NCBI RefSeq assembly: GCF_008124875.1
Contig: NZ_VNIA01000004.1
Span: 238,805 to 302,804, forward strand
Length of the DNA stretch: 64,000 bases
Direction of reading: 5' to 3'
DNA from: Tenacibaculum adriaticum
GTDB lineage: Bacteria; Bacteroidota; Bacteroidia; Flavobacteriales; Flavobacteriaceae
Of the stretch, positions 1-64,000 are shown piece after piece; the first letter of the stretch is position 1, and every line of letters starts with the position of its first letter. A model generated the notes under the pieces. The model was not told where the DNA came from. It worked only from the letters and a program-made list of their open reading frames with translations, and made no database searches. A program made the position numbers and the translations under genes.

Positions 1-1
1 A

Positions 2-265
2 AAAGGAGGTGAACCTGTACCAATGCGAAAATCAGAAGTAAACAGAATGTTAGGAAAAGTAGATGAGCTTTCTGTAAAAGATGAGAATTTAGCAATCCCT
101 TATTCAGTTGGTGAAACTGTAAAAGTAGTTGATGGACCATTTAATGGTTTTGATGGTACAATAGAGAAAGTTAATGAAGAAAAGCGTAAGCTTGAAGTAA
201 TGGTTAAGATTTTTGGTAGAAAAACACCATTAGAATTAAGTTACATGCAAGTAGAGAAAATATAA
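2..265 (+). CDS. nusG: Transcription termination/antitermination protein NusG, C-terminal part
   Basis: The start lies before the window. The open frame runs from base 2 and encodes the end of the NGN domain, a linker and a KOW domain (VGETVKVVDGPFNGFDG, then an IFGRKTPLEL-like strand). NusG binds the RNA polymerase clamp, promotes processive elongation and couples it to Rho or to ribosomes. Immediate linkage to rplK is the conserved bacterial order (secE-nusG-rplKAJL-rpoBC). The purine-rich AAAAGGAGGT at the window edge looks like a ribosome binding site but is coding sequence here (Lys-Gly-Gly-Glu), so the ATG at 23 is an internal Met. Confidence 0.95.
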   Translation, partial: KGGEPVPMRKSEVNRMLGKVDELSVKDENLAIPYSVGETVKVVDGPFNGFDGTIEKVNEEKRKLEVMVKIFGRKTPLELSYMQVEKI

Positions 266-331
266 TTGTTACACCTATATTAGATGTGTTTTTAGCTTCC
301 AACTTAAAACATATCGACTAAATTTTAAACA

Positions 332-769
332 ATGGCAAAAGAAGTAAGTAAATTAGTTAAACTACAAGTAAGGGGAGGTGCTGCGAATCCGTCGCCACCA
401 GTTGGACCCGCTTTAGGTGCTGCCGGTGTTAACATCATGGAGTTCTGTAAGCAGTTTAATGCACGTACACAGGACAAACAAGGTAAAGTTTTACCAGTTG
501 TTATTACAGTTTATACAGACAAGTCTTTCGAATTTGTAGTAAAAACTCCACCAGCCGCAGTACAATTATTAGAAGCGGCCAAAGTTAAAAAGGGTTCAGG
601 AGAGCCTAATAGAAAAAAAGTAGCAAGTGTTTCTTGGGATCAAATCAAAGGAATTGCAGAAGACAAAATGGTAGATATGAATGCCTTTGAAATTGAATCT
701 GCAATGAGAATGATCGCTGGTACTGCTCGTTCTATGGGATTAACAGTAACAGGTGATGCACCTGCATAA
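332..769 (+). CDS. rplK: 50S ribosomal protein L11
   Basis: The 145-residue protein has the L11 N-terminal signature ([19 protein letters not shown]) with the proline-rich helix that contacts the GTPase-associated region of 23S rRNA, and a C-terminal rRNA-binding domain with a [12 protein letters not shown]-like stretch. It forms the base of the ribosomal stalk and is needed for RelA activation and for factor-dependent GTPase activity. It lies 66 bases after nusG and 20 bases before rplA, in the standard operon. Length is normal for the family (about 141-147). Confidence 0.98.
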
Positions 770-789
770 ACTTTAAAAGATATTTAGAA

Positions 790-1482
790 ATGGCAAGATT
801 AACAAAAAAGCAGAAAGAAGCTTATGCTAAGATAGATAGCTCTAAAGTTTATGACTTAAAAGATGCATCAGCATTAGTTAAAGATATTACAAATGTAAAA
901 TTTGATGCATCTGTAGATTTAGCTGTACGTTTAGGAGTAGATCCTCGTAAAGCAAATCAAATGGTACGTGGGGTAGTAACATTACCACATGGAACAGGTA
1001 AAGATGTAAAAGTTTTAGCATTAGTTACTCCAGATAAAGAAGCAGAAGCTAAAGAAGCAGGTGCAGATTATGTTGGATTAGATGAATACCTTCAAAAAAT
1101 TAAAGGAGGATGGACAGACGTTGACGTTATTATTACTATGCCAAGCGTTATGGGTAAATTAGGTCCTTTAGGTCGTGTTTTAGGACCAAGAGGTTTAATG
1201 CCAAACCCAAAAACAGGTACAGTAACTATGGACGTAGCAAAAGCTGTTACAGAAGTAAAAGCTGGTAAAATTGACTTTAAAGTTGATAAAACTGGTATCG
1301 TTCACGCAGCAATTGGAAAAGTATCTTTTGATGCTGATAAAATCCAAGAAAATGCAAACGAGTTGCTTCAAACATTATTAAAATTAAAGCCAACAGCGGC
1401 AAAAGGAACTTATATTAAGAGTATTTTTATGTCTTCAACAATGAGTCCTAGTGTAGCTGTAGATGTAAAATCTGTATCGTAA
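790..1482 (+). CDS. rplA: 50S ribosomal protein L1
   Basis: The 230-residue product has the diagnostic L1 block [20 protein letters not shown] near residues 118-138. L1 binds 23S rRNA at the L1 stalk and helps release the E-site tRNA. In Enterobacteria it also represses its own mRNA by mimicking the rRNA site; no such site was identified here. It is tightly packed between rplK and rplJ (20-base gaps), so it is almost certainly co-transcribed with them. Confidence 0.98.
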
Positions 1483-1502
1483 GGCAGTTAAATTTATAGA
1501 TC

Positions 1503-2021
1503 ATGACTAGAGAAGAAAAATCGCAAGTAATACAAGATTTAACAGCACAATTAGCAGATACTAATACCATCTATTTAGCAGATATATCTGGTTTAGATGC
1601 ATTAACTACATCAAACTTACGTAGAGCTTGTTTTAAAGCAAACGTACAATTGGCTGTTGTAAAGAACACTTTGCTTGAAAAAGCAATGGAAGCTTCTGAT
1701 AAAGATTTCGGAGATTTACCAACTGTATTAAAAGGTAATACTTCATTAATGATTGCTGAAGGTGCAAATGCGCCTGCAAAAGTAATTAAAGAGTTTCGTA
1801 AAAAATCAAAAGATCGCCCTTTATTAAAAGGTGCATTTGTTGAAGAGTCAGTGTATATTGGAGATGACCAATTAGATGCTCTTGTTAACATTAAATCTAG
1901 AGAGGAACTTATTGGTGAGGTTATCGGATTATTACAATCTCCTGCTAAGAACGTTGTTTCAGCGTTACAATCAGGTGGAGGTAAATTAGCAGGTATCTTA
2001 AAGACCTTATCAGAAAAATAA
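1503..2021 (+). CDS. rplJ: 50S ribosomal protein L10
   Basis: The 172-residue L10 begins MTREEKSQVIQDL and has the typical N-terminal rRNA-binding domain (YLADISGLDALTTSNLRR) and a C-terminal helix that anchors L7/L12 dimers. It forms the stalk stem with L7/L12 and recruits translation factors. It is followed by rplL after 49 bases. In other bacteria the L10-L12 complex represses translation at an rplJ leader; the gap before this gene is only 20 bases, so that mode would need an element inside rplA. Confidence 0.97.
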   Translation: MTREEKSQVIQDLTAQLADTNTIYLADISGLDALTTSNLRRACFKANVQLAVVKNTLLEKAMEASDKDFGDLPTVLKGNTSLMIAEGANAPAKVIKEFRKKSKDRPLLKGAFVEESVYIGDDQLDALVNIKSREELIGEVIGLLQSPAKNVVSALQSGGGKLAGILKTLSEK

Positions 2022-2070
2022 TTAAGCGCACTATAAACTAAAATAATAAAATTTTTAAAAAACAATTAAA

Positions 2071-2448
2071 ATGGCAGATTTAAAAGATTTCGCAGAACAA
2101 TTAGTTAACTTAACAGTAAAAGAAGTTAATGAATTAGCTGATATTTTAAAAGAAGAATACGGTATTGAGCCAGCAGCAGCAGCAGTAGCAGTAGCAGCAG
2201 GTGGAGCAGCAGCAGGAGGAGACGCAGCTGAAGAAAAAACTGAATTTGATGTAATTTTAAAAGCAGCAGGTGGTTCTAAATTAGCAGTTGTTAAATTAGT
2301 TAAAGAATTAACTGGTTTAGGATTAAAAGAAGCTAAAGGTATCGTAGATAGCGCTCCAGCAGCAGTAAAAGAAGGAATCTCTAAAGATGAGGCTGAAGGT
2401 CTTAAAGCATCTTTAGAAGAAGCAGGAGCTGAAGTAGAATTAAAGTAA
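2071..2448 (+). CDS. rplL: 50S ribosomal protein L7/L12
   Basis: The 125-residue protein has the three-part L7/L12 layout: an N-terminal dimerisation helix pair (residues 1-33), an Ala/Gly-rich flexible hinge (about 35-52, encoded by GCA-rich repeats) and the factor-binding C-terminal domain with [12 protein letters not shown]. It is the multicopy stalk protein that recruits EF-Tu, EF-G, IF2 and RF3. A large stem-loop follows in the rplL-rpoB gap, the usual place for attenuation that lets ribosomal proteins be made in excess of RNA polymerase. Confidence 0.98.
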
Positions 2449-2485
2449 GCTACTATCCCGACTTAAAACGGGAATAACAAATACA

Positions 2486-2522
2486 GGTTTAGGTGCTAGA
2501 GCATAAGTTCTAGCCCTAAACC
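2486..2522 (+). promoter_or_regulatory. rplL-rpoB intergenic stem-loop, probable attenuator or processing site
   Basis: A GGTTTAGG-T-GCTAGA arm (2486-2500) pairs with TCTAGC-CCTAAACC (2509-2522), 14 base pairs with one bulged T. A smaller TCCCG/CGGGA hairpin (2456-2473) precedes it. No good U-tract follows, so it fits partial attenuation or RNase processing better than full termination. Its place between rplL and rpoB matches the known attenuation point of this operon in other bacteria. The function is inferred. Confidence 0.6.
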
Positions 2523-2690
2523 ATTTTGTGTATATATTGGTTCTGTATTTCACTTCATTTATAATATTGTCTTATTTTAAGTTTAACTAACTAAAAATCA
2601 ATATTTTAAAAAATTGTTATTAACCAAAAAATACAAAAAAACCCGCAAGGGCTTCAATAAAATATTTTTAATTTAAAAATAGGCAGTCTT

Positions 2691-5600
2691 TTGGCAACGA
2701 TAAACACTACTGAAAGAATTAACTTCGCATCTTCGAAATTAGCAACAGATTATCCAGACTTTTTGGATATTCAGGTAAAGTCTTTTCAAGATTTTTTCCA
2801 ATTGCAAACAAAAGCAGAAGAGCGTGGTGAAGAAGGTTTGTATAAAACCTTTATGGATAACTTCCCAATTACAGATACTCGTAATCAATTCGTTTTAGAA
2901 TTCTTAGATTATTTTGTAGATCCACCTAGATATAGCATTCAAGAATGTATTGAAAGAGGATTAACACATAGTGTGCCGTTAAAAGCACGTTTAAAATTAT
3001 TCTGTACAGATCCTGAGCATGAAGATTTTGAAACTATAGTTCAAGACGTTTATTTAGGTACTATACCTTATATGACGAATTCTGGAACTTTTATTATAAA
3101 CGGAGCAGAAAGAGTAGTTGTATCGCAATTACACCGTTCACCAGGTGTGTTTTTTGGGCAATCTTTTCACGCAAACGGAACCAAGTTATACTCCGCAAGA
3201 GTAATTCCTTTTAAAGGTTCTTGGATAGAATTTGCTACCGATATCAATCAAGTAATGTATGCTTATATTGATAGAAAGAAAAAATTACCAGTAACAACAT
3301 TATTCAGAGCCATTGGTTTTGAAAGAGATAAAGATATTTTAGAGATTTTTGATTTAGCAGAAGAAATTAAAGTTTCTAAAGCTGGATTAAAAAAAGTGTT
3401 AGGACGTAAATTAGCAGCAAGAGTTTTAAAAACTTGGCATGAAGATTTCGTTGATGAAGATACTGGAGAAGTTGTATCTATTGAGCGTAACGAAATTATT
3501 TTTGATCGTGACACTATTTTAGAGAAAGAACACATTGATGAAATAATCGATTCTGGAGTAAAAACTATCTTATTACATAAGGAAGAAAACCAGCAAGGAG
3601 ATTATGCTATCATTCATAATACATTACAAAAAGACCCTACAAACTCTGAAAAAGAGGCTGTAGAACATATCTATAGACAATTGCGTAATGCTGAACCGCC
3701 AGATGAGGAAACAGCACGTGGTATTATAGATAAGTTATTCTTTTCAGAACAACGTTATAATTTAGGAGAAGTTGGTCGTTTTAGAATGAACACTAAACTG
3801 AACTTAAATGAAGATATTGGTCAAAAAGTATTGACTAAAAATGATATCATTACTATCATAAAATATTTAATTGAGTTAATCAATTCGAAAGCTGAAGTAG
3901 ATGATATTGATCACTTATCTAACCGTCGTGTACGTACAGTAGGTGAGCAGTTAGCAGGTCAGTTTGGAGTAGGTTTAGCTCGTATGGCTCGTACCATTCG
4001 TGAAAGAATGAATGTCCGTGACAACGAGGTATTTACACCAATTGATTTGATTAATGCAAAGACGTTATCATCAGTAATTAACTCATTCTTTGGGACTAAC
4101 CAGTTATCTCAATTTATGGATCAAACAAATCCATTAGCAGAGATTACACATAAGCGTCGTTTATCCGCTTTAGGACCAGGAGGTTTATCTAGAGAAAGAG
4201 CTGGTTTTGAGGTACGTGATGTTCACTACACTCACTATGGAAGACTATGTCCGATTGAAACACCAGAAGGACCAAACATTGGTTTAATTTCATCTTTATC
4301 AGTATATGCTAAAGTAAATAATTTAGGATTTATTGAAACTCCATACAAGAAAGTTGATAATGGAGTAGTAAGTAAAGAAGCCCCTATTTACTTAAGTGCA
4401 GAGGAAGAAGAAGGAATGAAATTTGCTCAATCTAACATTGAAGTTAAGGAAGATGGAGCGATAGATAAAGAAAAAGTAATTTCACGTGAAGGAGGAGATT
4501 TTCCAGTAGTTACACCTGAAGAGGTAAATTATATGGATGTTGCTCCTAACCAAATTGCATCAATTTCTGCATCGTTAATTCCATTCTTAGAGCATGATGA
4601 TGCGAACCGTGCGTTAATGGGATCTAACATGATGCGTCAGGCAGTACCATTATTACGTCCAGAATCACCAATTGTTGGTACTGGTTTAGAGCGTAGAGTC
4701 GCAAAAGATTCTCGTATCTTAATCAATGCTGAAGGAGCGGGGACTGTAGAATATGTAGATGCAAATAAAATTGTAATTAAGTACGACAGAACTGAAGAAG
4801 AACGTTTAGTAAGCTTTGATCCAGATGAAAAATCATATGACTTAATTAAGTTTAGAAAAACGAACCAAGGAACGAATATTAACTTAAAGCCAATTGTAAA
4901 AGTTGGAGATAGAGTTGAAGAAGGTCAAGTTCTTTGTGAAGGATATGCTACACAAAAAGGAGAATTAGCTTTAGGAAGAAACATGAAAGTAGCCTTTATG
5001 CCTTGGAAAGGGTATAACTTTGAGGATGCGATCGTAATTTCTGAAAAAGTTGTTCGGGAAGATATCTTTACTTCTATACATATTGACGAGTATTCATTAG
5101 ATGTTCGTGATACTAAATTAGGAAGTGAAGAATTAACTAATGATATTCCTAACGTTTCTGAAGAGGCTACTAAAGACCTTGATGAAAGTGGAATGATACG
5201 TATTGGTGCTGAAGTTAAACCTGGAGATATCTTAATAGGTAAGATTACTCCAAAAGGAGAAAGCGACCCAACACCAGAAGAAAAATTATTACGTGCTATT
5301 TTTGGTGATAAAGCAGGAGATGTAAAAGATGCATCTTTAAAAGCATCACCATCATTAAGAGGTGTAGTAATTGGAAAGAAATTATTTAAGCGTGCTGTAA
5401 AAGATAAGACCAAACGTGCTCGTGATAAAGAAGCTATTGCTGCTTTAGAAGCATCGTTTGTATCTAAATTCGAAGAGTTAAAAGACACTTTAGTTGAAAA
5501 ATTATTCGGTTTAGTAACAGGAAAAACATCACAAGGAATTTTTAATGATTTAGGAGAAGAAGTATTACCGAAAGGTAAAAAGTTCACTCAAAAAATGTTA

Positions 5601-6500
5601 AATTCTGTTGATGATTTTACACACCTAAACGGAACTTGGACCACAGATAAAGAGTTAAATGATTTAATTGGGGAATTAGTTCATAACTATAAGATTAAAG
5701 TAAATGACTTACAAGGGGTTTTACGTCGTGAGAAGTTTACAATTTCTGTAGGGGATGAATTACCAGCAGGAATTTTAAAATTAGCTAAGATTTATGTTGC
5801 TAAAAAACGTAAATTAAAAGTTGGAGATAAAATGGCTGGACGTCATGGAAATAAAGGTATTGTAGCTCGTATTGTTAGAGCAGAAGATATGCCTTTCTTA
5901 GAAGACGGAACACCAGTAGACATCGTTTTAAACCCATTAGGTGTACCATCTCGTATGAACATTGGTCAGATTTATGAAACTGTTCTTGGATGGGCAGGTC
6001 AAAATTTAGATCAAAAATATGCGACACCAATTTTTGATGGAGCAAATATTGATCAAATTAACGAATTAACAGATAAAGCTGGAGTTCCAAGGTATGGTCA
6101 TACATATTTATATGATGGAGGAACAGGAAAGCGTTTCGATCAACCAGCAACGGTTGGGGTAATTTATATGATTAAGTTAGGACACATGATTGAAGATAAA
6201 ATGCACGCGCGTTCTATTGGTCCTTACTCATTAATTACACAACAACCATTAGGAGGTAAAGCTCAGTTTGGTGGTCAGCGTTTTGGAGAGATGGAAGTTT
6301 GGGCACTTGAAGCATATGGAGCATCAAGTATCTTAAGAGAAATCTTAACTGTAAAATCTGATGATGTATTAGGTAGAGCTAAAACATACGAAAGTATTGT
6401 TAAAGGAGAGCAAATGCCAGAACCAGGTTTACCAGAATCTTTTAATGTATTAATGCACGAACTTAAAGGTTTAGGATTAGACGTTAAGTTAGAAGAATAA
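2691..6500 (+). CDS. rpoB: DNA-directed RNA polymerase subunit beta
   Basis: The 1269-residue beta subunit forms half of the polymerase active-site cleft. The rifampicin-pocket segment ([19 protein letters not shown], near residue 472) has the usual sensitive-type residues by comparison with E. coli. The [18 protein letters not shown] and [20 protein letters not shown] blocks are intact. The start is TTG at 2691: the family N-terminus ([13 protein letters not shown]) begins directly after it and there is no in-frame ATG upstream in the open frame. The gap to rplL is 242 bases and to rpoC is 99 bases. Confidence 0.98.
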
Positions 6501-6511
6501 TCACAGTGAAG

Positions 6512-6538
6512 TGTCTTCGGGTCTTGTACCCGAAGGCA
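6512..6538 (+). promoter_or_regulatory. rpoB-rpoC intergenic stem-loop
   Basis: TGTCTTCGGGT (6512-6522) pairs with ACCCGAAGGCA (6528-6538) over 11 bp with one G-U pair, loop CTTGT. It lies 12 bases after the rpoB stop. An AAATCATTTTTTC sequence follows, so weak termination or mRNA stabilisation/processing are both possible. rpoC must still be read through it. Confidence 0.55.
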
Positions 6539-6599
6539 AATCATTTTTTCAATATTTGTCTCGTTAGAGACTTTCAAATTTTAATTCGAATCCATTATT

Positions 6600-9500
6600 A
6601 TGGCAAGAAAAAACGAAAAATACACTGTTAAGAAGTTTAACAAAATTTCGATTGGTTTAGCATCACCAGAATCTATTTTAGAAGCATCAAAAGGTGAAGT
6701 TTTAAAGCCAGAAACTATTAATTATCGTACGCATAAACCAGAGAGAGATGGGTTGTTTTGTGAGCGTATCTTTGGTCCTGTAAAAGACTATGAGTGTGCG
6801 TGTGGTAAATATAAAAGAATCCGCTACAAAGGTATTGTTTGTGATCGTTGTGGTGTAGAAGTAACAGAGAAAAAAGTACGTAGAGATCGTGTTGGGCATA
6901 TCAACTTAGTTGTGCCTGTAGCTCACATTTGGTATTTTAGATCATTACCTAACAAGATGGGGTATTTATTAGGATTACCATCTAAAAAGTTAGACATGAT
7001 TATTTACTACGAACGTTACGTAGTAATTCAACCAGGTATTGCAAAAAATACAGAAGGAGAACCATTACAAAAGATGGATTTCTTAACGGAAGAAGAGTAT
7101 TTAGATATTGCCGATACACTTCCTCAAGACAATCAATATTTAGATGATACTGACCCAAATAAGTTTATCGCTAAAATGGGAGCAGAGTGTTTAATTGATT
7201 TATTAGCTCGTATCGATTTAGATGACTTATCTTATGAATTAAGACACAAAGCAAATACAGAAACATCTAAACAACGTAAAAACGAAGCATTAAAGCGTTT
7301 AAATGTTGTTGAAGCATTTAGAGATTCTCAAAAGAATCGCGAAAACAAACCAGAATGGATGATTATGAAAGTAGTTCCGGTTATTCCACCAGAATTACGT
7401 CCATTAGTGCCATTAGATGGTGGTCGTTTTGCAACATCAGATTTAAATGATTTATACCGTCGTGTAATTATCCGTAACAACCGTTTAAAGAGATTGATGG
7501 AGATTAAAGCTCCAGAAGTTATCTTACGTAATGAAAAGCGTATGTTACAAGAATCGGTAGATTCATTATTTGATAACACGCGTAAGTCATCAGCAGTAAA
7601 AACAGAATCTAACAGACCATTAAAGTCTTTATCAGATAGTTTAAAAGGGAAGCAAGGTCGTTTCCGTCAAAACTTATTAGGTAAGCGTGTTGATTATTCT
7701 GCACGTTCTGTAATTGTTGTTGGACCAGAATTAAAATTATTCGAATGTGGATTGCCAAAAGATATGGCTGCTGAATTATACAAACCTTTCGTTATTCGTA
7801 AGTTAATAGAAAGAGGAATTGTAAAAACGGTAAAATCTGCAAAGAAAATTATAGACAGAAAAGAACCAGTTGTTTGGGATATTTTAGAAAATGTAATTAA
7901 AGGACATCCAGTTTTATTAAACCGTGCCCCTACGTTACACCGTCTTGGTATCCAGGCATTTCAACCAAAATTAATCGAAGGTAAAGCAATTCGTTTACAC
8001 CCATTAGTGTGTACAGCTTTTAACGCCGATTTTGATGGGGATCAAATGGCAGTTCATTTACCATTAGGACCAGAAGCTGTTTTAGAAGCGCAATTATTAA
8101 TGTTGGCTTCTCATAACATCTTAAACCCTGCAAACGGAGCACCAATTACGGTGCCGTCTCAAGATATGGTACTTGGTTTATACTATATGACAAAAGAAAG
8201 AAAGTCTACTCCAGAAGTACCTGTAAAAGGGGAAGGATTAACTTTCTACTCTCCAGAAGAAGTAACTATTGCTTTTAACGAAGAAAGGGTAGACTTAAAT
8301 GCAGGAATTAAAGTACGCACAAAAGACTTTAATGAAGCAGGAGAGTTAACAACTCAAATTATTCAAACTACTGTAGGTCGTGTTTTATTTAACGAAGTAG
8401 TACCAGAAGAAGCAGGATACATTAATGAGGTTTTAACAAAAAAATCATTAAGAGGAATTATTGGTGGAATTTTAAAAGTAACTAATATCCCTGCTACAGG
8501 TGCTTTCTTAGATGAAATTAAAAACATGGGATACAAGTTTGCTTTCCAAGGAGGGTTATCATTTAGTTTAGGTGATATTATTATACCTGAAGAAAAGCAT
8601 ACTATGATTGCTGAAGCTAATAAAGAAGTGGATGGAATTGTTATGAACTATAACATGGGTATGTTAACGCAAAAAGAACGTTATAATCAGGTAATTGATG
8701 TTTGGGGATCTACCAACAATAGGTTAACTGAGTTATCAATGAAACGTTTACGTGAAGACCAACAAGGATTTAACTCTGTATTTATGATGTTAGATTCTGG
8801 AGCTCGTGGATCGAAAGAACAGATTCGTCAGTTAACAGGTATGCGTGGATTAATGGCGAAACCTAAAAAATCGACTGCTGGTGGTGGTGAAATTATTGAA
8901 AACCCAATTTTATCTAACTTTAAGGAAGGTTTATCAATTTTAGAATACTTCATCTCAACGCACGGTGCTCGTAAAGGTCTTGCCGATACCGCATTAAAAA
9001 CAGCCGATGCTGGTTATTTAACCCGTCGTTTAGTAGATGTTTCTCAAGATGTAATTATTAACGAGGCAGATTGTGGAACTTTACGTGGATTAGAAGTGAG
9101 TCCATTAAAGAAAAATGATGAAATCGTTGAGTCTTTATCAGATAGAATTGAAGGACGTGTTACTTTACATAATGTATACGATCCATTAACTGATGAAGTT
9201 TTAGCAAAAGCGGGTGATTTATTAAGTAATGAAGTAGCCTTAAAAATTGAAAAATCAGGGATTGATAGAGTTGAAGTACGTTCTGCATTAACGTGTGAAG
9301 CTAAAAGTGGAATTTGTGAGCAGTGTTATGGTAAGAGTTTATCTACTAATAGTAAAGTTCAAAGAGGTGAAGCAGTTGGTGTAATTGCAGCACAGTCTAT
9401 TGGAGAGCCAGGGACACAGTTAACATTACGTACATTCCACGTTGGTGGGGTAGCAGGAAATATTTCTGAAGAAAATAAGCTAATAGCTAAATTTGATGGA

Positions 9501-10874
9501 GATGTTAAAATTGAAGATTTACGTACAGTAACAGGAAAAGATAGTAATGGAGAAGAGGTTGAAATCGTAATTTCTCGTACTGCAGAGATTAAAATTATAG
9601 ATAAGAAAACAGAAATCACGTTAAGTACTAACAACATTCCTTACGGTTCTGTTATTTTTAATAAAGACAGAAAAACAATTAAAAAAGGAGAAGTTGTTTG
9701 TCAATGGGATCCATTTAATGGTGTAATTGTTTCTGAATTCGGAGGTAAAGTTAAGTTCGATAATTTAGAGCAAGGTATTAATTATTCTGTAGAAATTGAT
9801 GAGCAAACAGGTTTCCAAGAAAAAGTGATTACTGATTCTAAGAACAAAAAAATCATTGCTTCTTTAATTATTGAAGATAAAGATGGTAATGCGTTACGTT
9901 CATATAGTTTACCTGTAGGGGCTCACTTAATGATAGATGACGGAGAGAAAGTAGAAGCGGGTAAAACGTTAGTGAAAATACCTCGTAAATCTGGTAAAGC
10001 AGGAGATATTACAGGAGGTTTACCGCGTGTAACAGAATTATTCGAAGCACGTAATCCATCTAATCCAGCTGTTGTTGCTGAAATTGACGGTGTAGTTACT
10101 TTCGGTAAAATTAAACGTGGTAATCGTGAAATTATAGTAGAGTCTAAAACTGGAGAAATAACGAAATACTTAATTAAGTTATCAAACCAAATTTTAGTAC
10201 AAGAAAATGATTTCATCAAAGCAGGTATGCCATTATCGGACGGAGCTACAACTCCAGCAGATATTTTAGCAATTAAAGGACCTTCGGCAGTACAAGAATA
10301 CTTAGTAAACGAAATTCAAGAAGTTTATCGTTTACAAGGAGTAAAAATTAACGATAAGCATTTCGAAGTTGTAGTACGTCAAATGATGCGTAAAGTTAGA
10401 ATTATTGATTCTGGAGATACTTTATTTTTAGAGAATCAATTAGTTCATAAAGATGACTTTATTCAAGATAATGATGCAATTTTCGGTATGAAGGTTGTTG
10501 AAGAAGCAGGAGATTCAGAAAAACTAAAAGCAGGTCAATTAATATCTGCTCGTCAGTTAAGAGATGAAAACTCATTTTTACGCAGATCAGATAAAAATTT
10601 AGTAATAGCAAGAGATGCGCAACCAGCAACGGCAGAACAAGTGTTGCAAGGTATTACAAGAGCATCGTTACAAACTAAATCATTTATTTCTGCAGCATCG
10701 TTCCAAGAAACGACTAAAGTATTAAATGAAGCCGCAGTTAACGGTAAAATTGATAGCTTAGACGGATTAAAAGAAAATGTAATTGTTGGTAAACGTATAC
10801 CAGCAGGTACAGGAATGAGAGCTTATGATAAAATTATTGTAGGTCCTAAAGATGAGATAGAAAAAAGTTTATAA
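6600..10874 (+). CDS. rpoC: DNA-directed RNA polymerase subunit beta'
   Basis: The 1424-residue beta-prime subunit carries the catalytic [12 protein letters not shown] motif near residues 474-485 (three Mg-binding Asp), the first zinc site (CACGKYKR...CDRCG, residues about 67-85) and the second ([13 protein letters not shown] from residue 899 with CGTLRG upstream near 824). Bridge-helix and trigger-loop blocks ([21 protein letters not shown]) are present. It ends the rplKAJL-rpoBC transcription unit, and a strong terminator starts 9 bases after its stop. Confidence 0.98.
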
Positions 10875-10882
10875 TCTATAGT

Positions 10883-10914
10883 AAAGACCTCTAATTTTAG
10901 AGGTCTTTCTTTTT
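10883..10914 (+). terminator. Rho-independent terminator after rpoC
   Basis: AAAGACCTCT (10883-10892) pairs perfectly with AGAGGTCTTT (10899-10908), followed by CTTTTT. It lies directly between rpoC and the DUF3467 gene, so that gene is either read by leakage or has its own weak promoter. Confidence 0.9.
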
Positions 10915-10928
10915 AAATTGATTTTACA

Positions 10929-11237
10929 ATGGCAGAAAATAAAGAACCACAGTTAAATATAGAATTAGATCAAGAAATAGCGGAAGGAACGTATAGTAAT
11001 TTAGCAATTATTAACCATTCGGTATCTGAATTTATAGTAGACTTTATTAATATTATGCCTGGTGTACCCAAGGCAAAAGTAAAGTCTAGAATTATTTTGA
11101 CACCACAACATGCTAAACGTTTAAGTAAGGCGTTAGCAGATAATGTTCGGAAATTTGAACAAACTAATGGTGAAATTAAAGATTATGAGCAACCACCAAT
11201 TCCTATGAATTTTGGAGGAACCACAGGGGAAGCATAA
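10929..11237 (+). CDS. DUF3467 domain-containing protein
   Basis: The 102-residue soluble acidic protein belongs to the DUF3467 family, recognised from the IELDQEIAEGTYSNLA opening and the AKVKSRIILTPQHAKRL block. Members usually sit next to rpoC in Bacteroidota; their biochemical role is not known to me. No membrane segment, cysteine or catalytic motif is visible. The gene starts 54 bases after rpoC and is bracketed by terminators on both sides, which suggests expression separable from rpoBC. Confidence 0.9.
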   Translation: MAENKEPQLNIELDQEIAEGTYSNLAIINHSVSEFIVDFINIMPGVPKAKVKSRIILTPQHAKRLSKALADNVRKFEQTNGEIKDYEQPPIPMNFGGTTGEA

Positions 11238-11240
11238 AAT

Positions 11241-11274
11241 AAAAACCGAAACTAATTAGTTTCGGTTTTTTTAT
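11241..11274 (+). terminator. Rho-independent terminator after the DUF3467 gene
   Basis: AAAAACCGAAACT (11241-11253) pairs perfectly with AGTTTCGGTTTTT (11258-11270), loop AATT, ending in a T-run. It closes the RNA polymerase locus and marks the left boundary of the accessory DoxX/HxlR insert. Confidence 0.92.
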
Positions 11275-11280
11275 GGGGTC

Positions 11281-11412
11281 TATTTTGAGATTTAGCTATC
11301 GGTCTTGGCTATGAAATGATTCCGTTACGGAAAAATCCGCATGATTTTTTCCTGCCGTAACTGAAAGATAGTAAATTTTCGTTGAATTATATAGCCATTG
11401 TTAGCGGCTACC
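11281..11412. repeat. Structured intergenic repeat, divergent relative of the copies at 62.7 and 63.6 kb
   Basis: The stretch has no gene. Its centre is an imperfect hairpin: GTTACGG-AAAAATC faces GATTTTTTCCTGCCGTAAC (about 11332-11361). It ends TATAGCCATTGTTAGCGGCTACC right at the doxX stop codon. The AAAATCCGC...GATTTT heart and the TAGCCATT tail resemble the repeats at 62744 and 63555 in order and spacing. An inverted partner of its end, GGTTACCGCTAAC, lies at 12296-12308 beyond hxlR. Confidence 0.5.
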
Positions 11413-11414
11413 TT

Positions 11415-11813
11415 TTATTTTTTTGGTTCTATTGGTGCTTTTTTCAGTCTTCCCCAAGCAATAAATATAGCAGAAAGCAAAACGAAGATATTGAATCCTA
11501 TTTGATTTCCTTCTCCTCTCATAATGTGAAATATACTTGCAGAAATCATAAGAGCTATTGTTCCATAGGCTGCATATATTGTCATTTTTGGTTGAATTCG
11601 AAGTAGAGAAGGTAAGATTAATCCGAAACCTGCTAATACGTCTAAAATTCCTGTACTTGTTACTAGTTCAGGGTTTTCTTTTGTCCACAGCCAAGGCAGT
11701 TTATTTGGTTGAAATAATTTCATTGCACTCGCCCAAATAAATGTTACTGCCAAAAGGATTTGAAATATCCATAAGGTAATGTTAAGCACTTTAGAATTTT
11801 TTTGATTTATCAT
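11415..11813 (-). CDS. DoxX family membrane protein
   Basis: The 132-residue protein is almost all membrane: four hydrophobic segments at about residues 10-27, 52-72, 77-95 and 103-121, with the DoxX-type motif WASAMKLFQP near residues 27-36. DoxX-like proteins are small quinone- or thiol-linked membrane proteins; many are induced by oxidative or electrophile stress, but this one's substrate cannot be read from sequence. It is divergent from an hxlR gene, a common arrangement in which the regulator controls the redox-related neighbour. It lies in the repeat-bordered insert at 11.3-12.3 kb. Confidence 0.85.
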   Translation of the reverse strand: MINQKNSKVLNITLWIFQILLAVTFIWASAMKLFQPNKLPWLWTKENPELVTSTGILDVLAGFGLILPSLLRIQPKMTIYAAYGTIALMISASIFHIMRGEGNQIGFNIFVLLSAIFIAWGRLKKAPIEPKK

Positions 11814-11873
11814 TGTCTTTATGTTTTTAGTTTATACGAAACAAAATTATGTACATTAGCTATCTGTTTGATA

Positions 11874-11913
11874 TTACTTTCCCGCTGGATAGCACTATCC
11901 ATTAGGAAAGTAA
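11874..11913. promoter_or_regulatory. Operator-like dyad between doxX and hxlR
   Basis: A 40-bp inverted repeat pairs 16 of 20 positions. The outer arms TTACTTTCC (11874-11882) and GGAAAGTAA (11905-11913) and the inner arms GGATAG/CTATCC are perfect; only the four positions between them differ. It lies 19 bases before the hxlR ATG and 60 bases upstream of doxX. HxlR dimers with winged-helix DNA-binding domains bind such dyads, so autoregulation and control of doxX are expected. The function is inferred. Confidence 0.7.
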
Positions 11914-11932
11914 AGTGTTTAAAATTGAAGTT

Positions 11933-12271
11933 ATGTTATCAAAAGGTGGTTGTCCAAAAACAATGCTTTCTATCAAAGATGCTCTTGAGGTTCTTGAGGG
12001 AAAATGGAAATTATTGATTTTATTTTCCTTGTCTGGTGGTCCAAAACGGTTTAAAGAAATTAGTAGGGAAGTTGTTGGTATAACAGACAAAACGTTATCT
12101 AAAGAATTAAAACATTTAGAAACAAATCAGTTGGTCAAAAGAGAAGTGTTTGATACGTTTCCTCCAAAAGTTCAATATTCAATTACGGAACACGGAATGT
12201 CATTGGAAAAAGTCTTGGACGAATTACATTTTTGGGGTTTGTTACATAGAAAGAAGATAATCGGGAAGTAG
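11933..12271 (+). CDS. HxlR family transcriptional regulator
   Basis: The 112-residue winged-helix protein has the HxlR core: ALEVLEGKWKLLILFSL, GPKRFKEISRE, ITDKTLSKELKHLE as recognition helix, and the YSITEHG wing. Cys7 (GGCPKT) is at the place where redox-sensing HxlR/YodB proteins carry their reactive N-terminal cysteine, so thiol or electrophile sensing is plausible. I chose ATG 11933; an in-frame GTG at 11915 would overlap the end of the palindrome region and adds only six residues. Divergent doxX is the likely target. Confidence 0.9.
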   Translation: MLSKGGCPKTMLSIKDALEVLEGKWKLLILFSLSGGPKRFKEISREVVGITDKTLSKELKHLETNQLVKREVFDTFPPKVQYSITEHGMSLEKVLDELHFWGLLHRKKIIGK

Positions 12272-12295
12272 TTTTATTTCTAGAGTTGCTTTTCA

Positions 12296-12313
12296 GGTTA
12301 CCGCTAACAGGTG
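12296..12313. repeat. Right-end inverted partner of the doxX-side repeat
   Basis: GGTTACCGCTAAC (12296-12308) is the reverse complement, with two mismatches, of GTTAGCGGCTACC at 11400-11412. It lies 24 bases after the hxlR stop, so the two marks bracket the doxX/hxlR pair. Too short alone to be decisive. Confidence 0.4.
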
Positions 12314-12423
12314 AAAGAATACCCATCTGTTTTAATTGTGGATATTCAAGGATAATCAAGTTATTAGAAATTGGATTAAGAAACAAATCAAATTTAGTAC
12401 CTTTAAAGCTCAAATTTTTTTAA

Positions 12424-14228
12424 ATGAAATCACATGTTTTAAAAGTAGTTGTTGTAGCTGGCCTAACCGTTTTAAGTTCTTGTAAAACTAACACAGCCAA
12501 AACCTATTCAATAGAAGAAATTAAAAAAGAGTCCGAAAAAGTAAATACTTTTTTTCAAAAGCAATTTGATGAGAACCTAGATCGTCATCCTATGTATCAA
12601 ACTTATTTAGGTATTAAAAAAGATGCCGATAAATGGAATGATATTTCTGATGAGTTTGCGGATAAAGAATTAGAATACACCAAACAAGCATTACAGTGGA
12701 TTCAAGATTCAGTAAATGTGGAAGCTTTAAATGCTGATACTAAATTGAGTTACGATCTTTTTAAACAAAGTTTAGAAAATTCAATTGCAGATGACGCCTA
12801 CAGATTGTATGACTATCCTGTAAATCAAATGCATGGTATGCAAGCAGAAATACCTGCATTTTTAATTAATATGCATCAAATACAAAATAAAAAAGATGCA
12901 GAAAATTACATTAGCAGGCTACATAAAATTAAACCATTATTTAATCAACTTGCAAAGAATTTAAAAACACGTGAGGAAGTAGGAATTATGATTCCCAAGT
13001 TTGTTTTTGCAAAGGTTTTAGATGATTCAAAAAACCTAATTAAAGGACAGCCTTTTGATGATTCTAAAGAAAAAAGTACTTTATTAAATGACTTTGAATC
13101 TAAAGTTGAGAAATTAGACATTTCCTCAGAAGAGAAATCAACATTAATAGAATCAGCAAAAAAAGCATTAAAAAAAGATGTTTTAGTTGGATACAGAAAT
13201 TTAATAGCAACCTTAGAGGCGCAAGAAAAAACTGCAACTACAGATGATGGAGCATGGAAATTTCCTAATGGAGAAGCTTTTTTTAACAATGCTTTAAAAA
13301 GAACAACTACAACTGATTTAACGGCAAATGAAATTCATGAAATTGGGTTGAAAGAAGTAGCTCGAATTCATGAAGAAATGAAAAATATAATGAAGACAGT
13401 TGCTTTTGAAGGTTCTTTACAAGACTTTTTTAAATTCATGAAAACTGATAAGCAGTTTTATTATCCTAATACCCAGAAGGAAAAGAAGCGTATTTAAATA
13501 AGGCACTTCATATTATAGATAGTATGAAAACACGTTTAGATGAGTTGTTTATTACTAAACCTAAAGCCGATTTAAAAGTGAAGGCAGTAGAAGGGTTTAG
13601 AGAAAAATCTGCAGGGAAAGCATTTTACCAACAACCGGCATTAGATGGTTCTCGTCCAGGAACATATTATGCAAACTTATATGATATGGCAAGTATGCCA
13701 ACATACCAAATGGAAGCCTTAGCATATCATGAAGGAATTCCAGGTCATCATATGCAAATTGCGATTGCACAAGAGTTAAAAGAGGTGCCTATGTTTAGAA
13801 AGTTTGGTCGTTATACTGCTTATGTAGAAGGTTGGGGATTGTATTCAGAATTTATTCCTAAGGAAATGGGCTTTTATGCAGATCCATATTCAGATTTTGG
13901 TCGTTTAGCAATGGAATTATGGAGAGCGTGTCGTTTAGTAGTTGATACAGGAATTCATGCTAAAAAATGGACAAGAGAACAAGGAATTAAATATTATATT
14001 GATAATACTCCCAATGCTGAATTAGATGCTGTAAAAATGGTGGAAAGACATATTGTAATGCCAAGTCAAGCAACTGCATATAAAATAGGAATGTTAAAGA
14101 TTTTGGAGTTACGTAAAAAAGCTAAAGATGCTTTAGGTGATAAGTTTGATATTAGAAAATTTCATGATGTGGTATTAACCAATGGTCCGTTACCATTAAA
14201 TGTTTTAGAAAATTTAGTTGATAATTAA
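12424..14228 (+). pseudogene. DUF885 family putative metallopeptidase lipoprotein, broken by a frameshift
   Basis: Two adjacent frames together give one DUF885 protein of about 601 residues. The first (12424-13497, 357 codons) starts with a lipoprotein signal (VLSSC, Cys20) and the DUF885 N-terminal domain. The second resumes at 13476 and ends at 14228 with the zinc-binding HEGIPGHHMQ motif. The break is in ACCC at 13471-13474: adding one C restores Thr-Pro-Glu-Gly and continues in the downstream frame. The family is predicted to be secreted zinc peptidases. The gene is either a true phase break in a C-run or a sequencing error; the rest looks undecayed. Confidence 0.85.
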
Positions 14229-14722
14229 ATTGCTTTTTCTAAAGCTAAATAATGAGTTGTGTTTTCTTTTTTTAATGGAATAATGTAGATTTCACATTGA
14301 TATGGTGTTCCGTCTTTTTTGTAATTTAAAATGACTTCTTTAAAAGGTGTATTGTTATTTATTTTTTTTCGAATTATTGTTTTTTTATTTTCAGAAGTAT
14401 CTTTCCCTTGTAAAAAACTAGGTGTCTTATGTTTTACATACTCTTTAGAATAACCTGTCATTTTAGTAAACCCCTCATTTACCCATATAATTTCTTTTGC
14501 ATTATTAGTTAAAACTAAGGCTTCATAACTATTTTTAGTTAGTATAGACTGTATGTTTTGATCCCACTTGTATTTATGAGAAAAATATAAAAGTTGCTTT
14601 ATTTCTTGATCTTGTAAATTATAAATATCGTTTTTATTTAAAGAGAATTGGCTAAAAATATCCCAACTTAACAAAGGCATAATCACTCTTTTATCAATAT
14701 ATTCTTCAATCGAATTACTCAT
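14225..14722 (-). CDS. LOV-like PAS domain protein without the photoactive cysteine
   Basis: The 165-residue protein has an N-terminal helical part and one PAS domain (about 60-165). The domain is of LOV type: IIWVNEGFTKMTGYS, then PSFLQGKDT, then NYKKDGTPYQCEI. In photoreceptor LOV domains the segment reads NCRFLQG and its Cys binds FMN; here that position is Pro101. It may still bind a ligand but should not form the flavin-cysteinyl adduct. No output domain is attached. Its stop overlaps the end of the convergent DUF885 gene by four bases. A run of AT dinucleotides (14767-14782) lies upstream. Confidence 0.85.
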   Translation of the reverse strand: MSNSIEEYIDKRVIMPLLSWDIFSQFSLNKNDIYNLQDQEIKQLLYFSHKYKWDQNIQSILTKNSYEALVLTNNAKEIIWVNEGFTKMTGYSKEYVKHKTPSFLQGKDTSENKKTIIRKKINNNTPFKEVILNYKKDGTPYQCEIYIIPLKKENTTHYLALEKAI

Positions 14723-14813
14723 TATTTTAAAAGTAAATGTTTAATTTATTTATATAAAAATACAACATATATATATATATTATAATACTTAATTAAGATT
14801 AGAGAAAAAAAAT

Positions 14814-14845
14814 AAAAAAGCGCTGTTTTAAAACAGCGCTTTTTT
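14814..14845 (-). terminator. Terminator after the DUF4369 lipoprotein gene
   Basis: A perfect palindrome AGCGCTGTTTT/AAAACAGCGCT (14819-14840) is flanked by A-run and T-run, so it works on both strands. It lies 20 bases beyond the stop of the minus-strand gene ending at 14866. Confidence 0.88.
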
Positions 14846-14865
14846 ATTTTGTAAGAATAGCTTTT

Positions 14866-15570
14866 TTATTTCTGTCCTTCCTTTTCTTTTACATCGGTAA
14901 CAAATTTGTTTAAACGTTTGCCGTACATAGATGCCTTAACACGGTCTGTTAAACTATTGTTTATCGTATCTAACAAGTAAATATTTGCGTCAAAAAGTTC
15001 AGACAATGCAATATATGGAGCTGCTTCACTATCTTTATTAGAGATGGCAAAATTGGTGGTAAATAAGAAGCGTTTACGTACTAATCTTTTATATTCAGCT
15101 TCTAAATCTGTTACAGCTTCTTCATCTTTAACAGCACGCGCTTCAATATCTCTTTTAATAAAGTCTAATCTTTTTAATATAAATTGTTTATTAATTTCAT
15201 TGAATTTGTCCATTACTTCTTGGTTTTTAGAACCTAAAACTTCAGGTTTAAAGCCAAATTCTTCAATATTATCATTAACCGTAATTTCTCCTTGTTCTCC
15301 AAAAAACATCAATTTTTTTTCTTGCGTATTTCCATCAAAAGTTAGGTAGTACATTTCAGGAGATTCAACGTTATCACTTAATAAAAATTTATCATCACCA
15401 AATAATTTAACAGAATCTACAGACACAATAAGAGTGTCTTTCATTTTCTGTAAATATAATGTTCCTTTCTTTAATCCTTTAATCTGACCTTTAACAATCA
15501 TGTTCCCTTTGTCCTTAGAACAAGAAAAAACTAAGATTGTTATGGTTAAAAGCGCTACTATTTTCTTCAT
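14866..15570 (-). CDS. DUF4369 domain-containing lipoprotein
   Basis: The 234-residue protein has a lipoprotein signal (ILVFSC, Cys17) and then the DUF4369 beta-sandwich (GQIKGLKKGTLYLQK..., residues about 25-115), followed by a helical, charged C-terminal part. In Bacteroidota this domain often precedes a thioredoxin-like AhpC/TSA domain; here there is no CxxC, so the thioredoxin half is absent or replaced by helices. It is probably anchored in the outer membrane facing the periplasm. The substrate is unknown. Confidence 0.85.
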   Translation of the reverse strand: MKKIVALLTITILVFSCSKDKGNMIVKGQIKGLKKGTLYLQKMKDTLIVSVDSVKLFGDDKFLLSDNVESPEMYYLTFDGNTQEKKLMFFGEQGEITVNDNIEEFGFKPEVLGSKNQEVMDKFNEINKQFILKRLDFIKRDIEARAVKDEEAVTDLEAEYKRLVRKRFLFTTNFAISNKDSEAAPYIALSELFDANIYLLDTINNSLTDRVKASMYGKRLNKFVTDVKEKEGQK

Positions 15571-15610
15571 GGTGTCTTATAATTTTCGATTGCAAATATG
15601 CAGAATTCTC

Positions 15611-16876
15611 TTAAACTTTTGATGCTATTTCCATCAAAATTGTACATAATATTGCACCATAAGTTCCTACCACATAACCAAAAACAGCTAACAGTACACC
15701 AACGGAAGCTAAAGAAGGATGAAAAGCAGCTGCAACAACTGGTGCAGATGCTGCTCCACCTACGTTTGCTTGACTACCAACAGCCAAGAAAAAATAAGGC
15801 GCTTTAATGAGTTTGGCAACTAGAATTAATAAGCCTGCATGTATCGTCATCCAAACCAAACCAATGGCTATTAAACCAGGGTTTTCAATAATTTTGGTTA
15901 AATCCATTTTCATACCTATAGTTGCTACTAAAACATAAATAAAAATACTACCTATTTTACTTGCACCAGCACCTTCGTAATTTTTTGCTTTTGTAAATGA
16001 TAAAAAGATACCTATAATTGTAGCAATGGTAATCATCCAAAAAAATTTTGAAGAAAAAGAAGACAAAGCAGATGATTTATCAGAAACAGCTTCGAAATTA
16101 TTTTTTAAGAAAGAAGAGATACCGTCTGCACCAAAATGAGCAAAACCGACTGCTCCAAAAGCGAGTGCTAGAATAATCATAAAATCAGTTAATGATGGGT
16201 TTCTGGTTACACTTTCAGAAAATGAACTCACTTTTTGCTTTAATTCTTCAATAGCAGAATTATCTGCTTTTAACCAGTTGTCAATTTTGTTAGATTTACC
16301 AATTCCAATAAGAATAATTGCCATCCAAATATTAGCCACTACAATATCAACCAAAACCATACCTCCATATTTTTGAGGATTGTATTGATAGATTTCTAAC
16401 ATAGCGGCTTGATTTGCACCACCACCAATCCAACTTCCAGCTAAGGTAGAAAGACCTCTCCATACAGCATCAAAGCCAACACCACCAACAGTGTCTGGAG
16501 AAACAATAGAGATTAAAAGTATTGCTATTGGCCCACCTAAAATAATTCCTATTGTTCCTGTAAAGAACATGATTAGTGCTTTTGGACCTAAATTAAAAAT
16601 TGCTTTTAAATCGATGCTTAAAGTCATTAATACTAACGAAGCAGGTAATAAAAAACGACTTGCAATATAATATGTTTTAGAAGTTTCGGCAGATATAATT
16701 CCGAGGGAATTAAAAATTGCAGGAATTAAATAACACATTAATAACCCAGGAACAATTTTATAGAATTTTTTCCAGAAACCAGATGTTTTACTTTCTGTAT
16801 AAAAAACAAATCCGAGTGAAAGCATTAAGATTCCGAAAACGATAGCATCGTTAGTAAAAAGAGGTTGGTTGTACAT
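15611..16876 (-). CDS. DUF819 family integral membrane protein (YjcL-like)
   Basis: The 421-residue protein has about ten to twelve hydrophobic segments and the DUF819 blocks PALIMFFTGTIGIILGGP-like and AGSWIGGGANQAAM, plus the C-terminal SQANVGGAASAPVVAA repeat-like element, an arrangement typical of inverted-repeat transporters. It is probably an inner-membrane transporter or channel, but the substrate is not established for the family. It stands alone on the minus strand, 41 bases upstream-to-stop from the DUF4369 gene, so the two could form a short operon. Confidence 0.88.
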   Translation of the reverse strand: MYNQPLFTNDAIVFGILMLSLGFVFYTESKTSGFWKKFYKIVPGLLMCYLIPAIFNSLGIISAETSKTYYIASRFLLPASLVLMTLSIDLKAIFNLGPKALIMFFTGTIGIILGGPIAILLISIVSPDTVGGVGFDAVWRGLSTLAGSWIGGGANQAAMLEIYQYNPQKYGGMVLVDIVVANIWMAIILIGIGKSNKIDNWLKADNSAIEELKQKVSSFSESVTRNPSLTDFMIILALAFGAVGFAHFGADGISSFLKNNFEAVSDKSSALSSFSSKFFWMITIATIIGIFLSFTKAKNYEGAGASKIGSIFIYVLVATIGMKMDLTKIIENPGLIAIGLVWMTIHAGLLILVAKLIKAPYFFLAVGSQANVGGAASAPVVAAAFHPSLASVGVLLAVFGYVVGTYGAILCTILMEIASKV

Positions 16877-16928
16877 AGGTAAGAATATTTTAGCTAATGT
16901 ATCAAAAAAATAATTGGACTATTTTTTG

Positions 16929-17588
16929 TTAGAAATGTTTTGTATTGATTGAAATACCTAGTTGAATTCTGTCAAAACTCATGTCTATATCATTAAATAT
17001 TTTCATATAGCCTAGTTGCAATTTTAGATGATTAGATACGCTGTATTTTAAACCAAGACCTAACCAATTTTGATTGAAAGCTTCTCCGTCAAAATCGAAA
17101 AATATTTCATTATATAAATAAGTAGACCATTTATTAAATAAAGGGTGGCTTAATGTAAATTGGTAGCGAATAAAATGATCTGTTATAGAATTAAAAAAAC
17201 GTTGTTCGGCTCTTAAACGGTGTGTTAATCCTAAATCTGCTATTTTATGTTTTAAATTTAGATCTTCATAAATTCTATGTTCATTTACTTCACCGCCATT
17301 AGCAAGAAAAGAACTGTCTGTGTTTAAATAAGAATAGCCTAAAGTGGCATTTAAGTTTTTATTGAATTTATAATTCCCTCCTAAACGAACAATAAATTGT
17401 TGCAAATCATCACCAATTTCAAAAAAACGAAAATGAGCCATTGTTTTGAGGCTAAATTTATGGGAAAGTTTATGGTTTCCATTGTACATATACCAAACTC
17501 CTAATTTTTTTTCAGGGGTTGTAGTATTTTGTGCTATTAAATGTGTTGCTAATAAAATTGTAATTAAAATAGATATTTTGTTTTTCAT
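16929..17588 (-). CDS. DUF2490 family outer-membrane protein
   Basis: The 219-residue protein has a Sec signal peptide (to about AQN, residue 20) and then alternating amphipathic strands with aromatic ends (for example RLRAEQRFF, LGLGLKYSV, LQLGYMKIF), ending in a hydrophobic/aromatic strand. This is the DUF2490 family, predicted small beta-barrels of the Bacteroidota outer membrane. The ligand is unknown. It is 52 bases upstream of the DUF819 gene on the same strand, so the two may be co-transcribed. Confidence 0.85.
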   Translation of the reverse strand: MKNKISILITILLATHLIAQNTTTPEKKLGVWYMYNGNHKLSHKFSLKTMAHFRFFEIGDDLQQFIVRLGGNYKFNKNLNATLGYSYLNTDSSFLANGGEVNEHRIYEDLNLKHKIADLGLTHRLRAEQRFFNSITDHFIRYQFTLSHPLFNKWSTYLYNEIFFDFDGEAFNQNWLGLGLKYSVSNHLKLQLGYMKIFNDIDMSFDRIQLGISINTKHF

Positions 17589-17604
17589 GGATGCAAATAA
17601 ACAT

Positions 17605-17634
17605 AAAATCCTTCAAAATTCATTGAAGGATTTT
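17605..17634 (-). terminator. Terminator after the BNR-repeat gene
   Basis: AAAATCCTTCA (17605-17615) pairs perfectly with TGAAGGATTTT (17624-17634). It lies 22 bases beyond the stop at 17657 and separates that gene from the DUF2490 gene. Confidence 0.8.
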
Positions 17635-17656
17635 ATATATACTTTTTTATGATTTT

Positions 17657-20600
17657 TTAATTAAGATTGAATTTTTCTGTTTTTTTAAAAGGAGATATTT
17701 CTATCTTTTCTACTTCATTTTTATAAGTAGACCAATCTTTATCAAAGAATTCATTAGTTTTAAATAAAGCATCTTTTAAAGCATCTTTAAATTGTTTAAC
17801 TAATTGATTTTCTGTTTCTGTTAAATTTCCAAATCTGCTTCTAATATAACCATTAGCCGTTCTTAGGCGTTGATTTACGTTTACTTCTGGACTCCTAATT
17901 ATACCTTGTCTTTTATCTTCTTTACCTATAAAAATGTTAATCAGCGAGTCGATTTCCTTCGTAATCTCAGTCGATTTTTTTATTTGTTTTTTATAAAGCT
18001 TTTTATCTTCCTTAGTTAATTTAGATTTGTAATCATTAGCTATGTTTTTACTTTCCACTAACTGTTTAACAGCCTTAGCCATTGTTTCTTGATAACTTTC
18101 TAATTCTTTACCAGCTTTATATTTTTGATTAATAGCTCCTTCAGAAATTGATAATCTAGGGTCAAATTCTACCTTTATGTTCTGTTCAGAAATTTGATCT
18201 CCAAAAGTGGCTTTTATTTTATATGTACCAGGTTTTACATCAATACCACCAGGCTCTCTGTTTTGTTTTCGAATTTTTCGTGAAGGTCTTGCGATTCCTT
18301 TTTCATCCATAAACCAAACCTCTTCATGTATTCCGTTTTCTTTTGGAGTTTTTCTTTTAATAGTTCTGATAAGACGATTACCATCAAAAATGTCAAATTT
18401 AATTGAATCCCATTTTACACTTACTTCTTCTTCTTCTTCTTTAGTATTAAGAGTATCTTTTTTCTTTTTTTGAGTGTCCTCTTTTTTTGTGTTTGGTTTG
18501 TTAACATAAAAAGAAACCAAAGCACCACGAGATCTGTTTTCACCATTATACAAAGCATCTGCTCCAAAACGACTTCCTGTTGGTTGTTGGTAGGCTGCTT
18601 GATATGCTGTAGGCGGTTCGAATAAAACAATATTCTTTTTTGTAATTTCTGGATTTTTTGCGATAGCTCTTAATGGGCGAATATCATCTAAAACCCAAGC
18701 AGCTCTACCGAATGTACCAATAACTAAATCATGCTCTCGCGGATGTATTACCATGTCTTTTACAGGAACTGTTGGAAATCCTTCGGTCCATTTTGTCCAT
18801 TTTTTACCGGCATTTATAGAAATGTACAGTCCATCATCGGTACCTAAAAACAGTAAATTAGGATTGATAGGATCCTCAATAATACTCAATGTATAACTTT
18901 TTACATCTTTCTCATTAACAATACGTTCCCATGTTTTGCCATAATTTTTGGTTCTGTATGCGTATGGTGTGTAGTTAAAACGTCTGTAATCATTTGCAAT
19001 AAGTAAAGCTTCACCTTTATTTTTATTAGAAGCTTTTATTTGTGTAATCCAACTTCCAGCGGGTAAATCTTTAATGTTTTTTGTAATGTTTGTCCATGTA
19101 GCTCCGTTATTTTGAGTTATTTGTACATTACCATCATCTGTTCCAACCCATAGCATGTTTTTTTCTAAAGGAGAAGGTTCTATAACTAAAATTGTACAGT
19201 AATTTTCAGCTCCAGTAGCATCTATGGTTAAACCACCACTTTCACTTTGTTTTTGTTTACTTTTATCGTTAGTTGTTAAATCTGGCGAAATTATTTTCCA
19301 AGTTAAACCTTTATCGGTGCTTTTATGTACAAATTGACTTCCAAAATAGATCGTTGAATTATCAAAAGGGTCTTGACCAATTGCACTATTCCAGTTAAAA
19401 CGTAATTTAATATTAGCATCTGGATGTGTTGGGCGAACTGTATAATTATTTCCAGTTTCCTTATCGTAACGAGAAACATATCCTTGTTGGCTCATTGCAT
19501 ATCCGTAACGAGAATTTTCTTTATCAGGAACAACATCAAAACCGTCGCCAAAAGCCAATTCTTGCCAATACGAATTTCTAATACCTTGTGATTTCCATAC
19601 GTAAGCGGGTCCTCCCCAAGAACCGTTATCTTGCATCCCTCCATAAACATTGTATGGAAATTCATTATCTACATTTATGTGATAAAATTGAGCTACAGGA
19701 AGATTTCCAATAAAACGCCAAGTTTTTCCGCCGTCTCTGGTAATATTCATACCTCCGTCATTTCCATCAATCATAAATGAACCATCTGTTGGATGAATCC
19801 ACCAAGCATGATGATCGGGGTGAACTCCGTTATTAACGCCATAAGCTGGCATTAACTGGTTAAAGTTTTTACCGCCATCTTGCGATACATTTATATAAGT
19901 AAAAACAGTATATAATCTGTTTTCATTTTGTGGATCAACATAAATTTCTGAGTAATAAAAAGGGCGATTCCCTATTCCAGGTTTGTCATTTATTTTCTTC
20001 CAATTAAACCCACCATCTTCACTTTTGTATAAAGCATTTTTCTTAGCCTCTACTAAAGCATAAATGATATTTGGATTACTTCTAGAAATTGCTACACCTA
20101 TTCTTCCTAACTCTCCTTTAGGAAAACCTTCTTTTTCTGTAACATGTTTCCAGTTTTCTCCCCCATCATGCGTAATGTAAAGCCCACTTCCTTTTCCACC
20201 AGAATTAAAAAACCAAGGATCACGTTTATGTTCCCACATAGCTACGATTAGTTTGTTAGGGTTGGACGAATCCATCACTAAATCTGCAGCTCCAGTTTTT
20301 ATATTATTGAATAAAATTTGTTTCCAAGTTTTACCTCCATCTATGGTTTTATAAACGCCGCGTTCTTTGTGTGTTCCCCAAGGAGAGCCAATAGCAGCTA
20401 CATAAATTGTATTTGGATTTGTTGGGTCAATTACGATTCTGTGAATATGTCGGGTTTTTTCTAGCCCCATAGATTTCCATGATTTTCCACCATCAAGGGA
20501 CCTATAAATACCATATCCACCATTTAAACTATTACGAGGATTTCCTTCACCAGTACCTACCCAAATTACACTAGGGTTTGATTGTTGAATTGCAACAGCG

Positions 20601-20863
20601 CCTATAGAAGCTGTTACTTCCTTCTCGAAAACAGGCTCCCATTTAATTCCTCCAGAAGTAGATTTCCATAATCCACCAGAAGCTGTGCCTACGTACATAA
20701 TATCAGTATTAGACTGTACAACATCAATTGACGTAACACGCCCACTCATTCCTCCAGGGCCAATATTACGAGGCTTCATGTTTTTTACTAAATCCATAGA
20801 GAAATCTTGGGCTAATAAAAATGAAGAAGTTAATATAAGTAGTAGTATGGTTATTTTTTTCAT
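17657..20863 (-). CDS. Secreted BNR/VPS10-type beta-propeller protein
   Basis: The 1068-residue protein has a signal peptide (cleavage near LLAQD, residue 19). At least eight Asp-box repeats of the form S-x-D-G-G-x-x-W follow (for example SLDGGKSWKSM, TIDGGKTWKQI, SEDGGFNWKKI, THDGGENWKHV), folding as one or two beta-propellers of VPS10/sortilin type. The C-terminal third is charged and helical with a poly-Lys/Glu tract near residue 800. Such proteins in flavobacteria are often annotated as glycosyl hydrolases, but no catalytic residues can be assigned, so a binding or sialidase-fold role is equally likely. Confidence 0.88.
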   Translation of the reverse strand: MKKITILLLILTSSFLLAQDFSMDLVKNMKPRNIGPGGMSGRVTSIDVVQSNTDIMYVGTASGGLWKSTSGGIKWEPVFEKEVTASIGAVAIQQSNPSVIWVGTGEGNPRNSLNGGYGIYRSLDGGKSWKSMGLEKTRHIHRIVIDPTNPNTIYVAAIGSPWGTHKERGVYKTIDGGKTWKQILFNNIKTGAADLVMDSSNPNKLIVAMWEHKRDPWFFNSGGKGSGLYITHDGGENWKHVTEKEGFPKGELGRIGVAISRSNPNIIYALVEAKKNALYKSEDGGFNWKKINDKPGIGNRPFYYSEIYVDPQNENRLYTVFTYINVSQDGGKNFNQLMPAYGVNNGVHPDHHAWWIHPTDGSFMIDGNDGGMNITRDGGKTWRFIGNLPVAQFYHINVDNEFPYNVYGGMQDNGSWGGPAYVWKSQGIRNSYWQELAFGDGFDVVPDKENSRYGYAMSQQGYVSRYDKETGNNYTVRPTHPDANIKLRFNWNSAIGQDPFDNSTIYFGSQFVHKSTDKGLTWKIISPDLTTNDKSKQKQSESGGLTIDATGAENYCTILVIEPSPLEKNMLWVGTDDGNVQITQNNGATWTNITKNIKDLPAGSWITQIKASNKNKGEALLIANDYRRFNYTPYAYRTKNYGKTWERIVNEKDVKSYTLSIIEDPINPNLLFLGTDDGLYISINAGKKWTKWTEGFPTVPVKDMVIHPREHDLVIGTFGRAAWVLDDIRPLRAIAKNPEITKKNIVLFEPPTAYQAAYQQPTGSRFGADALYNGENRSRGALVSFYVNKPNTKKEDTQKKKKDTLNTKEEEEEVSVKWDSIKFDIFDGNRLIRTIKRKTPKENGIHEEVWFMDEKGIARPSRKIRKQNREPGGIDVKPGTYKIKATFGDQISEQNIKVEFDPRLSISEGAINQKYKAGKELESYQETMAKAVKQLVESKNIANDYKSKLTKEDKKLYKKQIKKSTEITKEIDSLINIFIGKEDKRQGIIRSPEVNVNQRLRTANGYIRSRFGNLTETENQLVKQFKDALKDALFKTNEFFDKDWSTYKNEVEKIEISPFKKTEKFNLN

Positions 20864-20948
20864 AAAAAAAAGAATTGCTGATTTAACATAAAAGTACAGT
20901 TAATTCGTTTTATAATTCTTAAAAAAGTGTTAATGAAGTATCGGGGTT

Positions 20949-21113
20949 TTATTCTTCTTTCTTTTTAGGTTCTCGTTTAGCATCTTTTAGAGATTGCATT
21001 AACATCCATTCGATTTGTCCATTAGTAGAACGAAATTCGTCGGATGCCCATTTTTCAATAGCTTTGAGCATTTCTTCATTGATGCGTAGTGCAAATGCTT
21101 TTTTCTTAGCCAT
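20949..21113 (-). CDS. Arc-like ribbon-helix-helix small protein (54 aa)
   Basis: A short gene encodes MAKKKAFALRINEEMLKAIE, then WASDEFRSTNGQIEWMLMQ and a basic/acidic tail. The FALRINEEMLKAIEKWA strand-helix and the NGQIEWML second helix fit the Arc/MetJ ribbon-helix-helix fold, a DNA-binding dimer. Its ATG overlaps the end of the upstream membrane-protein gene by eight bases, which indicates translational coupling and membership of the SPFH operon. It could be an autoregulator of that operon. The homology call is by eye. Confidence 0.75.
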   Translation of the reverse strand: MAKKKAFALRINEEMLKAIEKWASDEFRSTNGQIEWMLMQSLKDAKREPKKKEE

Positions 21114-21621
21114 TTAATTGTTTAATTTTTTCTTTATAAGTTTCTAGTACTCGTTTTGCTTCTTCCTCTCTTTGTGTACCAATTAATATTTTTTTACCAT
21201 TGTTTAAGGTTAGTTGAATACCTAAATCTCCTGATACATTTATAGCTTTTCCTTTGTTTTTATTCCATAATAAACAACCTTTTAATCCCCAGCCTCCATA
21301 TTCTGAAATTGCATCATATTTTCTAGTATAAGCATTACTCATTTCAGTCCAAAGAATAGTTTTTAATGAAAAGTGGAAAGGAAAAAACTGATAATGAACT
21401 CCTTTTTCATCTATTCGTGTTCTAAGTTTAAGAAAAAAAATTAACACTGAAATTAAAACACCAATAGTTAAACCAATTAAATTATGATAATTACCTTCAA
21501 ATGTGTTTTCAGAAGCTTGATATTCTCTAAATACAATAACAATAGGAGTGATGGTTGAAAAAATTAAAATTACAATTAACCACCATTGTGTAAATTTTTG
21601 CTCTTCTTTAAAAACTTTCAT
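21106..21621 (-). CDS. Two-helix membrane protein of the SPFH operon (171 aa)
   Basis: I start the gene at ATG 21621 (MKVFKEEQKFTQWW), directly after the stop of the DUF4177-like frame; an ATG at 21645 would overlap that frame. Two membrane helices follow (about residues 13-34 and 50-70), then a beta-rich domain with YGGWGLKGCLLWN and GIQLTLNNGKKILIGTQ, which resembles a bacterial PH-like domain of the kind found after paired helices. The function is unknown. It overlaps the ribbon-helix-helix gene downstream and is likely a partner of the SPFH protein. Confidence 0.75.
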   Translation of the reverse strand: MKVFKEEQKFTQWWLIVILIFSTITPIVIVFREYQASENTFEGNYHNLIGLTIGVLISVLIFFLKLRTRIDEKGVHYQFFPFHFSLKTILWTEMSNAYTRKYDAISEYGGWGLKGCLLWNKNKGKAINVSGDLGIQLTLNNGKKILIGTQREEEAKRVLETYKEKIKQLNG

Positions 21622-21622
21622 T

Positions 21623-21781
21623 TTATCTGTTTTTTTCTCTTTCAAACACTATTCTAGCTGAGTGTTCAGCAATATGTGTTACTTACCAACCTTGTTTGGC
21701 ATAATTATTTAAGGTGTCTTCTAAGCGTTCGCTATTTTTTGACAAACCCATTTTCCAATTTATTACTTTGTATTCTTTCAT
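21623..21781 (-). pseudogene. DUF4177-like small protein gene with an in-frame stop codon
   Basis: The frame starts MKEYKVINWKMGLSKNSERL, continues to YAKQGW, meets TAA at 21683-21685, then runs on in the same frame as VTHIAEHSARIVFEREKNR to TAA at 21623-21625. DUF4177 proteins read KEYKVV...LEELLNELGKEGWEV...FKR, so the TAA sits exactly where Glu is expected (GAA to TAA, one base). The downstream gene begins two bases later, as in an intact operon. A single nonsense change, an error, or a shortened 32-residue product are the options. Confidence 0.7.
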
Positions 21782-21784
21782 GTT

Positions 21785-21853
21785 TTATTGGACTAAAATA
21801 TTAAATATAAAATCTACGATTAGAATTGTTAATGATAAGATTATTTGTATCAT
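21785..21853 (-). CDS. Possible 22-residue single-pass membrane peptide
   Basis: A short frame (MIQIILSLTILIVDFIFNIL plus two residues) lies exactly between the SPFH stop and the DUF4177-like start and is almost entirely hydrophobic. Its packing in the gap suggests a real small membrane peptide, but AT-rich DNA gives such frames by chance and no ribosome binding site supports it. Confidence 0.3.
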   Translation of the reverse strand: MIQIILSLTILIVDFIFNILVQ

Positions 21854-21857
21854 AATT

Positions 21858-22718
21858 TTAGTGATTTAAAGTTCCAGTATTTACAACAGGCGATGCTTCC
21901 TTGTCGCTACATAAAATTACCATTAAATTACTTACCATGGCAGCTTTTCGTTCTTCATCTAATTCAACAATTTCTTTTTTATTTAATTCTTCTAAAGCCA
22001 TTTCCACCATACTAACAGCGCCTTCAACAATTTTATGTCTTGCAGCAACAATTGCTGTAGCTTGTTGCCTTTTTAACATGGCGTTTGCTATTTCTTGAGC
22101 ATATGCTAAATAACCAATTCGAGCTTCTAAAACTTCAATACCTGCAAAAGCAAGGCGTTCTTCTACTTCTTTTTCTAAAGCTTCGCTCACTTCATTTACA
22201 CTAGAACGTAGAGTGATGTCTTCTTTATGCCCTTCATCAGCAAAATTATCGTACGGATACATACTAGCTAACTTTCTTACAGCCGCATCTGTTTGAACTC
22301 GAACAAAATTTTCATAATTATCTACATCAAAAGCCGCTTTATAAGTATTGGTAACACGCCAAACTAAGATTGTACTAATCATAACGGGGTTACCTAATTT
22401 ATCATTTACTTTTAAACGTTCGCTATCAAAATTACTCGCTCTTAATGAGATGTTTTTTTTTGTAAAAAATGGATTAGCCCAATACAATCCGTTTTGTTTA
22501 ACAGTACCAACATATTTTCCAAAAAGCAACAGAACTTTTGAAGTGTTTGGATTTACTAAAATGAGGCCTAGTGAAAGAAATATACCTAAAAAAGAAGTAA
22601 TTACATATAAAGGGTTACTGTTTGATATTGCTAAATAAATACCTCCAAAAATTAATAAGAAAGCTATGGTTAACATTACATAGCCATTCGTTGGTTTGAT
22701 GATTTTTTCTGATTTCAT
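21858..22718 (-). CDS. SPFH domain (stomatin/prohibitin-like) membrane protein
   Basis: The 286-residue protein has two N-terminal membrane segments (about 13-31 and 35-53) and then an SPFH domain (VLLLFGKYVGTVKQNGLYW, NDKLGNPVMISTILVWRV), followed by the coiled EALEKEVEERLAFAGIEVLEAR and AIVAARHKIVEGAV region. SPFH proteins form membrane rings that organise proteases or membrane microdomains. The operon continues through a tiny membrane frame, a DUF4177-like gene, a two-helix membrane protein and a ribbon-helix-helix protein. Confidence 0.92.
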   Translation of the reverse strand: MKSEKIIKPTNGYVMLTIAFLLIFGGIYLAISNSNPLYVITSFLGIFLSLGLILVNPNTSKVLLLFGKYVGTVKQNGLYWANPFFTKKNISLRASNFDSERLKVNDKLGNPVMISTILVWRVTNTYKAAFDVDNYENFVRVQTDAAVRKLASMYPYDNFADEGHKEDITLRSSVNEVSEALEKEVEERLAFAGIEVLEARIGYLAYAQEIANAMLKRQQATAIVAARHKIVEGAVSMVEMALEELNKKEIVELDEERKAAMVSNLMVILCSDKEASPVVNTGTLNH

Positions 22719-22833
22719 TATTTTAAAATTTAAAGTGATATCAAATTGATGTCATAAAGATATATCATTTTTTTTAATATTACCAAAAATTTGAGTTGAA
22801 ATATTTGTTACTTTAGCGGAAAATATAATTATA

Positions 22834-23616
22834 ATGAAATTTTTAAAACTATTTTTTATACTATCTTTATTAGCTGTTTTTACAGGATTTACAACTTTTG
22901 ATGTTTGGGGACCAACAGGTCATAGAGCAACAGGAAAAATTGCTGAAAATCATTTATCTAAACGTGCTAAAAGAAAAATAGATGAATTATTACAAGGAGA
23001 AAGTTTAGCATTTGTGTCTACACATGCAGATCAGATTAAATCTGATAAAAAGTATAATGAGTTTTACTCTTGGCATTATGTAAACATGCCATTAGATGGT
23101 GATTATGAAACTGCTGAAAAAAATCCACAAGGAGATTTAGTAACAGGAATAAATTATTGTGTTAAGGTCTTAAAAGATGAAAAATCATCTAAAGAAGATA
23201 AACGATTTTATTTAAAAATGCTAGTACATTTAGTAGGAGATTTACACCAACCAATGCATATTGGCCAAAAGGAAGATAAAGGTGGAAACACAATACAAGT
23301 TCAATGGTTTAAAAAAGGAACGAACTTGCATAGAGTTTGGGACGAAAACATGATAGAAGAATGGAATATGAGTTATTTAGAATTAGCTAGTAATGCAAAA
23401 GATTTATCGAAAGAACAAATTAAAGCTATTCAAAAAGGAAGTGTTTTAGATTGGGTTAAAGACACACATCAAATAACCCAAAAAGTTTATGGGTCGGTAG
23501 AAGTAGGAGAAGATTTGCGTTACCGTTATTCGTATGAGTACTTTCCTGTTGTAAGAGAACAATTACAAAAAGGCGGATTACGTTTGGCAAAAATTTTAAA
23601 TGAAATTTTCTGTTAA
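22834..23616 (+). CDS. Secreted S1/P1-type nuclease
   Basis: The 260-residue protein has a signal peptide of about 22-24 residues, and the mature chain would start at or near Trp25 (WGPTGHR). S1/P1 nucleases use that N-terminal Trp and the next His as ligands of a three-zinc cluster. Other zinc-site blocks are visible: THADQIK, WHYVNM, HLVGDLHQPMHIG and GGNTIQVQWF...NLHRVWD. It cleaves single-stranded DNA and RNA and removes 3'-phosphates, probably outside the cell or in the periplasm for nutrient use. It is divergent from the SPFH operon and ends at a terminator. Confidence 0.93.
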   Translation: MKFLKLFFILSLLAVFTGFTTFDVWGPTGHRATGKIAENHLSKRAKRKIDELLQGESLAFVSTHADQIKSDKKYNEFYSWHYVNMPLDGDYETAEKNPQGDLVTGINYCVKVLKDEKSSKEDKRFYLKMLVHLVGDLHQPMHIGQKEDKGGNTIQVQWFKKGTNLHRVWDENMIEEWNMSYLELASNAKDLSKEQIKAIQKGSVLDWVKDTHQITQKVYGSVEVGEDLRYRYSYEYFPVVREQLQKGGLRLAKILNEIFC

Positions 23617-23637
23617 ATCAATAAAAACAAATAAATT

Positions 23638-23664
23638 AAAGTCTCTTTTTAAGAGGCTTTTTTT
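23638..23664 (+). terminator. Terminator after the S1/P1 nuclease gene
   Basis: AAAGTCTCTT (23638-23647) pairs with AAGAGGCTTT (23651-23660) with one G-U pair, followed by TTTT. Confidence 0.85.
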
Positions 23665-23718
23665 GTTAAATAAAGTTAATTTTTTAAATAACAGAATCAC
23701 AATACATATTTTTATCCT

Positions 23719-24237
23719 ATGAGATTTAAAGGACTATATTTACTAGTTTTAGTATTACTTTTTTCATGTAAACAAAATGAAAAAAAAGAAATTAGAGAGG
23801 CAATTTCTGAAAAAATTGAAGGTATTAAAGTGTATAATTACAGTCAATTAGAGCCGTTGTTGAATAAAAAGGATGATAAGACTTATGTGGTTAATTTTTG
23901 GGCGACTTGGTGTAAACCTTGTGTAGATGAATTACCCGTTTTTGAAAAGATTAACACAGAATTTAAAGATAAAAATGTAGAAGTGTTGTTGGTGAGTTTA
24001 GATTTCTCTAATCAAATAGAAGATCAATTAATACCATTTATAAAAGACAATAAACTTCAATCAAAAGTAGTTTTGTTAGACGATCCAGATCAAAATAAAT
24101 GGATTAATAAAATTAATGAAAAATGGAGTGGAGCAATACCTGCAACATTAATTTATAACAAGAATAAAAGAGCCTTTTACGAACAATCGTTCGAGTATGA
24201 ATCATTATTAAAAGAATTAAATAAACTTATTAATTAA
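23719..24237 (+). CDS. TlpA-like thioredoxin-fold lipoprotein
   Basis: The 172-residue protein has a lipoprotein signal (LLFSC, Cys17) and a thioredoxin fold of TlpA/ResA type with active site FWATWCKPCVDE (Cys65, Cys68) and the cis-Pro segment AIPATLI. It is a periplasm-facing thiol-disulfide reductase, perhaps for cytochrome maturation or repair of secreted proteins. The next gene, six bases away, encodes a second thioredoxin-fold protein, so both are probably co-transcribed. Confidence 0.9.
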   Translation: MRFKGLYLLVLVLLFSCKQNEKKEIREAISEKIEGIKVYNYSQLEPLLNKKDDKTYVVNFWATWCKPCVDELPVFEKINTEFKDKNVEVLLVSLDFSNQIEDQLIPFIKDNKLQSKVVLLDDPDQNKWINKINEKWSGAIPATLIYNKNKRAFYEQSFEYESLLKELNKLIN

Positions 24238-24243
24238 ACAATT

Positions 24244-24861
24244 ATGAAGACTTTTAAAACACTATTAATCTTATCAGTATTTGCAATTACATCAGCATTT
24301 ACAGTGAATTCAATAAAAGGATATAAAGTTGGAGATACTGTAGAAGATTTTTCGTTAAAAAATATAGATGGGAAAAAGATTTCTTTAAAAGATTATAATA
24401 AAGCTAAAGGGATTATTTTAGTATTTACATGTAATCATTGTCCGTTTTCAAAAATGTATGAAGATAGAATTATTGCCTTAGATAAAAAATACAAAAACTT
24501 AGGATACCCAGTAGTAGCAATAAACCCTAACGATCCCGCAGTTTCACCTGGAGATGATTTTGAATCTATGAAAGAGAGAGCAAAAACTAAAGGATTTACC
24601 TTTCCTTATTTATTCGATGAAGGGCAAAAAGTGTATCCAAAATTTGGAGCCACGAGAACACCTCATGTTTTTGTATTGAGTAAAAAAGAAGATAATAGCA
24701 TGGTAGTTTCTTATATTGGAGCTATAGATAACAATTCTGGAAATGCTAATGAGGCATCGGAAAAATATGTTGAGGCGGCAGTAGATAATTTACTAGCAGG
24801 AAAAGCGCCTGTAACGACCGAGACAAAAGCAATAGGTTGCTCCATAAAGGTGGCAAAATAA
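24244..24861 (+). CDS. Secreted thioredoxin-fold (AhpC/TSA-like) protein with CNHC motif
   Basis: The 205-residue protein has a Sec signal peptide (about 1-20) and a peroxiredoxin-like thioredoxin domain (YKVGDTVEDFSLKNIDGKK). Its redox motif is TCNHCPFSK (Cys63, Cys66) and the cis-Pro loop is ATRTPHVFV. This CNHCP subgroup of thioredoxin-like proteins is common in marine bacteria; the partner is unknown. A third Cys lies near the C-terminus (IGCSI). It follows the TlpA-like gene after six bases and ends at a shared bidirectional terminator. Confidence 0.88.
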   Translation: MKTFKTLLILSVFAITSAFTVNSIKGYKVGDTVEDFSLKNIDGKKISLKDYNKAKGIILVFTCNHCPFSKMYEDRIIALDKKYKNLGYPVVAINPNDPAVSPGDDFESMKERAKTKGFTFPYLFDEGQKVYPKFGATRTPHVFVLSKKEDNSMVVSYIGAIDNNSGNANEASEKYVEAAVDNLLAGKAPVTTETKAIGCSIKVAK

Positions 24862-24864
24862 AAT

Positions 24865-24897
24865 AAAAAAAGCGAACTCAAAGAGTTCGCTTTTTTT
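24865..24897. terminator. Bidirectional terminator between the thioredoxin pair and tsaD
   Basis: AAAAAAAGCGAACTC (24865-24879) pairs perfectly with GAGTTCGCTTTTTTT (24883-24897), loop AAA. It ends the plus-strand thioredoxin operon and the convergent tsaD, whose stop codon overlaps its right arm. Confidence 0.93.
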
Positions 24898-25918
24898 ATT
24901 CTGTAACTTTTAATCTTGCTTTCGCGGTGATAGAAACATCAGAGTAATCTTCATTTAAGTATTTTAAATACCCTGTAATAGCTATCATAGCGGCATTATC
25001 GGTAGTGTATTCAAATTTGGGAACATAAGTAGTCCAATTCCAATGTTTTTCAGCAATTTTAAGACGTTTTCTTATCTCAGAATTCGCAGAAACTCCACCT
25101 GCAATTGCTATATGTTTAATTCCTGTTTGCGTTACAGCTTTTTTAAGTTTACCAATTAAAATTTCAATAATGGTGTATTGAATGGAGGCGCAAATATCAT
25201 GGAGATTTTCTTCAATAAAATTAGAATTCTCTTTAACATTCTTTTGAAGAAAATATAAAATTTGGGTTTTTAATCCGCTAAAACTAAAATCTAAATCACC
25301 GACTTTTGGTTTGGTAAATTGAAAAGCTTTCGGATTTCCAAGTTGTGCATATTTATCAACCAAAGGTCCACCAGGATAAGGTAAACCCAAAATTTTTGCA
25401 GACTTGTCATACGCTTCACCAACGGCATCGTCAATAGTTTCACCTAAAATTTCCATTTCAAAATGATTGGTGATTTTTACAATCTGTGTATGTCCGCCAC
25501 TAATAGTTAAACAGATAAAAGGAAATGGTGGAATTTTACTATCATCTTCTTTAATAAAATGGGCTAAAATATGAGCTTGCATATGGTTTACATCAATAAG
25601 AGGAATTTGCAATCCTAATGCTAGTGATTTAGCAAAAGATGTTCCTACAAGTAATGACCCCATTAAACCAGGTCCGCGAGTAAAAGCAATAGCAGAAAGT
25701 TGCTCTTTTGTTATTTTAGCTTGCTCAATGGCTTGTTGTACAACAGGTACAATATTTTGTTGATGAGCTCTTGAGGCTAGTTCGGGAACAACACCTCCAT
25801 ACTTCGAATGAACTTCTTGATTTGCAACTATATTACTCAGTACTTTTCCATCATGAATTACTGATGCGCTAGTGTCATCACAAGAACTTTCTATCCCTAA
25901 AATATAAATATTTTGCAC
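24896..25918 (-). CDS. tsaD: tRNA N6-threonylcarbamoyladenosine transferase TsaD
   Basis: The 340-residue ASKHA-fold enzyme transfers the threonylcarbamoyl group from the adenylate to A37 of ANN-decoding tRNAs, with TsaB and TsaE as partners. It has the family blocks ILGIESSCDDTSASV, GGVVPELASRAH, the metal-binding HMQAHILAH (two His), LTISGGHTQIV and AIAGGVSANSEIR. Length is typical. It is divergent from tamB, an arrangement often seen in flavobacteria. The gene is essential in most bacteria. Confidence 0.97.
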   Translation of the reverse strand: MQNIYILGIESSCDDTSASVIHDGKVLSNIVANQEVHSKYGGVVPELASRAHQQNIVPVVQQAIEQAKITKEQLSAIAFTRGPGLMGSLLVGTSFAKSLALGLQIPLIDVNHMQAHILAHFIKEDDSKIPPFPFICLTISGGHTQIVKITNHFEMEILGETIDDAVGEAYDKSAKILGLPYPGGPLVDKYAQLGNPKAFQFTKPKVGDLDFSFSGLKTQILYFLQKNVKENSNFIEENLHDICASIQYTIIEILIGKLKKAVTQTGIKHIAIAGGVSANSEIRKRLKIAEKHWNWTTYVPKFEYTTDNAAMIAITGYLKYLNEDYSDVSITAKARLKVTE

Positions 25919-26051
25919 GCTTAATTATTCAATTAATTAGCTACAAAAATATTCATAATACGTTAGATATTCGTTAAAATTGATGTTTCTTTGTAATAAG
26001 GCAAAATTTTTGATGTTTTACAGGTAAATTAATAGGCGAGTTATCAAAAAA

Positions 26052-29000
26052 GTGAACAAAATATTAATGAGATTAATAGGAGTCATTTTGATTCTTCTTC
26101 TCCTTTTGATGCTTATATTATCTATACCTGCTGTTCAGAGTAGGTTGGCTAAAATTGCTACAAATTATCTCAATAAAGAATTTAATACTAGCATTGTTGT
26201 AAAAAAAATAGATTTGTCTCTTCTAGGAAGTGTTCAGTTAAAAGGGATAGAAATTCGAGATCATCATCAAGACACACTTATTTTTGTAAAAAACTTAAAA
26301 ACATCGTTACTTAATGCAAAACGAGTACTGGATAATAATGTGAATTTAGGGGATGCTACTTTAAGCGGAGCTCATTTTTATATGAAAACCTATAAAGGCG
26401 AAGAAGAAGATAATATGTCTATTTTTTTAAAAAGCTTTGAAGATGATAAACCTCAAAAAGATTCAACCCCTTTCGTTTTAAATTCTCAAAACATATATAT
26501 TGATGGTTTAACTTTTGAATTGAAAGATGAAAATAAGAATAACCATCTTCAATTCGCTGCATACAATGCTGGAACCAGTGTGCAAGATTTTTCGTTAGTA
26601 GGTCCTAATGTTTCTATGAAAATAAGAGGGTTGTACTTTACAGATAATAGGGGGATAAATGTAACAAGTATGTCAAGCGATTTTGAATATACCAGAACTC
26701 AAATGCTCTTACAAAATACAATTATTAAAACAGATAATGAAACGAACGTAGTTGCAGATATAATTTTTAAGTATAAACGAGAAGATTTTTCAAGTTTTTT
26801 AGATAAAGTTAAAGTACAAGGAGAATTTAAAAAGAGCTCAATATCAGTAATAGATTTAAACAAGTTTTATGGTGAATTAGGAGGTGCAGATATGTTGTTT
26901 TTTACAGGTAAAATAAAAGGAGTTTTAAATAATTTTAGTGCAGATAATTTAAATATGTATTCTAAATATGGAATGCAAATAAAAGGTGATTTAGGTTTTG
27001 TAAATGCATTCAATTCCGAAAGAGGTTTTGTTTTTGATGGAAATATTGATAGAGTCTCTTCAAATTATAATCAATTAAGAAGTATTTTACCGAATGTACT
27101 GGGAAAAAAGTTACCATCAGATTTTAAAAAGTTTGGTAATTTTAATCTTTCAGGAATTATTAAAGTTACTCCCGAGCAAATGGACGCTACTTTAGAAGTT
27201 CATTCACAAATAGGAAGTACTATTTCTGATTTACAATTAACTAATATTGATAATATTGATAACGCTAGGTATAGTGGAGAAGTAGAGTTTATTGATTTCG
27301 ATTTAGGTAAATTTGCTAATGATCCTCAATTAGGAAAAATATCTTTAAAAGCAGATGTAAGAGGCCGTGGTTTTCAAGTAGAAAACATCAATACCACTAT
27401 CATAGGTAATGTCTCTAGTTTAGAATTTAATGGGTATTCCTACAAAAATTTAAGTGTAAACGGTCAGTTTCAAAATAAAAAATTTGATGGCTTTTTAGAT
27501 GCAAAGGATGATAATTTCAATTTAAAATTTAAGGGATTAGCAGATTTTTCTTCCGAAGTAAACAAATTTGATTTTACGGCAGATATCGATAAAGTTGATT
27601 TGACAAAAACGAACCTTTTTAAAAGAGATAGTTTAGCGATATTAAAAGGAAAAATTGAGTTGGATATTTCAGGAAATACATTTGATGATATCATAGGTAA
27701 AGCTACGTTTACCAATGTGGTTTATACTAACAATAAACAGGTTTATCCTTTTGAACAGTTTGAAGTTAATTCATCTGTAAAAGACAGTATAAAAACAATA
27801 AAAGTAGATTCTAAAGATATTGTTCAGGGCGAATTAGAAGGAAAATTTACATTTTCTGAGTTATTCCCTGTTTTTCAAAATGCTTTAGGGAGTGTGTATA
27901 CAAACTATAAACCTATACCAGTAGCTCCCAATCAATATATAAATTTCGATTTTGCTATTTACAATCAAATTGTAGATGTGTTTTTACCTCATATTTCAAT
28001 TAGTAAAAACACAAAAATTAAGGGAAGAATTAATTCGAATAGAGACGCTGTAAAAATAACCTTTTCATCACCTCAATTAGATATTTATAAAAATGTAATT
28101 GATGAAGTTTTGTTGCGGATTGATAATAAAAACACTCTCTACAATACACACTTAACTGCTGATAAAATAACAACCAAATATTATGATGTTACCGATCTTA
28201 ATTTATTAAACAGAACGGTAAATGATACTTTGTTTTTTAAATCAACATTTAAAGGAGGAAAGAAAAAAGCGGAGGATTTTAATTTAGATTTCTTTTACAC
28301 GATTAATCAAAATCAGAAATCCGTGGTAGGTATACAAAAATCTACGTTTAATCACAATGATTATGATTGGGTGGTAAATCCAGAAGGTAATAATGATAAC
28401 AAAGTTACATTTGATTTAAGAGAAGATAGCTTTTCTTTTAGTCCTTTTTTATTGATTTCTGATGATCAAAAAATTGAATTTTCAGGAGATTTGTTTGGTG
28501 ATGATTATAAAGATTTAAAATCAAAACTCACTAATGTTCAAGTAAGTAGTGTTTTGCCAGAAATTGAAAATTTAGACTTAAAAGGAGTTATAAATGGAGT
28601 CGCCGAATTAAAACAAAAAGACGGAAATATACAACCATTGGCAAATCTAACGATTAAGGATGTTATTGTAAATGAATTTTCTCAAGGTACCTTAAAGATT
28701 AAAGTAGAAGGACAAAATTCATTCAATAAATACGATGTTGATATTTCGTTAAGAGATTATGAATTTGATAACGTAAAAGCTATAGGATCTCTCGATTTTT
28801 CTACTGAAAAACCTACGATGGATTTGGGAATTACTTTTAAAGAGTACGAGCTTAACGGTTTTAGTGATTTTGGAGGTGAAGTAATTTCAAACCTACGAGG
28901 AAGATTATCAGGTAATTTTACCTCAAAAGGAGAAATTTCAAATCCTGATTTTAAAGGAAACTTAAATTTAATAGAAGCAGGTTTAACATTCCCATATTTA

Positions 29001-30506
29001 AACATAGATTTTGATTTTATCGAAAATGCCAATATAAAATTACAAGATCAATCTTTTATAGTTAAAAACATTGTTTTAAAAGATACAAAATTCGATACAA
29101 AAGGATATTTATCTGGAAGTGTTACACATCAAGAATTTGAAAAGTGGTATATGAATTTAGATTTAAATACCCCAAATTTATTAGTATTAGATACTAAAGA
29201 GGCAGAAGAAATACCGTATTATGGATCTGCTTTTTTAAGAGGTAATGCTCAAATAAGAGGTCTAACAAGTAATTTAAGTATAGATGTTAATGGAAGTACT
29301 CAACCGGGAACCATTTTTGTAATTCCTTTAAACGATGTAACCACAATAGATAATTATAAACTCATTCGTTTTAAAACCGAAGATAAAGAAGAAGATCAAA
29401 ATCTAGGTATTGATAAAATTAAAGGGTTAAATTTAACAATTAAGCTGGATGTTACTAAAGATGCATTAGCGCATGTGGTAATCGATAAAATATCTGGAAG
29501 TGATTTAAAAGGAAGCGGTACAGGGAATCTGGATATAGAAATTGATACCCGTGGAAAGTTTAATATGTTTGGGGATTTAAAAATTGAAAAAGGGGTATAT
29601 AATTTTAAATATGGAGGAATTATTAATAAACCATTTAACGTGCAAAAAGGAGGGACTATTTCTTGGAATGGGAGTCCGTTTGATGCTGAATTAGATTTGA
29701 CAGCAATTTATGAAACTAAGGCTAATCCAGCTCAATTATTAGATAATATTAACTCAACTCGTAAAATACCCATAGATTTATATACAAGAATTACAGGAGG
29801 ACTATTTAATTCGAAACAAGAGTTTGATATAAAAATACCCAATGCAAACTCAACTATTGCCTCTGAATTGGAATTTATATTAAATGAAAACGATTTAAAT
29901 ACGAAAATGCAACACTTTACTTTTTTACTGGCTTTTGGTACTTTTTTCGATGAAGAAACTATTGGTAGTAGTGCCAATTCAGGGATAACAGGAACAGCTG
30001 CTCAAATGGCAACGAGTATATTGTCTAATATGTTGAATAGTGAAGATAGTAAATTTCAAGTGGGTGTAGGCTATACACAAGGAGATAAAGCAGATGTTAG
30101 TAAATTAAGAAACGCTATTGATGATCAGGTAGATGTTTCTGTATCTACTCAAATAAGCGATAGAGTTTTAGTAAATGGTAAAGTAGGGGTTCCAGTTGGA
30201 GGAAATACTCAAACAAATGTAGTTGGAGAAGTAAAAGTTGAGGTGTTATTAAATGAAGAAGGAACGTTAAGAGCTAATTTTTTTAACAAACCGAATGAAG
30301 TTCAATATTCATTAGAAGAAGAAGGGTACACACAGGGATTGGGACTATCCTACCAAGTAAACTTCAATAATATTAAAGAATTGAAAGAAAAAATTGGACT
30401 CAAAAAGAACAAGGATAAAAATATAGATAGTATAAACGTTAAGCAAAAAAGACCACTAATTAATTTTAAAACTAAAAAAGATACAACCAAAATTAAGAAT
30501 GAGTAG
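26052..30506 (+). CDS. tamB: TamB/DUF490 translocation and assembly module protein
   Basis: The 1484-residue protein has one N-terminal membrane helix (about 5-28) and then a very long series of beta strands, ending in the conserved DUF490 C-terminal domain (GKVGVPVGG... to GLGLSYQVNF) and a Lys-rich tail. TamB-like proteins bridge the two membranes as a hydrophobic beta-taco and move phospholipids to the outer membrane. The frame opens with GTG at 26052; ATG 26067 is a close alternative. Its end overlaps the next gene by eight bases, so it is coupled to the DUF368 genes. Confidence 0.93.
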   Translation: MNKILMRLIGVILILLLLLMLILSIPAVQSRLAKIATNYLNKEFNTSIVVKKIDLSLLGSVQLKGIEIRDHHQDTLIFVKNLKTSLLNAKRVLDNNVNLGDATLSGAHFYMKTYKGEEEDNMSIFLKSFEDDKPQKDSTPFVLNSQNIYIDGLTFELKDENKNNHLQFAAYNAGTSVQDFSLVGPNVSMKIRGLYFTDNRGINVTSMSSDFEYTRTQMLLQNTIIKTDNETNVVADIIFKYKREDFSSFLDKVKVQGEFKKSSISVIDLNKFYGELGGADMLFFTGKIKGVLNNFSADNLNMYSKYGMQIKGDLGFVNAFNSERGFVFDGNIDRVSSNYNQLRSILPNVLGKKLPSDFKKFGNFNLSGIIKVTPEQMDATLEVHSQIGSTISDLQLTNIDNIDNARYSGEVEFIDFDLGKFANDPQLGKISLKADVRGRGFQVENINTTIIGNVSSLEFNGYSYKNLSVNGQFQNKKFDGFLDAKDDNFNLKFKGLADFSSEVNKFDFTADIDKVDLTKTNLFKRDSLAILKGKIELDISGNTFDDIIGKATFTNVVYTNNKQVYPFEQFEVNSSVKDSIKTIKVDSKDIVQGELEGKFTFSELFPVFQNALGSVYTNYKPIPVAPNQYINFDFAIYNQIVDVFLPHISISKNTKIKGRINSNRDAVKITFSSPQLDIYKNVIDEVLLRIDNKNTLYNTHLTADKITTKYYDVTDLNLLNRTVNDTLFFKSTFKGGKKKAEDFNLDFFYTINQNQKSVVGIQKSTFNHNDYDWVVNPEGNNDNKVTFDLREDSFSFSPFLLISDDQKIEFSGDLFGDDYKDLKSKLTNVQVSSVLPEIENLDLKGVINGVAELKQKDGNIQPLANLTIKDVIVNEFSQGTLKIKVEGQNSFNKYDVDISLRDYEFDNVKAIGSLDFSTEKPTMDLGITFKEYELNGFSDFGGEVISNLRGRLSGNFTSKGEISNPDFKGNLNLIEAGLTFPYLNIDFDFIENANIKLQDQSFIVKNIVLKDTKFDTKGYLSGSVTHQEFEKWYMNLDLNTPNLLVLDTKEAEEIPYYGSAFLRGNAQIRGLTSNLSIDVNGSTQPGTIFVIPLNDVTTIDNYKLIRFKTEDKEEDQNLGIDKIKGLNLTIKLDVTKDALAHVVIDKISGSDLKGSGTGNLDIEIDTRGKFNMFGDLKIEKGVYNFKYGGIINKPFNVQKGGTISWNGSPFDAELDLTAIYETKANPAQLLDNINSTRKIPIDLYTRITGGLFNSKQEFDIKIPNANSTIASELEFILNENDLNTKMQHFTFLLAFGTFFDEETIGSSANSGITGTAAQMATSILSNMLNSEDSKFQVGVGYTQGDKADVSKLRNAIDDQVDVSVSTQISDRVLVNGKVGVPVGGNTQTNVVGEVKVEVLLNEEGTLRANFFNKPNEVQYSLEEEGYTQGLGLSYQVNFNNIKELKEKIGLKKNKDKNIDSINVKQKRPLINFKTKKDTTKIKNE

Positions 30507-31428
30507 AACAATTAAAGATTATTTTATAATAGGGTTAAAAGGAATGGCAATGGGAGCCGCAGATGTGGTTCCTGGAGTTTCAGGAGGTACAATAGCATTT
30601 ATTTCGGGTATATATGAAGAGCTTTTGGGGTCGATAAGTAATATAAATTTAGAATTATTTAAAACCTTAAAAAAAGAAGGGTTTAAAAAAGCTTGGAAAC
30701 AATTAAATGGAACCTTTTTACTTTCACTTTTTGTAGGGATTGTTATAAGTGTTATTTCATTAGCAAAAGTAATATCATGGTTACTCGACCATCATCCTGT
30801 TTTATTATGGTCTTTCTTTTTTGGATTAGTTTTAGCAAGTATAATTTATATTGGAAGGCAAATCACAAAATGGAATACAATTTCTATTATAGTGTTAGTT
30901 TTAGGTGCTGTTTTAGCATATTACATTACCACTTTAAACCCTCTAGTTTCAGAAAATTCCTCCCCAATTTTTATGTTTTTAGCAGGGGCAATAGCAATTT
31001 GTGCTATGATTTTGCCAGGTATTTCAGGTTCTTTTATTTTGGTGCTTTTAGGGGCATATAAACCTATTTTATCTGCAGTAAATAATAAAAATTTTCAAAT
31101 TATAGCATTTGTTGGTACTGGTGCTATTATAGGGTTACTTACTTTTTCGAAAATATTAAAATGGCTGTTTGATAATTATAAAAATTATACGTTGGCAGTA
31201 TTAACAGGCTTTATTATTGGTTCACTTAATAAAATTTGGCCTTGGAAAAAAGCGTTAACCTATAGAATAAATTCTCACGGAGAGAAAGTGCCTTTTAATG
31301 AATTGTCAATTTCACCTTATTCTTTTGATGGAGATCCACAAATAATGTACGCTGTTTTACTATCAGTATTAGGCTTTGGTTTAATTTTATTACTAGAAAG
31401 ACTAGCTGTTAAAAATAATAGTCTTTAG
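30499..31428 (+). CDS. DUF368 family membrane protein, copy 1
   Basis: The 309-residue protein has the DUF368 signature GAADVVPGVSGGTIAFISGIY near its N-terminus and a second related half around AICAMILPGISGSFIL, with about eight membrane segments. The two PG(V/I)SG motifs suggest an inverted internal repeat. DUF368 proteins, together with DedA proteins, have been linked to undecaprenyl-phosphate recycling across the membrane; applying that to this protein is inference. It overlaps tamB and is followed 18 bases later by a paralogue. Confidence 0.9.
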   Translation: MSRTIKDYFIIGLKGMAMGAADVVPGVSGGTIAFISGIYEELLGSISNINLELFKTLKKEGFKKAWKQLNGTFLLSLFVGIVISVISLAKVISWLLDHHPVLLWSFFFGLVLASIIYIGRQITKWNTISIIVLVLGAVLAYYITTLNPLVSENSSPIFMFLAGAIAICAMILPGISGSFILVLLGAYKPILSAVNNKNFQIIAFVGTGAIIGLLTFSKILKWLFDNYKNYTLAVLTGFIIGSLNKIWPWKKALTYRINSHGEKVPFNELSISPYSFDGDPQIMYAVLLSVLGFGLILLLERLAVKNNSL

Positions 31429-31446
31429 TTATAACGACCAGAATAA

Positions 31447-32457
31447 ATGTACAAACAACGAAAACTATCAGAAAAAATCAATCTATTCTTAAAAGGATTG
31501 GTAATGGGTGGCGCTAATAAAATTCCTGGTGTTTCTGGTGGTATGGTTGCATTTGTAATGGGGTTTTATGAAGAGCTTATATTTGCTTTTCAGAGGATAA
31601 ACGGTAAAGCCTTTAAGCTACTTTTTAACGGACGGTTTAAAAGTTTTGTACAATATACAAACATACAATTTTTAGTGTTGGTTATGCTAGGAAGTGTATT
31701 TAGCTACTTTAGTGTTTCTTTGATTTTAGATTATTTTATTAAGAACTACGAACTTTATGTTTGGGCTTGGTTTTTTGGAATGATTATAGGTTCTATTTAT
31801 TATATTTCCAAAGACTTTGGAGATTGGAGGGCCAAAAACATCTTAGCGTTAATCGTTGGAGCTTCTATAGGAATAGCGATTAGTTTTATGACACCTGCTA
31901 AAGAAAACGATAATTTATGGTTTGTTTTTGCTTGTGGTATTATTGGTGTTTCAGGAATGACCTTACCTGGTTTGTCGGGTTCTTTTATACTTATTTTGTT
32001 TGGAAATTATGTACTCTTGTTAGTAGATAGCGTAAATGTTTTAGGAAATGTTATTAGCCAATTATTCTCAGGGAATTTTGATGTATTAAAAGATCCAATT
32101 AAAATTAGATATCTAAAAATCATAGGATCATTTACAGCAGGATCTGCCTTTGGATTAGTATCAATATCCCATGTTTTAGGCTATGTTTTAAAAAGATGGC
32201 ATCAAATTGTTACTGCTCTTATTATTGGTTTTATAACGGGTTCTTTAGGAATTGTTTGGCCATGGAAAAAAACTGTTTTCAAAACAGATAACGGAGATTT
32301 TTTACTTGACCAAGAAGGAAATAAAATTGTAGAAAATTATCAACGTTACATTCCAGATTTTGAAAAACAAGAAACGTGGCTTGTTATTGGATTTATATTA
32401 GTAGGTATTTTATTAGTTTTAGCAATCGATTATTATGGTAAAAGGCGAAAAAAATAA
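31447..32457 (+). CDS. DUF368 family membrane protein, copy 2
   Basis: The 336-residue paralogue of the preceding gene carries GGANKIPGVSGGMVAFVMGFY and GVSGMTLPGLSGSFILIL. It is longer at the C-terminus, with a loop containing a WPWKKT motif shared with copy 1 (IWPWKKALT). Divergence between the copies is considerable, so this is an old duplication, perhaps a heterodimer. Its last 23 bases overlap the start of aroE. Confidence 0.9.
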   Translation: MYKQRKLSEKINLFLKGLVMGGANKIPGVSGGMVAFVMGFYEELIFAFQRINGKAFKLLFNGRFKSFVQYTNIQFLVLVMLGSVFSYFSVSLILDYFIKNYELYVWAWFFGMIIGSIYYISKDFGDWRAKNILALIVGASIGIAISFMTPAKENDNLWFVFACGIIGVSGMTLPGLSGSFILILFGNYVLLLVDSVNVLGNVISQLFSGNFDVLKDPIKIRYLKIIGSFTAGSAFGLVSISHVLGYVLKRWHQIVTALIIGFITGSLGIVWPWKKTVFKTDNGDFLLDQEGNKIVENYQRYIPDFEKQETWLVIGFILVGILLVLAIDYYGKRRKK

Positions 32458-33193
32458 ATTATTTGGTCTTTTGGGAAGAAATATTTCTTATTCTTTTTCC
32501 AGAGAGTATTTTACAGAAAAATTTAAAGAATTAAAGCTGGAAAATCATAAATATATAAATTTTGACTTACAACAAATAGAAGATTTATCTGAGATTTTAA
32601 AGGAAAATAAAAATGTTTTATGTGGTTTAAATGTAACGATTCCTTACAAAGAAGAAGTTTTTCCTTTTTTAGATACTATTGATAAAAAGGCAAAAAAAAT
32701 AGGAGCGGTAAATAGTATTAAAATTTCCAAAAAAGGAAAGTTGAAAGGATATAATACCGATTATTATGGATTCAAAAACTCTTTAAAGCCACTCTTAAAA
32801 AAACATCATACAAAAGCATTAATTTTAGGAACAGGGGGTGCTTCTAAAGCAGTAGCGCATGCGTTAAAAAAGTTAGATATAAAATACAAGTTTGTAACGC
32901 GAACTAAAAGGAATGAAGAAATGTTTACTTATTCTGAATTAACTTCAAAAGAAATCACTGAGTACACAATTATTATAAATTGTACCCCTTTGGGTACACA
33001 TCCTAATATTGAAAATCGTCCGGATATTCCATATCAATATATTAACGAAAAACATTTGCTGTACGATCTAATTTATAATCCTGCAAAAACTACATTTTTA
33101 AGTTTAGGAAAAAAGCAAGGAGCAACCACAAAAAACGGATTAGAAATGCTTGAATTACAAGCTGAAAAATCTTGGAAAATTTGGAATAAATAA
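32435..33193 (+). CDS. aroE: Shikimate dehydrogenase AroE
   Basis: The 252-residue enzyme reduces 3-dehydroshikimate to shikimate with NADPH in aromatic amino acid synthesis. It shows the shikimate-binding LGRNISYSFS (residues 13-22), NVTIPYKE with catalytic Lys72, the NTDYYGF block, the nucleotide loop LGTGGASKAVAHAL and NCTPLGTHP. At 252 residues it is a compact form (E. coli AroE 272), as is common in Bacteroidota. It is the last gene of the tamB operon, with a start inside the DUF368 gene. Confidence 0.95.
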   Translation: MVKGEKNKLFGLLGRNISYSFSREYFTEKFKELKLENHKYINFDLQQIEDLSEILKENKNVLCGLNVTIPYKEEVFPFLDTIDKKAKKIGAVNSIKISKKGKLKGYNTDYYGFKNSLKPLLKKHHTKALILGTGGASKAVAHALKKLDIKYKFVTRTKRNEEMFTYSELTSKEITEYTIIINCTPLGTHPNIENRPDIPYQYINEKHLLYDLIYNPAKTTFLSLGKKQGATTKNGLEMLELQAEKSWKIWNK

Positions 33194-33321
33194 CATCGTT
33201 CGAATAGTTTTTAAATTAAATTACAACTAATTTTTTTAGAAATCTTTATTTTATATTAAGGTTAAGGATGTTAAAAATCTTCTTAAACACAATATTTTAA
33301 AGGGTTTTACTTAAATTAAAC

Positions 33322-33351
33322 TTTGCAATTATGCAATAATCCGTATCTTTA
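33322..33351 (+). promoter_or_regulatory. Bacteroidota-type promoter of the DUF349 gene
   Basis: TTTG (33322-33325), an 18-base spacer and TATCTTTA (33344-33351) match the TTTG/TAnnTTTG promoter of Bacteroidota primary sigma factor with one mismatch. It lies 34 bases before the start codon. Confidence 0.55.
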
Positions 33352-33384
33352 TAATCTAATTTTGGAACTTTAAACATTATATAA

Positions 33385-35232
33385 ATGTTAGAAAATAACG
33401 ATAAAAGCGTAGAGAATAAATCAAAGAGTACAGTTGATAGTAAAATTACTGAAGAAACATCAAAAGTAGTAGATGCTATAGAAAATGAAGTCGCGGAAGA
33501 AGCTGAAAAGAAAGATGAGAAGCACGAAATACCTATGTTAGACTTCAATTCTATGGAGTTAGAGAAACTAGTAGAGGAGTTAAGTAAGCTAATAAAAAAC
33601 AATCCTGTTCAACAAATAAAAGCGAATTCGGATGCAATTAAAAATGCCTTCAATAGTAAATTTGGTAAGTTATTAGCAGAGAAAAAAGAAGCATTTTTAG
33701 CAGAAGGAGGAAATTCTATCGATTTTCAATTTTCGAGTCCCATTAAAACAGAATACAATAAACTTTTAAAAGAATATAAAACAAAACGTGATGCTTATTA
33801 TTCTCAATTAGAAAAGCAACTAAATGAAAATTTAGATAAGAGAAATGCTGTAATTGATGAGTTAAAAGCATTGATTGAAAATGCAGATCCAAAAACAATG
33901 TACAATGAGTATCAGCAGATACAAGAGCGATGGAAAGCAATAGGGTCTGTACCGAGAAGTCGTTATAATGATACTTGGAAAACCTATCATCATCACGTAG
34001 AGCGTTTTTATGATATTTTACACCTTAATAAAGACTTTAGAGAGTTAGATTTTAAACATAATTTAGAAGAAAAGCTAAAATTAATTACTCGTGCCGAAGG
34101 CCTTTTAGAAAAAGAAGATGTTAATGACGCATTTAAAGAATTACAGGATTTACACCGCTTGTGGAAAGAAGATATAGGTCCAGTAGATAAAGAACATCGA
34201 GAAGATGTTTGGGATAAATTTAGCGAGGTAACCAAAAAACTACATGATAAACGCCATGAACATTTCCGTGAATTGAAATCAAAGTATCAAGATATTATTG
34301 ATGCAAAAATGTTGGTTATTGAAGAGCTTAACGCTTACGATACTTCAGGTAATAAGACACATAACGATTGGCAAAAAAGCATTAAAGAAGTGGAAGCTAT
34401 TCGTAAAAAATATTTTGATGCTGGTAAACTTCCGTATAATAAAAGTGAAGCGGTTTGGCAAGAATTTAAAGCGGCTACAAAAAAGTTTAATTCAGAAAAG
34501 AATGTTTTTTATAAAGAAGAAAAAAATTCTCAAAGTGATAATTTAAAGAAAAAGATCGCTTTAGTTGAATTAGCTGAAAGTATTAAGGATAGTGAAGATT
34601 GGGAGGAAACTACCAACACAATGAAGCGTATTCAAGCCGATTGGAAAAAAATAGGTCATGTACCACGCAAATTTTCTGATGATATTTGGAAACGTTTTAA
34701 AAGTGCTTGTAATTATTATTTTGATAAATTACACGCTCGTAAAAATGAATTAAATAAAGAGCAACAAGATGTTGTAGATGCAAAAAAAGTATTCTTAGAT
34801 GAATTTAAAGTAGAAGAAGTAGCTACATTAGAAAATATACAGGATGCTATAAATAAGTGGAGAGATTTAGGTAGGTTACCAAGAAACGCACGCCATTTAG
34901 ACGGTAAATTTAATAAAGTAATCGATACTCAATTAGAAAAATTAAACTTAGGTCGTGAAGATATTGAAATGATGAAGTTTAAGAATTTAATTGAAAACCA
35001 TTTAGAACAAGAGGATTTAAAAAAATTAGATAACGAGCAATTTTATATTCGTAAAAAGATAGATGAAACGGTTCGTGAAATGCAGCAATTAGAAAATAAT
35101 TTAAGCTTTATTTCTAATGCTTCTGCAGATAATCCATTGGTACAAAATGTACGTAAAGAAATTCAAGGGTTCAAAGATGAATTAGATCTTTTACAATTAA
35201 AGTTAGATTATATTAAAAAGCTAGATTATTAG
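33385..35232 (+). CDS. DUF349 domain-containing coiled-coil protein
   Basis: The 615-residue acidic protein has an N-terminal variable, Glu/Lys-rich part (1-55) and then about six DUF349 repeats, each with a central W-K-x-I-G motif or variant (RWKAIGSVPR, DWKKIGHVPRKF, KWRDLGRLPRNAR). The repeats form helical bundles; the C-terminal 80 residues are a coiled coil. No enzyme motif is seen. Large DUF349 proteins are conserved in Bacteroidota; the molecular role is not clear to me. It has its own promoter and terminator. Confidence 0.88.
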   Translation: MLENNDKSVENKSKSTVDSKITEETSKVVDAIENEVAEEAEKKDEKHEIPMLDFNSMELEKLVEELSKLIKNNPVQQIKANSDAIKNAFNSKFGKLLAEKKEAFLAEGGNSIDFQFSSPIKTEYNKLLKEYKTKRDAYYSQLEKQLNENLDKRNAVIDELKALIENADPKTMYNEYQQIQERWKAIGSVPRSRYNDTWKTYHHHVERFYDILHLNKDFRELDFKHNLEEKLKLITRAEGLLEKEDVNDAFKELQDLHRLWKEDIGPVDKEHREDVWDKFSEVTKKLHDKRHEHFRELKSKYQDIIDAKMLVIEELNAYDTSGNKTHNDWQKSIKEVEAIRKKYFDAGKLPYNKSEAVWQEFKAATKKFNSEKNVFYKEEKNSQSDNLKKKIALVELAESIKDSEDWEETTNTMKRIQADWKKIGHVPRKFSDDIWKRFKSACNYYFDKLHARKNELNKEQQDVVDAKKVFLDEFKVEEVATLENIQDAINKWRDLGRLPRNARHLDGKFNKVIDTQLEKLNLGREDIEMMKFKNLIENHLEQEDLKKLDNEQFYIRKKIDETVREMQQLENNLSFISNASADNPLVQNVRKEIQGFKDELDLLQLKLDYIKKLDY

Positions 35233-35269
35233 TTTTTGGCTAATAAACTTATAAAATCAAGATCTTAGT

Positions 35270-35305
35270 AAAAAACTCGAAACCTAATGTGGTTCGAGTT
35301 TTTTG
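35270..35305. terminator. Bidirectional terminator between the DUF349 and GH20 genes
   Basis: AAAAAACTCGAA (35270-35281) pairs with TTCGAGTTTTTT (35293-35304), with inner ACC/GGT pairing. It serves the plus-strand DUF349 gene and the convergent hexosaminidase gene. Confidence 0.88.
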
Positions 35306-35370
35306 CTTTTTATAGGGATTGTTATCGTTTTTATGTAAAATAGTTGCAAATCAAATCTTTATATGTATTA

Positions 35371-36990
35371 TCAATACTTTTCAATCTTTTCAAGAGAATT
35401 TTCATTTTTATTCCAATCAATTAAGATTGAAGGGTAATAGTTAACATTCATGCGATTTAAAAAAGATGATTGTTTTGCCAAACGAAGTCTATAATTTTCC
35501 CAGTCCCTATTCTCTTGAGTTGTCCAACCGAGTTCTGAATACCCAATAGCTCTTGGAAAAGCTAAGTACTCCAATTCATCAATATTGCTAATGGTTTCTG
35601 ACCACAGAGGTGCTTCTATTCCTAAAATATTTTTTATTGGTATACCATCATAAGATTCTGGTGTCCAAATGTAGGCAGTATCAACGGGGATATAGCCTGC
35701 CCAGTGTAACCCATGTTTGGAGAGCGAGTCATATTTCATGTCTAAATATGCTTTTTTAGCTGGAGACATAATAATTTTCATGTTTTTATTTATAGCTTTT
35801 TCTGCATTTTTTTTGCTAGACCAGAATTGTGAAATGGAAGTAGAATCTATATTCGCTGTGGCAATCTCATCCCATCCAATTATACGCTTACCATATTTTT
35901 GAACAATCTTTTCTACTTTAGTGATAAAATATATATAATCTTTCTTTTTAGTTACATGACTTTCGTCTCCACCTATGTGAAAATAAGGACCAGGTGAAAG
36001 AGCAGATATTTCACGAACTACATCATCAATAAAAGCATAAACGGTATCTTTATGAGTGTTAAATGTACTAAAACCTACCTTCATCCCTTTATATAGTTTT
36101 GGAGTTTTGCCATTCCCATTCAAAAACGGATAAGAAACAGAGGCAGCATTAGTATGCCCAGGCATATCAATTTCAGGAACAATTATAATATGATGAATTG
36201 CTGCATAATTAACAATTTCAGAGTATTCCTTTTGGGTATAGAAGCCACCAGATCCTCCACCTACTTCTGTACTTCCTCCAATTTCCGTAAGTTTAGGCCA
36301 TGATTTGATTTCTATACGCCATCCCTGATCATCAGTAAGGTGTAAATGGAGTGCATTATATTTATAGTATGCTAATATATCAATGTATTTTTTGACATCT
36401 TCAACGTTAAAGAAATGACGTGCTACATCTAGCATTGCTCCTCGATATTCGAATTGAGGAGAATCGATGATTTTTCCTGTAGGAACGACCCATATTTTAG
36501 TGCTTGAAAGAGTATCATTACTTGTCTCTGGAATTATTTGTTGTAAGGTTTGGATACCTCTAAAAGCTCCTTCTGTAGTATTAGAATTAAGTATTATTGA
36601 ATCTTGAGTTATGTATAGTTGATAAGCTTCTCGTTTATTGTGATTAATACCATTTGATTGGTTAATATAGATAACGGTTTCTTTATCGAGAATTTCATCT
36701 ATATTTACTTTAAGATCTAAATCAGTTTTTGCTTTAATTTTATTAGCTAAGAACCTCCCAACTTCTTCAAACTCTGTATTATTTTTAGAGGTGTAAATAG
36801 CAGTATGTTTATCCAGAGCAAATCCACTATTAGTAGAAATCACTTTTAGAGGTTTTGGAATAAAACTCTCTGCAGCTAAATCTGTTTTCGGGAAAGTAAT
36901 TACACGTTTCTTTTTTTGTAAGGTACAAGCAGTTGAGATTATTAAAAAAAATAAAATGATTAAATTTTTGATTGTTATAGGAGTTTTCAT
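35371..36990 (-). CDS. GH20 beta-N-acetylhexosaminidase lipoprotein
   Basis: The 539-residue enzyme has a lipoprotein signal (IISTAC, Cys22), an N-terminal GH20b-type domain (about 40-165) and a catalytic TIM barrel. The catalytic pair is Asp342-Glu343 in HIGGDES. The GAMLDVARHFF, LHLHLTDDQGWRIEI and EIDMPGHTNAA blocks are intact, as is the C-terminal GIEAPLWSE. It removes terminal GlcNAc or GalNAc from chitin oligomers, glycans or peptidoglycan fragments at the cell surface. A perfect TAGCTAT dyad lies 28 bases upstream. It is a single-gene unit. Confidence 0.94.
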   Translation of the reverse strand: MKTPITIKNLIILFFLIISTACTLQKKKRVITFPKTDLAAESFIPKPLKVISTNSGFALDKHTAIYTSKNNTEFEEVGRFLANKIKAKTDLDLKVNIDEILDKETVIYINQSNGINHNKREAYQLYITQDSIILNSNTTEGAFRGIQTLQQIIPETSNDTLSSTKIWVVPTGKIIDSPQFEYRGAMLDVARHFFNVEDVKKYIDILAYYKYNALHLHLTDDQGWRIEIKSWPKLTEIGGSTEVGGGSGGFYTQKEYSEIVNYAAIHHIIIVPEIDMPGHTNAASVSYPFLNGNGKTPKLYKGMKVGFSTFNTHKDTVYAFIDDVVREISALSPGPYFHIGGDESHVTKKKDYIYFITKVEKIVQKYGKRIIGWDEIATANIDSTSISQFWSSKKNAEKAINKNMKIIMSPAKKAYLDMKYDSLSKHGLHWAGYIPVDTAYIWTPESYDGIPIKNILGIEAPLWSETISNIDELEYLAFPRAIGYSELGWTTQENRDWENYRLRLAKQSSFLNRMNVNYYPSILIDWNKNENSLEKIEKY

Positions 36991-37017
36991 AATCTTTAGT
37001 TCTGATTTGTTAGAATA

Positions 37018-37037
37018 TAGCTATTCGATAATAGCTA
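37018..37037. promoter_or_regulatory. Perfect TAGCTAT-N6-ATAGCTA dyad upstream of the hexosaminidase gene
   Basis: A 7-6-7 inverted repeat starts 28 bases before the GH20 start codon, where an operator would act. A dyad with the same arms but a 21-base spacer precedes the Gfo/Idh/MocA gene at 55233-55267. Shared control is possible but not shown. Confidence 0.4.
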
Positions 37038-37083
37038 AGTTATCAGAAATTAATTTTAGAAGCAAACTTAAATTGAACTCAAC

Positions 37084-37112
37084 AAAAAAGCCCTCGTAAC
37101 CGAGAGCTTTTA
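37084..37112 (-). terminator. Terminator after the zinc-ribbon-like coiled-coil gene
   Basis: AAAAGCCCTCG (37086-37096) faces CGAGAGCTTTT (37101-37111) with one mismatch; on the minus strand a T-run follows. It lies 22 bases beyond the stop at 37134. Confidence 0.75.
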
Positions 37113-37133
37113 AAATATATTTTGATGAAAATA

Positions 37134-37904
37134 TTAAGCAAATATGCTATCAATTTTATCCTTTTCTTCTTGGGCTAAAGCAGCGTCTACTAAAATACGC
37201 CCACTATGCTCGTCAATGGTAATTTTTTTACGGTTGGCAATTTCTAATTGTACTTGTGGCGGAATCGTAAAGAAAGATCCACCAGCAGCTCCACGTTCAA
37301 TAGAAACGACAGCTAATCCGTTTTTAACTTTTGTACGAATTCTGTTATAGGCATTTAGTAAATGCTCGTCGATAGATTTAGAATATTCTTCCGACTTTTC
37401 GTGTAATAATTTCTCCTCTTTTTCAGTTTCTTTTAAGATAGCGTTTAATTCATTTTTTTTGTGATCTAAATGATTTTGTTGTTGTGCTAATCTTTCTTTA
37501 GTACTGTCAATTACTTCATTTTTTTGAGCAATTTTAGCTTTAAATTCTTTAATTCTTTTCTCGGCTAATTGAATTTCTAATTCTTGAAATTCAACTTCTT
37601 TACTTAAAGAATCAAACTCACGATTATTACGAACGTTCTTTTGTTGTTCTTCGTATTTAGTTATTAGCGTTTTAGACTCTTCCATCGCTAATTTTTTATT
37701 GCTTATATCTGCCTCTAAATTAGCAACATCTTCAGCTAAGTTAGAAATTCTGGTGTTTAATCCGGCAACTTCATCTTCTAAATCTTCAACTTCTAAAGGT
37801 AATTCACCACGAACGTTTCTAATATCATCAATTCTAGAATCGATTAATTGTAAATCGTATAACGCTCTTAATTTCTCTTCTACCGTTACTTCTTTTTTTG
37901 CCAT
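37134..37904 (-). CDS. CdsZ/YbgI-partner coiled-coil protein with a cysteine-free zinc-ribbon-like end
   Basis: The 256-residue protein is a long antiparallel coiled coil (about 15-185) followed by the C-terminal domain normally called the C4-type zinc ribbon. In the usual family this reads C-x-G-C...IPPQ...C-x-x-CGRIL. Here the same frame reads ERGAAGGSFFTIPPQ and DEHSGRILV, with no cysteine at all in the domain, so zinc cannot bind by the usual four ligands. It follows the Nif3-like gene after two bases. The same pairing occurs widely; the function is unclear, perhaps nucleic-acid related. Confidence 0.88.
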   Translation of the reverse strand: MAKKEVTVEEKLRALYDLQLIDSRIDDIRNVRGELPLEVEDLEDEVAGLNTRISNLAEDVANLEADISNKKLAMEESKTLITKYEEQQKNVRNNREFDSLSKEVEFQELEIQLAEKRIKEFKAKIAQKNEVIDSTKERLAQQQNHLDHKKNELNAILKETEKEEKLLHEKSEEYSKSIDEHLLNAYNRIRTKVKNGLAVVSIERGAAGGSFFTIPPQVQLEIANRKKITIDEHSGRILVDAALAQEEKDKIDSIFA

Positions 37905-37906
37905 CT

Positions 37907-39001
37907 TTAAATATAGTGTATTGGATTTGTACTTTTTTCGCTTAAAATAATTGCAAAATTACTAAATTTTTCGGTAAGATACTCAACTAAAAGGTTTTTT
38001 GTAAACTGTTCACTTTCATAGTGACCAACATCGGCTAATAAAATCCTTTTTTCAGCTTTAAAAAATTCATGATATTTAAAATCAGCACTCACATAAGCAT
38101 CTGCTTTTGATCTAATAGCATTGCTGATAGCAAAACTTCCAGAACCGCCTAAAACAGCTACTTTTTTTATCGATTTGTTTAGTAATTCTGAATGGCGTAC
38201 ACAGTCTGTTTTAAATATCTTTTTAACGAATTGTAAAAAATCTTTTTCATTCATTTCTGATGACAATTCACCAATCATCCCCATTCCTATATTTTGGTTA
38301 GTATTATCTAATGTAATTATTTCATAAGCGACTTCTTCATACGGATGATTACTAAATAATGCTTTAAGGACTTTTCCTTCTAGATAATTTTCAAAAACCA
38401 CTGAAATACAAGTTTCTTCTTCAAACATTAGCTTTCCTTTTTCACCAACTGTAGGATTAGAATCAGGGTTACCACGATAACTTCCCTTTCCTTCAACGTT
38501 GAAACTACAATGGTCGTAGTTTCCTATGTTTCCGGCTCCAGCTTCAAATAATTTATTTCGTAAATCATTGGCATCAGCAAAAGGAATATAAGTGGTCAAT
38601 TTTTTTATAATTCCCTTTTTCGGAATTAAAACCTGTGTGTTTTCTAATCCAAGAACTTCACACATTTTAGCAGAAACTCCGTTGTTAGAATTATCTAAAG
38701 CAGTATGTGTAGCATAAATAGCAATATTATTTTTTATAGCTTTCAATACTACACGCTCTACATAATTATTGCCGTTTAGTTTTTTAAGGCCATTAAAAAT
38801 AATAGGATGAAAGCTAACAATAAGGTTACAATTTTTAGCAATCGCTTCATCAACAGTTTCTTCAAGAGTATCTAAAGTAACTAAAACTCCTGTAACTTCT
38901 GTTTGGTAATTACCAAGGAGTAGACCTACATTATCAAAATCTTCTGCGTATGAAAGAGGTGCAATATGTTCTAAATAATTAGTGATGTCTTTTATTTGCA
39001 T
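37907..39001 (-). CDS. Nif3-like dinuclear metal-centre protein
   Basis: The 364-residue protein is of the long Nif3/YqfO type: two halves of the NIF3 fold with a CutA-like insert in the middle (about 125-235, including NHPYEEVAYEIITLDN). Metal-ligand blocks are SFHPIIF, YATHTALDN near the N-terminus and LADVGHYESEQF near the C-terminus. Family members form toroidal hexamers; annotation as GTP cyclohydrolase type 2 is doubtful. It starts beside the divergent lpxK region and is coupled with the coiled-coil gene downstream. Confidence 0.92.
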   Translation of the reverse strand: MQIKDITNYLEHIAPLSYAEDFDNVGLLLGNYQTEVTGVLVTLDTLEETVDEAIAKNCNLIVSFHPIIFNGLKKLNGNNYVERVVLKAIKNNIAIYATHTALDNSNNGVSAKMCEVLGLENTQVLIPKKGIIKKLTTYIPFADANDLRNKLFEAGAGNIGNYDHCSFNVEGKGSYRGNPDSNPTVGEKGKLMFEEETCISVVFENYLEGKVLKALFSNHPYEEVAYEIITLDNTNQNIGMGMIGELSSEMNEKDFLQFVKKIFKTDCVRHSELLNKSIKKVAVLGGSGSFAISNAIRSKADAYVSADFKYHEFFKAEKRILLADVGHYESEQFTKNLLVEYLTEKFSNFAIILSEKSTNPIHYI

Positions 39002-39040
39002 AGTTCTATATTAACTGAAATCAAAGTTACTAAATTTAGT

Positions 39041-39107
39041 GATTACGAGGAGAAACGACGAAGTAATCTATTTAATAAGATTGGCTCACTGTTGTTCGCA
39101 ATGACGG
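39041..39107. repeat. REP-like imperfect palindromic repeat upstream of lpxK
   Basis: AATCT (39065-39069) faces AGATT (39078-39082), with imperfect outer arms (ACGAGGAGAAACGACGAAGT and TTGTTCGCAATGACGG). It resembles the dispersed intergenic palindrome with GAAGCAATCT and CGCAATGACG ends that I know from flavobacterial genomes. There is no second copy in this window, so the identification rests on recollection of the motif. Confidence 0.4.
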
Positions 39108-39117
39108 AAATATTTTC

Positions 39118-39125
39118 TACTTTTG
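39118..39125 (+). promoter_or_regulatory. Perfect -7 element just before lpxK
   Basis: TACTTTTG fits TAnnTTTG exactly and ends five bases before the chosen ATG at 39131. A TTG at 39092-39094 could be the -33 element, but the spacer is long (23). If used, the mRNA would start at or beside the start codon, nearly leaderless. Confidence 0.35.
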
Positions 39126-39130
39126 GCTTA

Positions 39131-40153
39131 ATGAAAATACTTCGGTTTTTACTATTTCCATTTGCCATCTTATACGATTTGATAATTTCAATTCGTAATT
39201 TTTTATTTGATGTTAACATTTTAAGATCTATATCCTTTGATATTCCTGTAATTGCTGTTGGGAATTTAAGTGTAGGAGGAACAGGTAAATCGCCACAAAT
39301 TGAATATTTAATTCGATTATTAAAAAATGAACATAAGGTTGCAGTTTTAAGTCGTGGATATAAACGAAAAACGAAAGGATTTCAATTAGTAAATTCAACG
39401 CATTCTGCAGAAGATGTGGGAGATGAACCACTCCAATTTTTTAAAAAATTTGATAATGTTACTGTAGCTGTGGATGCTAATAGAACGAACGGAATTCAAC
39501 AGTTATTGAAGTTAGTAGATCCACCAGAAATTATATTGTTAGATGATGCTTTTCAACATAGAAAAGTGAAGGCAGGTTTTTATATTTTACTTACCAAATA
39601 CGACGATTTATATGTAAACGATTTTATTTTACCTGCAGGACATTTACGTGAAAGTAGAAAAGGAGCGAAGAGAGCAAATATAGTTGTTGTAACTAAATGT
39701 CCGCAAAATCTATCAGACACAGAACAAAATAAAATCATTAAAAAACTCAACCTGAAGTCAAATCAAAAAGTATTTTTTACCGCTATTGATTATGATAAAA
39801 AATTAAAAGGAAGCGGGGAGATTTCAATAGAAAATTTAAAAAATAAAGAAATTGTTTTGGTTACAGGAATTGCAAATCCGACTCCATTATTAAATTATTT
39901 ATCAGAAGAAAACATTAATTTCACACATTTGAAGTTCCCAGACCATCACAATTTTACTTCAGAGGATATTTCAAGAATACATACTGTTTTTAACGGAATT
40001 GAATCCGAAGAAAAAATATTAATTACTACCGAGAAAGATTACGTTCGACTTAAAGATAAAGTAGCTAATATTAGTTATATAGCAATAAAAAGTATTTTTT
40101 TAACTGATGAAAAACTGTTTGTTTTTGAAATTCAGGAGTTTATAAAAAAATAA
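39131..40153 (+). CDS. lpxK: Tetraacyldisaccharide 4'-kinase LpxK
   Basis: LpxK phosphorylates the 4' position of the lipid A disaccharide at the inner membrane. I start at ATG 39131 (MKILRFLLFPFAILYDLI), the family's usual N-terminus with its membrane-binding helix; a frame open from 38996 adds 45 unrelated residues that come from a repeat. The protein is 340 residues with a Walker A-like GGTGKSP (49-55), RGYKRKTKGF, DDAFQHRKV and the C-terminal FPDHHNFT and TTEKDYVRL blocks. It is divergent from the Nif3-like gene. Confidence 0.94.
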   Translation: MKILRFLLFPFAILYDLIISIRNFLFDVNILRSISFDIPVIAVGNLSVGGTGKSPQIEYLIRLLKNEHKVAVLSRGYKRKTKGFQLVNSTHSAEDVGDEPLQFFKKFDNVTVAVDANRTNGIQQLLKLVDPPEIILLDDAFQHRKVKAGFYILLTKYDDLYVNDFILPAGHLRESRKGAKRANIVVVTKCPQNLSDTEQNKIIKKLNLKSNQKVFFTAIDYDKKLKGSGEISIENLKNKEIVLVTGIANPTPLLNYLSEENINFTHLKFPDHHNFTSEDISRIHTVFNGIESEEKILITTEKDYVRLKDKVANISYIAIKSIFLTDEKLFVFEIQEFIKK

Positions 40154-40212
40154 ATTTATTATATTGGCATTGTTTTTGGTATTGTGAACTGAATATAAAC
40201 GTATTATAGCAG

Positions 40213-40713
40213 ATGAAGAAATTGATTTTAGGTTTAGGAATGTTTATTGGTGTTGTGAGTTTTTTAAATGCACAAAGTACCGTTGTTTCTAATGGTGATG
40301 AGGTTGAGCAGACTAAAGAGAATTTAATACAAATAGATTGGCAATCAACTTTTAAAGAAGCCGTTAAAAAAGCAAAAAAAGAACATAAGCCTATTTTAAT
40401 TTATTTTACGGGTTCAGATTGGTGTGGACCTTGTATGGAGTTAGATAAAAACTTATTTCATACAGAAAAGTTTAAAGCATATTCGAAAGAAAATATGGTT
40501 TTATACTTAGCAGATTATCCTAGAAATAAAGATTTAGTAACCGCTAAAAATAAAGCAACAAATGAAGAGCTTAGTAGAAGGTATGCGCAAACTTCATTTC
40601 CAACATTAATAATGATTGATGAAAACGGAAATGTGTTAGGTAGAAAAAATGGTTCTTATATGGTTGAGTATTATTATCCTTTTTTTGAAGAAATTTCCAA
40701 CAATTATAAGTAA
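40213..40713 (+). CDS. Secreted thioredoxin family protein
   Basis: The 166-residue protein has a Sec signal peptide (cleavage near LNAQS, residue 21) and a thioredoxin_7/DsbD-gamma-like fold with active site GSDWCGPCMELD (Cys71, Cys74) and cis-Pro loop TSFPTLIMID. It probably reduces disulfides in the periplasm. It stands 59 bases after lpxK and ends at a strong terminator, so it may be co-transcribed with lpxK, though no functional link is evident. Confidence 0.88.
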   Translation: MKKLILGLGMFIGVVSFLNAQSTVVSNGDEVEQTKENLIQIDWQSTFKEAVKKAKKEHKPILIYFTGSDWCGPCMELDKNLFHTEKFKAYSKENMVLYLADYPRNKDLVTAKNKATNEELSRRYAQTSFPTLIMIDENGNVLGRKNGSYMVEYYYPFFEEISNNYK

Positions 40714-40731
40714 TATTCCATAAAATGATAT

Positions 40732-40766
40732 AAAAAAATCCGCTGAAATTTTCAGCGGATTTTTTT
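40732..40766. terminator. Bidirectional terminator between the thioredoxin and manC genes
   Basis: A 17-bp perfect stem (40732-40748 with 40750-40766, core ATCCGCTGAAA/TTTCAGCGGAT) with A-run and T-run ends both the plus-strand thioredoxin gene and the five-gene minus-strand operon. Confidence 0.93.
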
Positions 40767-41841
40767 ATACGAACTCATTACCAAAAGTATTTTTGGCGTT
40801 CGCCATAATTTGTTTAATATCTTGATCGTCTTTTCTAGGACAAATCATAATAACATCTTCTTTCTCTACAACGATAAAATCTTGTAAACCTTGAATAATG
40901 ACCTTTTTTCCGTTTTGAGTTCGGATCATGTTTCCGTTGGCATCTCTAAAAATAGTATCTGCACCAACAGTTGCATTATTATGAATGTCTTTTTCTAACT
41001 TATTATAAAGAGAACCCCAGGTTCCTAAATCGTTCCAACCAAAATCAACAGGTAAAACATGAACGTTTTTAGCGCGTTCCATGACACCAAAATCAATAGA
41101 AATGTTTTCACATTTTTCATAATTATTACGGATGAAGTCATCTTCAAAATCAGAATTATAAACATTATTTCCATCATCTAAAACATCAACCATTTCTGGT
41201 AAATAGTTTTTAAAAGCTTTGATAATACTTTTCACCGACCACACAAAAATTCCTGCATTCCATAGATAATCACCACTCTCTATAAATTGTTTTGCAGTTA
41301 CTAGATTTGGTTTTTCGGTAAAGTTTTTTACTTTTTTTATTTCTGCAGAATTTGCTTCAAATTGAATATAGCCATAACCTGTATTAGGGTGATCAGGTTG
41401 AATTCCTAACGTCATTAAAATATCTTTTTCAGAACAGGCTTTGAATGAAGTTTCAATGTTTTTAATAAACTCAGCTTCATTGTCTATCCAATGATCAGAC
41501 GGAGCAACCAACATAACCGCGTTTGGATTTTGATTATAAATTTTTAAAGCAGAGTACAAAATACAAGGTGCAGTATTACGCATTGCAGGTTCTAACAATA
41601 ACTGATTTTGGTTAACCTTAGGTAATTGCTCTAACACTAGTTTTTCGTATCGTTCGTTGGTTGCAATTAATATATTTTTTGATGGCACTAATTCATTAAT
41701 TCTTTCGAAAGTTCGTTGAATTAGCGTTTCTCCCGTTCCTAACATATCATGGAACTGTTTTGGAAATTTTTGTGTACTTACAGGCCAAAACCTAGAGCCG
41801 ACACCACCCGCCATAATAACTGCGTAATAATTATTGTTCAT
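40765..41841 (-). CDS. manC: Mannose-1-phosphate guanylyltransferase
   Basis: This enzyme makes GDP-mannose from mannose 1-phosphate and GTP for surface glycans. The nucleotide loop AGGVGSRFWPVSTQKFPKQF starts at residue 11 with the chosen ATG 41841; an ATG ten codons earlier would put extra residues before the normal MNNNYYAVIMAGG start. Further blocks are PAMRNTAPCI, PSDHWI, GYGYI, FTEKP and WNAGIFVW. There is no C-terminal isomerase domain, so it is the single-function form (358 residues). It ends the five-gene operon. Confidence 0.93.
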   Translation of the reverse strand: MNNNYYAVIMAGGVGSRFWPVSTQKFPKQFHDMLGTGETLIQRTFERINELVPSKNILIATNERYEKLVLEQLPKVNQNQLLLEPAMRNTAPCILYSALKIYNQNPNAVMLVAPSDHWIDNEAEFIKNIETSFKACSEKDILMTLGIQPDHPNTGYGYIQFEANSAEIKKVKNFTEKPNLVTAKQFIESGDYLWNAGIFVWSVKSIIKAFKNYLPEMVDVLDDGNNVYNSDFEDDFIRNNYEKCENISIDFGVMERAKNVHVLPVDFGWNDLGTWGSLYNKLEKDIHNNATVGADTIFRDANGNMIRTQNGKKVIIQGLQDFIVVEKEDVIMICPRKDDQDIKQIMANAKNTFGNEFV

Positions 41842-41860
41842 AATTTTGATTGATTTTGTT

Positions 41861-42448
41861 TTACTCAACAAGTAAAACTTCTACATTCTGATTAAAAAGA
41901 TACACACGTTTGTTTGCTAAATTTAAGCACTCATAACGTGTTCTTCTCTTTATTCCGCGTTTATAGAGTTTACTTTTAAACTGAAAAACGCTTCCTTTTG
42001 GAAGCTCAAAGATAAAGCTCTTTCCGGTTTCTGCCATACCTCCTCGTAAAGCTAATGATAAATTTACGTCGGCATCTGTACTTGCCTTCGGATTTTTTAA
42101 ATAATTAGCTAGATGAGGTAGTACATTTTGAGGATAAATTTCAGGTTGTAAAAAAGGCAACATTAAATGTTGAAAAACAGTTTTCCATTCCTTACCATGT
42201 GGTTGAACACGACCGAATTTTTTATGTGTTACATGATGAGAAACTTCGTGGATTAAAGTCAGCAAAAACTGATGCTCATTTAAATTATTATTAACAGTAA
42301 TTTGAGTACTTCCGTTAGGAAAAGTTCTAAAATCACCATGTTTGGTGTGTCGTTGATTTACAATTTTTAAATTGATTTTATGCTCGATAATTAAATACTC
42401 AACTAACGGAACAGCTTTTTTAGGGATGTGTTTGTAAAGAATTTGCAT
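41861..42448 (-). CDS. SprT-like zinc metalloprotease domain protein
   Basis: The 195-residue protein has the SprT-type catalytic motif HEVSHH (His67, Glu68, His71) with a third ligand candidate in QPHGKEW. A C-terminal beta-rich part (KLYKRGIKRRTRYECLNL) is a ribbon lacking the four cysteines typical of SprT/Spartan zinc ribbons. Bacterial SprT proteins are poorly known; eukaryotic Spartan cleaves DNA-protein crosslinks. It overlaps the SDR gene by one base and lies in the operon with an M48 protease and manC. Confidence 0.85.
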   Translation of the reverse strand: MQILYKHIPKKAVPLVEYLIIEHKINLKIVNQRHTKHGDFRTFPNGSTQITVNNNLNEHQFLLTLIHEVSHHVTHKKFGRVQPHGKEWKTVFQHLMLPFLQPEIYPQNVLPHLANYLKNPKASTDADVNLSLALRGGMAETGKSFIFELPKGSVFQFKSKLYKRGIKRRTRYECLNLANKRVYLFNQNVEVLLVE

Positions 42449-43140
42449 TAAGGTGTTGAACTCGAAACTTGTAATACTTTTCCGTTGTAAAATTTATTTC
42501 CTGTAAGGGCAAAATTAAATATATAATCGGCCATTTCTTTTGCAGATAATGGAGCAATATAACCTGGAAAAGCTTCTTCTAACATTTCTGTTTGCACAGC
42601 TCCTAAAGCCAATACATTAAATGCTATTTGTTGTTCTTTGTATTCTTCTGCTAACAACTCTGATAATGTAATTACAGCTCCTTTTGCCGAACTGTAAGCC
42701 GCTAAACCAGGAAACTTCATGCTTCCTTGAATTCCTCCCATACTGCTAATAGTAACTACATGACTTCCTTTTTCCATAAATGGAAGTAGGTTTTTAGTCA
42801 ATTCAGCAACAGCAAAAACATTTACTTTATACACTTCTAAAAAATCATCTGAAGTTAATTTTTCAAATGGTTTATTAATGAGTTTACCAGCATTATTGAT
42901 TAGGATGTCTACTTTTTGCCAATTTAATTTTACAAAATTGACTGCTTTCATTATGTCATTTACATCAGATAAATCTGTAGAAATGAGAGTGATATTTTTA
43001 TGATTTAAACTTTCTAGAGAGTTTGTTTTTCTTGATAAAGCTAAAACGTTGTAACCTGCATTTGCAAATTGTTTAGCGAGTTCAAGCCCAATTCCTCTAC
43101 TGGTACCAGTAATTACAATATTTTTATTAATAATTTTCAT
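42448..43140 (-). CDS. Short-chain dehydrogenase/reductase
   Basis: The 230-residue Rossmann enzyme has TGTSRGIG (11-18) for NAD(P) binding, NNAG (82-85), a catalytic Ser in TISSMGG and the YxxxK pair Tyr149-Lys153. Arg38 after the second strand (LSRK) suggests NADPH preference. The substrate cannot be read from sequence. Its start overlaps the M48 gene by 14 bases and its stop overlaps the SprT gene start, so translation is coupled. Confidence 0.92.
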   Translation of the reverse strand: MKIINKNIVITGTSRGIGLELAKQFANAGYNVLALSRKTNSLESLNHKNITLISTDLSDVNDIMKAVNFVKLNWQKVDILINNAGKLINKPFEKLTSDDFLEVYKVNVFAVAELTKNLLPFMEKGSHVVTISSMGGIQGSMKFPGLAAYSSAKGAVITLSELLAEEYKEQQIAFNVLALGAVQTEMLEEAFPGYIAPLSAKEMADYIFNFALTGNKFYNGKVLQVSSSTP

Positions 43141-44257
43141 TTAATAGATCGTCATAACTTTTTGTTTTCTCTTCAGAAGAAAAAGAATTTTTAAGGTCTA
43201 GCCATTTTTCTTTTAAAATCTCATTTTGTTCAAAGCTTTCTTGTTTATCGGCAATTTTCTTAGTGTATTCAATACGGTCTTTTAGCATTGGATGACTATC
43301 TAAAAAAGAAGGAATATCTCTCGAAGTTTCTTTTTTTAGAAGTTGAAACAATTCAGGCATTCCGTGTAAATCTAGATTGTTTTTTCGCATCATTTCTAAC
43401 CCGAAAATATCGGCTTCTTTTTCTAAACTTCGTGTAAAAGAGAGCTGAGAAAATAGATGCGCATTTTCACCAATAATAGCAGTTATACTGTTAATATCAC
43501 CAAATAAAACAGAGACAAAGATAGCACTTGATAAGTTGCGAGATACATTTTTTAACACATGTCTGTTATTTATATGTGAAATTTCGTGACTAATTAAAGC
43601 GGCAAGTTGATTTTCGTTTTCAATTTTTTTTAATAAAGAAGAGTATATTATAACTTTTCCTCCAGAAATTGCAAAAGCGTTTAGATCATCGTTTTTAACA
43701 ACGTGTGCTTTTATTGGAAATTCACTATCTATTTGCATGGCATCTACAAAATACTGTAATTTTTTTGATTGTTGATAGTCAATCTCCCAATCGGGAGATA
43801 ATGCTCTATAAACATAATTACCAAAAGTAATAACACGTTCTTTCGGTAAGTTTTTAGCAAAATTAATAGCGACAGTTGGTATTACATAAAAATACATACC
43901 TGCGGCAAAACCAACAATTGCTAATAGTAATAAAGTAATAGATTTATTGCCTGATTTATGTAATAAAATATCTATTTTATTGTTTAAATTTTTATGAATG
44001 CTTTTAGAAATGTATTCAATAAAAGTATTGTCTGAACTTTCAATTTTCTGAAATGGAAAAGTTTTTCCATATGTGAAAGCAATTAATCCTTTGGTAAAAA
44101 CTTCTGATTTTTGAATATCTTCAATTTTCCAATGCACTTCTTTATGTAAACCATTTTCATCAGTAAATAAAATCCTCCAATCTGTTGTATTTGGATGTAC
44201 TGATGCTAAATACGTTTTTGATGATTCTCCGTCAAAATAATTTGCTTTAAAAGACAT
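43127..44257 (-). CDS. M48 family metalloprotease
   Basis: The 376-residue membrane protease has a membrane helix at about 107-128, followed by the M48 catalytic motif HEISH (His224, Glu225, His228) and a third ligand Glu in EKEADIFGLEMM. The NAFAISGGKVIIYS block before it is typical of M48/HtpX/LoiP peptidases. The first 100 residues form a separate beta-rich domain. It follows the DUF898 gene after six bases. A role in envelope protein quality control is inferred. Confidence 0.92.
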   Translation of the reverse strand: MSFKANYFDGESSKTYLASVHPNTTDWRILFTDENGLHKEVHWKIEDIQKSEVFTKGLIAFTYGKTFPFQKIESSDNTFIEYISKSIHKNLNNKIDILLHKSGNKSITLLLLAIVGFAAGMYFYVIPTVAINFAKNLPKERVITFGNYVYRALSPDWEIDYQQSKKLQYFVDAMQIDSEFPIKAHVVKNDDLNAFAISGGKVIIYSSLLKKIENENQLAALISHEISHINNRHVLKNVSRNLSSAIFVSVLFGDINSITAIIGENAHLFSQLSFTRSLEKEADIFGLEMMRKNNLDLHGMPELFQLLKKETSRDIPSFLDSHPMLKDRIEYTKKIADKQESFEQNEILKEKWLDLKNSFSSEEKTKSYDDLLNENY

Positions 44258-44263
44258 TGATTG

Positions 44264-45235
44264 TTATATTAAATCAAAATCTAAAAAATCTAAGAAATCA
44301 TCACCAGCTGCATCATCATAATCATCATAAGAAACTTGCTGAATGCTATTGGTATCTAAGCCTTCTTCAATTTCTAAAAAGCGGAACATAAATTGAAAGG
44401 TACGAACAATTACCCAAGGAGTTGCAATACCAAATGTGAACACGATTAATAAAGAATTCACTACAAAAAGTTCAAAGATATCACCAACTTTCATATTGAA
44501 TTTAAAGTTTACTTTTTTGCCGTTTTGTGTAATTTCTGTATTGTCAGCATAAAATTTCCATAAGTTTTTAAAATACCAAAAAGAATAAATTCCAAGTGTA
44601 GGATAAACAAACAAAATCATTTTAATGTTAATCCAAAATAATGATTCTCCTTTTCCTTTAAAATCAAAAGATAAATTACCAAAGCGCATATGGCTCAGAA
44701 TATATTTTCTAATATCTACAGAAAACCATGCGCCGTATATTCCTAGTGTAAATACTGTTAAAATAGCTCCTACTATAAACTTCCAAAACAACTCCATTTT
44801 GTCTCCTAAATACTTAAAATGTATACCTTTCCACGAACTTCTTGAAGCTCTGTAACGAGCAGCTCCATGTATAGCAAAAGGAATAATCAATAAAAAGAAA
44901 AGGTAAAAAACACCTAAAGCGATAAAAGTGGTTATTTCGTTTTCGGTTTGAATCCCGTAGAATAAGAATCCGTACAGTAATATAAAGATGATGTAAATTT
45001 TTATAAATCCTCGAAACACTTCTTTACCCGTTGCATGAAATGTAAAACGCGCTTTGTCTAATTCGGTAGATTGGTAGTGATATTTTAATTTTTCAACTTT
45101 TGCCCAAGGATAATATATTCCTAATGTAACAATTGTTAAAAGCAAATTTTTAAAGTAAATGATAGCAAACTCACTACCTTTTCCGAAGTATTTAAAGCGT
45201 TTTTTTTCGGTGTTTAAACCAGATATAATTTCCAT
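44264..45235 (-). CDS. DUF898 (YjgN-like) membrane protein
   Basis: I start at ATG 45235 (MEIISGLNTEKKRFKYFGKG), which fits the family better than an ATG 21 codons upstream. The 323-residue protein has three similar units, each with an FKGKGxE(A/S)LFW-type motif and paired membrane helices (GSEFAIIYFKNLLLTIVTLGIYYPWA; GDKMELFWKF; GESLFWINIK), then an acidic Asp-rich tail. YjgN family function is unknown. It heads the operon with the M48 protease, SDR, SprT and manC genes. Confidence 0.88.
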   Translation of the reverse strand: MEIISGLNTEKKRFKYFGKGSEFAIIYFKNLLLTIVTLGIYYPWAKVEKLKYHYQSTELDKARFTFHATGKEVFRGFIKIYIIFILLYGFLFYGIQTENEITTFIALGVFYLFFLLIIPFAIHGAARYRASRSSWKGIHFKYLGDKMELFWKFIVGAILTVFTLGIYGAWFSVDIRKYILSHMRFGNLSFDFKGKGESLFWINIKMILFVYPTLGIYSFWYFKNLWKFYADNTEITQNGKKVNFKFNMKVGDIFELFVVNSLLIVFTFGIATPWVIVRTFQFMFRFLEIEEGLDTNSIQQVSYDDYDDAAGDDFLDFLDFDLI

Positions 45236-45349
45236 TATCTTTTGGGGATTGATTAGAAACCAAAAATGCAATTTTATTTTGTGTTTTACAAATAACACTT
45301 TGTTTGTATAAAATTTGATACTTTTATAAAAACATAATCCCTATTTAAT

Positions 45350-46633
45350 ATGAAAAAAATAATTGTTTTTCTCTCTTTTTTATTAATGATTAATAGTGTA
45401 GTTGCTCAAAATACATATGTTTTATGTGGAAAATTGATTGATACAAAATCAGGAGAAATAAAAACAGAACAAACTATTGTTGTTAATGATAATAAAATTA
45501 TTGATGTTATAAATGATTACGTAATGCCACGTAATACAGTTGATAAAATCATTGATTTAAAAGATAAAGTGGTGATGCCTGGATTAATTGATATGCATGT
45601 GCATATTGAACAAGAGTTTAATCAAAAAACACGATTGAATAGATATATTTTAAACGAGGCAGATATTGCTTTTAACTCAGTTGGTTTTGCCAAAACGACT
45701 TTATTAAACGGATTTACGACAGTTAGAGATTTAGGTGGAACTGGAGTTAATATTTCGATTCGAAATGCAATTAACGCAGGTAAAATTTTAGGACCAAGAG
45801 TTTTTACTGCTGGTAAATCATTAGCGACAACCGGAGGTCATGCAGATCCCACTAATGGAAGTAGTAGAGAGTTAACTGGTAATCCTGGACCAAAAGAAGG
45901 AGTTGTAAATAGTGTTGAAGATGCAAAAAAAGCAGTGCGACAACGGTATAAAAATGGAGCCGATTGTATTAAAATCACAGCTACAGGAGGAGTGTTAAGC
46001 GTTGCGAAAAGTGGGGACAATCCACAATTTACCGTTGAAGAAATAAAAGCTATCTGTGATATGGCGAAAGACTACGGAATGCATGTTGCAGCTCATGCTC
46101 ATGGAGACGAAGGTATGCAGCGAGCAATACTAGGAGGCGTAAAAACTATAGAGCACGGTACATACATGAGTGATAAAACCATGGAGTTAATGAAAAAATA
46201 CGATGTGTATTTGACGCCAACAATTACAGCAGGAAAAGAAGTAGAGGAGAAGGCAAAAGTAAAAGGGTTTTACCCTGAAATTGTTGTGCCAAAGGCATTG
46301 GCTGTGGGACCACAAATTCAAGGAACGTTTGCTAAGGCTTATAAAAAAGGAGTAGGAATAGTTTTTGGAACAGATGCAGGTGTTTTTAAGCATGGGAATA
46401 ATGGAAAAGAGTTTGGTTATATGGTTGAAGCAGGTATGTCTGCAATAGAAACGATACAATCAGCTACAATTACACCTGCTAAAATTTTAAAAATGGAAAA
46501 TGAAATAGGACAACTTAAAAAAGGTTTTTATGCTGATATTATCGCGGTTGATGAAGATCCAGCTCAAAATATTAAGACCATGGAAAAGGTAGTTTTTGTA
46601 ATGAAAAACGGAGTTGTATATAAAAAAGATTAA
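45350..46633 (+). CDS. Secreted amidohydrolase family protein
   Basis: The 427-residue protein has a signal peptide (to about VVAQ, residue 20) and an amidohydrolase fold. The first metal ligands are in MHVH (His83, His85), then HAHGDEG, IEHGTYM and the metal Asp in FGTDAGVFKHG. It resembles the Xaa-Pro dipeptidase/imidazolonepropionase-like group of metal-dependent hydrolases exported to the periplasm. The substrate may be a dipeptide or another amide. It is a single gene with a terminator 23 bases after its stop. Confidence 0.92.
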   Translation: MKKIIVFLSFLLMINSVVAQNTYVLCGKLIDTKSGEIKTEQTIVVNDNKIIDVINDYVMPRNTVDKIIDLKDKVVMPGLIDMHVHIEQEFNQKTRLNRYILNEADIAFNSVGFAKTTLLNGFTTVRDLGGTGVNISIRNAINAGKILGPRVFTAGKSLATTGGHADPTNGSSRELTGNPGPKEGVVNSVEDAKKAVRQRYKNGADCIKITATGGVLSVAKSGDNPQFTVEEIKAICDMAKDYGMHVAAHAHGDEGMQRAILGGVKTIEHGTYMSDKTMELMKKYDVYLTPTITAGKEVEEKAKVKGFYPEIVVPKALAVGPQIQGTFAKAYKKGVGIVFGTDAGVFKHGNNGKEFGYMVEAGMSAIETIQSATITPAKILKMENEIGQLKKGFYADIIAVDEDPAQNIKTMEKVVFVMKNGVVYKKD

Positions 46634-46656
46634 AAATTAATTATTTAAATAAATAA

Positions 46657-46690
46657 AAAAAGTATACCTAATCTAATAGGTATACTTTTA
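46657..46690 (+). terminator. Terminator after the amidohydrolase gene
   Basis: AGTATACCTA (46661-46670) pairs with TAGGTATACT (46677-46686), flanked by AAAA and TTTT. Confidence 0.85.
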
Positions 46691-46694
46691 AACT

Positions 46695-46778
46695 TAATAG
46701 TTTCCCCCGAAACCATTGCACTCAATTAAAAAAAACTAATAGTTTCCCCCGAAACCATTATACTCAATTTAAAAAAAC
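46695..46778. repeat. Two tandem copies of a 42-bp unit
   Basis: Each unit starts TAATAGTTTCCCCCGAAACC (46695 and 46737) and the copies differ at only a few positions. Each holds a GTTTC-CCCC-GAAAC mini-hairpin. Read on the minus strand, each ends a frame in Asn-Gly-Phe-Gly-Gly-Asn-Tyr-stop, but stops lie just upstream and there is no start codon. Confidence 0.8.
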
Positions 46779-46792
46779 TAATTGAAATTTTA

Positions 46793-46831
46793 AAAAGAGC
46801 TATTAACCAATTTATAGTTAATAGCTCTTTT
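46793..46831. terminator. Strong hairpin, possible bidirectional terminator
   Basis: AAAAGAGCTATTAAC (46793-46807) pairs perfectly with GTTAATAGCTCTTTT (46817-46831). T-runs are short on both strands. It separates the tandem repeat from the lipoprotein gene. Confidence 0.6.
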
Positions 46832-46982
46832 AAATTAAACCAAATTAACCACTTGAAATTATTGTAATTAAAAGAACTTGTAGTAAAGATAGAAAGAGAA
46901 GTTTTTTAATTTTTAATAATTCGATGGATGGTGATATTTGGGAGTTTAATAATAGATATAGAGTAGTTAAACGGAAAACTTG

Positions 46983-47008
46983 AACTAATAAAAATAGATT
47001 TATTAGTT
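46983..47008 (-). terminator. Possible terminator after the beta-helix lipoprotein gene
   Basis: AACTAATAAA (46983-46992) pairs with TTTATTAGTT (46999-47008), 29 bases beyond the stop at 47037. The stem is A/T-rich and no long T-run follows, so termination would be weak; the hairpin at 46793-46831 is the back-up. Confidence 0.45.
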
Positions 47009-47036
47009 GCTTTTATTTATTATTTCTAAATAATAA

Positions 47037-48545
47037 TTATTGAAAAGATATATGCTGATAAGCACCAATATCTGGATTGCTAGTTCTATCAGTACCTAAA
47101 ATATCTAATGAAATAGTTGTTGGCGTGGCTTTATTGATTGCGTCACTTTCTTCACCAATAATAAATTCATTAAAAAAAACACTTTTAAAACCTGGAGTTC
47201 CATTTAAAATGATATTTTGGTAATGAGTAACATCGTCAAATTTTAGTTCGTCGTTATTGGTGTATAAACCATTTATATCATTGAATCTAATAAGACAATT
47301 TGAGAGGTTATAGTTAAATAAGCTGCCATCTATTTTATCGAGAACAAATTCAATATTATTATTTCCTTCTATAATACAGTTGGTAAAAGTAGCTTCTTGT
47401 AAATCTTGAGTTTCAATAATTTCTTGTCCCATATCATTTTGATTTACAGAGAAATTATTTATCAAAACAGTGGGGAGTCGCCGTAAACTATTACTCCAAT
47501 AATTAGCAAAAGTAGAATGAGTAAAGTTATAAGTGCCACCAGCAGTTCCTGCAAAAGAAGCTTGCCCCGCACTTCCTATAACAACATTATTTCCTTCAAT
47601 GTTGGTTTGGCTTCCTAAAATACCGAAGTTGACATGATTATAAACCTCTGTATTTTGAAGTTTTAATGTTGGAGTAGTAGCTGAACCAAGACTATCTACT
47701 AAAAAGCCAATAACACCGTTTTTAATTTGTGCGTGATTTACTTCATTTTCTTTACTTCCTGCTCGCATCCAAATAGTTCCCCATTGTCCAGGAATTCTGC
47801 TAAACGAACTTTCCAGTCTGTCTCCTTCAAAAACTACTTTTTCATCTAACGTTCCATTTACTTTTAGAGTTGCATCTCTATCAACAATCAATCCTGAATT
47901 ATCATGAAAATGAATTTTAGCTCCCGCTTCAATAATTAATGTTTTGTTTGATGGAATTGCTGCATAACCATAAATAACATAAGGTTTGTCTTTGGTAAAT
48001 ATAAGTTCGCTGTCTTCTAAAAAACGCCCTTTTATAGTTGTAGGTTCTCCATCTAAAGATAAACTATCAATCTTCATAGAAATAGGATCCTTATCTGGAA
48101 ATATAAATGTAGCATCTTGAACTAAGGTAACTAAGTCTACATCTTGTTGATTGTTTCCGTTGTCGAACAAAATCCTGTCGGTATAAAGTGGATCAGGAAT
48201 ATTGCTAAAATCAATAGTTGTTTCAATAAAAACATACATACTGTCATTGGCAAGAAGATCAATATTTTCAAATGATTTTCCTGGTTTTCCATCTACATTT
48301 AGGCGATAATTTGAAGCTGTACCATTTTCTAATGTAATTTGTGGAATGGTAATAGCTTTATTACTACGATTATATACTTTTAAATTATAAGTAGCAGAAC
48401 CAATATTGGTAAAAACTGTATCTAAAAAAACAGTGTCTCTAGAAAATTCCAATTGACCAAAACTAGCAATAGTAGTAAAATCTTTTCTACAAGAACTAAC
48501 AGTTGTAATAATAATTACGGCTAAAATTGATAGAAAATACCTCAT
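47037..48545 (-). CDS. Right-handed beta-helix lipoprotein
   Basis: The 502-residue protein has a lipoprotein signal (TTVSSC, Cys19). An Ig-like beta domain (about 30-145) precedes a right-handed parallel beta-helix (about 190-460) built of short strands with Asn-rich turns (VNGTLDEKVVFEGD, LQNTEVYNHVNFGILG). The end, PDIGAYQHI, is the usual closing motif of such proteins. Surface or periplasmic binding is likely; the ligand is unknown. It starts three bases after the glutaminyl cyclase gene ends, so the two form an operon. Confidence 0.86.
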   Translation of the reverse strand: MRYFLSILAVIIITTVSSCRKDFTTIASFGQLEFSRDTVFLDTVFTNIGSATYNLKVYNRSNKAITIPQITLENGTASNYRLNVDGKPGKSFENIDLLANDSMYVFIETTIDFSNIPDPLYTDRILFDNGNNQQDVDLVTLVQDATFIFPDKDPISMKIDSLSLDGEPTTIKGRFLEDSELIFTKDKPYVIYGYAAIPSNKTLIIEAGAKIHFHDNSGLIVDRDATLKVNGTLDEKVVFEGDRLESSFSRIPGQWGTIWMRAGSKENEVNHAQIKNGVIGFLVDSLGSATTPTLKLQNTEVYNHVNFGILGSQTNIEGNNVVIGSAGQASFAGTAGGTYNFTHSTFANYWSNSLRRLPTVLINNFSVNQNDMGQEIIETQDLQEATFTNCIIEGNNNIEFVLDKIDGSLFNYNLSNCLIRFNDINGLYTNNDELKFDDVTHYQNIILNGTPGFKSVFFNEFIIGEESDAINKATPTTISLDILGTDRTSNPDIGAYQHISFQ

Positions 48546-48548
48546 TTA

Positions 48549-49589
48549 CTATCGTTTAATCAACTCAATTTCAAATAATTTACTCCAGTGTTTTCCAGTA
48601 ACAAATAAACGCTTGCTTTTTGAATCGTAAGCAATTCCGTTTAAAACGTCATCACTAACGTCTAATTTTTGATCTTTAGCTACAATATCTCTTAACCCGT
48701 TGAGGTCAGCAACACCTTCAATCACTCCCGTTTCAGGGTTAATAATTACAATCGAATTTTGTTGCCATTTATTTGCGAAAATTTGTCCGTTAACAAATTC
48801 TAACTCATTTAAATTGTCAACAGGATATTTATCTGTATAGGCTTGGATATTTCTTTTTTCAGCTTTAGTAGTAGGATCTAAAAACCAAATTTTATTAGTT
48901 CCATCCGATTTAATGAGTTCAGTATCGTTATGTGTTAAACCCCAACCTTGTACACTTTCATTATAGTTGAATTCACCAATTAGTTCAAAATTAGATAAGT
49001 TATAAGTAAACCCTTTATTGGCTTGCCATGTTAACCAGTAAATAACATCGTTAAAAATAGTCATACCTTCTCCAAAATATTTTTTATCTAAATCTTTTTG
49101 TTGAAGAACTTTTCCTGTTTCAAGATTCACTTTTCGTAACCAAGATTGACCTCTACGCCCCGTTGTTTCGTATAAAAAACCATCATGATATTCTAAACCT
49201 TGTGTGTAAGCGTTTTCATCGTGAGGGTAGGTATTAACAATTTTGTAGTTATATACGTTAGGAGCTATGTCTGCTACTACTTCAATTGAATTATTTACTT
49301 TTTTAACCTTTCCTGGGTAAAATGCTAAGGCAGTTACTGCATGTTTACCTACACCTAAAGTTGAAGTATTTACAGTAGCATTTTCTGTTTTAGTTAAACG
49401 TTTTCCATCAATAAATAATTGAACGCTGTCAATTTTATTTCCTTTAATTTGTTCAAAAGAAATAGATGCCTCTTGCCCTAAAGTAACTTTTTGAGTAGTA
49501 TTTAATTTGAATTTATAACCTGTTTCACTGCAGGAAGTTAGTAGTAAAAATACTGATAAAAAGAATGTTAGGTTTGAAAAAATACGCAT
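48549..49589 (-). CDS. Glutaminyl-peptide cyclotransferase, beta-propeller type, lipoprotein
   Basis: I start at ATG 49589 (MRIFSNLTFFLSVFLLLTSC) because it gives a normal lipoprotein signal with Cys20; an ATG 12 codons earlier does not. The 346-residue protein has a short Ig-like domain, then the plant/bacterial type glutaminyl cyclase beta-propeller with PHDENAYTQGLEYHDGFLYE, GQSWLRKVNL and GIAYDSKSKRLFVTGKHW. It converts N-terminal Gln to pyroglutamate on exported proteins, which suits bacteria whose secreted proteins often begin with Gln after signal cleavage. Confidence 0.92.
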   Translation of the reverse strand: MRIFSNLTFFLSVFLLLTSCSETGYKFKLNTTQKVTLGQEASISFEQIKGNKIDSVQLFIDGKRLTKTENATVNTSTLGVGKHAVTALAFYPGKVKKVNNSIEVVADIAPNVYNYKIVNTYPHDENAYTQGLEYHDGFLYETTGRRGQSWLRKVNLETGKVLQQKDLDKKYFGEGMTIFNDVIYWLTWQANKGFTYNLSNFELIGEFNYNESVQGWGLTHNDTELIKSDGTNKIWFLDPTTKAEKRNIQAYTDKYPVDNLNELEFVNGQIFANKWQQNSIVIINPETGVIEGVADLNGLRDIVAKDQKLDVSDDVLNGIAYDSKSKRLFVTGKHWSKLFEIELIKR

Positions 49590-49647
49590 ATTTGTAGTGT
49601 TAAATTCTATTTTATTCGTTTTCAATACAAATAAAGCAATTTATTTG

Positions 49648-49677
49648 TTTGCAAATTCAAAAAAAGGGTTAAATTTG
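49648..49677 (+). promoter_or_regulatory. Bacteroidota-type promoter of rpmE2
   Basis: TTTG (49648-49651), an 18-base spacer and TAAATTTG (49670-49677) match TTTG/TAnnTTTG exactly. The 5' untranslated region would be about 100 bases, long for this genome. Confidence 0.7.
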
Positions 49678-49784
49678 CACCCTCAAATAGCCATTGCAGG
49701 TTTTTTGATATTTTTGAAGTGTTTTAAACTTTACCAATTTTAAACAATTCAATCACAAAATTAAGATTTTAAAATTATACAGAG

Positions 49785-50036
49785 ATGAAAAAAGGTATAC
49801 ATCCAGAAAATTATAGAATGGTTGCATTTAAAGATATGTCTAATGAAGATGTATTCTTAACGCGTTCAACTGCTAACACTAAAGATACTTTAGAGGTAGA
49901 TGGTGTTGAATATCCATTAATTAAATTAGAAATTTCAAGAACTTCTCACCCATTTTATACAGGTAAGTCTAAATTGGTTGATACAGCAGGTCGTATCGAT
50001 AAGTTCAAAAACAAATACTCAAAATTCAAAAAATAA
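49785..50036 (+). CDS. rpmE2: 50S ribosomal protein L31 type B
   Basis: The 83-residue L31 has the type B start MKKGIHPENYRMVAFKDMSN and ISRTSHPFYTGKSKLVDTAGRIDKF. It has no cysteine, so it is the zinc-independent paralogue used when zinc is short or, in Bacteroidota, often the only L31. Its long leader and clear promoter suggest independent control. A strong terminator follows. Confidence 0.96.
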   Translation: MKKGIHPENYRMVAFKDMSNEDVFLTRSTANTKDTLEVDGVEYPLIKLEISRTSHPFYTGKSKLVDTAGRIDKFKNKYSKFKK

Positions 50037-50058
50037 TTTTGACGTATTAACGATATAT

Positions 50059-50090
50059 AAAGCTCTAGCGACTACGTTAGAGCTTTTTTT
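50059..50090 (+). terminator. Terminator after rpmE2
   Basis: AAAGCTCTA (50059-50067) pairs with TAGAGCTTT (50078-50086), followed by a T-run. Confidence 0.9.
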
Positions 50091-50133
50091 TATGCATAAA
50101 TTTTCTGTACATTAGACCACAAAAATTAATAAA

Positions 50134-51663
50134 ATGAGAAATACGATCTTAGCTGTTTTTATAATAGCTACAGTTAGTTTTGGAGTGTTGACCTATTTTT
50201 TTCTTAATGGAACTACGGTTTCATTTTTAACTATCAGTTTCTTTCTTACTTGTATTGCTATCTATGATGCTTTTATTCAAAAAAAACATTCTCTACTACG
50301 TGCTTTTCCAGTAGTAGCAAGATTACGATGGGTTTTTGAAGAGGAGCGCGAAAAAATACAACAATATTTTATTGAAGATGATTTAAGTGGAACACCTATT
50401 AATCGTGAAAAAAGAAGTTTAGTTTATCAAAGAGCAAAAACAGAAATAGAAACAGTTCCTTTTGGTACCCAACATAATGTGTATGCAAAAGGGTATGAGT
50501 TTATAAAACATTCGCTTTTTCCAACAGATCATCATCATATAGCTGGAGATCGTGTGGTTTTTGGTTCAGATAAGTGCGCTCAAAAATACAATGCTTCAAT
50601 TATTAATATTTCAGCAATGTCTTTTGGTTCGTTGAGTAAAAATGCTGTTATGGCTTTAAATCAAGGAGCTAAAATGGGAGGTTTTGCACATAATACAGGT
50701 GAAGGGGGAATATCTTCATATCATTTACAAGGAGGAGATTTAATTTTCCAAGTTGGTACTGGTTATTTTGGTGCTGGAAAAACGGTGGATGGAAAACGAG
50801 TTTTCGATGATGAAATTTTTAAACAAAATGCGATTCGACCAGAAGTGAAGATGATAGAAATTAAGTTTTCTCAAGGAGCAAAACCAGGTCATGGGGGAAT
50901 TTTGCCTGCCAAAAAAAACACAGAAGAAATTGCTAAAATACGTTCGGTAGATCCATTTACAAGAGTAGATTCTCCTCCTGGTCATTCCGCTTTTTCAAGC
51001 TTTGAAGGAATGATTTCTTTTTTACAAAAAGTAAGAGATTTAAGTGGAGGTAAACCCGTAGGAATTAAATTTTGTGTGGGTAATAATGAAGAAATAGAGG
51101 AAATGATAAAAGCATTTGCAGAAGCGAATAACTATCCTGACTTTATTGCTGTGGATGGGGGAGAAGGAGGCACAGGTTCTGCACCTATAGAATTTACAAA
51201 TTATGTAGGAACTCCCTTATTGGAAGGTCTTTCTTTTGTTAATAAAACCTTGTTAAAATATAACTTAAAAGATAAAATTAAAATTATTGCAAGTGGTAAA
51301 GCGATCGATGCTTTTGATGTGGTAAAGTTTCTTGCTTTAGGGGCAGATGCTATTGGTATGGCGCGTAGTTTTATGTTAAGTTTGGGATGTATCCAGGCAC
51401 GAGAATGTAATTTAGATACTTGCCCTGTTGGTGTGGCTACGCAAGATGAAGATTTAGTGGAGGCTTTAGTAGTTGAATATAAAAATGTTCGTGTTAAAAA
51501 TTATCATGATAAAACAATCGGAGCTGTAAAAGAGCTTGTTTCGGCGATGGGGAAAAACTCAATCAAAGAAATAAAAGCTACTGATGTTTTTAGAAGGAAT
51601 AAAGGAGGAGAAATTACTTCATTAGATAAAATTTATTATTCTGAAGAAGTCTTAATATCGTAA
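50134..51663 (+). CDS. FMN-binding glutamate synthase-like protein
   Basis: The 509-residue protein has two N-terminal membrane segments (about 4-25 and 28-46) and then the glutamate synthase central TIM barrel: GEGGISSYHLQGGDLIFQVG, KPGHGGILPA, DGGEGGTGSAP for FMN, and the Cys cluster CIQARECNLDTCPVG for a [3Fe-4S] centre. There is no glutaminase domain, so it is the stand-alone type with unknown electron partner and substrate. The next gene starts five bases after its stop. Confidence 0.92.
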   Translation: MRNTILAVFIIATVSFGVLTYFFLNGTTVSFLTISFFLTCIAIYDAFIQKKHSLLRAFPVVARLRWVFEEEREKIQQYFIEDDLSGTPINREKRSLVYQRAKTEIETVPFGTQHNVYAKGYEFIKHSLFPTDHHHIAGDRVVFGSDKCAQKYNASIINISAMSFGSLSKNAVMALNQGAKMGGFAHNTGEGGISSYHLQGGDLIFQVGTGYFGAGKTVDGKRVFDDEIFKQNAIRPEVKMIEIKFSQGAKPGHGGILPAKKNTEEIAKIRSVDPFTRVDSPPGHSAFSSFEGMISFLQKVRDLSGGKPVGIKFCVGNNEEIEEMIKAFAEANNYPDFIAVDGGEGGTGSAPIEFTNYVGTPLLEGLSFVNKTLLKYNLKDKIKIIASGKAIDAFDVVKFLALGADAIGMARSFMLSLGCIQARECNLDTCPVGVATQDEDLVEALVVEYKNVRVKNYHDKTIGAVKELVSAMGKNSIKEIKATDVFRRNKGGEITSLDKIYYSEEVLIS

Positions 51664-51668
51664 ACTCG

Positions 51669-52775
51669 TTGGAAGAAAAACTTCAAATTGATTCTAAAGT
51701 CTTTGTGTTAGAGCGTTACCCTGTAACAACAGATAAGTCGTTAAGGGCATGGAGCAATGCAGAATTATTAGCGTTAGATTTTATTGCTGATAAAAATATT
51801 GATAACATTCATTTGTTTAACGATCGTTTTGGAGTTTGGAACTGCGTTTTACACGATAAAAAATTAACTACTGTTTGGACCTACGCAAGTCAACAAAAAG
51901 CAATTTGTAAAAATTTAGAAAGAAATAATTTATCTGCGGATGTTGTTTTTAAAACTCCTTTAGACGCTTTGAATAAAGTTAATGTAGCTCTGATTAAAAT
52001 TCCGAAATCATTAGAATTATTCGAGTTATTTTTACAACAGATTTATAAGAGTTCTCATGAGGAAACAGAGGTAGTTTGTGGATTTATGCTCAAGTATTTT
52101 AGCCCATCATTTTTAAAAATTGCTAGTATTTATTTTGAAGAAGTTGAACAATCGAAAGCATGGAAAAAAGCACGGTTGTTAGTTCTTAAAAAACCTAAAA
52201 AAGCCCCTTCCTCTATACTTAGATTAACGGAAGAACTCATCAACACTCTTGAGTTTAAAGGAAAAGAATTAAAACAATATTATGGAGTATTCTCATCTGG
52301 AAGTATAGACATAGGAACGCAATTTTTTTTAGAAAATTTAAAAGTATTTCCGCAGGAAACAAAAGTATTAGACTTGGCTTCTGGTAACGGGGTGATTGCT
52401 TATCAAGTAACTGAATTAAATTCTAAGGCAGAAGTAACATTAGTTGATGATTTTAATTTAGCGATTGAGTCATCAAAAATTAATTTAAAAGATAGAAAAG
52501 CAAAGTTTCTATGTGCCGAAAACTTATCTAGTTTGCACAATCAAAATTTTGATTTAGTGGTAAGTAACCCGCCATTTCATTTTGAGTACGAAAATAATAT
52601 CGAAGTAACTTTATCTCTTTTTGAAGATGTAAAAGCGTGTTTAAAAAACAACGGACGTTTTTTATTGGTAGCCAATACACATCTCAATTATAAAACACAT
52701 TTAAATAAACTTTTTACTGAAGTTACTGTAGTCAACTTCAATAAAAAGTTCGAGATTATAGAATGTATAAAGTAA
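51669..52775 (+). CDS. RlmG/RsmC-like class I methyltransferase
   Basis: The 368-residue protein starts with TTG at 51669; no other in-frame start precedes the conserved part. A divergent N-terminal half (a methyltransferase-like pseudo-domain) is followed by a C-terminal class I domain with VLDLASGNGVIAYQ and the catalytic NPPFH (VVSNPPFHF) of RNA guanine-N2 methyltransferases. This two-domain layout matches RlmG and RsmC, which methylate 23S G1835 or 16S G1207. Which base is modified here is not certain. The gene is coupled to the glutamate-synthase-like gene. Confidence 0.88.
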   Translation: MEEKLQIDSKVFVLERYPVTTDKSLRAWSNAELLALDFIADKNIDNIHLFNDRFGVWNCVLHDKKLTTVWTYASQQKAICKNLERNNLSADVVFKTPLDALNKVNVALIKIPKSLELFELFLQQIYKSSHEETEVVCGFMLKYFSPSFLKIASIYFEEVEQSKAWKKARLLVLKKPKKAPSSILRLTEELINTLEFKGKELKQYYGVFSSGSIDIGTQFFLENLKVFPQETKVLDLASGNGVIAYQVTELNSKAEVTLVDDFNLAIESSKINLKDRKAKFLCAENLSSLHNQNFDLVVSNPPFHFEYENNIEVTLSLFEDVKACLKNNGRFLLVANTHLNYKTHLNKLFTEVTVVNFNKKFEIIECIK

Positions 52776-52776
52776 T

Positions 52777-53946
52777 TTAACTCAACGAAAAATCATACGA
52801 AAATTCATCTTCGGAGAAAGCATCTGTAGTATTTTTAAGATCGTTTACAAATTCGTCAATTTGAGTTTTGCTAACATTTGGCATACAAATTACATGTGAA
52901 ATATTTCCTTCAGTAGCTAATTGCCATTTGTCTTTAATCCTTTTTGGTGTTTTAGGCAATACAACAGTAATTGCATTTGGGTTCCTCCAAGCATCAATAC
53001 CAATAGATTTTAACTGAGCTTCACAATATTCTGCAACTTCCAAACTTTGCTGATAGCGTTGTTTTAGCCCCTCAATTCCTAATCGTTTTAAAGCATACCA
53101 TAAAAATAAAGGAGAATGTCCGTTACGAGAACCAGTAATTGTAGTGTCGAAAGATCCAATATAAGAAATCCCTTTAGCGATTCTATCTCTGTTTGATCTT
53201 TTTGCAATTAATACACCTGTAGGAATAGGAGAGCCAATAAATTTATGCCCGCTAATAGAAATACTGTCGGCACCGTCCATAAAATCGAAAGGCAAACGAG
53301 GTTGCATAAATGGACCAAAAGAACCAGCTAATGCTGCGTCACAATGAATATAATGATCTTGTATAGCTAAGTTTTTTAAGATGTCTTTAACTTTGGAAAC
53401 GTCATCTTTGGCTTCCTTCATAGTGGTGCCAAAAGTAGTTAATACAATTACAGGTTTATGACGATTCATTCGAACGGTATTCTCAAAATCTTCATAATCC
53501 ATTTCTCCGTTAGGTTGCGATTTAATTACAATACTCGGAATGTTTAATAAATGAATGTTTTTTCGTACGCTATAGTGAGTAGATTCTGAATAATACACCA
53601 TGGCTTTTGGATATAATTCACGAGCAAGGTATAAACCGTATAAATTACTTTCCGATCCTCCATTGGTTACATAACCCCAAAAGTCTTTCGGATTTGCTCT
53701 AAAAATTTTTGCGAAAAAAGCAATTACTTCACGTTCCATTTCATGCGTTTGTACACGATACGTTCCATGTTCAAAAGGATCTCCTAAATTATTAATTGGA
53801 AATTGGAAAAACGTATTCAATTCAGAATAATCAAAATCTTTAGAAACAGGATAGCCTAAAAAAGTATCTCTTGCTGTGGTTAAATCTTGTTTTAAAGTTT
53901 CTAATTGTTGTTGGTCTTCAGAGCTTAATTGTGATGTATTTGCCAT
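52777..53946 (-). CDS. hdc: Pyridoxal-dependent histidine decarboxylase
   Basis: The 389-residue group II decarboxylase shows FGYVTNGGSESNLYGLYLARE-like substrate region (GYVTNGGSESN), HCDAALAGSF and the PLP-lysine motif SISGHKFIGSP. It closely resembles the PLP-type histidine decarboxylases of Gram-negative bacteria and so would make histamine; related serine decarboxylases cannot be excluded. No transporter or histidine operon lies nearby. The stop is one base from the convergent methyltransferase gene. Confidence 0.88.
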   Translation of the reverse strand: MANTSQLSSEDQQQLETLKQDLTTARDTFLGYPVSKDFDYSELNTFFQFPINNLGDPFEHGTYRVQTHEMEREVIAFFAKIFRANPKDFWGYVTNGGSESNLYGLYLARELYPKAMVYYSESTHYSVRKNIHLLNIPSIVIKSQPNGEMDYEDFENTVRMNRHKPVIVLTTFGTTMKEAKDDVSKVKDILKNLAIQDHYIHCDAALAGSFGPFMQPRLPFDFMDGADSISISGHKFIGSPIPTGVLIAKRSNRDRIAKGISYIGSFDTTITGSRNGHSPLFLWYALKRLGIEGLKQRYQQSLEVAEYCEAQLKSIGIDAWRNPNAITVVLPKTPKRIKDKWQLATEGNISHVICMPNVSKTQIDEFVNDLKNTTDAFSEDEFSYDFSLS

Positions 53947-53966
53947 TGCCTAAAAATTTCAGTAGA

Positions 53967-53974
53967 CAAAAGTA
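53967..53974 (-). promoter_or_regulatory. Perfect -7 element of the histidine decarboxylase gene
   Basis: On the minus strand TACTTTTG fits TAnnTTTG; it ends 20 bases before the start codon. No clear -33 TTTG was found at the proper distance. Confidence 0.45.
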
Positions 53975-54164
53975 ATGTAAAGTGTATTAAAGAAGTGTTT
54001 TTAATAATAAAGTTAGATTATTTTTCTTTTATAATCGTATTATTATGAATTAAAATCTAAGTAAATTGTTCTAAAGGTGTTTTTAGAGAAAATTTTACTT
54101 CTAAAGAAAAAAGGTTTTCATTATCGGTTTAATAAACGTCTATTTTATGTTGGTAATAAATTTT

Positions 54165-55181
54165 TTAGCTTTCTAAAATTTCTAACTGTTGTATGATTTG
54201 TTTTTCAGATACCATATAGGGCTTTCCATCTCTAATGGTATTATAAACATTATCAAATACATGCATATAGGAAGATTTTGGAGATATTATATTTTCCTGT
54301 TTTTTTGTTCCATCCTCTGAAAATGAAGTAAATACTCCATGTTTGTTAGATTCCTCTTTACCGTATAGTGGATTTGTAGGAGTCATACCTTCTAGTAATT
54401 GTTTTTCTTGAACGTCAGCACGTTGTTTAATGTAAGTACCTTTTGTACCATGAATAATAAATGCTGGTTGAGCTTCGGCAACTAGCATACTCATTGTGAT
54501 AAATACTTGCATTCCTGTTGAATACAACAGGTGAATATGAGCATAATCATCTACTTGGGTTTTTGGACGGAAATACCCCATGTTTTTTCTCCATTCCAAA
54601 GGATTACCAAAAAGAGAAATTACTGCATCTAATAAATGTGGACCTAAATCATAGGTTAAACCACTCCCTGGTACAGGCGTTTCTTTCTCCGCTTTAGGTC
54701 CAATAAAATACCTGTATCTATCATACCGAAGATGAAACTCCACTATTTTTCCTAATTTACCAGAGTCTATAACTTTTTTTACTGATAGGAAGTCACTATC
54801 GTAACGTCTATTTTGATAAGGTAGAATGCAACAATTATATTTCTTAGCTTCTTTAAATAGTTGCTTGGCTTCTGTAGAGTTGATTGTAAATGGTTTTTCC
54901 ATTAATACATGCTTTTTCATTTTAATTGCTTTTAAAGCGAACTCAAAATGGGTAGCATTAGGAGTATTAACTATCACTAACTCTATATCAGGATCTGCTA
55001 AAAGCTCATCCACCGAGTCGTAACTAATTATGTTGGGATAAACGATATGTGCCTTCTTTTCATTTCTTTCTACCACAGCGTGTAATTCGAAATTATTATG
55101 TTCATTTAAAAAAGGGGCATGAAATATTTTTCCTGACATTCCAAAAGATAAAATTCCTGTTTTTATTGTATTCTTAATCAT
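54165..55181 (-). CDS. Gfo/Idh/MocA family oxidoreductase
   Basis: The 338-residue protein has an N-terminal Rossmann fold (IKTGILSFGMSGKIFHAPFL, an NAD(P) loop variant of the YdgJ/YvaA type) and the EKPF motif (LMEKPFT) whose Lys is catalytic, then GSGLTYDLGPHLLDA with the catalytic His. The C-terminal domain is beta-rich. Sugar or inositol oxidation is the usual role; the substrate is unknown. The upstream region has a TAGCTAT...ATAGCTA dyad like that upstream of the GH20 gene. It is a single-gene unit. Confidence 0.92.
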   Translation of the reverse strand: MIKNTIKTGILSFGMSGKIFHAPFLNEHNNFELHAVVERNEKKAHIVYPNIISYDSVDELLADPDIELVIVNTPNATHFEFALKAIKMKKHVLMEKPFTINSTEAKQLFKEAKKYNCCILPYQNRRYDSDFLSVKKVIDSGKLGKIVEFHLRYDRYRYFIGPKAEKETPVPGSGLTYDLGPHLLDAVISLFGNPLEWRKNMGYFRPKTQVDDYAHIHLLYSTGMQVFITMSMLVAEAQPAFIIHGTKGTYIKQRADVQEKQLLEGMTPTNPLYGKEESNKHGVFTSFSEDGTKKQENIISPKSSYMHVFDNVYNTIRDGKPYMVSEKQIIQQLEILES

Positions 55182-55548
55182 TATTGTAAGAGGGATTCTT
55201 GTAAATTACTACGAACATATGGAAGGAATATTTAGCTATATCAGCAGCGAATATTCATCGATAGCTAAGTTCAATAAAAATAGATTAAGAAACAAACGAA
55301 ACTTTCAAATACAAACAACTGGAAAATATTATGAATAAAGAAGGAAGAACTTTTAAGTCTACAGACAGCTGGAGGAGAGTTCTTTTTTTGATTTTTATTT
55401 AGAAACTGTATTTTATAAAAATAAGCCTTAACTTGATTCCATAGTTATATGTTTTAGAAAAATTTTAGGATTCGAGTTAAAATTATTATCAATAGCGTTA
55501 AGGTTTTATCTGTTTAAGCTATAGTTTTATGGAATAAAAAATATAATA
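55182..55548. other. 367-base gap between divergent genes
   Basis: It holds the Gfo/Idh/MocA promoter region with a TAGCTAT/ATAGCTA dyad (55233-55267, 21-base spacer) and the upstream region of the 114-aa gene. A 23-codon frame (55331-55402) has nothing to support it. No RNA structure or transposon trace is evident. Confidence 0.7.
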
Positions 55549-55893
55549 ATGAAAGAACAAGCCAAAAATGAATTAGACTATATTAAGTTATATGAAAAAA
55601 AAGGATATACACATAGTTATAGAGTTACTAACGGAAAGTTAAAGGATAACAATACAGGGGAAAGCTTTTTTGCTAAAGAAGTTTTTATTTTGGCAGAGCA
55701 TAGGTATGAAGGGATGAGTAATCCTTCAGATATGTCAATATTGTATGTAATAAAAACGCATGATGGTAATAAAGGGACATTTTTAGCAGCTTACGGACCA
55801 ACAGCAGATACAGAAAATGCTGAGTTTTTTAATAATATCCCTGAAGAAAATATTTCAAACTCAGAAAACATTGTTTTAAATGACAAAGAATAA
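55549..55893 (+). CDS. Small uncharacterised protein (114 aa)
   Basis: The protein opens with YIKLYEKKGYTHSYRVTNGKL and has KEVFILAEHRYEGMSNPSDMSILYVIKT and GTFLAAYGPTADTENAEFF blocks. It resembles a family of about 100-residue Bacteroidota proteins that are sometimes labelled phosphoribosylpyrophosphate synthetase without good reason; it has none of that enzyme's motifs. It is soluble, with no signal peptide. It may be part of a stress or storage set, but nothing here proves it. It is 88 bases upstream of the zincin gene. Confidence 0.7.
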   Translation: MKEQAKNELDYIKLYEKKGYTHSYRVTNGKLKDNNTGESFFAKEVFILAEHRYEGMSNPSDMSILYVIKTHDGNKGTFLAAYGPTADTENAEFFNNIPEENISNSENIVLNDKE

Positions 55894-55981
55894 AAGAAAT
55901 AAGCATGCAAAGTAAATTAGATAAGTTGTCATTACTTTTTTCTGTTTTATAAACGAGTCTAGTTATTAAAAAAAAGAAAAT

Positions 55982-56536
55982 ATGTCAAATTATCATATAA
56001 TTCCACAGTCTATAAAAAGAGAAGTAAAGTTAGCATTTAAATACTTTCCGCAATTAGAGGAGACTAAAATTACTTTTAAATTCAAAAGAAACATTAAAAA
56101 ATCTACAATGCAGGCTCAGCCTACTTTTAAGAGTTTCTTTACTAGTCGAAAAAACAGAAGCTACGTAGTATTAATTAGTAAAAAATTTAAAATTTCTGAT
56201 AAAGAATTTTTAACAAAAAATATTCCTCCAGATATTTTAATTGGTTGGATTGGACACGAGTTAGGGCATATTATGGATTATCAAAATCGTAGTAAAATGA
56301 ACTTAATTTGGTTCGGGATTAAATATTTGTTATCCGACTCTCATATTGTAAAAGCAGAGCGAGCAGCAGATAGTTTTGCTGTATCTCATAGAATGGAAGA
56401 CTATATCTTAAAAACAAAAGATTTTATTTTAAATAATGCAAAAATTTCTGAATTGTATAAAAAAAGAATTAAAAGATATTATTTATCGCCAGAAGAAATC
56501 ATGGTTTTAGTAGAAAGCAGAAATAGGGATAATTGA
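55982..56536 (+). CDS. Putative zinc metalloprotease domain protein (184 aa)
   Basis: The protein has HELGHIMD (His92, Glu93, His96, Asp99), an extended zincin motif with an Asp as third-ligand candidate, and a downstream ERAADSF block typical of Glu-zincin/M48-like families. There is no signal peptide, and a hydrophobic stretch follows the motif. The substrate is unknown. It is seven bases upstream of the FAD-binding protein gene, so the two are co-transcribed. Confidence 0.78.
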   Translation: MSNYHIIPQSIKREVKLAFKYFPQLEETKITFKFKRNIKKSTMQAQPTFKSFFTSRKNRSYVVLISKKFKISDKEFLTKNIPPDILIGWIGHELGHIMDYQNRSKMNLIWFGIKYLLSDSHIVKAERAADSFAVSHRMEDYILKTKDFILNNAKISELYKKRIKRYYLSPEEIMVLVESRNRDN

Positions 56537-56543
56537 TCTGATA

Positions 56544-58271
56544 ATGAAAAAGATAGCAATTGTAGGATTTGGGCCGAGAGGTTTAAGCGCTTTAGAAAAT
56601 TTATTTATAGAAGTATCTCTCCGAAAGTTACAGACTAAATTTCATGTTACACTTTTTGAACATACTAATCAATTGGGTTCAGGAAAAGTTTGGGATATAA
56701 AGCAATCAGGAGTCAATTGGGTGAATATTTCTGAAAGAGCTTTAAAAGAATTGGAAGGGAGACAAGAAATAATAATATATAATATGAAAATACCTTCCTT
56801 TCCTTCTTATACAGAATGGTTACCAAATAAAGACAAAAATTTAAAAAATACTGAAGCAGATAGGTTTCCTCCAAGAAAAAAGATGGGGGAATATTTATCA
56901 GAGAGAAGCGAATCTATTGTTGAAGTTTTAGAAAAAAATAAATTTGTAACTGTAATTAACACTCTTATTTCAAATGCAGACTTTCATAATAATAATTTAG
57001 TTTTAAAAGATTTGTACGGTAATTCTTTTACGTTTGATGAAGTGTTACTCACAATTGGTCATCAACCTACTAAAATTGATGAAGATATTGTAAAATATCA
57101 AATTGAATCAAATAATAATTTTTTTTGTTTTCCAGAGCCATACCCTTTAGATGATATTATAAAGTCGAAGGAAATAGAAAAAGGAAAAAATATTGCAATC
57201 AGAGGTTTTGGTTTGGCAATGATAGATGTTGTTAGAGCATTAACAATCGAAAAAGAAGGAGTCTTTAAAATTGAAAACAAGACTAATTTTGAGTCAAGAT
57301 TTATTAAAAGTGATTCTGTTCCAAAACAAATTATTCCTTATTCTTTAGATGGTTTACCAATGGCACCAAAACCGTTGAATGCTAAGTTAGATAGTGTTTT
57401 TAAAATCTCTGAAAAACAAGCTAAGCTTTTTGAAAAAGAAATAAAAAAAGTAGCAAGAGGAGTAAACAAAGCTAAAGGTAATTTATTTCTGAAACGGATT
57501 ATGGCAAAAATAAGTGCAGAAATTTTTATTAATCTAGAAAATAATATTTTATCAAAAGAACTTAGTAAAGAAGAAGTAGACAAAATTATTATTAGTTGGT
57601 TGTCTGATATTGATTTTAAACATGAATTAATTCAAGATATCGATTGTAGGACAGATGTGTTAATTGAGTCTTTTGTGAAAATGGCTTGTGGTGAACGCTC
57701 AATTTCTTTAGATTATTGTGTCGGACAGGTTTGGCGACATTGCCAACGAATATTATACAGCGAATTTTCACATGCCCAAGTTTCAGAAGAAATAATAGCA
57801 TCTGTAATTGAATTAGATGAACAAATGAAACGATATTCTTACGGACCTCCAGTAGAAAGCATGCAACAACTTCTATCTTTATTAAAGGCGAATATTTTAA
57901 ATTTAGATTATTGCAATAATCCAAAGATAACTGTATCTAAGAATGGATTAATGTTTAAGAATAAAGAGGAAAAAATTAAAGTTGATGTAATTATAAACAG
58001 TGTTTTGAGTCCGCCAAAATTGATGGAAGTTACTTCACCAATCATACAAAATTTATTGAGGAATGACCTTATAAAACCAATTCACTCCGAGTTAGGAATC
58101 CACACTAGAGAAGATGCAACTATTGTCAGCGCAGATAAAGAAAATAATATTCCGTTATCAGTTTTAGGAAGGTTATCTAAAGGAAGTGTTATTGGTGTTG
58201 ATGCAATTCTTGAATGTTTTGGTTCACGAATTAAAGATTGGGCAACAGGTGCAGTTAATAGAATGAACTAA
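56544..58271 (+). CDS. FAD/NAD(P)-binding protein, NAD_binding_9 type
   Basis: The 575-residue flavoprotein begins MKKIAIVGFGPRGLSALENL with a Rossmann loop GFGPRG (8-13), then FEHTNQLGSGKVW and a LLTIGHQP block before a second nucleotide region (NIAIRGFGLAMIDVV, about 215-230). This is the layout of the NAD_binding_9/HI0933-like proteins, some of which act as amine or hydroxylating oxidases in natural-product pathways. The C-terminal half is helical and less conserved. Pairing with a zincin is unusual. The substrate is unknown. Confidence 0.85.
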   Translation: MKKIAIVGFGPRGLSALENLFIEVSLRKLQTKFHVTLFEHTNQLGSGKVWDIKQSGVNWVNISERALKELEGRQEIIIYNMKIPSFPSYTEWLPNKDKNLKNTEADRFPPRKKMGEYLSERSESIVEVLEKNKFVTVINTLISNADFHNNNLVLKDLYGNSFTFDEVLLTIGHQPTKIDEDIVKYQIESNNNFFCFPEPYPLDDIIKSKEIEKGKNIAIRGFGLAMIDVVRALTIEKEGVFKIENKTNFESRFIKSDSVPKQIIPYSLDGLPMAPKPLNAKLDSVFKISEKQAKLFEKEIKKVARGVNKAKGNLFLKRIMAKISAEIFINLENNILSKELSKEEVDKIIISWLSDIDFKHELIQDIDCRTDVLIESFVKMACGERSISLDYCVGQVWRHCQRILYSEFSHAQVSEEIIASVIELDEQMKRYSYGPPVESMQQLLSLLKANILNLDYCNNPKITVSKNGLMFKNKEEKIKVDVIINSVLSPPKLMEVTSPIIQNLLRNDLIKPIHSELGIHTREDATIVSADKENNIPLSVLGRLSKGSVIGVDAILECFGSRIKDWATGAVNRMN

Positions 58272-58305
58272 TAAAATTAAGTTATAGACAGTATAATCTA
58301 CAGAT

Positions 58306-58334
58306 AAAAAAACTGGTGATATCACCAGTTTTCT
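58306..58334. terminator. Bidirectional terminator between the FAD protein and ferritin-like genes
   Basis: A perfect palindrome AAAACTGGTGAT/ATCACCAGTTTT (58309-58332) lies between convergent stop codons. Confidence 0.88.
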
Positions 58335-58355
58335 GATAAATATGATTTATCTCTA

Positions 58356-58841
58356 TTAACTTTTTGCTTTTTCATTAATTCTACTTTTGGCAATTTTATC
58401 TAAAAGGCCATCAGCATCATATTCCTGATTTAATATTTCTTGTAATTTTGTAGCGATGGATTTATGTCCTAATTCTTTAGCATAACGAACGGCTGTTCCG
58501 TAACCAGAAATTTCATAATGTTCTATTCGTTGTGCACAGGCAATTAAACCAGCATCTTTAACGTCAGAAACAGCATCTTCTTTAATCATGCCATCACATT
58601 CTTCAATTAAACCCTCCATAGCCTTACATTTTGTACTTGTAGGATTAATATCCAACTCATCACAAATAGCATGTACAGTTTCAAATTGTTTTTTTGTCTC
58701 TTCTAAATGATCAGTAAAAGCTTTTTGTAATTTTTTATCAGTCGCTGTTTTAACCATTTTTGGTAATGCTTCAACAAGCTGTTTTTCTGCTGAATATAAA
58801 TCTTTCACTTCGTGTTCGAATAAATCTTGTAAAGTTTTCAT
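58356..58841 (-). CDS. DUF892 ferritin-like protein (YciE/YciF family)
   Basis: The 161-residue four-helix protein has the DUF892 start TLQDLFEHEVKDLYSAEKQLVEALPKM and Glu/His residues for a di-iron site spread over its helices (for example HLEETKKQ, AQRIEHYEISGYG). YciE/YciF proteins are stress-induced, often under general stress or osmotic control. It is a single gene; TAATTTTG on the minus strand 31 bases upstream of the ATG could be its -7 element. Confidence 0.92.
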   Translation of the reverse strand: MKTLQDLFEHEVKDLYSAEKQLVEALPKMVKTATDKKLQKAFTDHLEETKKQFETVHAICDELDINPTSTKCKAMEGLIEECDGMIKEDAVSDVKDAGLIACAQRIEHYEISGYGTAVRYAKELGHKSIATKLQEILNQEYDADGLLDKIAKSRINEKAKS

Positions 58842-58976
58842 GTTCTATATTTTTTTTGATTAATTATTTTTATTCAAAATTAAAGTAGTTATATAATTAT
58901 TCTTTGCTCATATAATAGAATCTTTAACTCGATTAAAATTTATGTTAAAAGCTTTAAATCAATAAAATAGAAAATG

Positions 58977-60509
58977 TTAGAAGTTATTGTTTTTTGCATA
59001 TTCTTCCCATTCTCTAAATTTTTTTTCTTTCATAACACGTGCCATTTTTACTTGCCCTCCTTTTTTCTTATTTTTTCCACTCCAGTTGTAAAAAATGTCA
59101 GGAGAAATTACAGATACTTTAACGCCTTTTAAAGCTTTGCTTCTTGCTACTTTATAATTCTTGTTAGCTTCTTTTAGAAATAGGTCAAGTTCATTAGCAA
59201 CCTCTTCATTATTGATGTCTTGAAGTTCAGAGCCTAAATACCAACAATGGTAAAATTCGCGATCTTCTAATCTTTTAGCACAAATTGTATATTCTGGGAT
59301 TGTGGTTTTAAACTTTTTTTCCAAATGTTTCATTGCATCATCCATTTTGTTTACAGAAAGTTGTGACCCAACGGTGTTTAAAAAGAATTTTGTTCTACCA
59401 GTAATTTTTATTTCTGCTTTTTCTACATCAGTAAATCTTATTGTATCACCAATCAAATACCGCCAAGCTCCACTTACCGTACTTATAATTAGAATATAAT
59501 CTTGGTTTGGTTTTACATTTTGTAGGCTTAATGAAGGAGCTCTTTTCTTTAAAGAGCCATCTTCTTTTATATAATCCGGATGAAAAGGCACAAATTCAAA
59601 ATAAATCCCATGATTTGTATTTAATTGCATTGCATCTGTTTCTGGACGAACTTGTGTTGCTATATATCCTTCTGAGGCTAAATAAGTGTCAATAACGGTA
59701 ACAGGTTTTCCCATTAAAGCATTAAAACTTTTTTCATAAGAACCAAATGCAACTCCACCAGATGTATAGACTTGTAAATTTGGCCAGATTTCATGAATGT
59801 TTTCTAAATTATGGTGTTCAATAACTTTTTGAAGCATTAATTCTATCCAAGCGGGAATTCCACTTAATGCACCAATATCCCAGTTCTTAGCATTTTTTGC
59901 AATATGCTCTATACGCTCATCCCAATCATCAATTTTTGCGATATCCTCTCCAGGCTTATAATAACCTTTAAACCAAAACGGAATATTACTTGCGCTAATT
60001 CCGCTGATTTCACCTTCTAAATGATTATTTCTTTCTTTTAAATCTGTAGAGCTTCCCAACATCATAATTTCTTTTTCAAAAAAATCTGCAGGTAAATCAA
60101 AATGGCTTAAAGCTGAAACCTGTTTGATTCCAGATTGTCTAATTGCTTCAATCATATCATCTGTAACGGGAATTCTTTTACTAGATTTCCCTGTAGTTCC
60201 TGAGCTTAATGCAAAATAAGATGGATTTTCTGGCCATGTAACATTTTCTTCTCCTTGATGTAGTTTGTTCCACCATTTTTTATTGATGGAATTATAATCA
60301 AAATAAGGAACTAGGTCAGCAAAGGATTCTTGAATGTCATCGGATAATAAAATCGCATCAAAATGATATTTTTTTCCGAATTGTGTATTTTTTGCTTTTT
60401 CTAAAAGGTTTTTAAGTACTTTTTCTTGTGCTTCTATATGATTTGTTTCTGATGAAAGAGTATCTTTTAGATTGATAAAACCTTTAATAATATTTCCAAG
60501 TATAGCCAT
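58977..60509 (-). CDS. GH3 auxin-responsive promoter family protein
   Basis: The 510-residue protein is of the GH3 fold (ANL-like acyl-adenylating/amide-forming enzymes of plants). Blocks seen: SSGTTGKSSKRIPVT (phosphate loop, with the SSGTT motif), YTSGGVAFGSYE and WRYLIGDTIRFT. Plant members join amino acids to jasmonate or auxin; the bacterial substrate is unknown. It stands alone with 270 bases upstream shared with the ABC-F gene. Confidence 0.92.
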   Translation of the reverse strand: MAILGNIIKGFINLKDTLSSETNHIEAQEKVLKNLLEKAKNTQFGKKYHFDAILLSDDIQESFADLVPYFDYNSINKKWWNKLHQGEENVTWPENPSYFALSSGTTGKSSKRIPVTDDMIEAIRQSGIKQVSALSHFDLPADFFEKEIMMLGSSTDLKERNNHLEGEISGISASNIPFWFKGYYKPGEDIAKIDDWDERIEHIAKNAKNWDIGALSGIPAWIELMLQKVIEHHNLENIHEIWPNLQVYTSGGVAFGSYEKSFNALMGKPVTVIDTYLASEGYIATQVRPETDAMQLNTNHGIYFEFVPFHPDYIKEDGSLKKRAPSLSLQNVKPNQDYILIISTVSGAWRYLIGDTIRFTDVEKAEIKITGRTKFFLNTVGSQLSVNKMDDAMKHLEKKFKTTIPEYTICAKRLEDREFYHCWYLGSELQDINNEEVANELDLFLKEANKNYKVARSKALKGVKVSVISPDIFYNWSGKNKKKGGQVKMARVMKEKKFREWEEYAKNNNF

Positions 60510-60752
60510 TTTGTTTAAATTTTATTCAAATGTCGGATTTTACAAAAATAAATTTTAACTCAAATCATTAAAAGGTTGATCCAATTGCTATTTGGCTTCA
60601 TACGGTTTATGTAACAATTAAAATTATAACCAAAAGTGTTAAAGCTTTATGTGTTTTAATTATAGTTATTACGATAATAAAAAAATATTTAATTATGAAT
60701 GAACAAGAGAGAAACAAACTAATTTTTTAATTAAAACAACTTACACTTTTCC

Positions 60753-60760
60753 TACTTTTG
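60753..60760 (+). promoter_or_regulatory. Perfect -7 element of the ABC-F gene
   Basis: TACTTTTG fits TAnnTTTG and lies 19 bases before the ATG at 60780. The -33 region has only TTA-type sequence. Confidence 0.5.
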
Positions 60761-60779
60761 CAGCTTTAAAAATTAGTAC

Positions 60780-62417
60780 ATGATTTCAGTTGATAATTTA
60801 GCTGTAGAGTTTAGTGGTTCTACTTTATTTAGTGATGTAAACTTTGTAATTAATCCTACCGACAAAATTGCTTTAATGGGTAAAAACGGAGCAGGAAAAT
60901 CTACAATGATGAAAATTGTAGCAGGAGAGCAAAAAGCGACAAGAGGAGGTGTTCGTGCACCCAAAGATGCTGTTATTGCGTATTTACCTCAGCATTTATT
61001 AACAGATGATGACTGTACAGTTTTTGAAGAAACAGCTAAAGCATTTAAGCATGTATTTGTAATGCGCGATGAAATGGAGCTTTTAAATAAAGAATTAGAA
61101 ACACGTACCGATTACGAAAGTGATTCGTACATGAAAATTATTGAAAGGGTTTCTGATTTAGGTGAAAAATACTACGCTTTAGAGGATGTAAATTACGATG
61201 CTGAGGTTGAAAAAGCCTTGAAAGGATTGGGTTTTAAACAAGAAGATTTTAATCGTCAAACCAATGAGTTTAGTGGTGGTTGGCGTATGCGAATTGAATT
61301 GGCAAAGATTTTATTACAAAAACCTGATTTAATTTTATTAGATGAGCCAACAAACCATATAGACATTGAATCGGTTATTTGGTTGGAGGATTTTTTAGTA
61401 AATAAAGCCAATGCAGTAATGGTTATTTCGCACGATAAAGCGTTTATCGATAATATTACCAATCGTACTATCGAAGTAACTATGGGGCGTATTTACGATT
61501 ACAAGGCTAATTATTCTCACTACTTACAATTAAGAGAAGAAAGAAGATCTCATCAAATAAAAGCATACCAAGAGCAACAAAAATTTATAGCTGATAACAA
61601 AGCGTTTATTGAGCGATTTAAAGGAACGTATTCTAAGACAAATCAAGTATCTTCGAGAGAACGAATGCTCGAAAAACTAGAAATTATTGAGATTGATGAA
61701 ATAGATAATTCAGCATTAAAGTTGCGTTTTCCGCCAGCACCACGTTCGGGAGATTATCCTGTAACGGTTAAAGATGTTTCTAAGAGGTATGGAGATACTG
61801 TAGTTTTTAAAGAGGCAAATATGTCGATTGCAAGAGGTGAAAAAGTATGTTTTGTAGGACGAAATGGGGAAGGGAAATCAACAATGATTAAAGCTATTTT
61901 AGATGAAATTGAGGTAGAAGGAACTTGTCAGTTGGGACATAATGTTAAAGTAGGTTATTTTGCACAAAACCAAGCTTCTTTATTAGACAACGAACTCACT
62001 ATTTTTCAAACGGTAGATGAGGCTGCCGAAGGAGAAGTACGTACACAGATTAAAAATATTTTGGGTCGTTTTATGTTTAGTGGCGACGATTTAGATAAAA
62101 AAGTTGGTGTTTTATCTGGAGGAGAAAAAACAAGATTAGCTATGGTTAAATTGTTGCTAGAGCCTGTTAATCTGTTAATTTTAGATGAGCCTACCAACCA
62201 CTTAGATTTAAAATCGAAAGATGTGTTAAAAGAAGCGTTGTTGGCATTTGATGGGACGTTAATTTTAGTATCACACGATCGTGCTTTTTTAGAAGGATTA
62301 TCTCAAAAAGTATTTGAATTTAAAGACCAGCGTGTTATTGAACATTTTGAAACCATAGATGCGTTTTTAGAACGAAATAGAATTCAAAGTATAGAAGCTA
62401 TAAATTTGATGAAGTAA
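60780..62417 (+). CDS. ABC-F family ATPase (YbiT-like)
   Basis: The 545-residue protein has two ABC ATPase domains and no membrane part. Walker A is GKNGAGKS in the first and GRNGEGKS in the second. Signatures are FSGGWRMR and LSGGEKTR, and Walker B DEPTNHIDI and DEPTNHLDL. The linker holds the charged P-site-tRNA interaction motif region (about 240-320). ABC-F proteins act on stalled ribosomes. No drug-resistance type linker can be called from sequence. A terminator follows. Confidence 0.93.
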   Translation: MISVDNLAVEFSGSTLFSDVNFVINPTDKIALMGKNGAGKSTMMKIVAGEQKATRGGVRAPKDAVIAYLPQHLLTDDDCTVFEETAKAFKHVFVMRDEMELLNKELETRTDYESDSYMKIIERVSDLGEKYYALEDVNYDAEVEKALKGLGFKQEDFNRQTNEFSGGWRMRIELAKILLQKPDLILLDEPTNHIDIESVIWLEDFLVNKANAVMVISHDKAFIDNITNRTIEVTMGRIYDYKANYSHYLQLREERRSHQIKAYQEQQKFIADNKAFIERFKGTYSKTNQVSSRERMLEKLEIIEIDEIDNSALKLRFPPAPRSGDYPVTVKDVSKRYGDTVVFKEANMSIARGEKVCFVGRNGEGKSTMIKAILDEIEVEGTCQLGHNVKVGYFAQNQASLLDNELTIFQTVDEAAEGEVRTQIKNILGRFMFSGDDLDKKVGVLSGGEKTRLAMVKLLLEPVNLLILDEPTNHLDLKSKDVLKEALLAFDGTLILVSHDRAFLEGLSQKVFEFKDQRVIEHFETIDAFLERNRIQSIEAINLMK

Positions 62418-62434
62418 ATATTCGAATATTATAT

Positions 62435-62469
62435 AAAAAAAACCGAGTAAGGAGTTGCTCGGTTTTTTT
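62435..62469 (+). terminator. Terminator after the ABC-F gene
   Basis: AAAAAAAACCGAG (62435-62447) pairs with CTCGGTTTTTTT (62458-62469), extended by wobble pairs in the loop region. Confidence 0.9.
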
Positions 62470-62634
62470 ATATAACTGTTTATACTATTTTTTTATTCTT
62501 TCTCTTAAAAAGGAATTTTAGCCTTAAACTTTTTAAGACTTCAAAATCTTTTTATTTAACTGGTTTGTGGCACATAAAAAAACAATAACTGCTATAACCG
62601 TTTCCAATTACTAAGGTTTTATCCGTTTTAATTT

Positions 62635-62732
62635 TTAAAATTTTAATTTGAAAGATTCGCTGTAGTGTCTAATTACTTTATAGTTTTTATACATAATAGT
62701 GTTAAATTATGTAGCTTTTTTAGAACGGGTCA
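62635..62732 (-). mobile_element. Relic of an IS3-family element: left end and first codons of orfA
   Basis: On the minus strand the relic starts TGACCCGTTCTAAAAAAGCT (62732 down), which looks like an IS3-family terminal repeat. The ATG at 62694 begins MYKNYKVIRHYSESFKLK, the typical start of Bacteroidota IS3 orfA. The frame then ends in a stop after 19 codons and the remainder of the element, including the other end, is missing. The relic lies 11 bases from repeat A. Confidence 0.65.
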
Positions 62733-62743
62733 ATATTGCAGGT

Positions 62744-62862
62744 AACGTGTTTGTGTATGATTAGTGGCGTGTTTAAGTAACTAATTTAGCAAATAAAAAC
62801 CGAATAGAAAATCCGCGAGGATTTTCGTAAATAGACTAGAACTAGCCATTAATTATACACTT
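62744..62862. repeat. Structured repeat copy A, left of the YdeI-CDGSH gene
   Basis: Direct repeat of 63555-63673 at an offset of 811 bases. A 50-bp core (62781-62830) is identical between copies and the 37 bases before it match at 30. The core holds a perfect 8-bp hairpin GAAAATCC-GCGA-GGATTTTC (62807-62826). The unit starts AACGTGTTTGTGTATG and ends TTATACAC, weakly inverted ends. Confidence 0.85.
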
Positions 62863-62877
62863 TGTTGTAAAACGTTT

Positions 62878-63519
62878 TTATTTTTCCAATTGTTTATGCG
62901 AACCGTCACAATTAGGCATTCGTTTTGATAATCCACAAATACAATCATTTAATCCTTTTCCGTTAAAAATTCTATCCATATTTTTTTCTATTCTAGATAT
63001 TCGAGTTTTTGATTGTTTTGATTGTGCAAAGTGTAAAAGATAACCTCTTTTTCTACCTTCAGTTAGATTATTAAAGGCACTTTCAAAGTCAGAACTTTCT
63101 TTGAATTTTGTCATTAGTTCTTCAGGAATCTCAAAGTCAGATGTTTGCTTTTTCTTTACTTCTATTCCTGCTTTTTCTACTTCAACAGCTTCAAAAATAA
63201 AGGCTTTTATCTCAGCCGTCATGTTTTCAATTTCGCTAAAATGTGTAAACCTTATTTGACGTGTTGCCTGCACGTTTTCCGTTTGCTGGATCAATATGTT
63301 ATGTGTGTCTTTCAGTAAAACACCTTTGAAAAAATTAAGTGCACAATATTCTTTAAAACCATGTATAATTAAGATATTGGACTTTTTATATGTGTAACAA
63401 GGGACACCCCATTTTAATTCTTCAGTTAAGCCGCAATCAAGAACTAAGCTTCTTAACATCTCCATTTCTTTTTGCCATTGGACGGCATTGCTTAAAAATT
63501 CATCAACCTTTGGATTCAT
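62878..63519 (-). CDS. YdeI-family protein with a C-terminal CDGSH iron-sulfur motif
   Basis: The 213-residue protein has a DUF1801 domain (about 12-115, ELKWGVPCYTYKKSNILIIHGF and CALNFFKGVLLKD), a YdeI helical region (about 150-185, AFNNLTEGRKRGYLLHFAQ) and at the end C-x-C-x2-S-x3-P-x-C-D-G-S-H (Cys193, Cys195, Cys204, His208), the 3-Cys-1-His site of a [2Fe-2S] cluster. The first two parts are common in YdeI proteins; the iron-sulfur tail is an added module. The gene is bracketed by direct repeats A and B, a sign of a mobile cassette. Confidence 0.88.
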   Translation of the reverse strand: MNPKVDEFLSNAVQWQKEMEMLRSLVLDCGLTEELKWGVPCYTYKKSNILIIHGFKEYCALNFFKGVLLKDTHNILIQQTENVQATRQIRFTHFSEIENMTAEIKAFIFEAVEVEKAGIEVKKKQTSDFEIPEELMTKFKESSDFESAFNNLTEGRKRGYLLHFAQSKQSKTRISRIEKNMDRIFNGKGLNDCICGLSKRMPNCDGSHKQLEK

Positions 63520-63554
63520 ATTTTTCTATTTCGAATCTTTCTTAAATGTTGCTC

Positions 63555-63673
63555 AACGTGTTTGTATATGGTTTGTTGCGTGGTTAAGCACCTAATTTAG
63601 CAAATAAAAACCGAATAGAAAATCCGCGAGGATTTTCGTAAGTAGGCTAGAACTAGCAATTTTTTATATACGT
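63555..63673. repeat. Structured repeat copy B, right of the YdeI-CDGSH gene
   Basis: Copy of repeat A in the same orientation, identical over 63592-63641, with the same hairpin at 63618-63637. Its end TTTATATACG matches the copy A end closely, then similarity stops where the IS110 leader begins, so the IS seems to have inserted at the repeat terminus. Confidence 0.85.
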
Positions 63674-63712
63674 CTTAAGTTAGCAATTGTTTAAATTTAG
63701 AGTTATAAATCA

Positions 63713-63869
63713 GAAAGAAAGAAGCGTAGAATAAGGTTATGATATACGTGGAAACCTAGATTTGGTCAACATTGATAATCCCTACGCTTTTACTACTTCA
63801 AATTCGTTCAGTTCTGTGAGAGTTAGATCTCGATTTTAAGTTGTTGAATTGTAGGTAGTTCTTTCTTTC
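63713..63869 (+). ncRNA. Candidate bridge RNA in the IS110 left end
   Basis: GAAAGAAAGAA (63713-63723) is complementary to TTCTTTCTTTC (63859-63869). Inside, AAGCGTAG (63722-63729) pairs with CTACGCTT (63782-63789) and encloses AGGTT/AACCT (63734-63738, 63753-63757) with a 14-base loop. A second unit is suggested by AATTC/GAATT (63801-63805, 63846-63850). Two loops in a closed domain of about 157 nt fit the bridge RNA that guides IS110 recombinases. The folding is by eye. Confidence 0.45.
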
Positions 63870-63884
63870 CAATCTTTTTTTCTT

Positions 63885-64000
63885 ATGGATAAAAATAAAC
63901 AATTTTTAGGAATCGACGTTAGTAAAGAAGTTATAGATGTGTATGATTCTCAAGGAATTTGGCATCAGTTTAGAAATGACGTTTCTGGTTTTAAGAAGTT
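63885..64000 (+). CDS. IS110-family transposase, N-terminal part
   Basis: The first 38 codons read MDKNKQFLGIDVSKEVIDVY and continue as a RuvC-like strand pair. GIDVSK with Asp11 is the hallmark first catalytic block of DEDD recombinases of the IS110 family. The rest, including the C-terminal serine domain, lies beyond the window. An upstream guide RNA candidate supports the IS110 rather than IS1111 type. Confidence 0.88.
   Translation, partial: MDKNKQFLGIDVSKEVIDVYDSQGIWHQFRNDVSGFKK

What the first reader, a model, noticed from the sequence alone, without database searches (positions are those of the whole stretch)
63713..63869. Bridge RNA candidate in the leader of an IS110-family element
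Seen: about 210 non-coding bases before the transposase, an 11-bp complementary pair closing a 157-nt domain, an inner 8-bp stem with a nested hairpin, and a second weaker stem-loop. Known: IS110 recombinases use a structured RNA from the element's left end with two loops that pair to target and donor DNA. The two-loop layout and size fit. The outer pair is purine-rich and could be chance.
Basis: partly seen in the sequence, partly recalled or inferred. Interest (0 to 1): 0.65.

Follow-up and report, generated by a model that had tools for sequence, protein, structure and literature searches.

The report
Guide RNA of an IS110 element
The stretch is very probably the guide RNA of a jumping gene found in many marine flavobacteria: one loop matches the DNA site it jumps into, the other matches its own ends, and related copies show these guides changing together with their targets.

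Summary
The finding holds. Window 63713-63869 lies in the 211-nt leader (63674-63884) of an IS110-family element that the contig end cuts off 30 nt past the window. In 29 distinct leaders 14 of 29 helix pairs show compensatory changes; slid registers score at most 0.096 against 0.315. Both loops carry readable guides. Target loop: ATATACGT (63742-63749) equals the left flank; CAACA (63767-63771) is complementary to TGTTG, the right flank of other copies in this genome (this copy's right flank is not assembled). Donor loop: TCAGTTCT (63808-63815) equals the right end on four other contig ends; TTAAG (63836-63840) is complementary to the left end CTTAA. In relatives the left target guide follows the flank (63 distinct guides: 7.41 of 11 matches, 5.72 permuted, 0 of 20000), and one left-donor-guide base follows the right end in 104 of 104 parsed loci. 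This is bridge-RNA behaviour: a new member of a known kind. Not predicted: the target is the end of cassette-like genes, in several genomes in long one-strand arrays near a tyrosine recombinase below the integron-integrase cut-off. Transcription, binding and movement were not testable here.

The parts
62744..62860 (+). Dispersed repeat, uninterrupted copy; ends ATTATACAC TTTGTTG, the kind of site the element uses
   Evidence: blastn to the repeat before the element (C4:301548-301664); read
62878..63519 (-). 213-aa gene between the two repeats (DUF1801, OmdA, CDGSH below its cut-off): looks like one gene cassette
63555..63671 (+). Second copy of the repeat, interrupted by the element at its end
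   Evidence: reads ...CTAGCAATTTTTTATATACGT|CTTAAG
63663..63673 (+). Left target (TTTATATACGT), last 2 nt = core position
63674..63683 (+). Left end of the element, CTTAAGTTAG; +3..+10 (TAAGTTAG) resembles a Bacteroidetes -7 box (consensus recalled)
   Evidence: start shared by copies with different flanks in a blast-anchored listing; the counts are not independent because left ends were found there with a pattern containing these letters
63713..63869 (+). Bridge-RNA core region given in the finding
63713..63723 (+). 5' arm of closing stem
63859..63869 (+). 3' arm of closing stem
63721..63729 (+). Target-loop stem, 5' arm (helix 1)
   Evidence: 4 of 9 pairs with double changes
63782..63790 (+). 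Target-loop stem, 3' arm
63742..63749 (+). Left target guide ATATACGT (within the 12-nt stretch 63739-63750)
   Evidence: identical to the left flank; guides covary with flanks in relatives
63766..63771 (+). Right target guide TCAACA
   Evidence: CAACA is the reverse complement of TGTTG, the right flank of 3 of 4 contig-end copies in this genome, the fourth having TGTTA
63793..63796 (+). Donor-loop stem, 5' arm (pairs with 63855-63858)
63808..63815 (+). Left donor guide TCAGTTCT
   Evidence: found in the right end CTCAGTTCTT of this genome; concordant base in 104 of 104 parsed loci
63836..63840 (+). Right donor guide TTAAG
   Evidence: reverse complement of left end CTTAA
63855..63858 (+). Donor-loop stem, 3' arm
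63885..64000 (+). Start of IS110-family transposase (MDKNKQFLGIDVSK...), cut off by the contig end
   Evidence: a complete relative (L011) matches NF033542, PF01548 and PF02371

Best explanation
The leader encodes a bridge RNA (seekRNA) of an IS110-group insertion sequence. The first loop pairs with both strands of the target: the left guide reads TATAYACNN-type sequence, the right guide reads TGTTR. The second loop pairs with the element's joined ends: the left guide reads TCAGTTC of the right end, the right guide reads CTTAA of the left end. The RNA-bound DEDD recombinase excises the element as a circle and inserts it precisely between ACNN and TGTTR, without duplication, at the ends of cassette-like genes. 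The joined ends may also rebuild the promoter for the RNA (TTG, 20 nt, TAAGTTTG/TAAGTTAG). Shown here: element boundaries, RNA fold, guide identity, guide-target and guide-donor covariation. Inferred from the IS110 literature: transcription, binding, strand exchange, circle and promoter use.
For: Fold covariation. Left target guide against flank: 155 loci 7.74 of 11 matches, 6.46 +/- 0.08 permuted, 0 of 20000; one locus per distinct guide (63) 7.41 vs 5.72 +/- 0.15, 0 of 20000; 25 guides lacking TAYACR 7.04 vs 4.57 +/- 0.29, 0 of 20000; sliding the flank by 1-4 nt drops the mean to 1.5-4.3. On a tree of leaders with guides removed, guide position -4 needs 17 changes, and guide/flank there is A/A 93, C/C 11, G/G 8 of 126 leaves. 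Left donor guide base vs right-end base: 77 T/T, 27 A/A, 0 discordant of 104 parsed. Rare right target guides: AAACA with TGTTT (L143, L144, one genome), GAACT with AGTTA (L142), GAACT with AGTTC in the remnant L175 (read). Left end CCTAA goes with guides TTAGG (L161) and CTAGG (L173, 4 of 5 pair). Own-genome right ends on four contig ends. Transposase of L011 similar to IS621 and ISCro4. By eye, some copies outside the repeat share only the guide-sized TTATAYAC stretch, e.g. L049, L072.
Against: No RNA or protein data. Eight of 155 loci match the guide at 3 or fewer of 11 positions: L031, L038, L044, L095, L140, L172, L179 and L166, the last through a mis-placed left end; L038, L044 and L095 have donor-like flanks. 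A second variable base of the right end, CAGT[T/A]CTT, is not followed by the left donor guide (27 loci keep a mismatch). The commoner right donor guide TCAAG (63 loci) has a C.A mismatch at +4 of CTTAA. Target position -1 is T in at least 84 of 126 leaves, else mostly G or A, whereas in IS621 the second core T is nearly invariant. The right target guide is nearly constant: 96 of 103 parsed pairs are CAACA (59 match 5 of 5, 30 pair with TGTTA, 7 with other flanks); of 7 rare ones 3 are concordant, L152 and L176 are not, two were parsed out of register. The closing stem is not part of the IS621 bridge RNA as described in the passages read.
Confidence: 0.94

Rival explanations
1. The leader is a cis-acting structured 5' UTR that regulates transposase translation, with no role in target choice.
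For: It sits directly before the ATG and is strongly folded.
Against: A UTR would not copy the flanking target and the element's other end, nor change with them. It could still have this second role.
Confidence: 0.03
2. Loop-flank identity is inherited by descent: related elements share both guide and repeat target, without functional pairing.
For: Most copies use one repeat family, and many loci are near-identical copies.
Against: One locus per distinct guide still gives 0 of 20000; minority guides follow minority flanks; repeated changes on the tree; the register is exact to one nucleotide. Permutation does not remove all relatedness, and the tree is from short leaders.
Confidence: 0.02
3. 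The structure is a chance fold of purine- and pyrimidine-rich DNA.
For: z only -2.30 for the single sequence; shuffles of the leader give a left-flank match of 8 or more in 56 of 5000.
Against: Covariation; left-flank and right-end matches together and in order in only 3 of 5000 shuffles.
Confidence: 0.01

Closest known systems
IS621 bridge RNA (IS110 group; PMC11208160 and PMC11208158, passages read)
   Same: RNA in the left end before the recombinase gene; two loops; left guides pair the bottom strand, right guides the top strand; left donor guide reaches only the first core base
   Different: A closing stem joins both loops; second base of the target core not fixed as T; the target is a cassette-end repeat (IS621's REP target is recalled); no Rfam match for the leader
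ISEc21 seekRNA (IS110 family; PMC11187229, abstract and passages read)
   Same: Upstream non-coding region with both target strands matched
   Different: Target of ISEc21 lies in genes of certain IS3-family transposases
ISKpn4 and ISPst6 (IS1111 family, attC-targeting; PMC11187229 passages)
   Same: Target one end of gene-cassette recombination sites
   Different: IS1111 elements usually carry the RNA downstream of the transposase gene and have subterminal inverted repeats; here the RNA is upstream (subterminal repeats were not tested)
ISCro4 transposase (PDB 9t56)
   Same: Match over nearly the whole transposase of relative L011, E 1.6e-39
   Different: Target and RNA not compared

Membership tests
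IS110-group element with bridge RNA | Transposase with N-terminal DEDD RuvC domain and C-terminal Transposase_20 domain with catalytic serine | tested here: met
   L011: NF033542 198.1 bits (cut-off 140), PF01548, PF02371; D, E, D, D and ESGSS line up with ISCro4 in the printed alignment; residue roles from the IS621 paper, correspondence inferred. The window itself shows only the first codons.
IS110-group element with bridge RNA | Long non-coding left end before the gene | tested here: met
   211 nt; in L011 the right non-coding end is about 38 nt
IS110-group element with bridge RNA | Structured RNA with two internal loops | tested here: met
IS110-group element with bridge RNA | Target loop matches both target strands and covaries | tested here: met
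   Left guide; right guide nearly invariant, 3 concordant rare loci of 7
IS110-group element with bridge RNA | Donor loop matches joined ends and covaries | tested here: met
   104 of 104 at one base, a second base not followed; right donor guide partial (mismatch at +4 in 63 loci)
IS110-group element with bridge RNA | Shared core dinucleotide with near-invariant second T | tested here: inconclusive
   Target -1 is T, G or A; donor TT is constant in 106 parsed right ends, but the parsing pattern required it
IS110-group element with bridge RNA | Junction promoter | tested here: inconclusive
   TTG at -21..-19 in 101 of 106 parsed right ends; left-end TAAGTT was part of the parsing pattern, so only speaks for it; promoter consensus recalled; no transcript data
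IS110-group element with bridge RNA | RNA is made, bound by the recombinase and needed for movement | not testable with these tools
   -
Integron (as the nature of the target) | Integrase above the integron-integrase cut-off | tested here: not met
   0 of 166 genus genomes over the TIGR02249 cut-off, where each matched stretch is scored apart; as whole proteins two examples score 207.7 and 198.6 bits, cut-off 265; the middle of the profile is unmatched in listed examples such as G155
Integron (as the nature of the target) | Array of one-strand cassettes, gene followed by repeat, beside the recombinase | tested here: met
   Met in L267 and L268 and in four genomes picked from the listings; not everywhere: G006's listed array is far from its listed recombinase hits, and 6 of 18 genomes with 20 or more sites show no strand bias at p 0.05
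Integron (as the nature of the target) | attC architecture RYYYAAC...GTTRRRY, cut by the integrase | tested here: inconclusive
   Ends read ...AAC and GTTR, only partly RYYYAAC/GTTRRRY, by eye; motif recalled; no attC model or assay was run

The most novel reading that the evidence does not exclude
These elements are specialised parasites of a widespread, under-recognised cassette-capture system of Flavobacteriaceae: superintegron-like arrays, up to about 140 kb, run by a XerA/IntI-like recombinase without a match to the middle of the integron-integrase profile. The bridge RNA reads the part of the cassette recombination site that every cassette must keep, so the element can enter any cassette, and its guides drift (TAYAC, TAGCC, CTACC and others) as the arrays' sites diverge.
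Probability: 0.45. Interest if true: 0.72.

Novelty: new member of a known kind. Interest (0 to 1): 0.5.

Why it matters
It gives a large natural set of reprogrammed bridge RNAs on one scaffold with readable targets, useful for learning which guide positions matter. It also ties an IS110-group RNA to cassette-end targets, described in the passages read for IS1111 elements, and points to large cassette arrays in a phylum where the IntegronFinder 2.0 passage names a complete integron only for Salinibacter ruber among Bacteroidetes proper (PMC9024848).

Tried and rejected
Rfam search of 62600-64000 found nothing up to E 1, so the RNA assignment rests on the session's own model. Two transposase families searched in the own genome found nothing: the gene is split by assembly, shown by left ends on contig ends and right ends on four contig ends. 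The idea that the core is CT or TG was rejected: junctions of many copies put the cut after ACNN and before TGTTR, and uninterrupted sites agree. The idea that remnants bounded by the left donor guide are mobile mini-elements was tested with one exact pattern: 2 of 397 family genomes, one copy each, and 0 of 166 genus genomes; deletion between the two TCAGTTCT repeats is enough to explain them.

Rows dropped: three leaders before the 29-row alignment (L015, L073, L074); L136 (3' end cut) from then on; L167 (no left end); L144 (short flank); 24 loci with truncated or aberrant leaders. The first parse mis-placed the left end in about a dozen loci and was replaced, which still mis-places L166. 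Right-donor-guide parsing failed for several loci (odd strings there, L173 among them). In one search only copies on a contig with a listed recombinase hit were counted (45 of 50 typed), from capped listings.

Full report
What is there. The window is the end of contig C4 of its genome; the contig stops 30 bases past the window. The element begins at 63674 with CTTAAGTTAGC: copies with different flanks become alike from this base on. Its leader runs 211 nt to the ATG at 63885. The rest of this copy is missing, but the genome holds other left ends at contig ends and four contig ends that carry what reads as the transposase C-terminus followed by CTTGTTTTTTACCTCAGTTCTT and then TGTTR, so the element is a multicopy repeat at which the assembly broke. 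Two further right-end matches are internal remnants (L270, L273). Relatives have complete copies: 52 of 166 genus genomes have a DNA match to the leader and gene start at E 0.001, some of them weak, and a covariance model of the leader matches 90 of 397 family genomes. Named relatives are mostly Flavobacteriaceae such as Tenacibaculum, Polaribacter and Winogradskyella (best 80 of 123 kept; the window's own record may be left out there). The transposase of the complete relative L011 is IS110 family (NF033542 above cut-off; PF01548 and PF02371) and matches IS621 and ISCro4 over most of its length. A plasmid search found only short matches in 2 records.

The RNA. An alignment of 29 leaders less than 96% alike gives 29 pairs in six helices, 14 with changes on both sides; slid registers fall far below, and four of five measures exceed all 500 shuffles. 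The closing stem is supported by a separate test only, in which relatedness was not controlled.

The guides. Between the strand GGTT of the inner stem and the nested hairpin lie 12 nt, of which 11 stand in register with the last 11 bases before the element. In the window these contain ATATACGT, equal to the flank. In 155 loci the match is 7.74 of 11, against 6.46 when flanks are permuted; the result holds for one locus per distinct guide and for guides that lack the common motif; eight loci match 3 or fewer. Examples of natural reprogramming (guide / flank): L120 ACTATAGCCGT / ACTATAGCCGT; L169 AATATACAAAT / AATATACAAAT; L150 TCTACC / TCTACC; L178 ATAATAGGCGT / ATTATAGGCGT; L143 TTAAGCAT / TTAAGCAT. 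On a tree of 126 leaders built without the guides, guide position -4 needs 17 changes and position -5 needs 37; the guide equals the flank in at least 112 and 98 of 126 leaves there. The tree is from short sequences, so the counts are rough. The right target guide is CAACA in 96 of 103 parsed pairs, with flank TGTTG in 59, TGTTA in 30 and others in 7; of seven rare ones, AAACA/TGTTT (2 loci of one genome) and GAACT/AGTTA (1) follow, L152 and L176 do not, two are out of register. The left donor guide carries T or A before CAGT, and the right end carries the same letter in 104 of 104 parsed loci; a second variable base of the right end is not followed in 27. The right donor guide ends in AAG in most loci where the left end starts CTT, and in AGG in the two loci with a readable guide where it starts CCT (L161, L173).

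How it probably works. By the IS621 studies (PMC11208160 and PMC11208158, passages read), left guides pair the bottom strand and right guides the top strand, cleavage is 3' of the core, and left target plus core is joined to the right donor. The junctions here fit: left junction ACNN|CTTAAG keeps the target's NN; right junction CAGTTCTT|TGTTR keeps the donor's TT. Uninterrupted sites read ACGTTGTTG, ACGGTGTTG, ACATTGTTG and similar, so no duplication is seen. Directly joined ends would place TTG 20 nt upstream of TAAGTTTG or TAAGTTAG (TTG there in 101 of 106 parsed right ends), like a Bacteroidetes promoter (consensus recalled); this is inference.

The target. The site is the end of a dispersed repeat that directly follows genes of the opposite strand: an open run of at least 80 codons on the minus strand ends within 45 nt of the right junction in 74 of 97 loci, against 2, 1 and 0 of 97 at 60, 120 and 180 nt further. 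In the genus the 16-nt site ATTATAYACGKTGTTR occurs in 119 of 166 genomes, up to 82 exact copies, in some genomes on one strand only (0/56, 0/41, 0/29, 0/28, 0/27; reversed-pattern control 0 in these). Of 18 genomes with 20 or more sites, 12 are strand-biased at p 0.05 and 6 are not (G016, G035, G043, G048, G055, G164). In four genomes that I picked from the listings (G008, G009, G011, G013) the sites listed begin 1.5 to 12 kb from a tyrosine recombinase; in G006 the listed sites near 1.06-1.13 Mb are far from its listed recombinase hits, which speaks against a fixed link. Of 45 element copies on a contig with a listed recombinase, 18 lie within 60 kb, 2.8 expected if uniform. That recombinase matches NF040815 just below and above its cut-off in two examples and integron integrase below its cut-off. 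I therefore call the system integron-like, not an integron. The own genome's best integron-integrase match is 4.1e-21 and it has three exact sites.

Compared with what is known. Bridge RNAs of IS110 elements are established, so this is a new member. IS1111 elements that target attC are known (PMC11187229 passages). Searches that combined integron or attC terms with Flavobacteriaceae, Flavobacteriia, Polaribacter or Bacteroidetes (listings seen, passages of three papers read) gave no description of such arrays in Flavobacteriaceae chromosomes; a phage of Polaribacter carries predicted attC sites, one of them shown active with IntI1 (PMC9892861 passages), and a review lists Bacteroidota among phyla with integrons (PMC8618304 passage). 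Absence from this library is weak evidence.

Noticed in passing
L267, L268; genus genomes: Cassette-like genes each followed by the same repeat, in several genomes in long one-strand arrays, near a XerA/IntI-like recombinase below the integron-integrase cut-off: superintegron-like systems in Flavobacteriaceae.
   Followed up: partly
L160, L163, L170, L174, L178: At least five of 90 family-level leader loci (the printed list was cut) are short remnants: left end, target loop and left donor guide fused directly to the target's right half, as if the DNA coding the donor guide had served as the right end.
   Followed up: partly
L074 (right target guide), L156 (left donor guide), L164 (both): Palindromes, mostly of the CCCGA...TCGGG kind, are inserted inside guide segments of otherwise intact leaders (the second one in L164 differs).
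   Followed up: no
L038, L044, L095 flanks: Copies at sites that resemble the element's own joined ends rather than the usual target, suggesting donor-donor recombination or tandem insertion.
   Followed up: no
L006 and L083 (own genome C1:130251 and C1:440852); L270 and L273: Repeat copies carrying CTTAAGTTAGCA in place of TGTTAGCA, and solo right-end remnants: possibly scars of lost copies.
   Followed up: no
window 62878-63519: Putative cassette gene with DUF1801 and OmdA domains and a CDGSH-like tail below its cut-off.
   Followed up: no
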